From: an uncultured Erysipelotrichaceae bacterium
Lineage (GTDB): Bacteria; Bacillota_I; Bacilli_A; Erysipelotrichales; Erysipelotrichaceae
Reading direction: 5' to 3'
NCBI GenBank assembly: GCA_900315065.1
Contig: OMXQ01000018.1
Coordinates: 1 to 36,181, forward strand
Length of the DNA stretch: 36,181 nt
Position 1 is the stretch's first letter. The number at the start of each line of letters is the position of its first letter. Shown piece by piece: positions 1-36,181 of this stretch. A model generated the notes under the pieces. The model did not search any database, was not told the DNA's origin, and saw nothing but the letters and a program-made list of their open reading frames with translations. The position numbers and the translations under genes are program-made.

Positions 1-207
1 CTATAAGTCCTCAAGTTTTGTGCCTACAGTGACGAGTTCTATTGCTATAGCCACCCGGACATACTTTTCGAGGCGTTTTCCGCGCTTCGACCAGTCGGTT
101 TCACCGAAGGTGAAATGCTCGTAAAAGTGCTTAAAATAAAGGATTTCTACGAGTTCAACTTTTGTAGCAACACTATAGTCTCGATGTGAACGGTTTGTGG
201 GAACATA
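1..207 (-). other. Unexplained open frame overlapping the rlmD 3' end
   Basis: On the minus strand a frame different from rlmD stays open from inside the rlmD 3' end (about 207) to a TAG at 3-1. The last part reads like protein (…DWSKRGKRLEKYVRV, then AIAIELVTVGTKLEDL and stop). It has no start codon of its own in the window, so it would be the end of something longer or a chance frame. I do not recognise it. The rlmD 3' end is a known integration site for some integrative elements of Firmicutes, so a remnant of such an element is one reading. Chance is the other. Confidence 0.25.
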
Positions 208-1478
208 TCCACCGGCTGGATCTTTTCAACCTTGAACCCCATATCGGTTAATATCTTTACATCTCTTGCCAAAGTTGCCGGATCACAGGAAACATACACA
301 AGACGTTTTGGAGAAATCTTGTTTATGGCTTCCAATGTATCTCTGGAACAGCCCTTGCGGGGAGGATCGACAATCATCGCATCAACTTTGATCCTGGAAC
401 GGATGATCATCTGAGCGCCCTTGCCGGCATCTGCATTCACAAACTGGATGTTATGAACATTATTTGCTTCCGCGTTGATCTTTGCATCTTTAATCGCATC
501 CGCAACAATTTCAATACCATATACCTTCTTCGCTCTCTTTGCGCCTAAGATACCCATGGTACCAGTCCCGCAATAAAGATCCACCAGCGTTGTATTCTTA
601 TCAAGCTGTGCGTAATCAAGCGCAGTACTGTAAAGAACTTCGGTTGCGTACGGATTGATCTGATAGAAGGACCTGGCATGAATCCGGAAAGTCGCATCCA
701 GCAGCTGTTCTTCGATATAAGGCCTTCCATAAATCAATACTTCTTTGCCATCGAGAATGACATTGCTTTCCTTGCGGTTGATGATGGCAGAGAAGGACTT
801 CACTTCCGGAAATTCCTTTAACAAATCCTTTGTCAGCTTTTCGCTGCCGGCAAACGGATAGTCTCTGACAATTATGACAACCATAACTACACCGCTTCTA
901 TGTGCATGCTTGATCAGAACATGACGGAAATGATCCGTAATTCTCAGCTTTGCAAGTTCCTTGCGGAAGAAATCCGTCATCCGGTTGGAAAGTTCTGTCT
1001 GCACCATGCAGGTTTCATAGGGAACAATGTCATTGGAATGGGTTCTGTAGAAACCCATTCTGACCTCACCTTTGACTAACTGCACCGGAATCTGTACCTT
1101 GTTGCGATAGTTCCAGACCGGATCCACTCTCAATATCGGCAGATTCTGAATCTCCATGCCGGCATTGGCCCGGAAACATTCTCTGAGCTTTTCTTCCTTG
1201 AAGAACTTCTGTGCTTCATCATCCATCATCTGCAATGTGCAGCCGCCGCAGGTTCTCGCAACTGAGCACTTCGGTGTTACTCTGTGTTCAGAAGGCTTTG
1301 TGACTTTGATGACTCTGCCGTACCCGTAGTTTTTCTTCATGGCAGTGATCCCGATCTCGGCTTCTTCCCCGATCAATAAACCCGGAACAAAGATCACGAC
1401 TCCGTTGATTCTTGTAATTGCAGCTCCTTCAGCAGTATAGCCTTCCGCTGTTACTGTATAAGTTTCATTCTTTTCCAT
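147..1478 (-). CDS. rlmD: 23S rRNA (uracil-5-)-methyltransferase, RlmD/RumA family
   Basis: 443-residue SAM-dependent enzyme that methylates C5 of a uridine in 23S rRNA (the 1939-type site; some Gram-positive members also modify 747). The N-terminus is a TRAM RNA-binding domain (about residues 1-60). The iron-sulfur cysteines follow as CSVARTCGGC. The Rossmann core has the SAM loop DLYCGTGTMG, then VDPPRKG, the catalytic-cysteine motif SCDPATLARD, and the C-terminal glutamate of HIETIVLL. The ATG at 1478 is chosen over an upstream in-frame GTG at 1490 because AGAAGA lies just before the ATG. It is the last gene of the pcrA-lig-gat block. A strong hairpin with a T run sits only 18 bases upstream, leaving little room for its own promoter. 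The final residues (QKLNS) follow the usual end of the family and may be sequence acquired at an integration site. Confidence 0.95.
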   Translation of the reverse strand: MEKNETYTVTAEGYTAEGAAITRINGVVIFVPGLLIGEEAEIGITAMKKNYGYGRVIKVTKPSEHRVTPKCSVARTCGGCTLQMMDDEAQKFFKEEKLRECFRANAGMEIQNLPILRVDPVWNYRNKVQIPVQLVKGEVRMGFYRTHSNDIVPYETCMVQTELSNRMTDFFRKELAKLRITDHFRHVLIKHAHRSGVVMVVIIVRDYPFAGSEKLTKDLLKEFPEVKSFSAIINRKESNVILDGKEVLIYGRPYIEEQLLDATFRIHARSFYQINPYATEVLYSTALDYAQLDKNTTLVDLYCGTGTMGILGAKRAKKVYGIEIVADAIKDAKINAEANNVHNIQFVNADAGKGAQMIIRSRIKVDAMIVDPPRKGCSRDTLEAINKISPKRLVYVSCDPATLARDVKILTDMGFKVEKIQPVDMFPQTVHIETIVLLQKLNS

Positions 1479-1496
1479 AAATCTTCTCACTATTGA

Positions 1497-1520
1497 AAAA
1501 AGGGGAAACGTCCCCTTTTT
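1497..1520 (-). terminator. Strong intrinsic terminator before rlmD
   Basis: A perfect 10-bp stem (AAAAAGGGGA / TCCCCTTTTT) with a 4-base loop, followed on the minus strand by TTTTTT. It lies 17 bases after the stop of the membrane protein gene and 18 bases before the rlmD ATG. It would end the gatCAB transcript or act as an attenuator for rlmD. The A and T flanks make it usable on both strands. Confidence 0.8.
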
Positions 1521-1536
1521 CTCTTCTTATTTCAGC

Positions 1537-2250
1537 TTACTGCGCAGCATCCTGGTTATCAGCACCCTGTGCTTCGCCCTGCGTATCCTGCGGAACATCC
1601 TCACCGCCGGTAATCTCACCGCCGTCCGGTGTAGGCGTAGCCTGAGCCTGCGCTTCTTCTTCTGCCTTACGCGTTTCAACATCATCACGCAAAGACTGGG
1701 CAAGATCAGCATTGACCGGTTCGGAAACAACCTGGGTCTGCGGATCACTCATAGAAGATGTCTTTGTCTTGATCACATAGACGAAATTCTCACCTTCAGC
1801 ACCGGTTCTTTCCGGAATTGTATAAGCATGAATTTCAAGATCATACATCTTCTTGTCATCAGTCTTGGTGAAATATACGGACGGATCCAGAATTCCTGCA
1901 ACCGCATTGTATGCTTCATCTGTCTTTGCCTGCAGAGTTCCTGCATCAGCGTCATCATTCATGTCCATGTAGACACGCAATGTAGCTGTCTGCATCTCAA
2001 CATCTGCACTCTGCACGCCCTCAATCTTACCTACAGATTCTTTGACTTCATTCATCTTTTCTTCGGTAATAGCCGGATCAAGGTCACCCTGATAACGATT
2101 GCCCTTAACTGGCGTATGGGTATCCTGACTGGATGACAGCAGGATATAGCCCAGAATCAGAAACGGCAGCAGAATCAGAACCAGACATACCCAGAAAACC
2201 GCAATGGTTGCCTTTGAATTCTTAAATCTGTGTTTTTTATTTTTAGCCAT
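1537..2250 (-). CDS. Uncharacterised single-pass membrane-anchored protein
   Basis: 237 residues, no family recognised. A basic N-terminus (MAKNKKHRFKNSK) leads into one hydrophobic segment at about residues 14-39, then an exported domain of about 150 residues with mixed alpha/beta character, then a low-complexity acidic tail rich in Gln, Ala, Glu and Gly (about 190-237). The topology looks N-in/C-out with no cleavage site that I can see. The ATG at 2250 has AAGGAG five bases upstream. It sits 53 bases after gatB and before a strong terminator, so it is most likely the last gene of the gatCAB transcript. Nothing in the sequence assigns a function. A cell-surface or divisome-associated role would be speculation. 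Confidence 0.85.
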   Translation of the reverse strand: MAKNKKHRFKNSKATIAVFWVCLVLILLPFLILGYILLSSSQDTHTPVKGNRYQGDLDPAITEEKMNEVKESVGKIEGVQSADVEMQTATLRVYMDMNDDADAGTLQAKTDEAYNAVAGILDPSVYFTKTDDKKMYDLEIHAYTIPERTGAEGENFVYVIKTKTSSMSDPQTQVVSEPVNADLAQSLRDDVETRKAEEEAQAQATPTPDGGEITGGEDVPQDTQGEAQGADNQDAAQ

Positions 2251-2303
2251 AAAAACTCCTTACGGACTGTATTTTACAATCTTTTGGAAAATACTGCCAG
2301 TAC

Positions 2304-3731
2304 TTAGATACGCTTGTTCAGCTCTTCCTGAATGGTCTTGTTCACAAGAGCCGGGTTTGCCTGCCCTCTGGACTTCTTCATCACCTGACCTGTCAGGAAG
2401 CCGACGGCTCTCTTCTTGCCGTTCTTGAAATCTTCAATTGCCTGCGGGTTGGCATCCAGAACTTCATTTACCATCGCAAGAATTGCACCGGTATCGGAAA
2501 CCTGCTTCAGTCCCTTTTCTTCTGCAGCCTGTTCAGGATCCCTGCCAGCCATCAGATCATCGACAAGCTTCTTTGCCTGGGCATTGGAAATCTTGCCCTC
2601 ATCAATCAATGCAATCAGTTTTGCAACATTTTCCGGCTTCAGACCGCAGCTATCAATAGTCTTTTCATTGGCGTTCAGCCATGCACTGATATCAGACAGC
2701 AGCCAGTTGCATGCTGCCTTGGCATTCTTTGTATATTTGATGACTTCTTCAAAGAAATCAGCCATCTCCTTGTTGGCGATCAGAATGGAAACATCATGTT
2801 CGCTGAGACCATACTGACTCAGATATCTTTCCTTACGGACAGAAGGCAGCTCAGGCATATGCGCCTGGATGTCCCTGATCCACTCATCCGGCAGACGGAT
2901 CGGGAAGATGTTCGGTTCCGGGAAGAACTTGTAGTCGACATTGCCTTCCTTACGTCTCATCATGATAGTTGTGCCGGTCTTTTCATCAAAGCGTCTGGTT
3001 TCCTGCAGAACCTTTTCACCAGCTTCGAGAACCTTCTTCTGTCTTTCTACTTCATAATCGACAGCCTTGCCGATATGGGAAATAGAGTTCAGGTTCTTGA
3101 TTTCGTTCTTGGTACCTAAGACCTTGGATCCCTTTGGTGCAATAGAAACATTGACATCGCAGCGCATGGAACCTTCTTCCATCTTGCAGTCAGAAACACC
3201 GATATAATACAGCGTCTGACGCAGAGCTTCTACGTAAGCTTCAGCTTCCGCACCATTGTGCATATCCGGCTTGGATACGATTTCGATCAATGGCGTACCG
3301 GCACGGTTGTAGTCCAGTAAAGAGAACCTGGTCAGATGGAACTGCTTGGCAGTATCCTCTTCCATATGGATTCTCTCAATTCTGATCTTCTTCTTTCCTT
3401 CCGGGGTTTCGATTTCAACGTAGCCGTTTCTTCCGATCGGATGGAACTGCTGGGTAATCTGGAAGCCCTTCGGCAGATCAGAATAGTAATAGTTCTTACG
3501 ATCAAACTTGACCAGTGGATCAATATCCAGATGCAAAGCGGTGCAGGCCATGATTGCCTTGCGGACTGCTTCCTTGTTGACTTCCGGCAAAGTTCCCGGA
3601 TGACCCAGGTCAATTTCATTCACGCATGTATTAGCCTTACGCCCGAAGGAAGTAGGAGCGCCAGAGAACATCTTGGTTGTTGTCTTGAGCTGGCAATGAA
3701 TTTCAATGCCAATTGTTACATCGTACTCCAT
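2304..3731 (-). CDS. gatB: Asp-tRNA(Asn)/Glu-tRNA(Gln) amidotransferase subunit B
   Basis: 475 residues, the usual length. GatB is the kinase/transfer subunit of GatCAB. It phosphorylates misacylated Glu-tRNA(Gln) or Asp-tRNA(Asn) and transfers ammonia delivered from GatA. The start has the family signature (VTIGIEIHCQL), followed by DLGHPGTLP and YYYSDLPKGFQITQ. The C-terminal YqeY-like tRNA-binding part ends with VGFLTGQVMKKSRGQANP. The ATG at 3731 shares one base with the gatA stop and has GAGGTGA seven bases upstream. An in-frame GTG one codon earlier is less likely. The gene order gatC-gatA-gatB is standard, and the one-base overlap implies translational coupling. Confidence 0.97.
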   Translation of the reverse strand: MEYDVTIGIEIHCQLKTTTKMFSGAPTSFGRKANTCVNEIDLGHPGTLPEVNKEAVRKAIMACTALHLDIDPLVKFDRKNYYYSDLPKGFQITQQFHPIGRNGYVEIETPEGKKKIRIERIHMEEDTAKQFHLTRFSLLDYNRAGTPLIEIVSKPDMHNGAEAEAYVEALRQTLYYIGVSDCKMEEGSMRCDVNVSIAPKGSKVLGTKNEIKNLNSISHIGKAVDYEVERQKKVLEAGEKVLQETRRFDEKTGTTIMMRRKEGNVDYKFFPEPNIFPIRLPDEWIRDIQAHMPELPSVRKERYLSQYGLSEHDVSILIANKEMADFFEEVIKYTKNAKAACNWLLSDISAWLNANEKTIDSCGLKPENVAKLIALIDEGKISNAQAKKLVDDLMAGRDPEQAAEEKGLKQVSDTGAILAMVNEVLDANPQAIEDFKNGKKRAVGFLTGQVMKKSRGQANPALVNKTIQEELNKRI

Positions 3732-5146
3732 CACTTCACCTCACACTTAAGATCTTTATAACCGGTAATTTCTTCAATCGCCTTACCGATATTGAACATA
3801 CCTGCTTCATCCCATGCACGGCAGGTAATATTGACGCCGATCGGGCAGCCTTCTTCAAATCCCATCGGGACTGTCATAGAAGGATAACCGGAGAAATTGC
3901 CGATTGCCATATAGTTTTCAGCGATCAGGTTTTCATCAGACAACTGATCCTGGTCCTTGTCCGCATCAATTAACGGTGCGATGTTGCCGGAAGCCGGTGC
4001 AATCAAAGCATCATATTCAGCTAAGCACTTGTCCATAGCTTCGACGATCAGACGTCTTACCTTCTGTGCCTTGCGGAAAATTCTTTCCTGGTTTTCTTCA
4101 AACAAGCCATAAGAACCGATAACAAATCTTCTTCTGATCAGAGGACCAAATCCCTTTGTACGGGAATTGGTCATGATTTCAGCCATATCTGCACCATCCT
4201 CACGAACACCGAAACGGATACCGTCAAGATTGGAATCATTGGATGTAGCTTCGCAGTTTGCGATGATGAAGTAAGTCGGCAGAATGGCACGCATCAGATC
4301 TTCGTCAAAGTCATAAACATCAACCTTGGCGCCTCTTTCTCTCAGCTTGTCCATCAGATCATTGAAGATCTTCACAGTCTCTTCATTGGAAATATTCTTG
4401 ACGACATTATTGATAACAGCAATCTTTTTGCCATGCATGTCGCTGTTTAACAAAGCGGAATAATCATCAACCGGACGATAGGAAGAAGTCATATCACGAT
4501 CATCCCTTCCAGCCAACACCTTCAATGTAACGCAGGCATCTTCAATGGAACGCGTGAAGTAGCCGACGTGATCCAGAGACGAAGCATACTGGATAATACC
4601 GTAACGGGAAATTCTTCCATATGTCGGCTTGACACCAACCAGGCCGCAATGAGAAGCAGGCTTACGGATAGAGTCACCGGTATCAGAACCAATGGCCATC
4701 GGAACGACGCCGGAAGCGACTAATGCTGCTGAGCCGCCAGAGGAACCGCCGGTCATTCTTCTTGTATCCCAGGGATTATGGGCAGCCCCTGTAAAGCATG
4801 TCAGGTTGGTACCGCCCATGGCAAGTTCATCCATGGAACTCTTGGCAATAACTACCGCACCAGCTGCCTTCAGCTTGTCGACAATTTCTGCGTTGTAGAT
4901 CGGAACATAATTACTCAGGATCCGGGAACCTGCAGTTGTACGGATTCCCTTTGTATTGACATTGTCCTTGAGGGCAATCGGAACCCCTCTGAACAAACCC
5001 TCTTCCGGCAGATTCTTCAGCTGCTCATCAGGATCCACAAAAGTAATGACATCGTTCAGCTTATCCTGCAGAGCCTGTGCTTTTTCATATGCCTCATGAA
5101 CACGCTTTTCAACGTTGGTTCTGTCTTCAGCCATTTCCCTGATCAT
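3731..5146 (-). CDS. gatA: Asp-tRNA(Asn)/Glu-tRNA(Gln) amidotransferase subunit A
   Basis: 471 residues, amidase-signature family. GatA hydrolyses glutamine to ammonia for the GatB reaction. The Ser-cisSer-Lys triad is visible: Lys60 in VPIALKDN, Ser135 in MTGGSSGGSA and nucleophile Ser159 in GSDTGDSIRKPAS. Spacings (75 and 24) match the family. The usual GGS before the nucleophile is GDS here, with Asp158 replacing a glycine, and KPA replaces the common QPA. The start ATG at 5146 overlaps the gatC stop by one base and is preceded by AAGGTGG. The gene lies between gatC and gatB and should be co-translated with both. The organism therefore probably makes Gln-tRNA, and possibly Asn-tRNA, by the indirect route. 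Confidence 0.97.
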   Translation of the reverse strand: MIREMAEDRTNVEKRVHEAYEKAQALQDKLNDVITFVDPDEQLKNLPEEGLFRGVPIALKDNVNTKGIRTTAGSRILSNYVPIYNAEIVDKLKAAGAVVIAKSSMDELAMGGTNLTCFTGAAHNPWDTRRMTGGSSGGSAALVASGVVPMAIGSDTGDSIRKPASHCGLVGVKPTYGRISRYGIIQYASSLDHVGYFTRSIEDACVTLKVLAGRDDRDMTSSYRPVDDYSALLNSDMHGKKIAVINNVVKNISNEETVKIFNDLMDKLRERGAKVDVYDFDEDLMRAILPTYFIIANCEATSNDSNLDGIRFGVREDGADMAEIMTNSRTKGFGPLIRRRFVIGSYGLFEENQERIFRKAQKVRRLIVEAMDKCLAEYDALIAPASGNIAPLIDADKDQDQLSDENLIAENYMAIGNFSGYPSMTVPMGFEEGCPIGVNITCRAWDEAGMFNIGKAIEEITGYKDLKCEVK

Positions 5147-5442
5147 TACTTCACCACCTTAGGCAATACAAAATGCCCTTCAATCTTCTTTGTTACGTTG
5201 CTTAATGCTTCTTCCTGAGTAATGACGTTGGAAACAACATCTTCACGCAGGAAACTTGTTTCATCTTCAAACGGATAAATCATTTCCTCTACCCCGTCTG
5301 TATTTACTGCATCCATCAAGGACATCTGACCTTCCAGAGTACCGAATTCCTTAACCAGGGAATCTGCTTCTTCATCGGAAAGATCAAACATCAGCTGATG
5401 CGCGAGTTTTCTGAAATACTCTCTGTCTTTCTTTTCTTCCAT
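5146..5442 (-). CDS. gatC: Asp-tRNA(Asn)/Glu-tRNA(Gln) amidotransferase subunit C
   Basis: 98 residues, the expected size for GatC, the small belt-like subunit that wraps and stabilises GatA-GatB. Family features are the N-terminal LAHQLMFDLSDEEADSL helix and a C-terminal LREDVV segment followed by FVLPKVVK. An in-frame TTG lies seven codons upstream, but the ATG at 5442 is preferred because GAGG sits eight bases before it. A promoter-like pair (TTGCGT, 17 bases, TAAAAT) lies just upstream, so gatCAB may be transcribed on its own as well as from pcrA-ligA. Confidence 0.95.
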   Translation of the reverse strand: MEEKKDREYFRKLAHQLMFDLSDEEADSLVKEFGTLEGQMSLMDAVNTDGVEEMIYPFEDETSFLREDVVSNVITQEEALSNVTKKIEGHFVLPKVVK

Positions 5443-5469
5443 AAACAAGACCTCATTTTCCAATGTACA

Positions 5470-5498
5470 ATTTTACTGTTTTTGTACCGATTACGCAA
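5470..5498 (-). promoter_or_regulatory. Candidate gatCAB promoter
   Basis: On the minus strand TTGCGT (5498-5493) is followed after exactly 17 bases by TAAAAT (5475-5470). The predicted start near 5463 gives a leader of about 20 bases carrying the gatC ribosome site. It lies in the 66-base gap between ligA and gatC. The -35 is a weak match. Confidence 0.45.
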
Positions 5499-5508
5499 CT
5501 TATCCCGC

Positions 5509-7494
5509 TTACGCACCAAACTTTTCAATAAATTCATCTTCCGAAATAATCGGAATATTCAGACTCTTTGCTTTCGTGTTCTTGCTGGAAGTCGAATTCA
5601 CATCATTATTGATCAGATAGGACGTGCTCTTTGACACAGAACCCGTGACCTTGCCGCCCTGGGATTCAATATAAGCCTTCAATTCATTTCTATTCTTATA
5701 ATGATGCACGTCGCCAGTTACAACGAATGTGAGATCCTGACACTTATTGCCGCTTGGGGCCGTTTCACTTGCTTCAACGGTAATAAAGGAAAGCAGATCA
5801 TTGAGATCAGACACATTCTCTTCATTATGGAACCAGCGCACAAAAGCTGCACTCTTTTCCGGACCGATGCCGTCAATGGACGCAAAAACTTCTTCATCTT
5901 CACTGGTCTCTGCAATCTGCACCAATTCTTCAAAAGGATGGGCGCCTAATAAACGCCTGGCTACATCCGGTCCGACTAACGGAATAGACAAGGCAAAGAT
6001 CAGCTTCCTGTCACTGACGCTCTTACTCTTATCAAGAGAAGCATTCAGGTTGGAAGCACTCTTTTCGCCAAACCCGTCTAATTGGGCAATTTCTTCCAGA
6101 TGATTCTTCAGGCGGAAAAGATCTCCGTTTCTCACAATCCAGCCTTCATTGATAAATCTGGCCAGAGTCTGTTCAGAAATACCGTCGATATCCATGCCTG
6201 CCTTGGAGACAAAACGCGCAAACTTTCTCAATTTCTTGGCAGCGCAGTTTTCATTGGTACACTTCAATGTCTTTGTTCCGGAAGAAGCAGAAGTCACAAT
6301 TTCTGTCGGCGCCTCGCACACCGGACACAAAGTCGGAATTTCAAGATGCCCTTTTGTTTCCTTTACTTTGATGACCTTAGGGATGATCTTGTTTGCCTTG
6401 ATCACATCAAGAATGGTTCCCCTGGCACCAATGCCGAGTCTTTCACACTCGGAAATATTGCACAAAGAAGCTCTCTTTACCGTCGTACCTTCAAGCGCCA
6501 CCGGCTCAAATACGGCAACCGGGGTAATGGTACTTGCAGCACATGACCACTCCACATGATCGAGAGTCGTTTCCGCAGACTCATCTGCCCACTTGAAGGC
6601 ATAGCCTGCTCTGGTCGCATGATGGCCGGTAACCGAACCGCCCTGGGCGTAAACTGTATCATCATAATCAATAACCAGTCCATCAACCGGATAAATGATC
6701 TTCCCGTTGGTAACCTTCTGTGTCCAGGCATCTACCTTTGCCTGAATATTGGCAAGATCAGGATGTTCAATCAGCTCATGATCCACTGTCTTAAAGCCGA
6801 GGCTTTCCAGATAATCCATTCTTTCGCCCCAGGAGACTATTTCATGATCACAATACACAAGCGTAAAAGGCACCCAGGTAATCTTTCTCTTTCTGACTTC
6901 TTCTGCATCCTTCAATGTCAAAGAACCGGAAGCCAGATTTCTCGGGTTGGCATAATCTTCACCAGACTCCAGCACAAATGTATTGAAATCTTCATAAGAA
7001 ATGACTGCTTCCCCTCTGATGACAAGATGTCCTTTTTCTTTAATCGTCTTCGGAATGCCGTTCAAAGCATCCGCAAGATGGGTGATATTGGTGCCGATAT
7101 GACCATCGCCTCTGGTGACAATCTTATGTAATTTTCCCTGATCATAGGTAACGACAAGGGTCAGGCCGTCCAGTTTCCATGACAGCCAGATTTTTCTGCC
7201 TTCTGCCCATTTGACCAGATCTTCTATTTTCTTTGTCTTGGCTAAGGAAAGAGCCGCAAATTCATGGGCTTCCTTTTCACCAGCTACGTCATCCGAAGAA
7301 ACATTGTTGGTCGGGGAATCAGATAAAATGGTCCCGGTTTCTGCTTCCAGTTTCTTCACCTCGTCGAACATGGCGTCCCATTCATAGTCCGTCATGACTT
7401 CACCGCGGCCGTTATAGTAAGCATCTGCTGCCTTGTTTAACTGATCGACAAGGGAGCGCATGCGTTCCAGTTTGTTTTCTTTTGTGTCTTCCAT
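5509..7494 (-). CDS. ligA: NAD-dependent DNA ligase LigA
   Basis: 661 residues, normal length. It seals nicks during replication and repair using NAD+. Domains in order: the NAD-binding Ia region (YYNGRGEVMTDYEWD), the adenylation domain with Lys107 in SWKLDG as the AMP-accepting lysine, an OB fold, a four-cysteine zinc finger (CPVC … CTNENC), helix-hairpin-helix repeats (LDGFGEKSA, IDGIGPEKS) and a C-terminal BRCT domain (about 585-661, VVTGDVHHYKNRNELKAYIE). The ATG at 7494 lies one base after the pcrA stop, and the ribosome site AGGTGA is inside the pcrA 3' end. pcrA-ligA is a conserved Firmicutes pair. A residual oddity is Trp instead of the usual Glu just before the catalytic lysine. Confidence 0.97.
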   Translation of the reverse strand: MEDTKENKLERMRSLVDQLNKAADAYYNGRGEVMTDYEWDAMFDEVKKLEAETGTILSDSPTNNVSSDDVAGEKEAHEFAALSLAKTKKIEDLVKWAEGRKIWLSWKLDGLTLVVTYDQGKLHKIVTRGDGHIGTNITHLADALNGIPKTIKEKGHLVIRGEAVISYEDFNTFVLESGEDYANPRNLASGSLTLKDAEEVRKRKITWVPFTLVYCDHEIVSWGERMDYLESLGFKTVDHELIEHPDLANIQAKVDAWTQKVTNGKIIYPVDGLVIDYDDTVYAQGGSVTGHHATRAGYAFKWADESAETTLDHVEWSCAASTITPVAVFEPVALEGTTVKRASLCNISECERLGIGARGTILDVIKANKIIPKVIKVKETKGHLEIPTLCPVCEAPTEIVTSASSGTKTLKCTNENCAAKKLRKFARFVSKAGMDIDGISEQTLARFINEGWIVRNGDLFRLKNHLEEIAQLDGFGEKSASNLNASLDKSKSVSDRKLIFALSIPLVGPDVARRLLGAHPFEELVQIAETSEDEEVFASIDGIGPEKSAAFVRWFHNEENVSDLNDLLSFITVEASETAPSGNKCQDLTFVVTGDVHHYKNRNELKAYIESQGGKVTGSVSKSTSYLINNDVNSTSSKNTKAKSLNIPIISEDEFIEKFGA

Positions 7495-7495
7495 A

Positions 7496-9715
7496 TTACT
7501 TCACCTTTTTCAAAGAAGGATGGCCTGCCGCGATCTTCTTGATGCCGTAAGGATACGGGAATGCAATCTCAGCAATACCGCCGCCGACTTTGATGACAAT
7601 GCCTTCTCCGAACTTGACATGGCTGACCTTGTCGCCCTTCTTCAGACCGCTGCCGCTTTTAGCTTGTGCATTTGTCAGAGAAACCGCCGGTCTTTGTACA
7701 AAATGCGGCTTGTCTTCTTCATCGTTATGAAAACCGGAGAACGAAGAAGATGAAAATCTGCCCAATGCTTCAGCAGCACTCATTCTTCTCTCCTGCTGAT
7801 TGACTTCTTCCAGCCATTGCGGATCAATTTCACGAATGAAACGGGACGGGGTCTTCAGCTTCTGCAGAATGAAAGAGAAACCGCCGGCATCCGTTAAGAA
7901 AAGATGATTCTGTGCTCTTGTAAAAGCAACATAAGCAAGTCTTCTTTCTTCTTCCACCCCTCTGTTTCCTTCACTCATAGCTCTTTCATTCGGAAAGATG
8001 CCGTCACTGAGATCCGTCACAAAGACCGTATCGAATTCCAGACCCTTTGCCGCATGGACTGTCATCAAAGTGACATAGTCTCTTTCTGCCGGTGCCTCAG
8101 ATTCCGAATCCGAATACAAAGCTGCCTCCTGCAGATACAGATCCAAAGTCGCATCTTCATTCGTTTCATAGTAGGAATTGATATCGGCTAACAGGGTCTT
8201 CACGTTTTCCATACGTTCTTCCCCTTTTTCTTTGTCTGCCGCTAACATTGTCCGGTACCCTGAATCTTCCAGAATTTCATTGAAAAGATCCGAAATAGCA
8301 AACTTCTGCAGATGTACTCTCCACTTTTCTACCATGGAAATAAACAAAGTCAGATTGGTCTTTGTCTTGCCGGAGAAAGAATCCAGATGCGCCTTGAGCG
8401 CTTCATACATGGTCGTATCATCATCCTGTGCATATTCTGCCAGGGTATTGATGGTCTTTGGACCAATGCCTCGTTTCGGCTGGTTGATCACTCTTTCGAA
8501 AGCCAAATCATCCCCGGCTGTAATCATTCTCAGATAACACATCAGATCCTTGATTTCCTGACGGGAATAGAACCTTACACCGCCATAGATGACATAAGGA
8601 ATTCTTTGATCAATCAGGCCTTTTTCCAAAGAACGGGACAGGTAGTTGGAACGATAGAGAATAGCCATATCTTTATAAGGCTTGCCTTTTTTATGAAGCT
8701 CGGCAATCCTGCCGGCAACCCAGGCAGCTTCGTATTCATCGGAAGTTGCAGAATAATGAACAACCTTGTCATCGCTCTTCTTATCTGTGACCAGGTCTTT
8801 CTTCATTCTGTTTTTATTATTCACAATAACACTGTTGGCAGCTTCCAGAATCGGCAAAGTAGAACGATAGTTCCTGTTCAGGATTATGGACCTGGTGCCG
8901 GGATAATCCTTTTCAAAATGCATGATGATATCCACGTTGGCACCACGCCACGTATAGATCGTCTGGTCCGGATCCCCGACCACATAAAGACAGGAATTCT
9001 GCCCGGTCAGATACCGGATCAGCTTGTACTGCAGATTATCAATATCCTGAAACTCATCCACCAGGACACATTCAAAATGATTCTGCCACTTTTTCAATAC
9101 TTCCGGAAAACGGGAAAACATCCTCACTGTCCACAAGATCAGATCATCAAAATCCAAAGCAAACATGGCTTTCTGCTGCTGCAGATAATACCCGTAGACT
9201 TTTGCCTTCAGCTGATCTTCCGGAAAATTTCCGGCTCTTTTCAAAGCATCTTCCGGACTGACATCCTCTGCCTTGGTCCTGGAAATGTAGTCAATCACAT
9301 AAGAAGGCGTCAGACCCAGATTCCTTTCATCCAGCTTCTTCAAAGCCTGCCTGACCAGAGACTTCTGATCATCTGCGTCCATGATCGTAAAATTCCGCGG
9401 GAAACCCATGAAGGAAATATCCTCACGCAGAATGCGCACGCACAAAGAATGGATGGTGGAAATCCATGGCGTTCCATGGCTGTCATCATCCAGCATCTTT
9501 GCAATTCTCTGTTTCATTTCATTGGCTGCCTTGTTGGTAAAGGTAATGGCCAGAATCTTATACGGACGCACATCTTCATCTTCGACAAGATGGGCAATCC
9601 GCATCGTTAAAACGCGGGTCTTTCCTGATCCCGCTCCGGCAATAATCCGCAGATATTTATCATCAGAAAGAACTGCTTCTTTCTGGTTGTCATTCAATAA
9701 ACTGGTATCGATCAT
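7496..9715 (-). CDS. pcrA: ATP-dependent DNA helicase PcrA (UvrD/Rep family)
   Basis: 739 residues, SF1A 3'-5' helicase used in repair, in removing RecA or transcription obstacles, and in rolling-circle replication. All helicase motifs are readable: Walker A AGAGSGKT, motif Ia AITFTNKAA, motif II LVDEFQD, motif III GDPDQTIYTWRGA, motif V TVHAAKGLEF and motif VI RRLAYVAFTRA. The C-terminal Tudor-like domain typical of PcrA is present (GDKVSHVKFGEGIV). The ATG at 9715 is chosen because GGAG lies upstream, and because the in-frame GTG at 9736 falls within a few bases of the predicted transcription start. It is the first gene of the long leftward block and is divergent from the methyltransferase gene at 9814. 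Confidence 0.96.
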   Translation of the reverse strand: MIDTSLLNDNQKEAVLSDDKYLRIIAGAGSGKTRVLTMRIAHLVEDEDVRPYKILAITFTNKAANEMKQRIAKMLDDDSHGTPWISTIHSLCVRILREDISFMGFPRNFTIMDADDQKSLVRQALKKLDERNLGLTPSYVIDYISRTKAEDVSPEDALKRAGNFPEDQLKAKVYGYYLQQQKAMFALDFDDLILWTVRMFSRFPEVLKKWQNHFECVLVDEFQDIDNLQYKLIRYLTGQNSCLYVVGDPDQTIYTWRGANVDIIMHFEKDYPGTRSIILNRNYRSTLPILEAANSVIVNNKNRMKKDLVTDKKSDDKVVHYSATSDEYEAAWVAGRIAELHKKGKPYKDMAILYRSNYLSRSLEKGLIDQRIPYVIYGGVRFYSRQEIKDLMCYLRMITAGDDLAFERVINQPKRGIGPKTINTLAEYAQDDDTTMYEALKAHLDSFSGKTKTNLTLFISMVEKWRVHLQKFAISDLFNEILEDSGYRTMLAADKEKGEERMENVKTLLADINSYYETNEDATLDLYLQEAALYSDSESEAPAERDYVTLMTVHAAKGLEFDTVFVTDLSDGIFPNERAMSEGNRGVEEERRLAYVAFTRAQNHLFLTDAGGFSFILQKLKTPSRFIREIDPQWLEEVNQQERRMSAAEALGRFSSSSFSGFHNDEEDKPHFVQRPAVSLTNAQAKSGSGLKKGDKVSHVKFGEGIVIKVGGGIAEIAFPYPYGIKKIAAGHPSLKKVK

Positions 9716-9739
9716 ATTTTCCAAAACTCCACGCACAGT

Positions 9740-9748
9740 ATTATAGCA
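9740..9748 (-). promoter_or_regulatory. pcrA extended -10 promoter
   Basis: The minus strand carries TGCTATAAT, a perfect extended -10 (TGnTATAAT). No good -35 is visible. The predicted start near 9733 leaves a leader of about 18 bases to the pcrA ATG, which contains the GGAG ribosome site. Confidence 0.65.
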
Positions 9749-9786
9749 TTACACCCCCTTCACCTGAGAAAAAAGCCGGCCAAACA

Positions 9787-9795
9787 TGATATAAT
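9787..9795 (+). promoter_or_regulatory. Extended -10 promoter of the rRNA-modification operon
   Basis: TGATATAAT is a perfect extended -10, divergent from the pcrA promoter about 40 bases away. The predicted start near 9802 would put the GAGG ribosome site (9802-9805) at the very 5' end of the transcript. Confidence 0.6.
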
Positions 9796-9813
9796 TGCGC
9801 TGAGGTACAAATT

Positions 9814-10689
9814 ATGTTATTAACAGCTGACCAATGGAAAGACTATGCCTGTCTGGATGCAGGCAACGGCGAAAAACTGGAGAAATGGAAGAACATTGTT
9901 CTGCGCAGACCTGATCCCCAGGCAATCTGGCCGGTAAAATATGATTCACAATGGAAAAACCCGGATGCGGTATATCACCGGTCCAATAAAGGCGGCGGCC
10001 AATGGGAATACAGAACCCAGCTGCCCCAGGAATGGACCATTGACTATAAGAACCTGACTTTCAAGGTCTCTCCGACCGGTTTCAAGCACACCGGTATTTT
10101 TCCGGAACAGGCAGTCAACTGGGACTGGATGATGGATCTGATCTCTGCTCATAAAAATGAAAACATCAGAATCCTGAACTTATTTGCCTATACAGGCGGT
10201 GCCACCATGGCCTGTTCGGCAGCAGGAGCTGCGGAAGTTGTCCACGTCGATGCCTCCAAAGGCATGGTCCAGTGGGCAAAGGAAAACCGGGACCTGTCTC
10301 ATCTTGAAAATAACAAAATCCGCTTCATCGTCGATGACTGCATGAAGTTTGTAGAACGCGAAAAAAGAAGAGGACACACATATCACGGCATCCTGATGGA
10401 TCCGCCGAGCTACGGCAGAGGCCCTAACGGGGAAATGTGGAAGTTTGAAAAGGAAATCACTGACCTGATCCATGCAGCATTGGAAATTCTCGATGATCAT
10501 GCCTTGTTCTTTCTGATCAATTCCTATACGACCGGCTTTTCTTCCATCGTTCTCGATGATCTGATGAAGACCATGATCCTGCCGGACCACCCGGATGGGA
10601 AAGTCACGACTGGTGAAATTGCAATCCCGCTGCAGAAAAGAGACCTTCTCTTACCTTGCGGCATTTATGGAAGATGGGAAAGAAAATGA
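9814..10689 (+). CDS. Class I SAM-dependent rRNA methyltransferase (RlmI/RlmK-like)
   Basis: 291 residues. It belongs to the family of SAM-dependent methyltransferases related to RlmI and the RlmK half of RlmL, which methylate cytosine or guanosine in 23S rRNA. The SAM-binding motif is ILNLFAYTGGATMACSA, followed by the acidic ribose-binding residue in HVDASKGMVQWAKEN and the catalytic-loop motif MDPPSYGRGP. An N-terminal beta-rich region precedes the core, but the PUA domain of true RlmI is absent, so the exact target base cannot be named. The ATG at 9814 has GAGG eight bases upstream. It overlaps the next gene by ATGA and starts a three-gene operon. Confidence 0.85.
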   Translation: MLLTADQWKDYACLDAGNGEKLEKWKNIVLRRPDPQAIWPVKYDSQWKNPDAVYHRSNKGGGQWEYRTQLPQEWTIDYKNLTFKVSPTGFKHTGIFPEQAVNWDWMMDLISAHKNENIRILNLFAYTGGATMACSAAGAAEVVHVDASKGMVQWAKENRDLSHLENNKIRFIVDDCMKFVEREKRRGHTYHGILMDPPSYGRGPNGEMWKFEKEITDLIHAALEILDDHALFFLINSYTTGFSSIVLDDLMKTMILPDHPDGKVTTGEIAIPLQKRDLLLPCGIYGRWERK

Positions 10690-11357
10690 TTCATGTTCTC
10701 TATGAAGACAACCATGTTCTGGTTGTGGAAAAACCTGCCAACATGCCCGTCAATGAAGATGATTCTCAGGATGAGGATCTTCTTTCATTATGCAAAGCCT
10801 ATCTGAAGGAAAAATACAACAAGCCGGGCAATGTCTACTGCGGTCTGGTACATAGACTGGACAGACCAGTCGGCGGCGTCATGGTCTTTGCAAAAACAAG
10901 CAAAGCAGCTTCCCGTCTTTCTGACCAGGTCAGAACCCATTCTATAAAAAAGGAATACCTGGCTGTTGTCGAGGGCATCCCGAAACAAAACAATGGAACC
11001 CTGACAGACTATCTGATCAAGGACCATAAAACCAACATGGTCCGTACCACTGACGCAAAACAGGGAAAAAAATCTGTCCTTCACTACGATGTCATCGATA
11101 CAAAAGAAGGAAGAACCCTTGTCCACATCACTCTGGAAACCGGCCGGTCCCATCAGATCCGGGTCCAGTTTTCTTCCCGTCACCTGCCGTTAGTCCATGA
11201 TATGCGCTACAACCCCAAGCCCGGCAAAGGACAGATTGCCCTGTATGCATATCAGCTGACCTTCACCCATCCTACTACAAAAGAAACCATCACCATACGT
11301 CATAATCCGCCGCAAACGGACCCATGGAATATGTTTGATATCGCAAAAATCCTATGA
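10686..11357 (+). CDS. RluA-family RNA pseudouridine synthase
   Basis: 223 residues. It isomerises uridine to pseudouridine in rRNA or tRNA. The catalytic aspartate lies in the family motif GLVHRLDRPVGGVMVFAKT, and the later signature ETGRSHQIRVQF is also complete. There is no N-terminal S4 domain, so it resembles the short RluA/TruC-type members. The substrate position is not predictable. The start is the ATG of the ATGA overlap with the methyltransferase stop; longer in-frame starts at 10656 and 10674 would sit inside the upstream gene. Its stop overlaps the next start in the same way, so all three genes are translationally coupled. Confidence 0.92.
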   Translation: MIHVLYEDNHVLVVEKPANMPVNEDDSQDEDLLSLCKAYLKEKYNKPGNVYCGLVHRLDRPVGGVMVFAKTSKAASRLSDQVRTHSIKKEYLAVVEGIPKQNNGTLTDYLIKDHKTNMVRTTDAKQGKKSVLHYDVIDTKEGRTLVHITLETGRSHQIRVQFSSRHLPLVHDMRYNPKPGKGQIALYAYQLTFTHPTTKETITIRHNPPQTDPWNMFDIAKIL

Positions 11358-12658
11358 CAAAACAAACACACAAGAAAACAACAAAAAAACCACCTGTACA
11401 GAAGAAGAAAGGACCGAAGAGACACATCCGCAAATCACTTCTGATCATTCCTTTCATCATCGCATCTCTTCTTTTTGTCATCATCCAGGTGCCGGATCTG
11501 ATCTCCTCTTCCAGATTGAAAAAACTCGGCTATACCAGCTCTACGATAGAAAATATCAAAGCCCAGGGATTAACGGCAACAATTCTTGAAAAAGGATATT
11601 ATTCCGATTATCTGGTGCAGTCCATCAATGACGGTTCCCTGAATAAGGAATACATGTTCCTCTACAATGTTGTTTCCCCGGACAGAGGATTAACCGATGC
11701 GGACTTCCTGCTCTACAGCCGCCTGGAAGAAATCGGCTATGAAGCCGACCAGCTGGAAAATCTTTATGCCAATCTTGATTTCTATGAACTTACCCCGCTG
11801 CTGATCTATGACTATCAATGGGATGAATCCCGCTACATCGATGACTGCAAAACCAACCACGGCAAAAACAACCTCGGCTCTTTCACTCTGGACGGAGATT
11901 ATCTGACTGACTATAAAATACAGGAAGATATTACCAACTTTGATACGGACATGCTTGTCAATGAGAAATACACCCTGCCTCAGACTTATGCCCCGGCTGA
12001 CCTTTCTGATATTGACCAGCAATATGCAGTACCAGACATGAAGATGGAAAGTGAAGCTGCCCGGGCTTATACCGAAATGGCAGCAGCGGCAGTACAGAAC
12101 GGCACTCCTTTCTTCGCTTCCAGAACCTATGTATCCTATGATGATCAGGCTGCTTTTTATCAGACTCTGAGCAGCCGGATGGATGAAGAAGACGCAGATG
12201 TATACGAAAGAAGACCAGGTCACTCTGAACACCAGACAGGCCTTTCAGTCAGGGTCGTTCCTACTTTTGAAAACGTGGATGATTTTACCAAAACCGATGT
12301 TTATGCCTGGCTCCACAGCAATTGCACAAAATACGGCTTTATTGAAAGATACCCGCTGTCCAAGTCACAGATTACAAGAGTTGATAAAAGACCGGGTGAA
12401 TTCCGCTACGTAGGTAAAGACTTAGCAGAAAAAGTAAAAGACTCTGGTCTGACTTATGACGAATACTATTGTCTCTATCTGAAGGATTGGGATGAAAATA
12501 CCTATATACCTCCGGAAAGCGTCCTGGATGCGACGGGTGCCAGCCGCTCCATCAAGGGACAGGAAAAAGCAGAAGAAACTGCCGAACCGCAGGAATCTGC
12601 AGAGACTGAAGAAACGGCTTCCCCTGAAGCCAGTGCTTCCGCAGATACGCAGCAATAA
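11354..12658 (+). CDS. VanY/DacB-like membrane protein with a degenerate M15B active site
   Basis: 434 residues. A very basic N-terminus precedes one membrane segment (about 28-46), then a linker domain common to D,D-carboxypeptidases of this group, then a VanY-type M15B domain (about 230-375) and an acidic low-complexity tail (about 400-434). The fold signatures remain: SRTYVSYDDQ, RPGHSEHQTGL, LHSNCTKYGFIERYP and EFRYVG. M15B enzymes need a zinc His and Asp in SxHxxGxAxD and a catalytic Glu plus zinc His in ExxH. Here His293 is kept, but the Asp is Arg300, the Glu is Arg346 and the His is Glu349. By comparison with the family it should not bind zinc or cleave D-Ala-D-Ala. It may be a peptidoglycan-binding or scaffolding pseudo-enzyme. 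It is coupled to the upstream pseudouridine synthase gene by ATGA. Confidence 0.85.
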   Translation: MTKQTHKKTTKKPPVQKKKGPKRHIRKSLLIIPFIIASLLFVIIQVPDLISSSRLKKLGYTSSTIENIKAQGLTATILEKGYYSDYLVQSINDGSLNKEYMFLYNVVSPDRGLTDADFLLYSRLEEIGYEADQLENLYANLDFYELTPLLIYDYQWDESRYIDDCKTNHGKNNLGSFTLDGDYLTDYKIQEDITNFDTDMLVNEKYTLPQTYAPADLSDIDQQYAVPDMKMESEAARAYTEMAAAAVQNGTPFFASRTYVSYDDQAAFYQTLSSRMDEEDADVYERRPGHSEHQTGLSVRVVPTFENVDDFTKTDVYAWLHSNCTKYGFIERYPLSKSQITRVDKRPGEFRYVGKDLAEKVKDSGLTYDEYYCLYLKDWDENTYIPPESVLDATGASRSIKGQEKAEETAEPQESAETEETASPEASASADTQQ

Positions 12659-12671
12659 TGATACACACAAG

Positions 12672-12703
12672 GAATCAGACCAAAGACGATCTGGTTCTTT
12701 TTT
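12672..12703 (+). terminator. Terminator of the rRNA-modification/VanY operon
   Basis: GAATCAGA and TCTGGTTC form an 8-bp stem (one G-T pair) around a 10-base loop, followed by TTTTTT. It starts 14 bases after the stop of the VanY-like gene. Confidence 0.8.
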
Positions 12704-12735
12704 GATGTTTTCCACAAATCAGCAGTTTCTTCTTC

Positions 12736-12749
12736 TATAATGAAAGGCA
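12736..12749 (+). promoter_or_regulatory. -10 box almost at the MATE start codon
   Basis: TATAAT at 12736-12741 is followed by seven bases and then an in-frame ATG at 12749. The usual distance from -10 to the start of transcription would place +1 on or next to that A. A clear -35 is not seen. The transcript may be leaderless or nearly so. Confidence 0.4.
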
Positions 12750-14140
12750 TGTTAATGAAAAGAAAAAAAGCCCCGGAAGGCTTCTATCCAAGAGTCATGT
12801 CCTGTGCTGTACCGATTATGATTCAAAACGGCATATCCATGTTAGTCGGCATGCTGGACAACATCATGGTTGGTCAGATCGGTACCGACGCCATGTCCGG
12901 TGTCTCCATTGTCAATCAGTTATTGTTTGTCTATGACCTCTGCATCTTCGGCGGATATTCGGGAATCGGGATCTTCACTGCCCAGTTCTGGGGCAAGAAA
13001 GATATGGAAGGCATGCGCTACACACTCAGAGCCAAAGTTCTGCTCGGCACCATCCTGACCACTCTCTGCATTATCCTGCTTGCATGTTCTTCCACCCGGC
13101 TCATTTCCTTATTCCTGCATGAAGGCGGCAGCGCGGGAAACATTGCGGTAACACTTGAGAATGCAGATACTTACTGCAAAGTCATGTTATGGGGCCTGCC
13201 AGCTTCGGCAATGGCATATGTCTATTCCTTCACCCTGCGTGAATCAGGCGAAACCATGGTTCCGATGAAAGCAGGCATTGCGGCAGTCTTTGTCAATCTG
13301 ATCGGAAATTATTTATTAATCTACGGCAAGCTGGGATGCCCGGCATTAGGTACTGCAGGGGCTGCAATCGCCACCGTCATTTCAAGATTTGTCGAAATGG
13401 GGATCGTCATCCTCTGGACCCATAGTCACAAAAAGGAATACCCGTTTATTGAAAAGTGCTATGCATCCCTGCACATCCCATCTGACTTACTGAAACAGTT
13501 TGCGATCAAAGGAACACCTTTATTACTGAATGAAACCTTATGGTCTTCCGGCATGACAGTACTGATGCAGTGCTATTCCGTACGCGGCTTATCAACCGTT
13601 GCAGCACTGAACATCGCCAATACTTTATCCAATGTCTTCAATGTTGTCTTCCTTGCCATGGGCAATGCGACTGCTATCCTGCTTGGTCAGGAATTGGGAG
13701 CGGGGCATTTCGATACAATCAGGGCTTTTGCCAATAAATTGATCTGGTTCTCTGTTTTCTTATCCTGCCTGAGTGCAGCAGCCATGTTTAGCACAGCGCC
13801 TTTCTTCCCGCGCATCTACAACACGGATCCGGATGTCATGGTCCTTGCCAAAGACTTCCTGTGGATATCATCACTCTTAATGCCGATGAATGCTTTCAAT
13901 AACTGCTGCTACTTCACGCTAAGATCCGGCGGAAAGACATTCATTACTTTCCTGTTTGACTGCTGCTTCTCCTGGGTTGTTCTGGTACCTGCTGCTTTTG
14001 TCTTATCCCGCTTTACTTCCATTCCGGCAGTGCCAATGTATTTCATTGTCCAGTCATTGGAAATTCTCAAATCCTTTATCGGTTTTGCCTTAGTCAGAAA
14101 AGGCACCTGGATTCACGATCTCACTTCCTATCAAGCCTGA
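12749..14140 (+). CDS. MATE family multidrug/metabolite exporter
   Basis: 463 residues with about 12 hydrophobic segments, the size and pattern of MATE transporters (Na+- or H+-driven efflux of cationic or other organic compounds). Family features include PIMIQNGISMLVGMLDNIMVGQIG in the first helices (split motif around residues 20-43) and the matching second-half repeat after about residue 240 (KGTPLLLNETLWSSG). Start choice is uncertain. ATGs at 12740, 12749 and 12755 are in frame. The first overlaps a TATAAT box, the second fits a leaderless transcript, and the third has AAAGG seven bases upstream. The gene stands alone between two terminators. The substrate cannot be inferred. Confidence 0.92.
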   Translation: MLMKRKKAPEGFYPRVMSCAVPIMIQNGISMLVGMLDNIMVGQIGTDAMSGVSIVNQLLFVYDLCIFGGYSGIGIFTAQFWGKKDMEGMRYTLRAKVLLGTILTTLCIILLACSSTRLISLFLHEGGSAGNIAVTLENADTYCKVMLWGLPASAMAYVYSFTLRESGETMVPMKAGIAAVFVNLIGNYLLIYGKLGCPALGTAGAAIATVISRFVEMGIVILWTHSHKKEYPFIEKCYASLHIPSDLLKQFAIKGTPLLLNETLWSSGMTVLMQCYSVRGLSTVAALNIANTLSNVFNVVFLAMGNATAILLGQELGAGHFDTIRAFANKLIWFSVFLSCLSAAAMFSTAPFFPRIYNTDPDVMVLAKDFLWISSLLMPMNAFNNCCYFTLRSGGKTFITFLFDCCFSWVVLVPAAFVLSRFTSIPAVPMYFIVQSLEILKSFIGFALVRKGTWIHDLTSYQA

Positions 14141-14141
14141 T

Positions 14142-14175
14142 AATGCCCGGCATCAGCCAGGTATTTTTCTTTTTG
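14142..14175 (+). terminator. Terminator after the MATE gene
   Basis: AATGCC … GGTATT outer stem with an inner GGC/GCC stem and ATCA loop, followed by TTTTTCTTTTT. It occupies the whole space between the MATE stop and the stop of the convergent regulator at 14176. On the minus strand it lacks a T run. Confidence 0.75.
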
Positions 14176-15228
14176 TCACTGATGATTTTTCCTGAGATTT
14201 CTGACTTTATGAAGATGTCTTTCAAAAGCCCCGCTGTTTAATAATTCTGCAACTGTTAACTGATCAAAAGTAGAAACGGTACAGGCCCGATAAGAAAGAT
14301 ATCTCATATACCTGTCTGTCAGAGATTCTGGCAATACCATATAGCCGATACGGATGGCAGAAGCTATAGTCCTGGTAAAGGTATTCAGATAGAGAACCGT
14401 ATGATCCGGTTCCATGGAAAATAATGTGTGTTCCTGACGGATATCCGGCGCAAATTCACTTTCAAAGTCATCTTCGACAATTATGGCTTTTTTCTCATCT
14501 GCCCACTGAATGTATTCTTTCCGCTTTTCCTTATCCGCAGTAACCCCGGTCGGATAGGAATGGAAAGGCGTCACATGAAGAATTCTCGCATCTGTTCTTT
14601 CCAGTTCTGTACTTTCAATGCCGTTTTCTCCCATCTTCAAAGGATCCACATGAATGCCCATGGACCGGTAAATCAGGCCGATCTTGGCATAGCCGGGATC
14701 TTCCAGGCCGTAGATTTTCTTTCTTCCCAAAAGTACAGGAATGAGAGTGTAGAGGTATTCTGCACCAGCACCAATCACAATCTGGTCCGGTGACACAAAT
14801 AAGTCTCTGCTGCGGCCCAGGTACCTGGCAATGGCTTCCCGTAATTCATAGCAGCCGGTATTTTCACGACGATTCAGAAGTTCTTCATCATACTCACTCA
14901 GTACCTTGCGCATAGCTCTTGCCAGCACGCTGTATGGAAAACTTTCCTCATCTTTCTCTACACTATGACTCTGGTGCATGTTTTCTTCATTGCCGACAGA
15001 GAAGAAGGAATCCGGTTCATAGATGACTTCATAGCCTGATCTTTCACGCGAAACAATATAGCCTTCTTCCAGCAGCAGTTCTAATGCGTGTTCTACCGTG
15101 ACCAGGGAAACATGATACAAAGAAGCAGTCGTACGCTTGGAAGGCAGTTTATCTCCTTTGGTATATTTACCTTCTTCAATCCGGGTACGCAGGTCTTCAT
15201 AAATTGTGTAATACGCTGTCTTCTTCAT
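14176..15228 (-). CDS. MocR/PdxR-type GntR regulator, C-terminally truncated and lacking the PLP lysine
   Basis: 350 residues. An N-terminal GntR winged helix (about 1-70; YHVSLVTVEHALELLLEEGY) is joined to an aminotransferase-I-like domain (about 100-350). MocR regulators use PLP bound to a lysine as ligand sensor. Motifs VTPFHSYPTGV and VEDDFESEF are present, but the lysine motif (normally TFSKT) reads TFTRT with Arg286, codon AGG at 14373-14371, one transition from AAG. The protein stops at RHLHKVRNLRKNHQ, where family members continue for roughly 100 more residues. The stop abuts the MATE terminator. The ATG overlaps the topB stop (ATGA) with GGAG seven bases upstream. It is either a decaying gene or a DNA-binding protein that no longer senses PLP compounds. 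Confidence 0.8.
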   Translation of the reverse strand: MKKTAYYTIYEDLRTRIEEGKYTKGDKLPSKRTTASLYHVSLVTVEHALELLLEEGYIVSRERSGYEVIYEPDSFFSVGNEENMHQSHSVEKDEESFPYSVLARAMRKVLSEYDEELLNRRENTGCYELREAIARYLGRSRDLFVSPDQIVIGAGAEYLYTLIPVLLGRKKIYGLEDPGYAKIGLIYRSMGIHVDPLKMGENGIESTELERTDARILHVTPFHSYPTGVTADKEKRKEYIQWADEKKAIIVEDDFESEFAPDIRQEHTLFSMEPDHTVLYLNTFTRTIASAIRIGYMVLPESLTDRYMRYLSYRACTVSTFDQLTVAELLNSGAFERHLHKVRNLRKNHQ

Positions 15229-17801
15229 GATGTTTCTCCTGAAGTTTTCTGATCATCTGTGTTTTCTGTTTCTTCTGCTTTTTCCTGTTCTTGTTTCTGC
15301 CGTTCTTTCTCTGCCTTCTCAGCTGCCCTTTTCTTTTTCTTTTCTTCTTTCTGGGCAATTTCTTCCGGCGTATGTTCAAAGGAGAATACAACCTTGCCAT
15401 CCTGCAGTTTCAATTTGGCAGAGAACTTTGACCCATCCTTCTTTTTGAAATCTTTGATCCAGTCGGTAAGACCGTCTGTCAACAAGACCTTCAGATCCTT
15501 GTCCGCAATTTTTCTGCCGGCAATCTGATTCCATACCGCAAAGTCACAGCCGTTATGGTAATTCCTGCAATGATAGCCGTTTTTTCCTTTGATCAGAGGC
15601 TCACCGCACTTGGGACATTTCATCTTCGTTTCATTGGATGGGAAGGCAAAACCAAGGGTCTTGTCTTCTTTGACTTCAATGTAAGCTCTGAATTTCTGAC
15701 CGGTCTTTCTGGAAACAAATGTCTTAACGGATGTCTTGCCCTTGCGGCAGAGATCTTCAATATCCTTTTCCTTCAATTGGCAGCCCGAGAAGATTTTTCT
15801 CAGGCCGAATTGACAGGAAGAAGGATCATTGTTCTTATGACCTGAACAAAGCCAGCCCCATTCATTTGAGACTACGGGCCTGCCGCAGAAAGGACACGGA
15901 GCTTTGAGATAAGTGCCGAGATTCCGGATATTGCCCATGGACTTGCCATGAATTTCTTCCAGCATAGCTACCATATCCTTCCGGATCTGCTCTTCAAGAT
16001 CCGCCGCCGGCCTTTTTCCTTCTCTGACTGCTTCAAGACCTACTTCCCATGTACCTGTTAAATCAGGCTTGGTAATCATGAGTCCCTGCAGGTTGCGGAT
16101 AATAGCAGTACCGGTTGGCGTAGCACGTACATATTCTTTCCTGCCGACTTTGAATTCTTCCAGATACTGGTCTTTATCAATGAGCTGGCGGATAATACCG
16201 GCTCTGGTCGCTTCGGTACCGACAATCAATCTTTTGCCCAGTTTCTTCAAAGACTGGTCATCCAGATACTTAGCCGGGTTTTCACAAATCGCAATCAGAT
16301 CCGCCTGGGTGAAGTGAGACGGACATCTGGCCGCTTTTTCACTCACTTCATAGTCTTTTACAGCAAGCTCGTCTCCTGCCTTCTTTGCCGGCACAAAGGA
16401 ATCTTCCGGCTTCTGATTGAAAATATCCAGATAGCCTTTATCTACCGTTACTTTGCCAGAGGAGCGGAAAGTACAGCCGTCGATGTCTGTCACCAGATTC
16501 ATAGTATCCTGGACCCACGGCTTCAGGAACATTGCGACAAAGCGTCTTGCGATCATCAGATAGATCTCTTTTTCTCCGTTGGTCATTTTGGAGAAATCAG
16601 GAACGATAGTTGTCGGCCGCAATGCAGAATGACCTTTGGTTTCCAGTTCCTTATCGTTGACCCATTTCCTGGAAGAGAGGACTCTTTCAATATCTTCCTT
16701 TGTAATAGTACGGATAAAAGGGGCCAGTTCTTTCACATGATAGAGGGTATGGAGAATACCCGCAAAATCTTCATCACTGCCCATGAATTCACATGATGTA
16801 CGCGGATAAGACATGACCTTGTATTTATCATACAGATTCTGAATGATATCGAGCGTCTGATCAGGATTGAAGCCTCGCTTGCCAGCGACCATCTGGGCAG
16901 AAGAAAGCTTGAACAATTTCGGTGCATAGGTCTTTGTCTCTTTCTTTTCATAGGAAACAACCTTTGCATGCATGGATAATGTCTGGATCAGATCTTCTGC
17001 TTCTTTCTTCGTATCAAACCAGATGAGACCTGCCGTATTTTCATCATCTTCTTTATCCGTTTCTTTGTCTGTACCTGCCTTGAACAAAGCACCGGAAAAG
17101 CCTTCTGCGTAATTGACCTTGACGCCGTAGACAGAAGAAGACGTAAAGCTGGCAATGGCATCTTCCCTCTCTACAACACATGCCTGAATAAAGGTTTTGA
17201 CTCTTCCGCAGGCAGCCCGGCCGTGCATCTGCTGGGAAGCACCGCGGGAAATATTCATGCCGAATAAATAATCGGAGTGCTGGCGGACATAGGCAGCTGC
17301 CATCAGATTCGTCAGCAAAGCATCCGTGTTGTCGTTTCTTAACTTCTGCAAAGCATGCAATATATGGCCTTCCGTTAAGTCATTGGTCCAGAAACGGGCA
17401 ACCGGCAATGTATTGCCTAAGTAGCGCAAGACGATATTGACTAACAATTCCCCTTCCTGATCCGGGTCGCCGGCATGGATAACAAAGTCATAGGAACCGG
17501 TCTTCAGCTGTTTTTCAATGGCAGTGAATCTTTCGGCAGCGGTCTGATAGCGACCGGTTTTCTTTTCTTCAATGATCTTGTATTTCCAGCCGCCGTGTTC
17601 TTCCGGAAAGAAAGGCAGATTGTCCCAGGAGTGAACCTTCATCTTTTCATCCAGTTCATCTGGCAGCATCAAAGTCAGCAGATGACCCCTCTGTGCCATG
17701 AAATCAATGGTATAGGGAATCTCACTGCGGTGGGCAAGATAGACAGTCTGAATATCTCTCATCAGACTCGGTTTTTCAGCAATCAGTAAAGCGCGTTTCA
17801 T
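15225..17801 (-). CDS. topB: DNA topoisomerase III
   Basis: 858 residues, type IA topoisomerase that relaxes or decatenates DNA through a single-strand break. The TOPRIM domain is at the N-terminus (IAEKPS; acidic triad in GDPDQEGELL) and the active-site tyrosine lies in VMSYPRTSCEF. Two C-terminal cysteine modules (CPFCGRPV … CSGHKNNDPSSC and CPKCGEPL … CRNYHNGC) look like zinc ribbons, followed by about 55 residues of Lys/Glu-rich tail. The start ATG at 17801 has no recognisable ribosome site, and an extended -10-like TGTTAACAT lies only a few bases upstream. The 3' end overlaps the MocR-type gene by four bases, so the two are co-translated, an unexpected pairing. topB is often found on mobile elements, but no other element genes are near it here. 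Confidence 0.94.
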   Translation of the reverse strand: MKRALLIAEKPSLMRDIQTVYLAHRSEIPYTIDFMAQRGHLLTLMLPDELDEKMKVHSWDNLPFFPEEHGGWKYKIIEEKKTGRYQTAAERFTAIEKQLKTGSYDFVIHAGDPDQEGELLVNIVLRYLGNTLPVARFWTNDLTEGHILHALQKLRNDNTDALLTNLMAAAYVRQHSDYLFGMNISRGASQQMHGRAACGRVKTFIQACVVEREDAIASFTSSSVYGVKVNYAEGFSGALFKAGTDKETDKEDDENTAGLIWFDTKKEAEDLIQTLSMHAKVVSYEKKETKTYAPKLFKLSSAQMVAGKRGFNPDQTLDIIQNLYDKYKVMSYPRTSCEFMGSDEDFAGILHTLYHVKELAPFIRTITKEDIERVLSSRKWVNDKELETKGHSALRPTTIVPDFSKMTNGEKEIYLMIARRFVAMFLKPWVQDTMNLVTDIDGCTFRSSGKVTVDKGYLDIFNQKPEDSFVPAKKAGDELAVKDYEVSEKAARCPSHFTQADLIAICENPAKYLDDQSLKKLGKRLIVGTEATRAGIIRQLIDKDQYLEEFKVGRKEYVRATPTGTAIIRNLQGLMITKPDLTGTWEVGLEAVREGKRPAADLEEQIRKDMVAMLEEIHGKSMGNIRNLGTYLKAPCPFCGRPVVSNEWGWLCSGHKNNDPSSCQFGLRKIFSGCQLKEKDIEDLCRKGKTSVKTFVSRKTGQKFRAYIEVKEDKTLGFAFPSNETKMKCPKCGEPLIKGKNGYHCRNYHNGCDFAVWNQIAGRKIADKDLKVLLTDGLTDWIKDFKKKDGSKFSAKLKLQDGKVVFSFEHTPEEIAQKEEKKKKRAAEKAEKERQKQEQEKAEETENTDDQKTSGETS

Positions 17802-17822
17802 GATGTATTAATGTTAACACAG

Positions 17823-17846
17823 AAAAAACGGTACCTGAGGCACCGT
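17823..17846 (-). terminator. Terminator after the HD-rubredoxin gene
   Basis: On the minus strand ACGGTGCC and GGTACCGT pair (8 bp, one G-T) around a TCA triloop, followed by TTTTTT. It begins just after the stop at 17849. Confidence 0.85.
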
Positions 17847-17848
17847 CC

Positions 17849-19225
17849 CTAATTGACTGGTTCAAACCGATAGCCCGGAGCTCCACACAAAGGGCACTTG
17901 GCGGGCGGTTCTTCACCTTCATAGATATAGCCGCATAACGGGCATTTCCATTTCTTTCCGCCGGCAGTATTTGTTTCGGCAGTTTCTTCTTCCTTTGTAG
18001 AAAAGACCGCGTCCATATCATTGACAATATCACCGTCGATTTTATGGTCAGCTGCCATGGATTTCATAATCGCAATTGCCTTGCGGTGAGGAAGACCTTC
18101 CTTATATGGTCTTTGTTCTGTCAAAGCCTGGTAGATATCACAACAAGCCATGATTTTATCTTCTTTGCTCAGATCTTTTTCTTTAAGACCAAGAGTATAC
18201 CCGGTTCCATCGAGTTTTTCATGGTGTCTGCCTGACCAGTTGGAAATATCTTCAAGACCCGGAATTCTCGAAAGCAATTCATAGGTAGCTGCCGCATGGT
18301 TCTGCATCTTCCCGTATTCTTCTGCCGTCAGACGATCCGGTTTTTCAAGAATATCATTGGTTACCAGCATCTTGCCGATATCATGGAAAGCACCGGCAAA
18401 ATAGAAACGTAATACTTTATCGTCATCCCATTGATAATAACGAGCCATCTTTTCTGCCTTGTCAGCGACACCGGCAGAATGAACCATGGTAAAGGAAGAC
18501 TTGTAATCGATGATGCGTTCAAAGAAGGCAGCGATATTACGGATCTCTCGTTCTGAATAGTCCCGCACGTCGCCATGGAGTTCTTTCCGCAGGCATTCTT
18601 CAATCCCATTGGAAGCTGCTTCAGACAGCACTTCATAGGAAACGGCACGATCAAAGAGATTAACAACTTCCGGCGTAAACAAAGTATGCTTGTTGGCATG
18701 AACATAAGACCTCATGACTGCCAGGCCTGCCTGATCCAGGGAACGGATATCAAAGCGGATATCAAGACAATCCGCTAAGTGAATGATTTGAGACAATAAT
18801 GGAATTTCCTTGCCTTTTTTGTGGAAAGGACCAGTGCCGTCCGCATTTTCATGGTGGTAGAGGATGACATTGGTCATGTCTGTTTCAAAAGGGAGCAGGT
18901 GCATGTTTTCTTCCCCGCTGATGCAATGACCGCCGGCATTTTCTTCCATTTCTTCTGCCATGGAAAGGGAAGAAGGATTCACGTTGCTGTCCATGGCCTT
19001 CTGCTTGCACATGCGGAAGAAAGGCGCCATGCCGTTATCATGAAGCAGACCTGCAAAGGCTGCTTCTCTCTTCCTGGTAACAGACGCACCGGTCACTGCT
19101 GCCATCTGGTATGTCAGCCAGGCAACATCTTCCCCATGTCCTGTACTCTGGCCGAGGAATTCAATTTCAACGGCATCCAGGGCATAAGACATCGCAAACA
19201 GGAATTCGGTAAAATCAAGTTTCAT
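17849..19225 (-). CDS. Double-HD (HD-GYP-like) phosphohydrolase with C-terminal rubredoxin-like domain
   Basis: 458 residues from the ATG at 19225. Two HD-type metal-hydrolase modules are seen. The first has His62-Asp63 (GLLHDNGM) and YHHENADGTGPF (H124-E126). The second has VHS (H249), AFHDIGKM (H281-D282) and GRHHEKLDGTGY (H334-E336), close to the HHExxDGxGYP signature of HD-GYP cyclic-di-GMP phosphodiesterases. After an acidic linker come two CPLCG knuckles (C428/C431 and C444/C447) as in rubredoxin, which bind iron or zinc. Family knowledge suggests hydrolysis of a cyclic or phosphorylated nucleotide; the substrate is not proven. The ATG at 19240 (AGG upstream) is the main alternative, but the predicted transcription start near 19244 favours 19225. 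It is monocistronic between its promoter and a strong terminator. Confidence 0.88.
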   Translation of the reverse strand: MKLDFTEFLFAMSYALDAVEIEFLGQSTGHGEDVAWLTYQMAAVTGASVTRKREAAFAGLLHDNGMAPFFRMCKQKAMDSNVNPSSLSMAEEMEENAGGHCISGEENMHLLPFETDMTNVILYHHENADGTGPFHKKGKEIPLLSQIIHLADCLDIRFDIRSLDQAGLAVMRSYVHANKHTLFTPEVVNLFDRAVSYEVLSEAASNGIEECLRKELHGDVRDYSEREIRNIAAFFERIIDYKSSFTMVHSAGVADKAEKMARYYQWDDDKVLRFYFAGAFHDIGKMLVTNDILEKPDRLTAEEYGKMQNHAAATYELLSRIPGLEDISNWSGRHHEKLDGTGYTLGLKEKDLSKEDKIMACCDIYQALTEQRPYKEGLPHRKAIAIMKSMAADHKIDGDIVNDMDAVFSTKEEETAETNTAGGKKWKCPLCGYIYEGEEPPAKCPLCGAPGYRFEPVN

Positions 19226-19250
19226 ACTTGTCTCTTTCATATACTTACCT

Positions 19251-19279
19251 ATTATCGTTCTGCCTTTTATTGATTTCAA
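19251..19279 (-). promoter_or_regulatory. Promoter of the HD-rubredoxin gene
   Basis: TTGAAA (19279-19274), a 17-base spacer and GATAAT (19256-19251) on the minus strand make a good sigma-A promoter. The expected start near 19244 gives a very short leader: about 4 bases to the ATG at 19240, or about 19 to the ATG at 19225. Confidence 0.65.
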
Positions 19280-19296
19280 CAACAAACAAAACTAAC

Positions 19297-19320
19297 AAAA
19301 AGACAAGCTCATTGCTTGTC
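19297..19320 (-). terminator. Terminator overlapping the end of the TetR gene
   Basis: GACAAGC and GCTTGTC form a perfect 7-bp stem with loop AATGA, followed by TTTTT on the minus strand. The left arm is the last codons of the TetR gene and the loop holds its stop codon. Confidence 0.8.
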
Positions 19321-19878
19321 AGTATCGTTAACGTAATCAAAGAAGGAATGGGAAAGAAGTTCCTTTGCCATATCGATTGTTTCATCAATCGTACGGCCTT
19401 CTTTTTCAAACACAAAGGTTTTCAGAATGAAGGCGATGCCTTCGGCATAATAACGGGAAATGATCTCGTTGTCATACTTATGCAGGAACGCTTCTTTGCG
19501 ATGATGATTGAAGTAAGTCAGCACCATATCCTTCAGCTGGCTTCTGACCATATCTTCAAAGCTGTTCTGGCCGGTAACATTGTTGTAAGCAGCCCGGTAG
19601 AAGTTCCTGTTTTCATCAATTGTCTTCAGAACATTATGAAACAAGGTATCAAAAGAACCTTCTTCCAGCAATTCTGTGTTATTTTCAACAAAATCATGAT
19701 ATACGATCCAGTTCAGACAATCATACTTATCATCAAAATAGTTATAAAATGTTGCCCGGATAACGCCTGTCTCATCACAGATCTGCTTGATGGTAATTTT
19801 TTCAAAAAGATGCTTTACCATCAATTCCCGCAGATTTTCTGCCAAAGAGACTTTCATGATCCCTCTACGATATTCCAT
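19309..19878 (-). CDS. TetR/AcrR-family regulator
   Basis: 189 residues. The N-terminal helix-turn-helix (about 12-58) has the TetR pattern FEKITIKQICDETGVIRATF followed by YNYFDDKYD. The C-terminal half is all helical and resembles the ligand/dimer domain of the DhaS-like TetR subgroup. The ATG at 19878 is preceded by GGAG at eight bases; a second ATG at 19857 also has GAGG but with tighter spacing. It starts 13 bases after the stop of the MntP-like gene and is surely co-transcribed with it, so it probably represses that operon. The effector is unknown. Confidence 0.9.
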   Translation of the reverse strand: MEYRRGIMKVSLAENLRELMVKHLFEKITIKQICDETGVIRATFYNYFDDKYDCLNWIVYHDFVENNTELLEEGSFDTLFHNVLKTIDENRNFYRAAYNNVTGQNSFEDMVRSQLKDMVLTYFNHHRKEAFLHKYDNEIISRYYAEGIAFILKTFVFEKEGRTIDETIDMAKELLSHSFFDYVNDTDKQ

Positions 19879-19891
19879 CTCTCTTACTCCG

Positions 19892-20464
19892 TCAGATCAC
19901 AAACTGCAGAACCATGATACCAAGCAGATACAAAGAGAAGAAAATCATCAAAGCTCCGCCGATAATACCGCAGGTACGCTGATAGCTTGCGCCACGATTA
20001 TACCCGATTTTCAAAGCCAGGAAAACTGCCGCAAAGGAAACCGCGAAGGCAAGACCGACAGTAGCCGGATAATTGATATTCAATAAAGAGAAGCCGGCAC
20101 CGACAAAAAGATTATCAACGCTTGTATACAAAGCCAGTCTGACCAGCTGGTGATAAGTAAAGTCACGGTCCAGCTTTTCTTCAAATGTGCTCTTCTTGAA
20201 AGACTTGGTCATCAGCCAGATGCCGACCGAAAGAATGACAAGACACGCAATGGCAATTTCCAATCTTCCATCCGGTACAAACCCCAGGAAAGCATTGCTC
20301 AGACCGTAGCCGAATGTCAGCATCATTACCGAAATCACGGCATACAACAGAGAATACCCTGCCATTTTTTTACCACTGAGGTTTCTCAGCTGGGCGCCCT
20401 TCTGCATCATGACAATAAAACTATCCAGAGAAAGACCTATATAAATCAGACATGCCTGCAGCAT
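19892..20464 (-). CDS. MntP-like (DUF204) manganese/cation exporter
   Basis: 190 residues, six predicted membrane helices in two three-helix repeats. Each repeat carries a membrane aspartate in a family-like motif: GLSLDSFIVMMQKG in helix 1 and YTSVDNLFVGAGFSL at the start of the second repeat. MntP proteins export Mn2+. The match is clear at motif level but the glycine-rich positions differ, so another divalent cation is possible. The ATG at 20464 has AAAGGAG ten bases upstream. I looked for the yybP-ykoY manganese riboswitch upstream and found none. The partner TetR gene follows directly. Confidence 0.75.
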   Translation of the reverse strand: MLQACLIYIGLSLDSFIVMMQKGAQLRNLSGKKMAGYSLLYAVISVMMLTFGYGLSNAFLGFVPDGRLEIAIACLVILSVGIWLMTKSFKKSTFEEKLDRDFTYHQLVRLALYTSVDNLFVGAGFSLLNINYPATVGLAFAVSFAAVFLALKIGYNRGASYQRTCGIIGGALMIFFSLYLLGIMVLQFVI

Positions 20465-20560
20465 ATTTCAATCACTCCTTTAACAAACACAATTATTGTA
20501 TCGGCTCTGCTTTATAAAACACCTATACAAATATCCGCAAGTGTTAATGCTTTCCGCGCA

Positions 20561-20590
20561 AAAAGAAAAAAGACCTGCTGGCACAAGTCT
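20561..20590 (-). terminator. Intrinsic terminator upstream of the MntP-like gene
   Basis: AGACTTG and CAGGTCT pair (7 bp, one G-T) around TGCCAG, followed by TTTTTTCTTTTT on the minus strand. It ends the pentapeptide transcript and/or the candidate small RNA. Confidence 0.75.
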
Positions 20591-20650
20591 CATTTCCTGT
20601 TTTTTACTGCTGGGAGGGAAAGAAATTATTTTCTTTGTCTTTCTTAAGAC
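20565..20650 (-). ncRNA. Candidate C-rich small RNA (or pentapeptide-gene 3' UTR)
   Basis: On the minus strand a TATATT box (20662-20657) is followed by about 85 bases without a gene, ending in an intrinsic terminator. The stretch folds as a small hairpin (GTCTT/AAGAC), a second (AAAGAAA/TTTCTTT), then an unpaired CCCTCCC, then the terminator stem. A single-stranded C-rich run between hairpins is typical of Gram-positive regulatory RNAs that pair with ribosome sites. Upstream lie three copies of TTCACA on the minus strand (20710-20705, 20699-20694, 20692-20687), two of them 11 bases apart. It could equally be an untranslated tail of the pentapeptide gene. Confidence 0.35.
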
Positions 20651-20737
20651 ACATTTAATATACCGGAAGCGTGTGTTCGATTTATGTGTGAATTGTGAAA
20701 GATTTGTGAAAACTGAAAAAACACAGAAAATAACGAA

Positions 20738-21358
20738 TTATTTTACGTGAATGCCAAGCAGAGCAGACAATTCTACTGCCTGGGAAGCATTGACATAAAC
20801 TCCGCGCAAAGAAGAAGGCGTAACTGAAATTCCTTCAATCTCACTTGTGGATAAATCGATATTACGCATGGAAGTTTCCAGCCATTCACTGGCAGAAAGA
20901 TCACAATGATCAAACAGCAAAGTATTCTGCTTAACCTGTATAAAGCCGCTTTCATTCATAGCGCAGTCATCAAACAATGTCTTCTTCAAAGTCGAAGCAG
21001 AAAAGTTTCCATAAGCAATCTGGCAATTTTCAAATGTCACATCCTGAAAAGAACAATTTTCAAATACAGCGCCTGTCAATCTGCAGCCTTTGAATACTAC
21101 TCTCCGCAATGCACTTTCATGAAAATCCGCATTTGAGAAATCACAATGATCAAAAGTCGTATCTGCAAACTCACTTCTGTCTCCTCTGTCATTCATCGTG
21201 ACATTGGTAAACGTACATTCAAAGAAAGAATGGGAATCAAGTCTTTCCGCTTTTTCTTCCCTGAATTCACAATTGTCGCTTCTGTCCTTCTTCATTTCCA
21301 AGGCAATCCTGGCCGGGTGCATCTCTTCTTCAATCTCTGGTTTTCTGATTTTTTCCAT
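20738..21358 (-). CDS. Pentapeptide-repeat protein
   Basis: 206 residues. After a charged N-terminus (about 1-45) the protein is built of consecutive five-residue units with a central Phe or Leu (for example FADTTFDHCDFSNADFHESA, VFENCSFQDVTFENC), giving a right-handed quadrilateral beta helix to about residue 190. Several Cys and His occur in the repeats (FDHCD, FENC), as is common in this family. Members include gyrase-protecting Qnr/MfpA proteins, but most have no known role and nothing here points to gyrase. There is no signal peptide, so it is cytosolic. No strong ribosome site precedes the ATG. It is not close to an obvious partner gene. Confidence 0.85.
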   Translation of the reverse strand: MEKIRKPEIEEEMHPARIALEMKKDRSDNCEFREEKAERLDSHSFFECTFTNVTMNDRGDRSEFADTTFDHCDFSNADFHESALRRVVFKGCRLTGAVFENCSFQDVTFENCQIAYGNFSASTLKKTLFDDCAMNESGFIQVKQNTLLFDHCDLSASEWLETSMRNIDLSTSEIEGISVTPSSLRGVYVNASQAVELSALLGIHVK

Positions 21359-21405
21359 ATGCAGATTTTCTGATTTTTTCTTCTGTTTGGCAATAACAAA
21401 GTATA

Positions 21406-21547
21406 TATAACTCTTTATGATGTCATTTCTTCAAAGTCTGAAGCAGAAGAATTCGTCATTTCTTCAAAATCATACCGGATGAGGAACAGAATTGCTTCTG
21501 TATCATCCGGTATATATACAAACGTATTTATCTTTGCTTCTCTGATC
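21406..21547 (-). other. Open frame without start codon, containing a duplicated FEEMT segment
   Basis: Between the M14 gene and the pentapeptide gene the minus strand has a frame, shifted relative to the M14 gene, that stays open across the M14 stop. It reads VYIPDDTEAILFLIRYDF, then EEMTNSSASDFEEMTS and TAA at 21406. DNA copies of GTCATTTCTTCAAA (plus strand, 21422-21435 and 21455-21468) are exactly 33 bases apart, so DFEEMT repeats in frame. No ATG, GTG or TTG precedes it. It may be chance, a gene remnant, or an extension reached by frameshifting. Confidence 0.25.
21472..21513 (-). repeat. Long inverted repeat downstream of the M14 gene
   Basis: ATACCGGATGA and TCATCCGGTAT form a perfect 11-bp outer stem, and ACAGAA/TTCTGT an inner 6-bp stem with a TTGC loop. 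It lies 33 bases after the M14 stop. There is no T run directly after it on either strand, so it is more likely an RNA 3'-end stabiliser or a weak terminator than a canonical one. Confidence 0.7.
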
Positions 21548-23213
21548 AGAGAACCAGTGTCTTTTCAACAGTGCCGGCCTTTTCACTCTTTACGGTAAGC
21601 GTCAGCGTATCACCAGGCATACCTTTGACAAGCCATTCCACTTTCTTACGGGCTTTGCCGTTAGCGAAAGTTGTCAGGTTGCCGTAGAAAGAACCGGTCT
21701 GGGTAGCAGAATAACCATCCAGGTTTCCAAGTTCTTCACATGCTTTGCCAGAGAGTAGTTCAGCCCCTTTCAGTTCAGCTGTTACCGGGCGGGCCTTTTT
21801 CAAAGCCACTGCTTCATCAGACAGGTTTGTCGGGAGGAAACCTTCATTTCCGATCATAGCCGTGACTTTGAAAAGACCATTGCCCATATCTTTACTGCTG
21901 AGGGAATCAACAGAAAGGTAAGGAAGAGCCTTCATGAAACGAAGATTGAACTTTGTATCATGCATGCATTCTGTTTCCAGGAACTTTTCCGGAGGATTCT
22001 GGACAATGTGCTTGAAGTCCATACCGCCGATTTCCACTTTGCCGAAAACAGGATGATCGAATTCTTTCCAGTCCATGCAGTATTCCGGTGCATTTTCCTG
22101 TGCCCATTTCCAGACTGCATAGAAACGCTTGAGACCTTCCTTCTTATCTTCTTCCTTGCCGTATACCATTGGTACGCCGGCTTTGGTAGAAACATCCCAG
22201 AATTCCATCGTATAAGCAGGGACGCCCTGGGACTGATAGAACCAGTCATCGAGAGCACCGGAATCATAGTGTTCCTGATCTCTCATAAAGGAATCGAAGA
22301 TATTCATCGGTTTGTATCCCAGTTCTTCTGCCCCCATATCCGCAATCTTCCTGAAGTTTTCGATATCAAGCGAAGAAGCAGACTTGGATGGACGGGTTCC
22401 CGGAGGATAAAGTAACAAACCGCCGGAAGTATGACCGATGGCAGCTCCGCCGATATTCGGATGAGCTAAGACAAAGTCAACAATCGCTTTGTTTTCCGGA
22501 TTGCTCAGAGGATATGGACCTGCACCAGGCTGACGAGCTTCATCGAACCAGCCCAGCGGGAAGTTACGGTTGAAGTCCAGTCCCCATTCAGCTTTTTCAC
22601 GCTTCAGGTTTTCACTGCCTTCGTAGTCATTGAAGATACCTTCCGGATAGACATCATAGAAAGTACCTTCAACATCGGAAGGAGAACGGAAAGTCATCTT
22701 TCCGTCCTGATCAATCTTCCATGCCCCGTATTTGGAAGGAATCCGCATCATTCTGACGACCCCGTCGTGATCGAGATCTTCCTGTCTGATGCCGCCCTTT
22801 TCATAACAATAGGAACGCGGTGCACTTCTTAAAGAATAAGGTGTAGTCAGATACTTCTCTGCGCCGTCTGGTGTGACTCTTGGAATCACGTAGATGCACA
22901 GGTGATCCAATATCCATGTACATTCCTTGTCTTTGCCATAGTTAGTCAGAAGATAATCAAGCGTATGCATGGCCGTCATGGTTGCGGTAACTTCACCTGC
23001 GTGAATGTTGCCGTCAAGATAGAAACCAGGTTTGGTTAAAGGAGCACCGGTCTTTTCGTTATTCAGGATGGCGGCATATTGATTGCGGCCTTCCTGGGTA
23101 ACCATATTCACTTCGAGCTTGCACAAAGAAGGATAGGTTTTTTCAAAATATTCGAGTTCGCTTTTCAGCTCATCATATTTGATGTAGTGATCGTATTGAA
23201 ATGTGGTTTTCAT
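21546..23213 (-). CDS. M14-family zinc carboxypeptidase, cytosolic
   Basis: 555 residues. The M14 metallocarboxypeptidase domain fills about residues 10-365. Zinc ligands are visible as His and Glu in GNIHAGEVT and the later His in AIGHTSGGLL; the general-base Glu is in YTMEFWDV. The C-terminal 170 residues look like beta-sandwich modules. No signal peptide or lipobox is seen, so it probably trims C-terminal residues from peptides inside the cell. The ATG at 23213 has GAGG six bases upstream; an in-frame GTG at 23225 is less likely. It is the last gene of the T-box-controlled ABC operon, starting 8 bases after the ATPase stop. That pairs amino-acid uptake with peptide breakdown. Specificity cannot be read from the sequence. 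Confidence 0.9.
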   Translation of the reverse strand: MKTTFQYDHYIKYDELKSELEYFEKTYPSLCKLEVNMVTQEGRNQYAAILNNEKTGAPLTKPGFYLDGNIHAGEVTATMTAMHTLDYLLTNYGKDKECTWILDHLCIYVIPRVTPDGAEKYLTTPYSLRSAPRSYCYEKGGIRQEDLDHDGVVRMMRIPSKYGAWKIDQDGKMTFRSPSDVEGTFYDVYPEGIFNDYEGSENLKREKAEWGLDFNRNFPLGWFDEARQPGAGPYPLSNPENKAIVDFVLAHPNIGGAAIGHTSGGLLLYPPGTRPSKSASSLDIENFRKIADMGAEELGYKPMNIFDSFMRDQEHYDSGALDDWFYQSQGVPAYTMEFWDVSTKAGVPMVYGKEEDKKEGLKRFYAVWKWAQENAPEYCMDWKEFDHPVFGKVEIGGMDFKHIVQNPPEKFLETECMHDTKFNLRFMKALPYLSVDSLSSKDMGNGLFKVTAMIGNEGFLPTNLSDEAVALKKARPVTAELKGAELLSGKACEELGNLDGYSATQTGSFYGNLTTFANGKARKKVEWLVKGMPGDTLTLTVKSEKAGTVEKTLVL

Positions 23214-23221
23214 ACGCAGCC

Positions 23222-23956
23222 TCACAATACCTGGGACAGGAATTCCTGGGTACGCGGATTCTTCGGATGATCGAAGACTTCTTCCGGGGTGCCGCTTTCA
23301 GCGATCACGCCGCCGTCGATAAACAGAACTCTGTCACTGACTTCTCTTGCAAAACCCATTTCATGCGTGACGATGACACAGGTCATGCCGCTTTCTGCCA
23401 GGTTCTTGATGACTTCCAATACACCTTTGACCATTTCCGGGTCAAGTGCGGAAGTAGGTTCATCAAACAACATGACATCCGGATGCATCGCCATGGCTCT
23501 GATAATTGCCAGTCTTTGTTTCTGGCCGCCGGACAATTTACGCGGATATTCATTCGCCTTGTCTTCCAGACCGACCGTCTTTAATAACTGCATTGCTTCT
23601 GCTTCCGCATCTGCTTTAGAGACACCTTTTTCAAGCATCGGCGTAATCGTGATATTTTCCTTCACCGTTAAGTGAGGGAAGACATTGAACTGCTGGAAGA
23701 CCATGCCGATCTTCTGTCTGTGCTGATCAATGTTTGTACTCTTGGGATCCAGAACGTTTCTTTCGAAGATTACCTTGCCAGAAGTTGGTTCTTCCAGCAT
23801 ATTCAGACAACGCAGGAATGTGGATTTGCCGCCGCCGGAAGGACCGATGATGGTTACTACCTCACCCTTGTAAATCTTTTCGCTGATTCCTTTCAACACC
23901 TGCAGACTGCCGAAGTTTTTGTGCAGGTCTACTGTTTCAATCAAAGCCTCAGTCAC
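23222..23956 (-). CDS. Amino-acid ABC transporter ATPase (GlnQ/HisP family)
   Basis: 244 residues, the standard length for polar-amino-acid ABC ATPases. Motifs: Walker [12 protein letters not shown]-loop [13 protein letters not shown], signature [11 protein letters not shown], Walker [14 protein letters not shown] and switch histidine VTHEMGFA. It powers uptake with the adjoining permease and binding protein. The start is the GTG at 23956, overlapping the permease stop by eight bases, with AAAGGAGG ten bases upstream. Confidence 0.96.
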
Positions 23957-24614
23957 TGACAGCCAGCCTCCTTTCCAGTTTTCTTACCAGGGCACTCAAT
24001 ACAACCGTACACAGCAGATAGATGGCTGCGATGATAAATAATGGCTGATACATGAGGAACTGGTTGGCAAGAATCGTTCTTGTGTACATCAATTCATACA
24101 AAGAGAATGTACCGGCAAGGGATGTTTCCTTGATCATGGTAATGTACTCGTTTGCTAAGGCAGGCAGGATATTCTTGATTGCCTGCGGCATGATGATCTT
24201 CCGCATAGCGTGGGAATAACTCATGCCAAGAGATCTTGCGGCTTCCATCTGTCCTTTATCCACAGCATTGATGCCGGAACGGATAATTTCAGACACATAA
24301 GCAGACGAGTTCAGTACCAGTGCGAAAATGACAGTGTAGATCTTGTCGATGTTATTCAATGCCGGAATCACCATCGGTAAGAAGAAATACGCTATATACA
24401 TCTGCACCAGCAGCGGCGTACCTCTGATAATCGTTGCATAGACAATGGCTATTCCGGAAACAACTTTGATTTTGGAACGATGCATTAATGCAATGAATGC
24501 ACCCAGAATCGTTCCGAAGAAGACAGCAACGAATGCAAATTCCAGCGTTCCGCCAAGTCCCTTCAGAAAGACCATCCAGTTTTTGATAAATACTTCGGTA
24601 ATACTAGGACCCAT
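23949..24614 (-). CDS. Polar amino-acid ABC transporter permease (HisM/GlnP family)
   Basis: 221 residues with about five membrane helices. The EAA loop that docks the ATPase is clear ([20 protein letters not shown]), as is the family-typical [14 protein letters not shown]. Only one permease gene is present, so it should act as a homodimer. The ATG at 24614 follows a strong GGGAGGTAAAGT ribosome site. It lies 32 bases after the binding-protein stop and overlaps the ATPase gene. Confidence 0.95.
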
Positions 24615-24646
24615 ACTTTACCTCCCGACAATAAAGTCTGTGTGCG

Positions 24647-25591
24647 TTATTCAATACCTGCCTGTTTCTTGGCTTCTGTGTACCATTCCTGATACAGGTT
24701 GTTTTCCGTAGCGGTATCGATGATCTTGTTGACAGCTTCAATCAGAGACTTTTCACCCTTGGCAGCTGCCATACAGTTGCCTTCCTTGTCCCCGTAAGGT
24801 GTCAGGTCAAATTCAACAGAACTCTTGGCAAACTGACCGTTGGACTTTTCTGCATACTGCTTGGCGGTATCACAATCCAATGCGATGGCATCTGCCTTGT
24901 GGGAAGCCATGGACATCATGCCGATATCCAATGTCGTAACAAGCTCAAGATCAGGATCCTTGATTTCATCTTCAACATACATTTCCTGTAAAGAAGAAGC
25001 CTGGGCAATGATATGCTTGCCGGCGAAATCATCCAGTGTCTTATAGTTATCTACGGTGTCACTGTAGACAAGCAAAGTATGGCAGGCCGCATCAGAAGTT
25101 GCCTGATAGCCCTTGGACAATTCATAATTTTCTTCTCTGTCTTTCTTCCAGCCGAAACCGGAGATAGCCATATCAACTTTGCCTGTGGAAACTGCCGTCA
25201 ATGTTGCGGAGAAGTCCATGGTTTCAATCTTCAGATCAACGCCGAGGTTATCTGCGATGTATTTTGCCAGCATCATTTCAGAACCATAGACCTTGCCGGT
25301 ATCATCAACGAATTCAGCAGCCGGATAATCAGGTGAAGTGGAAATAGTCAATACGCCCTCATCCAGGACCTTCTTTAATACGCCGTCGGCATTGGACAGA
25401 TCCAGATCAGCCTTCGGCAGATCCGTTGTATCCAGAAGATAAGCATAGGTGCTGTTGGTGCCTGTTTTCTTATTGGCATCAGCACTGGAAGAAGCAGCTT
25501 TGGATGCAGCTGCAGATGAAGAACATGCACATAAAGAAACGACAGCACATGCAGTAACAGCAGTTTTTACAATCTTATTCAGTGTTTTCAT
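24647..25591 (-). CDS. Amino-acid ABC transporter substrate-binding lipoprotein
   Basis: 314 residues. A basic start and hydrophobic stretch end in the lipobox LCAC, so the mature protein begins with a lipidated cysteine at about residue 23, followed by a Ser/Ala-rich linker. The body is a family-3 binding protein (GVLTISTSPDYPAAEF, GKVDMAISGFGWKKDREENYELS). The ATG at 25591 is chosen because the lipoprotein signal starts there and GAGGAG precedes it. A further in-frame ATG at 25669 also has GAGG but would put 26 charged residues before the signal. It is the first gene of the operon behind a T-box. The T-box specifier suggests arginine or alanine as the sensed amino acid. Confidence 0.94.
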   Translation of the reverse strand: MKTLNKIVKTAVTACAVVSLCACSSSAAASKAASSSADANKKTGTNSTYAYLLDTTDLPKADLDLSNADGVLKKVLDEGVLTISTSPDYPAAEFVDDTGKVYGSEMMLAKYIADNLGVDLKIETMDFSATLTAVSTGKVDMAISGFGWKKDREENYELSKGYQATSDAACHTLLVYSDTVDNYKTLDDFAGKHIIAQASSLQEMYVEDEIKDPDLELVTTLDIGMMSMASHKADAIALDCDTAKQYAEKSNGQFAKSSVEFDLTPYGDKEGNCMAAAKGEKSLIEAVNKIIDTATENNLYQEWYTEAKKQAGIE

Positions 25592-25693
25592 ATATTTTCT
25601 CTCCTCTTTATTTTCTATATTGATAAATCTGTGATCGATTGTTTCACCATCGCTTCGTCGTTCTTTCATGCTTTCTTCACCTCGTTTCTAAAT

Positions 25694-25730
25694 AAAAAAG
25701 CCGTCAATTGGAAATTTTCCAATGACGACT
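25694..25730 (-). terminator. T-box attenuator terminator
   Basis: AGTCGTCATTGGAAAA pairs with TTTCCAATTGACGGCT (one bulge), followed by TTTTTT on the minus strand. It is the alternative fold to the T-box antiterminator. Confidence 0.9.
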
Positions 25731-25931
25731 TATATCGCGGTACCACATTGGTTATCAGTAAAACATTTACTGATCACTCATCTTATCCGTAACGTGGACG
25801 ATGCGTTCTTTCCTATGTCTTCAGAAAGACTTCTCCCAGATGCGCTTCCCAATGACTTTCCCCATCAGACTTCCACTCTGTTCTGACTCGCTTGCGGTTC
25901 CCTCACCGGTACTCTTCTGTTCAATGAATTT
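25694..25931 (-). promoter_or_regulatory. T-box riboswitch controlling the amino-acid ABC/M14 operon
   Basis: The minus strand carries TGTGGTACCGCGA (about 25747-25735), the T-box core with the UGGUACC bulge that pairs with an uncharged tRNA CCA end; its variable base U asks for discriminator A. Stem I is readable. CAGA/TCTG closes the specifier loop, CCGGTGA/TCATTGG lies above it, and TCAGA/TCTGA closes the apical part holding AGTGGAAG. The 3' side of the specifier loop is GAAGCGCA. Reading CGC gives arginine, reading GCG gives alanine. Specifiers usually end in C, which favours arginine. The competing terminator follows. Uncharged tRNA would turn the operon on. Confidence 0.93.
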
Positions 25932-25937
25932 ACCAGT

Positions 25938-25966
25938 AGAATAGTTTCATTGTTTTCATTTGTCAA
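25938..25966 (-). promoter_or_regulatory. Promoter of the T-box operon
   Basis: A perfect TTGACA (25966-25961), a 17-base spacer and TATTCT (25943-25938) on the minus strand. The start near 25931 places Stem I of the T-box close to the 5' end of the RNA, as expected. Confidence 0.75.
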
Positions 25967-26018
25967 TACATATTTTTCATTTTGATGAATGTAATTATTT
26001 TCATAGAAAAATAACAAA

Positions 26019-26040
26019 AAAGAGACATTTCTGCCTCTTT
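26019..26040 (-). terminator. Terminator of the 53-residue membrane protein gene
   Basis: AAAGAGGCA and TGTCTCTTT pair (9 bp, one G-T) around a GAAA tetraloop, followed by TTT on the minus strand. It starts 14 bases after the stop. Confidence 0.75.
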
Positions 26041-26053
26041 CATGAAAACAAAC

Positions 26054-26215
26054 TTACTCAGTCTTCCCGGCTGGCGAAGACACAGACTTTGCGACAATCA
26101 GAATACCGACTGCACAAACTGCAGCTGCCAGTACTTTATTCAATGTCTGAGTCTGTGAGAAAACGACAACGATCGCAGCCAGAACAAACAATGCGATCAA
26201 TAAATATTTCTTCAT
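26054..26215 (-). CDS. Small two-helix membrane protein (53 aa)
   Basis: Short gene on the minus strand, ATG at 26215, stop TAA at 26056-26054. It has GAGG nine bases upstream, a TATAAT box further up and its own terminator, so it is very likely real. The product has two hydrophobic segments (residues 4-19 and about 28-43) separated by SQTQTLNK, and a short polar tail ending SSPAGKTE. No family is recognised. It is flanked by the T-box leader and tRNA-Arg, and transcribed towards the T-box operon but insulated from it by the terminator. Confidence 0.7.
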   Translation of the reverse strand: MKKYLLIALFVLAAIVVVFSQTQTLNKVLAAAVCAVGILIVAKSVSSPAGKTE

Positions 26216-26245
26216 CCTTCTTTACCTCTTTGTTTCTACGCACTT

Positions 26246-26251
26246 ATTATA
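26246..26251 (-). promoter_or_regulatory. -10 box for the small membrane protein gene
   Basis: TATAAT on the minus strand about 30 bases before the ATG. No convincing -35 at the usual distance. Confidence 0.4.
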
Positions 26252-26270
26252 GCGGAAGTACACCTGTAAA

Positions 26271-26300
26271 CTGGCAAACAAAGAAAGAGATGTGTATAAT
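26271..26300 (+). promoter_or_regulatory. tRNA-Arg promoter
   Basis: CTGGCA (26271-26276), 18 bases, TATAAT (26295-26300), ending 11 bases before the mature tRNA 5' end. Confidence 0.5.
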
Positions 26301-26311
26301 AAACAGGCAAT

Positions 26312-26388
26312 GTCCCCGTAGCTCAGCTGGATAGAGCGTCCGCCTCCTAAGCGGAAGGTCGTGGGTTCGAATCTCATCGGGGACGCCA
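26312..26388 (+). tRNA. tRNA-Arg (anticodon CCU)
   Basis: Full cloverleaf by eye. Acceptor GTCCCCG/CGGGGAC, D arm GCTC…GAGC, anticodon stem TCCGC/GCGGA around loop CTCCTAA with anticodon CCT (reads AGG), T arm with TTCGAAT, discriminator G and encoded CCA. Length is 77 bases. Downstream a short weak hairpin with a T-rich stretch (about 26413-26435) may end it. Confidence 0.97.
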
Positions 26389-26445
26389 TAATGAACCAGC
26401 ACCGTGTTTCTTCCCGAAATGCGGTTTTTCTTTTCTTCACAAGAA

Positions 26446-26471
26446 AAAGGCCCGGAATTTTCCAGGTCTTT
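26446..26471 (-). terminator. Terminator after the GH2 gene
   Basis: On the minus strand AAAGACCTGGA pairs with its complement across AAAT (one mismatch, one G-T), followed by a T-rich run. It lies 37 bases after the GH2 stop. Confidence 0.65.
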
Positions 26472-26507
26472 CTCTGCAATAAGGGGTATATGAAAAGGGG
26501 AAATATC

Positions 26508-28694
26508 TTATTTGTGAATCTTCTGCAGCATGTCATTGAGCTGCTTTGCCTGTTCAGGCTTGACGGAGTCACCTGCCCGCTTGATCAGACTTTCCAGGGT
26601 CATACCAGCCATCAATGCCATCATATTGGCATTGTTCCCGGCTGCCTTGGCAACGTCTCCACGGCTTTCCTGCGCCTTCTTCATCATGCCGCCGACAATC
26701 GGACCGGTCTTCGGGTTCTTCAGCAATTCGCCAAGCGTATCTTTGATGGAGAAGTAATTCTCATCAATGTCTTCCTTGTCGAACCAGTTTTCAGCTTTCT
26801 TCATAAACTGATAGGATGGTTCCGGTTCAGCAACCTTCTGGATTTCAATTTCATCAGATAAGTCACCGGATACAGCCTTAACCTTCAGATCAGATGCCAT
26901 CGGTACTTCGAAGGTAAATACTCTGTCACCGCTCTTTGTTTCAAGCAGAGAACCATTGACATAGAGGGAAACTTCCTTCTGGTTGGAATAAACTTTGACT
27001 TCTGTCTGATCACCGCATCTCCTGACATATCTTCTGCCGCATACATGCAGCATCGGCTTCTTTGCCCAATATGCCTGATAGAGATAGAAAGCATCTTTCT
27101 TTGTCTTATGATCGATGCAGACAAGGCCCTTCTGGTTCTGACCATGCTTGCCGCCTTCGTCTCTGCCGTCAGCCGCAAAGTCGAACATGTTCCAGACATA
27201 AGAGCACCAGATCCATGGTCTTTCTTCAATCAGCTTGAGCATGTGTTCGTGATAGACGCACTGATATTCTTCGGAATAGTCGCCTGCTTCCGGCTGGTCG
27301 GAATGGAAGGCAGGGTTGGCATCAGCGCCGTATTCAGAGAAGCCGATCGGCTTTGCCGGATACTTTGCATGCCAGTTATCGAAGAACTTTTCGTTCTGAT
27401 CCAATGTGCCGAGATACCAGCCGAAATACAGGTTGTAAGTATTGACATCGGCAATGGATGTGACTGGCGAATCTGTTTCCAGCATGAATGCATGGGCAAT
27501 GACGGTCGGACGAGTTGCATCCAGAGAATGAGCCAGTTCATTCAAAGCCAGATGATTCTGAATCAGATCATCGGTAACGCCGTGAACGGTAATTTCATTG
27601 GACAAAGACCAGACATAGATGGAAGGATGATTCTTGTTCTGAATAATCAATTCCTTCAGCTGTTCCTTTGTATTCTCGTTGCCGTTATCCATGTGCTGGG
27701 TAATATACGGGATTTCAGCCCAGATCAGTAAGCCGTACTTGTCGCAGAGATCATAGAAATACTGGTTGTGCTGATAATGAGCCAGACGGATGGAATTGGC
27801 ACCGACTTCAAGAATAGTCTGGATGTCTGCTTCCATGTCTTCTCTGGAAATAGCGTTGCCCTTTGCCCATCTGTCCTGATGGCGGGAAACACCGCGCAGC
27901 GGATACTCTCTGCCGTTGAGCAGGAAACCCTTCTTTGCGTCAATAACAATGGTACGAATACCATAGTTTGCGGCAATGGAATCTGTGCAGGTACCATTAT
28001 CATAAAGATCTGCTTTCATCTCATAGAGATACGGATCTTCAAGACCATTCCAGAGATGCGGCTGATCAATGACGAATTCAGCTTCTGCCTTACCATCCTG
28101 AACAGTAACCTTCTTTGTTTCATCGTTTGTCGCAAAGACAACCTCACTGCCCTTTACAACTTCTGCAGAAACCCTGACGACTGCCTTGTCACCATTGACT
28201 TCAGAAGTAACTGTGATGCCAGGTGTGCCGTAATCCAGAACTGCGAAGTGCGCATGATTCAGACACAGCAGATTGACATCACGATAGATGCCGCCGTAGA
28301 AAGTAAAGTCAGCCGTCTGCGGATAAACGCGGTCGTTGGCACTGTTGTCGACAGCGACGCACAGCAGATTTTCATCCTTCAGATATGGGGTCAGATCATA
28401 ACGGAAGGTAGAGAAGCCGCCGTCATGATGACCGATCTTTGTACCATTGAGATAGACGTCAGCACTATTGGCTGCGCCTTCAAATTCAATGACACTTTCA
28501 TCGCAATCACAAGCATTCAGCTTTCTTGCATACATGCATGTACCGCGGTAATAATCGTTGCCGCCGTCCTGGCCGTCCTTGGCATTCCAGGTATGCGGCA
28601 ATGTTACGCTTTCCCAATCTTCCGGGAAGGAAGCAGGCACAACACCAGTCTTTGCAAACTTCCAGTCCTGATTCAAAGAGACTCTTTTACGCAT
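26508..28694 (-). CDS. Glycoside hydrolase family 2, beta-galactosidase type
   Basis: 728 residues, intracellular (no signal peptide). Order: an N-terminal jelly-roll sugar-binding domain (SLNQDWKFAK, FEGAANSADVYLNG), an Ig-like domain, and a TIM barrel starting near LRGVSRHQDRWAKGNAIS. The acid/base glutamate is in WSLSNEI and the nucleophile in GFSEYGAD. The barrel signatures (ANSIRLAHYQHNQYFYDLCD) match bacterial beta-galactosidases best; beta-glucuronidase cannot be excluded. A roughly 100-residue helical tail follows, with MMALMAGMTLESLIKRAGD. The ATG at 28694 with GGAG nine bases upstream is preferred to the ATG at 28709. It overlaps the symporter stop by eight bases, so sugar uptake and cleavage are coupled. 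Confidence 0.92.
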   Translation of the reverse strand: MRKRVSLNQDWKFAKTGVVPASFPEDWESVTLPHTWNAKDGQDGGNDYYRGTCMYARKLNACDCDESVIEFEGAANSADVYLNGTKIGHHDGGFSTFRYDLTPYLKDENLLCVAVDNSANDRVYPQTADFTFYGGIYRDVNLLCLNHAHFAVLDYGTPGITVTSEVNGDKAVVRVSAEVVKGSEVVFATNDETKKVTVQDGKAEAEFVIDQPHLWNGLEDPYLYEMKADLYDNGTCTDSIAANYGIRTIVIDAKKGFLLNGREYPLRGVSRHQDRWAKGNAISREDMEADIQTILEVGANSIRLAHYQHNQYFYDLCDKYGLLIWAEIPYITQHMDNGNENTKEQLKELIIQNKNHPSIYVWSLSNEITVHGVTDDLIQNHLALNELAHSLDATRPTVIAHAFMLETDSPVTSIADVNTYNLYFGWYLGTLDQNEKFFDNWHAKYPAKPIGFSEYGADANPAFHSDQPEAGDYSEEYQCVYHEHMLKLIEERPWIWCSYVWNMFDFAADGRDEGGKHGQNQKGLVCIDHKTKKDAFYLYQAYWAKKPMLHVCGRRYVRRCGDQTEVKVYSNQKEVSLYVNGSLLETKSGDRVFTFEVPMASDLKVKAVSGDLSDEIEIQKVAEPEPSYQFMKKAENWFDKEDIDENYFSIKDTLGELLKNPKTGPIVGGMMKKAQESRGDVAKAAGNNANMMALMAGMTLESLIKRAGDSVKPEQAKQLNDMLQKIHK

Positions 28695-30087
28695 TAGTCT
28701 TGTCTCCATGCTTTTCCTTCAGGGCAGCAACGTTTGCTTCAACTCTCTCCTTGTTCAGCGGATAGAGGAAGAAGAGTACCAGAGCCAGAATAGCAAATCC
28801 TGCCATCGGGATCAGACATGTCAGATTATAAATGCTGTTGACAACACCTGTATCAAAAGCTGTAGCAGCAGTATAACCAGCTGCTGTTAACAGCCAGCCG
28901 GACAGACCGGAAGAAGCTGCCTGACCAAGCTTACGTGCAAAGGAATAAACAGAATAGATCGCACCATCGCTTCTGACACCGGTTCTGACTTCGTTGTCAT
29001 CGATAACGTCAGTAATCATAGCCCAGATAACCAGGTTGATCATGCCCATGCCGGCATTCATAATAACTGTGAACATAATCCACAGACCGACATTATGTGT
29101 ATGCATGATGAAGGCAGCCAGCATAGATGCAGCAGCAATCACAGCACCGACGAAGGCAACCTGCTTGCGGCCGAACTTTGTGGAAAGCTTGCCGATGAAC
29201 GGTGCAATGATAAAGGTTGTTGCGATGCCAGCCATACTTGCACCAGCCATGATCTTGGCATTGCCGAAGTAGTTAGGATAAATAAAGTTGGACATTGCTG
29301 CACTTGTCAGCTGAGCTAACAGAAGAAGCAGAGAGCAGATGATAATTGTGATAACGGACTTGTCGCCGAAGACGGTCTTGAGCAGAACCTTCAGAGAGAA
29401 CTTTTCACTGTTCTTGGCAATGTGAACACGTTCAGTGGTAAGACCATAGCACAGCATGTAGAGAACAAATGCTGCAACAGAACAAGCACCTGCGAAAATC
29501 ATTGTCTTTGTACCGGAAATCATCTGGTTGCCGGCAGCGTCCTTGTAATAGCAGAACAGCGGCAGAACAATGGCAACGATCATGGATGCCAGAATGGAAC
29601 CAACGGTACGGAAAGTGGAAAGAGACTGTCTGTCCTTAGGAGACTCAGACAATGCAGATGCCATGGAACCATAAGGAATGTTAATGGATGTATAGAATAC
29701 AGAACCCCATAACAGATAAGTAACGAACATCCAGATAATCTTGAATGCCATTGGCTTGTCAGCGAAGTAAGGAGCGTAGATCAGGAAAGAAGCTACGCAG
29801 ACCGGACCAGCCATACGCTTGATCCAAGGTCTGAACTTACCCTGAGGTGTTTCTTTGGATCTGTCACAAATCTGACCCATGATGACATCTGTGAAGGCAT
29901 CGAAGATTCTGGCAGCCATCATCAATACGCCGATGACCAGAGCAGAAACTCCCATAACGTCCGTGTAGAATTTCATCAATACGGTACTGGATAACACGAA
30001 TGTGAAGTCGTTTGCGAAGTCACCGAAGAGATAGCCGAAGCGGTCTCTTGCGCCAAAAGGTCTGACTTCTTTCTTTGAAGTTGTCAT
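28687..30087 (-). CDS. GPH-family sugar:cation symporter (MelB/UidB-like)
   Basis: 466 residues with about 12 membrane helices. The family signature is near the N-terminus: FGYLFGDFANDFTF and, after helix 2, AARIFDAFTDVIMGQICDRS followed by GKFRPWI. GPH symporters import disaccharides or glycosides with Na+ or H+. The start is the ATG at 30087 behind a strong GAGGAGG. A longer frame from 30126 lies across the cre-like site and has no merit. With the GH2 gene it makes a two-gene import-and-cleave operon, divergent from an AraC regulator. Confidence 0.93.
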   Translation of the reverse strand: MTTSKKEVRPFGARDRFGYLFGDFANDFTFVLSSTVLMKFYTDVMGVSALVIGVLMMAARIFDAFTDVIMGQICDRSKETPQGKFRPWIKRMAGPVCVASFLIYAPYFADKPMAFKIIWMFVTYLLWGSVFYTSINIPYGSMASALSESPKDRQSLSTFRTVGSILASMIVAIVLPLFCYYKDAAGNQMISGTKTMIFAGACSVAAFVLYMLCYGLTTERVHIAKNSEKFSLKVLLKTVFGDKSVITIIICSLLLLLAQLTSAAMSNFIYPNYFGNAKIMAGASMAGIATTFIIAPFIGKLSTKFGRKQVAFVGAVIAAASMLAAFIMHTHNVGLWIMFTVIMNAGMGMINLVIWAMITDVIDDNEVRTGVRSDGAIYSVYSFARKLGQAASSGLSGWLLTAAGYTAATAFDTGVVNSIYNLTCLIPMAGFAILALVLFFLYPLNKERVEANVAALKEKHGDKTNA

Positions 30088-30108
30088 ACAAATTATTCCT
30101 CCTCTTTT

Positions 30109-30122
30109 ATTAAGCGCTTTCA
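30109..30122 (-). promoter_or_regulatory. cre-like catabolite-repression site
   Basis: TGAAAGCGCTTAAT on the minus strand matches the CcpA site consensus (TGNAANCGNWNNCW) at all but one position and contains the palindrome AAGCGCTT. It sits about 20 bases upstream of the symporter start, between promoter region and gene, where CcpA binding would block transcription. Confidence 0.6.
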
Positions 30123-30173
30123 GCATAAAAGAAATTCAGACAATCATATATCACAATCTTTCTATAAAATAGC

Positions 30174-30204
30174 ACAATATTGTTATCATAATTTTAAGTA
30201 ACAA
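30174..30204. promoter_or_regulatory. Candidate operator in the araC/symporter divergent region
   Basis: Two overlapping symmetric elements: the palindrome ACAATATTGT (30174-30183), and TTGTTA, 13 bases, TAACAA (30180-30204). They lie between the divergent starts of the AraC regulator and the symporter and are the best candidates for AraC-protein binding. Confidence 0.4.
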
Positions 30205-30225
30205 GATCAGATAAAAAATATGCAA

Positions 30226-30238
30226 TATAATATAAATA
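30226..30238 (+). promoter_or_regulatory. -10 box at the araC-type gene start
   Basis: TATAAT at 30226-30231 is followed by ATAAAT and then ATG at 30238. The normal -10 to +1 distance puts the transcription start on that A. No ribosome site is present, which fits a leaderless message. Confidence 0.45.
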
Positions 30239-31419
30239 TGAACGAATACTTAGTCTTTATCAAAGAATTATTTGAAAGATCGTCGGTTCCGGTCCGTCTG
30301 ATTACAGAAGAAACCCAGATTGCAGATGTCGATATGAACTTCCAAAAAACGATTCTGCACAAGGTAAATAACATAAAAATTCTGCCGGACAACCCGAGCT
30401 ATGACACGATCTATGAAATCAGTGATTCCCTGCACGCCTGCTGGCTGGCTTATCCTGACAAACAGGAACATTGTTTTCTCCTAGCCGGCCCGTTTCTTGT
30501 CGCAAGTGTCGATGTACCGTTAATGATCCAGTCCCTGCAGGAACTCAACACCCCGAAAAATGCTGTGCCGCTGGTGATCCAGTATCTCACGACCATTCCG
30601 GTTATAAATGATGATGTTATGCTGTACCATATCAATGAACTGATTGGAGAAAAGGTATACGGTTCTGCCCGCTTTGAACAGGTCGTTCACGGCATCCGCA
30701 TGCCGTCCGCTTCCGCGGATGTGAAATTCACGGAAAGTACGGAGAGTGAAAACAAGATCCTGCAAAGATACAAATTCGAAGACAAAATTATTCAGGCAAT
30801 CCGCAACGGGGATGAAGAAGCCATACAGAATATCAAAAACCTCAGTATCATTCAGCCGGAACGCCGCACTTCCAACCGCCTTCGTAATGACAAGAACTAC
30901 ATTGTGATTCTCCATTCCTATGCCCGCAAAGCAGCCCAGCAGGCGGGCGTCAACCCAGTTGTGATCGATATGATTTCAAGAAGTCATGCCGTCCGGATTG
31001 AAAATGCCCAGTCTTTTACCGCTTTGCGCATGGAATCGGATGCCATGATTCATGATTATTGTTCTGCTGTTCAGAAATTCAGAACTGCCGGCTATTCTTC
31101 CCTTGTTGCCAGTGCCATAGATTATATTTCCACCCACATGGAAGAAGAAATCACACTTTCCAGATGTGCAAAGGCAATCGGTGTTTCCCACTATTATCTT
31201 TCTTCGCGTTTTCACGAAGAAACCGGCAATGCTTTCACGGATTACGTCCAGAAAGTCAAAATCAAAGCAGCTGCTGAAGATCTTCTCAATACCAAAAAGA
31301 ACACTGCAGATATCGCAGCTCAATACGGTTTCTCCAACCCGTCTTATTTCACAAGAGTCTTCAAAAAAGTCATGGGCGAATCGCCTGCTGCCTATCGTAA
31401 AAAAGCACACTCCGCATAA
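30238..31419 (+). CDS. AraC-family transcriptional regulator of the sugar operon
   Basis: 393 residues. The last 100 residues are a typical AraC/XylS double helix-turn-helix: first motif ITLSRCAKAIGVSHYYLSSR, second TADIAAQYGFSNPSYFTRVF ending KKVMGESPAAYRKK. The first 290 residues form a sensor region that resembles the PocR- or YesN-like regulators of this phylum; no cupin motif was found. The ATG at 30238 is chosen over the ATG at 30220 because a TATAAT box covers the latter region. The gene diverges from the symporter/GH2 operon and is most likely its activator, responding to the transported sugar. Confidence 0.9.
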   Translation: MNEYLVFIKELFERSSVPVRLITEETQIADVDMNFQKTILHKVNNIKILPDNPSYDTIYEISDSLHACWLAYPDKQEHCFLLAGPFLVASVDVPLMIQSLQELNTPKNAVPLVIQYLTTIPVINDDVMLYHINELIGEKVYGSARFEQVVHGIRMPSASADVKFTESTESENKILQRYKFEDKIIQAIRNGDEEAIQNIKNLSIIQPERRTSNRLRNDKNYIVILHSYARKAAQQAGVNPVVIDMISRSHAVRIENAQSFTALRMESDAMIHDYCSAVQKFRTAGYSSLVASAIDYISTHMEEEITLSRCAKAIGVSHYYLSSRFHEETGNAFTDYVQKVKIKAAAEDLLNTKKNTADIAAQYGFSNPSYFTRVFKKVMGESPAAYRKKAHSA

Positions 31420-31432
31420 AGAATGTGCTTTT
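31401..31432. terminator. Bidirectional terminator between araC and the membrane-protein operon
   Basis: AAAAGCACA and TGTGCTTTT form a perfect 9-bp stem around a 14-base loop that holds the araC stop codon. TTTTCTTATTT follows on the plus strand and TTTTTT on the minus strand. Confidence 0.75.
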
Positions 31433-31451
31433 CTTATTTCATCAGGATCAA

Positions 31452-31949
31452 TCACAAAGCTGCTCTTACCAGAAACAAGCCGATCATAAAAGCAAACTGG
31501 GCAATGGCATTGGTACCCTGTTCTTTCCAGTTGGACTTTGCGTCCATCTGATCATTATGACCAGCGAAATATACCATGCATGCAATCCCGGTAACCCCGA
31601 TCAGGAAGAACAGCAATGCAGGAAAATGAATCAATGCACCGAAGAATGCGCCGCTGATCTTCTTTCTATCTATAAATAAAGACAATAAAACAAGGACAAA
31701 GCCAGCCGGCATCAGATACCGCATCTGCCTGTTTAAAAACCAGATGTTTTTCTTCTGCAGGGCAATCACTAACTTCCAGCCGACTTTCATCGCACCAGCC
31801 AGAAAGATCAGAACTGCACCAATCAGGAACAAGGTACTGTCAAACATGGAAGCGCAAACGCCTAAGCTGCCGCCGAAAAACAAAACCGGCAGAGCGTCCA
31901 TCAAAGCCAAGGAAAGAGTGAATCCCTGCGGAATTTCATTCTTTTCCAT
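31452..31949 (-). CDS. Uncharacterised multi-pass membrane protein
   Basis: 165 residues with four or five hydrophobic segments (around residues 12-28, 38-58, 80-93, 102-128 and 150-163). A basic loop (LQKKNIWFLNRQMR) and a polar loop (GHNDQMDAKSNWKEQG) lie between them. I recognise no family. The ATG at 31949 overlaps the end of the DUF1295 gene by 14 bases, and GGAAGTGAAG inside that gene serves as ribosome site. It is the last gene of a four-gene operon with TetR, SDR and DUF1295 proteins, so it probably works on the same lipid-like substrate or in the same membrane process. Confidence 0.85.
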   Translation of the reverse strand: MEKNEIPQGFTLSLALMDALPVLFFGGSLGVCASMFDSTLFLIGAVLIFLAGAMKVGWKLVIALQKKNIWFLNRQMRYLMPAGFVLVLLSLFIDRKKISGAFFGALIHFPALLFFLIGVTGIACMVYFAGHNDQMDAKSNWKEQGTNAIAQFAFMIGLFLVRAAL

Positions 31950-32754
31950 ACTTCACTTCCTTGACTAAATGATACAGAGGAATAAACGGAATCAGAATCG
32001 GTGTGTGTTCTGCATAGTTCCTGTAGTCTTCACGATTTCCGTAATTCCGGTTCTGTCTTGTTTCAAGACGCTTGGCACTGTTGAACATAACCCAGACGAT
32101 GCAGATATAACCTGCAAGGCACAGCAGCCACTGTCCTGCACCAGTCAATACCGGCCAGCCTGAGATAAAGACACCCGTCCAGAAAATAATCTCGCCCAGA
32201 TAATTCGGACATCTGACAATTTTATACAATCCCTTCATTGCCGGGGCATGCGGATCAATTTTCTTGAAAGCAGACTTCTGATGATCTGCTGCAGATTCCA
32301 GTAAAATACCAGACAAAGCAATCAGACCACCGATGATCCAGAGACCATTCGCATGTTCTGCAACTCCTCTGTAAAGAACCGGTGCCGTCTGGGCAGCATA
32401 TAGAAGAGAAACTGAAATCCAGATGGCAGCTTTGACAAAGACAGGCATAGCCTTGCCGCCGCTGGTATCCTTGGCAGCTTCTGCCAATGTTTTTCTGTAA
32501 GCAGCGTTCTTTGCCTCTCTGTAAATCAGAAAACCTGAAAGACGGCATCCATAGATCACAAGCAGAAGACACATGACCACTAAGCCAGAACTCAGGTGCA
32601 GGGTTCCTGCAAGGCCGAGAATAACCAGCACAATACCGATGCCGGCAACTGCTAAACCATATCCTATAGATAAGAACCAGACATAATTCTTAAAGCCGAT
32701 CGCTGTTAATACCAGTGCTGTCACGAAAGATATAAGTAATAAATTCCAATACAT
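31936..32754 (-). CDS. DUF1295 / steroid 5-alpha-reductase-like membrane protein
   Basis: 272 residues, about seven membrane helices. The C-terminal half carries the family signature GLYKIVRCPNYLGEIIFWTG, shared by DUF1295 proteins, steroid 5-alpha-reductases and isoprenylcysteine methyltransferases, followed by NREDYRNYAEHTPILIPF. Eukaryotic relatives reduce a C=C bond of sterol or polyprenol substrates with NADPH; the bacterial role is not established. An ATG at 32754 and a GTG at 32757 are both possible, with AAAGGA upstream. It starts directly after the SDR gene and overlaps the next gene. Adjacency to an NAD(P)-binding protein supports a redox function on a hydrophobic compound. Confidence 0.85.
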   Translation of the reverse strand: MYWNLLLISFVTALVLTAIGFKNYVWFLSIGYGLAVAGIGIVLVILGLAGTLHLSSGLVVMCLLLVIYGCRLSGFLIYREAKNAAYRKTLAEAAKDTSGGKAMPVFVKAAIWISVSLLYAAQTAPVLYRGVAEHANGLWIIGGLIALSGILLESAADHQKSAFKKIDPHAPAMKGLYKIVRCPNYLGEIIFWTGVFISGWPVLTGAGQWLLCLAGYICIVWVMFNSAKRLETRQNRNYGNREDYRNYAEHTPILIPFIPLYHLVKEVKYGKE

Positions 32755-32757
32755 CAC

Positions 32758-33612
32758 TTACTTTTCCTTTCTGAAGCTGGCTTCAATATAAGCTTTGAAG
32801 CTTCTGTTACCGTACTTGATCGGAGCAGTCATATCATGGGTCAGTGTCCACTTGGAGAAACGGATGATCGGTTCCTTGCCGTTCTTGGCAAGCTTTGATA
32901 CCCCTGCCAGCATAGAGAATACCCAGGCCGGATATCTCTTGATGACTAAAGGCTTGCCGGCAGCTTCAAAGCACATCTTTGCGATTTCTTCATAGGTGTA
33001 AGTTTCTTTACCGCCGATATCAAACTGACCCTTTCCATCATTCATATGGGCAACGATGAATTCGGCAAGATCTTCCGTAGCGATGACATTGGCACTGACC
33101 GGTTCTTTGCCAAGCAGCTGCGCCTGTCCCTTTTCTACCATCGGGGTAAAGACATGCACGATGTCATAGAAATAGCCGGTCGGACGGAAGATATTGAAAT
33201 TCATGCCGCTCTTCAATAATTCTGTTTCAAACAGATACTTGGCATAGACAATCGGTACATCTTTCGGGGCAAGGTTGCACTTGAAGACAGAAACATAATC
33301 AAAAGTCCTGACGCCTGCTCTTTTTGCTTCGCGAAGAAGATTCAGGTTGCCCTGATAGTCAATGTCCATGTTGGTAACCGTCTTTGATGCTTTCGTCAGA
33401 CCGACTGTGGTAATGACAGCATCTGCCCCGTCACACAATCCTTTCAAAGCTTCCGGATTTGTCACGTCAAGTTTCTTAAAGACAAAGTTTCCTTCCAGAC
33501 CCAGATCTCTTTCAACTACATCAGCAGCGACAACTTCATGTCCCTGCTTCAATAATTCACGGAAGATATCACTTCCAAGATGCCCGTATGCACCAGCTAA
33601 TACAACTTTCAT
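32758..33612 (-). CDS. NAD(P)-binding atypical SDR (NmrA/epimerase-like)
   Basis: 284 residues. The Rossmann dinucleotide site is at the N-terminus (VVLAGAYGHLGSDIF), then LDVTNPEALKGLCDGADAVITTVG as in atypical short-chain dehydrogenases. The catalytic YxxxK appears as VYAKYLFE, imperfect for a classic enzyme, so redox or sensor roles are both possible. The substrate region (FRPTGYFYDIVHVF) and the C-terminus (about 220-284) are family-like. The ATG at 33612 follows AGGAGG by 11 bases, one base after the TetR stop. It is the second gene of the TetR-SDR-DUF1295-membrane protein operon. Confidence 0.9.
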   Translation of the reverse strand: MKVVLAGAYGHLGSDIFRELLKQGHEVVAADVVERDLGLEGNFVFKKLDVTNPEALKGLCDGADAVITTVGLTKASKTVTNMDIDYQGNLNLLREAKRAGVRTFDYVSVFKCNLAPKDVPIVYAKYLFETELLKSGMNFNIFRPTGYFYDIVHVFTPMVEKGQAQLLGKEPVSANVIATEDLAEFIVAHMNDGKGQFDIGGKETYTYEEIAKMCFEAAGKPLVIKRYPAWVFSMLAGVSKLAKNGKEPIIRFSKWTLTHDMTAPIKYGNRSFKAYIEASFRKEK

Positions 33613-33613
33613 A

Positions 33614-34147
33614 TTATTGTTTTCCTCCTGTTAATGTATTGATTGCGAACTTCATTGATTCGTAGTTTCTTTTTTCACGCACGCCCGCCAGTAACAACTC
33701 TGCACATCCCTCTGCACATTGGACTGCTCTTTCGTCCTTCGCTTCCATCTTTTCAAGAATCATATCTTTCATGATTGAAACCAGACGGGAATGAAAGCCC
33801 GGTCCCTGATCCTTCAGAATGTCAGAAGAAGATAAAGAGGAAAAGACAGACTGATGTGAGGAAGAGAAAGCCAGCAGGTTTGTATACAGCATGGCACACA
33901 CTTCTTCTGCATCCGGGCACTGTTCTGCTTCTTCTCTGATCTTTTCAGATACCGGCTTCCAGTCTTCCACAATCATGGCCGCAATCAGATCTTCCTTTGA
34001 CGCAAAGTAGTGATACAAAGTTGCGGCAGAAATTCCCAGTTCTGAAGCAATGGACCGCATGGTCGCTTTCTCAAAGCCGCCCTGAGCAATCTGATTTCTG
34101 AGAGCCTGGATGGCTCTTGTTCTTACTTCTTCCAGAATCTTAGGCAT
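33614..34147 (-). CDS. TetR/AcrR-family regulator of the SDR/DUF1295 operon
   Basis: 177 residues from the ATG at 34147 with AGAGG five bases upstream. A longer frame to 34195 runs through the predicted promoter and is rejected. The helix-turn-helix is clear (FEKATMRSIASELGISAATL, then YHYFASKEDLIAAM), and the C-terminal half resembles the TetR domain that follows in WHG-type regulators. Being first gene of its operon, it is probably an autorepressor relieved by the substrate of the SDR/DUF1295 proteins, which is not known. Confidence 0.92.
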   Translation of the reverse strand: MPKILEEVRTRAIQALRNQIAQGGFEKATMRSIASELGISAATLYHYFASKEDLIAAMIVEDWKPVSEKIREEAEQCPDAEEVCAMLYTNLLAFSSSHQSVFSSLSSSDILKDQGPGFHSRLVSIMKDMILEKMEAKDERAVQCAEGCAELLLAGVREKRNYESMKFAINTLTGGKQ

Positions 34148-34183
34148 AGGTTCCTCTCTTTTATAAACGTGTTCACAAAAACT

Positions 34184-34192
34184 ATAATAGCA
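34184..34192 (-). promoter_or_regulatory. Extended -10 promoter of the TetR-SDR-DUF1295 operon
   Basis: TGCTATTAT on the minus strand (extended -10 with one mismatch). The predicted start near 34177 gives a leader of about 30 bases. No strong -35. Confidence 0.5.
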
Positions 34193-34205
34193 CATAGTAT
34201 TAAAA

Positions 34206-34231
34206 AAACATCCTGATAAAAGAGGATGTTT
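34206..34231 (-). terminator. Terminator after the RibD-like fragment
   Basis: AAACATCCT and AGGATGTTT form a perfect 9-bp stem with loop CTTTTATC, followed by TTTT on the minus strand, directly after the stop codon at 34232. Confidence 0.8.
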
Positions 34232-34474
34232 TCAACAATTTATGAATAATGTATATTCTTCAGATGCGTAATTCTTTTCCCAGGAACACCTGCCATTGCC
34301 GTTAACACTGCCGATTTTGAAAATCTCGTCATCATAATAATCACCGGATGCATTGCATCCTTCTTCGTCCATGAATTTCCCGTCCATCCAGCCGTCAATG
34401 GATGTATACATATGGATCATACCCCTGGTTCCGGGCTTTTCTTTCATTATCTTTTTCTTCATATGATGATGCAT
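34232..34474 (-). pseudogene. Truncated RibD-C / dihydrofolate-reductase-like fragment
   Basis: 80 codons. Residues 19-58 (MIHMYTSIDGWMDGKFMDEE … SGDYYDDEIFKIG) match the start of RibD C-terminal-domain proteins, which are NADPH-dependent reductases of roughly 200 or more residues. After NGNGR the sequence loses the family pattern and stops at INC, directly followed by a terminator. Other frames downstream do not restore it. No convincing ribosome site precedes the first ATG. It is most likely a remnant of a larger gene whose remainder was deleted; a short functional peptide is unlikely but not excluded. Confidence 0.6.
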
Positions 34475-34541
34475 TCACTTTCTATTATTATCATGCCGCA
34501 TGAAAGAAGTGGATACAGCGTATCACTGCTCATGCCATCCT

Positions 34542-34568
34542 AAAAAGCATAGCTTTTTCAGCTATGCT
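34542..34568 (-). terminator. Terminator of the aminopeptidase gene
   Basis: AGCATAGC and GCTATGCT form a perfect 8-bp stem with a 7-base loop, followed by TTTT on the minus strand, 8 bases after the stop. Confidence 0.85.
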
Positions 34569-34575
34569 CTGCTGC

Positions 34576-35817
34576 TTAACCTTTGTGGGCTTTCATAAAA
34601 GCTTCGATTTCATCCGGTTCCTTAATGATGTCTTTACTCAATACTTCACAGCCGTTTTCTGTGATCAGAAGATCATCTTCAATCCGGATGCCGATTTTTT
34701 CTTCATCAATATAAAGACCAGGTTCATCGGAAATGATCCAGCCAGGCTGAATCTTCTGGCCTGCAAAGTCAGCGTCATGACAATCAATACCGATGGAATG
34801 AGAAACCCCATGCATGTAATACTGGCCGACATCTTCCACGTCTTCAATCAGGCCAAGTTCAATCAGACCTTCTCCCAATACCTGCTTTGCAACATCGTTT
34901 AATTCACGCAATGTCATGCCCGGTCTGGCAGTTTTCGCAACTTCTTTGTTGGCTTTCAGTACTACGTTATAGACATCTTTTTGTCTTTGCGTAAAGGTAC
35001 CGTTTGCAGGATATGTTCTGGAAATATCGGAACAATAGTTCTGATACTTGGCACCAAGATCCAGTAACAGAAGAGAATCATCTTCAATCACGGAATCATT
35101 GGTACTGTAGTGCATCATGCATCCGTTGATGCCGGAAGCAGCGATGGTGCCGAAGGAGAACTTCTTTGCGCCAAGTTTTCTGCACATGTATTCAAAATCT
35201 GCCTGTGCCTGGTATTCCATCATGCCTGGTTTCAGATTAGCCATAAGGTTGTCCAGGCCTTGTCTGGTAATATTGATTGCTTTACGGACAAGTTCGATTT
35301 CATCCGCGTCCTTGACTTCTCTGAGACCAACACAGATCCCATGGAGATCATTCATGGTTACACCCGGATACTTTGCCTGGAATTCTTCCGCCTTGAGGGC
35401 ATTGTAATCCATCAGGTCTTCAACGGAGCATCTATATAAATCAAAGTAAGCATGTTCTACATGGTATCTGCCCATGTATCTGCTTACCAATGCATCCAGG
35501 TCTTCCACATAACGGACATCTTCAATCTGACTGACCTGCTGTACTTCTTCGATCGTCGGCATTTTGCCTGTCCATCTTTCCTGAAGCGGCTGTGGTTCTT
35601 CAATAAACAAGGTTTCCATTACCTGTCCCTTTGTCTTGAAGGCAAGGAAGGCCATATGGTCTCTTTCCAGTCCGGTTAAATAATAGAACTGGCTGTTGAC
35701 TTCAAAATTGTAATAATCGTCTTCGTTTGAATGCAGCGGGATACCTGCATAGCTGAGGACAATCGTATTATCCTCCAGTAATTCATAGAGTCTTTTTCTG
35801 TGTTCAGCAACTGACAT
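34576..35817 (-). CDS. pepP: Xaa-Pro aminopeptidase (M24B, PepP-like)
   Basis: 413 residues. It removes an N-terminal residue next to proline. The N-terminal creatinase-like domain (about 1-165) has the family start FYYLTGLERDHMAFL. The M24 pita-bread domain carries the five metal ligands: two Asp in LLDLGAKYQNYCSDISRTYP, His in MHGVSHSIGID, Glu in SDEPGLYI and Glu in IRIEDDLLI. It lacks a signal peptide and is cytosolic. The ATG at 35817 has a purine-rich AAAGAGAGAAAA stretch upstream. It stands alone between its own promoter and a terminator. Confidence 0.94.
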   Translation of the reverse strand: MSVAEHRKRLYELLEDNTIVLSYAGIPLHSNEDDYYNFEVNSQFYYLTGLERDHMAFLAFKTKGQVMETLFIEEPQPLQERWTGKMPTIEEVQQVSQIEDVRYVEDLDALVSRYMGRYHVEHAYFDLYRCSVEDLMDYNALKAEEFQAKYPGVTMNDLHGICVGLREVKDADEIELVRKAINITRQGLDNLMANLKPGMMEYQAQADFEYMCRKLGAKKFSFGTIAASGINGCMMHYSTNDSVIEDDSLLLLDLGAKYQNYCSDISRTYPANGTFTQRQKDVYNVVLKANKEVAKTARPGMTLRELNDVAKQVLGEGLIELGLIEDVEDVGQYYMHGVSHSIGIDCHDADFAGQKIQPGWIISDEPGLYIDEEKIGIRIEDDLLITENGCEVLSKDIIKEPDEIEAFMKAHKG

Positions 35818-35849
35818 TATGTATTTTCTCTCTTTCTTTTCCGATAATT

Positions 35850-35877
35850 ATTGTAACGCAAAAAGACTTTGTGTCGA
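35850..35877 (-). promoter_or_regulatory. pepP promoter
   Basis: TCGACA (35877-35872, five of six bases), a 16-base spacer and TACAAT (35855-35850) on the minus strand. The start near 35843 leaves a leader of about 26 bases. Confidence 0.5.
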
Positions 35878-36055
35878 ACAGGCAGGCTGAGTGGATCATT
35901 TCAATCCGGTCCGGATGCACAATCAGAACAAATTATCAGTCATTTTTATTATTACACGGTATAAATTAATGGTTACTATTCACCGAATAAAGTAGATTTA
36001 TAAAATTTTTCGTTCTGTGAGAGACAAATTGCATTAATTTTATTGAGAAAAAAGC

Positions 36056-36111
36056 TGTGGATAACTTATTCTGAAGGAAGGAATTCTTCTTTTATTGCCA
36101 GGTTTTCCACA
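36056..36111. promoter_or_regulatory. Pair of DnaA boxes
   Basis: TGTGGATAA at 36056-36064 is the reverse complement of the perfect box TTATCCACA. TTTTCCACA at 36103-36111 is a good variant in the opposite orientation. They lie 38 bases apart in AT-rich gene-free DNA, which is compatible with the edge of an origin or with DnaA-regulated transcription of a gene beyond the window. Confidence 0.6.
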
Positions 36112-36181
36112 GTTTTATTTATGAATAGAGCCATTTCTATCTTCGAATTCCCTTTTTACATGATTTCCGGGACATTTTCTG

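Follow-up and report, generated by a model that had tools for sequence, protein, structure and literature searches.

The window, by which we mean the whole stretch of 36,181 nucleotides from an uncultured Erysipelotrichaceae bacterium that was analysed, carries on its minus strand, from about 20711 to 20566, a gene for a small RNA (sRNA) of approximately 85 nt with its own promoter and terminator. We take it, with a probability of roughly three in four, for a standalone, trans-acting sRNA gene representing a new family in the Erysipelotrichaceae, of a kind already known, whose expression and action are predicted. Comparison between genomes supports an independent, C-rich sRNA gene, complementary to the Shine–Dalgarno (SD) sequence, with a promoter of the activator type. 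The features of the region are as follows.

20738 to 21358, minus strand: upstream neighbour, outside the RNA, encoding a pentapeptide-repeat protein (cluster upstream in 30 of 58 loci)
20694 to 20711, minus strand: promoter half-sites 1 and 2, TTTCACA-N4-TTTCACA, with an 11-bp period (exact match)
20672 to 20689, minus strand: promoter half-sites 3 (nnACATA) and 4 (nnACACA) in the same 11-bp register (comparison of 71 promoters)
20657 to 20662, minus strand: -10 element TATATT (columns 49-54 of the comparison, with T in 68, A in 64, T in 52 and the last T in 66 of 71)
20566 to 20650, minus strand: predicted small RNA of about 85 nt, its start placed from the -10 element and its end from the T-run
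20637 to 20650, minus strand: 5' hairpin GTCTTAAGAAAGAC, upstream of the core (minimum free energy below 0 in 46 of 60 homologues)
20612 to 20627, minus strand: core AATTTCTTTCCCTCCC, complementary to the ribosome-binding site GGGAGGGAAAGAAAT (all 16 aligned sequences agree at T32-C40 and C42)
20560 to 20591, minus strand: intrinsic terminator with T-run (terminator scan and covariation)
19892 to 20464, minus strand: downstream neighbour, outside the RNA, encoding an MntP-like efflux pump (cluster downstream in 18 of 55 loci)

Conservation and structure of the RNA

Taken by itself, the fold of the 96-nt piece was moderately unusual (minimum free energy -20.2, z -2.15, with 5 of 200 shuffles equally good) and offers moderate evidence, so it is conservation that decides whether the gene is real. 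A DNA similarity search of 60 genomes located the region in 17, the own genome among them, and every one belongs to a single genus; one of these matches (L017) lacked the RNA core and was rejected as a copy of the RNA. A covariance model built from an alignment of 16 sequences, and run with stricter filters on the genus and the order, matched 62 of the 70 genus genomes (E no higher than 0.01) and 94 of the 294 genomes of the order, in 23 of 78 genera, the wider matches being mostly weak. Most genomes of the genus gave one strong match and some gave two to four, the second often weak; the genome of the window gave one. The preliminary description had proposed a candidate C-rich small RNA, which is thereby borne out far beyond chance: the region whose conservation was in question is conserved, and the claim stands. 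Judged by sequence comparison, this conservation removes the doubt that the gene arose by chance.

Beyond the genus, other Erysipelotrichaceae genera also had clear copies with the same promoter (G241, G185 and G101, and also G214, G245 and G210 among the stretches fetched), and some further model matches, among them those in G039, G273, G300 and G144, lack such a promoter by eye and may be due to chance. One contig of another genus (L092, in G241) bears two model matches about 1.5 kb apart, of which only the first has the full box, and a divergent copy (L189) was seen in G090, a genome without a model match. Additionally, an exact-pattern scan of a collection of species genomes, from which the genome of the window or one very close to it may be missing, returned 23 stretches, 21 of them with the whole gene and the other two without the promoter. 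The 21 are recorded as Erysipelotrichaceae, Solobacterium or Lactimicrobium, mostly uncultured metagenome-assembled genomes together with the isolate NK3D112 and Lactimicrobium massiliense. Pattern matches in Phascolarctobacterium and Clostridiales records (L390, L394), where the promoter is absent, were taken as chance.

At the gathering score, none of 4227 Rfam families matched the RNA of the window, and scans of five loci with E up to 1 gave two matches far below that score, neither of them on the RNA. The same scan placed a T-box leader at 25718-25933 (minus strand), close to a tRNA gene at 26312-26385 (plus strand). A small protein encoded within the RNA was rejected: closed reading frames of at least 10 codons starting with ATG, GTG or TTG occurred in 16 of 60 RNAs, the longest having 18 codons, and none was common to the set.

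For the structure, 60 usable RNAs were retained from the 71 promoters described below, 11 being dropped by rules on strand, T-run and 5' length; their median length was 74.5 nt under the assumed start. The solid terminator of the preliminary description was confirmed as a stem of 9 pairs followed by a T-run in the window copy. Its stem covaries, with two-sided changes in 7 of 13 pairs and 25 such cells against a mean of 9.8 in shuffles, none of 500 shuffles reaching this value, although related sequences can exceed shuffles even without structure; sliding the pairing destroys the signal. From the 16-row alignment, RNAalifold recovered only the terminator; the 5' hairpin, which drifts, was assessed sequence by sequence. 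In 46 of 60 homologues, the part before the core folds with an energy below 0 by means of differing stems such as GUC/GAC, AUCAAA/UUUGAU, CAAGC/GCUUG and GUCCU/AGGAU, the mean z against base shuffles being -3.05, whereas 14 of 60 have no 5' hairpin under the assumed start. Of the two small hairpins described earlier within some 85 bases, the 5' one thus has counterparts, while the second, AAGAAAATAATTTCTT, is not common among the homologues by eye and would partly mask UUUCU.

Between the 5' hairpin and the terminator lies a conserved open stretch, UUUCUUUCCCYCC, complementary to a ribosome site; reverse-complementing its core, UUUCUUUCCC(Y)CC, gives GGAGGGAAAGAAA, the SD sequence plus spacer. 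CCCTCCC occurs once in the window with both strands counted. It had been described as unpaired, which is so when the 96-nt piece is folded to minimum energy, whereas the C-rich stretch becomes partly paired once 100 further bases are folded along. Across the 60 homologues, the mean unpaired probability of the core was 0.65, compared with 0.55 with shuffled flanks (Wilcoxon p 2.6e-5); the window copy is less open (0.43). Two types of core were noted among the homologues, CCCUCC(C) and CCCCC, the latter with other terminator loops, and their targets may differ from each other.

Candidate targets

According to the proposed mechanism, UUUCUUUCCCYCC, held between the 5' hairpin and the terminator, would pair with mRNAs that carry GGAGGGAAA(GAAA) as their ribosome site and would thereby stop their translation, the mRNAs of oligopeptide- and sugar-binding lipoproteins being among the possible targets. 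Trans-acting repression at the SD sequence is a prediction from this complementarity and from target statistics. The arrangement GGAGGGAAA-N(0-7)-ATG occurred 8 times in the own genome against 1 time for a reversed control and, among the matches listed, was present in 70 of 70 genomes.

A set of 78 candidate loci was assembled (8 own, 30 chosen automatically and 40 chosen by hand on sequence, favouring GGAGGGAAAG), 60 of which had a reading frame of at least 60 amino acids, with 54 left after removal of duplicates. Lipoproteins, called by an ad hoc sequence pattern, made up 19 of these 54 genes compared with 5 of 156 genes with a GGAGG SD sequence (odds ratio 16, p 6e-9), the background coming from about 800 kb of two genomes (G061, G000) and the focal genes from many. 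After clustering, 14 of 46 clusters were lipoprotein-like by manual count, and the lipoprotein-like genes include four related proteins read as oligopeptide-binding. For example, an oligopeptide-binding lipoprotein with both the promoter box and the matching ribosome site was found in G069, where the sRNA is present, and in G027, which is 80% complete and has no model match.

The enrichment has close to an even chance of reflecting a general ribosome-site style of binding proteins instead of targeting by the sRNA, a reading that concerns the target list only and is compatible with the gene as described above. Genomes without a model match for the sRNA had a lipoprotein share (4 of 9) no lower than that of genomes with a match (15 of 45, which differs from the background at p 1.5e-7), and this split speaks against targeting unless divergent copies are present in the genomes without a match, as is the case in G090. 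In the two background genomes, lipoproteins as a class did not pair better by median energy, and this line of support was discarded. Among the genes that pair best with the core (top 3, 5 and 10%) there were 1, 3 and 5 of 20 lipoproteins (p 0.47, 0.08 and 0.044), a weak within-genome effect that also favours the ribosome-site style, whereas the same tops for pairing with the 16S tail held 0, 0 and 1 of 20, the single lipoprotein in the top tenth arguing against it. Likewise, among background genes with a GGAGG SD sequence, lipoproteins numbered 3 of 139 if the next base was not G and 2 of 17 if it was, both small numbers, which does not favour a general style. On balance, we place the idea that lipoprotein mRNAs are targeted by the sRNA somewhat below even odds.

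Promoter, candidate regulator and neighbouring genes

The promoter was compared in 93 loci (L018-L110), which gave 71 distinct promoters with a first box scoring at least 10 of 14, the 22 left out being near-duplicates or model matches without such a box. Columns 3 and 14, which belong to the first box used to select the loci, had C in all 71 promoters; columns 25 and 36 had it in 69 and 64 of 71 and, like columns 49-54 with their consensus TATnAT, played no part in the selection. The TATATT box noticed earlier holds as a -10-like element at 20662-20657, conserved across the 71 promoters, although a consensus promoter scan of the window listed no promoter at this site. Three copies of TTCACA lie upstream of the RNA on the minus strand, the first two 11 bp apart (20711-20693), as had been pointed out; the comparison extends them to four half-sites spaced by 11 bp. 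The window contains a single TTCACA-N5-TTCACA on its two strands together, and nothing resembling TTGACA was found 17 bp before the -10 element in the 71 promoters. Direct repeats with an 11-bp period upstream of a -10 element and no -35 box are the mark of OmpR/PhoB-type promoters, and this layout would suit an activator of that family replacing -35 recognition. Known sites of the family are direct repeats, and PhoP of Mycobacterium tuberculosis requires 7-bp motifs with a 4-bp spacer (excerpts of PMC4832192).

A search for two half-sites in the 70 genomes gave 94 matches compared with 9 for a reversed control. The other places with two half-sites (49 loci, L148-L195 and L199) were heterogeneous, mostly without half-sites 3 and 4 by eye, and were dropped as a common class; L171 and L189 among the two-half-site loci are further copies of the RNA. 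Some TTTCACAA boxes of two half-sites stand ahead of the same genes in more than one genome, namely those of a dtd-like deacylase, a rex-like repressor and an ATP-cone reductase, named from sequence (L150, L177 and L162 in G062, G084 and G071; L158 and L166 in G031 and G073; L167 and L188 in G073 and G089). These genes are possible further members of the regulon.

Regarding the regulator, the own genome has ten matches to the OmpR-type DNA-binding domain, and 25 such matches of five further genomes were compared with them. One response regulator of the OmpR/PhoB type, L119, was alone among the own-genome regulators compared in having reciprocal best matches in all of G012, G060, G066 and G101, and was also the best match of L203 of G093; its type, taken at an identity of at least 70%, is present in 62 of the 70 genomes of the genus. 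By sequence, its closest solved relatives are RegX3, PrrA and M. tuberculosis PhoP. The promoter of the L119 type itself carries TTCACA-N5-TTCACA: in the 30 closest of the 62 loci, scored against a threshold of at least 10 of 12, all 30 reached the threshold and 29 scored 11 or more, with the box ending 34-52 bp before the start, while shuffled promoters reached a score of 10 in 22 of 9000 cases. The L119-type promoters of G012 and G101 carry the box too; among 28 other regulator loci, 2 reached a score of 10, with other sequences (TTCATA.., TTGACA..). We propose that the L119-type regulator would bind the four half-sites 11 bp apart, taking over the role of the -35 box, and would also bind its own promoter. 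The kinase encoded next to it has HisKA and HATPase_c domains only; the signal may be envelope or secretion stress, by analogy only, envelope stress being suggested by LhrC.

On sequence matches, the co-occurrence of the L119 type and the sRNA is imperfect. In G034 (89% complete), the sRNA is present and no L119-type match was found at 1e-60; in G060, G066, G081 and G092, the best match to L119 is 54-60% identical; and G027, G029, G063, G082 and G090 have the L119 type and no model match for the sRNA. No box is present in the L119-type promoters of G060 and G066, though both genomes have the sRNA with its own. G034, G060 and G066 thus do not fit a simple rule of L119 autoregulation, which leaves some room, albeit limited, for the same sRNA being activated by another regulator, such as the L122 type, whose second match of about 50-57% identity in most genomes of the genus makes it about as widespread as the L119 type. 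However, the three L122-type promoters examined (L122, L208 and L215) are without the box.

Activation of the sRNA by the phosphate regulator PhoB/PhoP, as implied by the "PhoP-type" repeats of the preliminary description, is less likely still. The class of regulator, OmpR/PhoB, was well chosen and the geometry of the box is compatible with PhoB/PhoP; additionally, pst promoters of G025 and G002 have repeats of the TTTTACAT/TTTAACA type 11 bp apart. Nevertheless, PstB passed the cut-off in 15 of 70 genomes, compared with 62 of 70 for the sRNA, although absence of PstB does not prove absence of PhoB, and the promoters examined, three of pstS and one of phoU from as few as three genomes, all lacked TTTCACA. 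The pst promoters did not share the box of the sRNA, nor did Pst co-occur with it, and phosphate control was disfavoured on these two grounds. The own pstS and phoU promoters show TTTAAC/TTAACA-like elements without clear 11-bp spacing. The pst promoter repeats (L197, 3950-4180, in G025; L198, 1990-2230, in G002) are likely a PHO box distinct from that of the sRNA.

The neighbouring genes bear on whether the RNA is a gene of its own. The RNA could be a regulated leader, acting as attenuator or riboswitch for the mntP-like gene that follows it, given that the MntP-like cluster is the commonest one downstream (18 of 55 loci, also in another genus, L094 and L098) and that a terminator sits between the promoter and this gene. 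Yet the 55 downstream reading frames in range, called mechanically, with some single-member clusters that may not be genes, fall into 23 similarity clusters; 37 of them belong to clusters other than the MntP-like one and 9 lie on the opposite strand. A second downstream cluster, with 11 members, was read from sequence as a carboxylesterase. The manganese riboswitch yybP-ykoY is typically found upstream of mntP; here no Rfam match was obtained upstream of the mntP-like gene, so we regard that element as absent. In addition, the invariant part of the RNA is complementary to a ribosome site, which likewise counts against a leader. Because the neighbours change, the RNA is not regarded as a leader, a role we consider very unlikely. 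That the RNA is simply the 3' end and terminator of the pentapeptide transcript is harder still to credit, since that cluster lies directly upstream in 30 of 58 loci but another reading frame does so in 28, and the box and -10-like element are conserved ahead of the RNA in the 71 promoters. To judge from these arrangements, the sRNA outlives changes of its neighbours on both sides, and pentapeptide gene, sRNA and mntP is the likely ancestral order.

Comparison with known systems

In a limited literature search, which took in excerpts of PMC11109978 and PMC12786226, no sRNA of such a kind was found described in this bacterial family, and the analysis supplies, for a family of gut and rumen bacteria that has received little study, a gene together with candidates for its regulator and its class of targets. 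A wider picture, possible though on the whole doubtful, is that an autoregulated two-component system drives the sRNA through an unusual promoter of four half-sites in a family-wide stress circuit of the Erysipelotrichaceae, in which the sRNA would shut down the synthesis of lipoproteins (binding proteins), some targets would also be under the same regulator (feed-forward), and the origin would be independent of LhrC and the csRNAs.

The preliminary description had likened the RNA to RsaE, which uses a C-rich motif to bind the SD sequence (excerpt of PMC4132741). The present RNA shares such a motif with RsaE/RoxS and other UCCC sRNAs of Bacillota, although the Rfam scans gave no match, and LhrC of Listeria and the csRNAs of streptococci are closer analogues because they are controlled by two-component systems. 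By analogy, the RNA may work like either of them. LhrC1-5 and Rli22 of Listeria monocytogenes are driven by the two-component system LisRK, and the family acts on the ribosome sites of mRNAs including oppA; LhrC1-5, Rli22 and Rli33-1 are multicopy and have two stem-loops with a UCCC-bearing single strand between them (excerpts of PMC4132741 and PMC8079631). LhrC has UCCC in loop A and in the single strand, and LhrC1-5 also in the terminator loop (excerpt of PMC8079631), whereas the present RNA has one C-rich stretch, which in the CCCUCCC type holds UCCC twice, and by eye none of the 60 RNAs has UCCC in its 5' part. LhrC is multicopy; most genomes here have one strong match and some two to four. 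The analysis brought out no relationship to LhrC in sequence or box.

The csRNAs likewise have direct repeats 11 bp apart before the -10 element, followed by a stem-loop, an unpaired stretch complementary to the SD sequence and start codon, and a terminator stem-loop; their CiaR box consists of two half-sites, TTTAAG-N5-TTTAAG (excerpts of PMC3091779), compared with four half-sites of the TTTCACA type here. In the predicted structure, an unpaired SD-complementary region does lie between two stem-loops (5' hairpin in 46 of 60), while the box NTTAAG-N5-TTTAAG is not found before the -10 element. As for the promoter, Mcr7 of M. tuberculosis is also under an OmpR/PhoB regulator, PhoP (excerpt of PMC4038636), whose sites, 7-bp repeats with a 4-bp spacer and the motif TCACAGC (excerpt of PMC4832192), have the same geometry as the box of the sRNA. 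Since it departs from a defining feature of each, the placement of UCCC in the one and the box in the other, the RNA is placed in neither LhrC nor the csRNAs; if the proposed control and action are right, two-component control of C-rich anti-SD RNAs would have arisen repeatedly in Bacillota.
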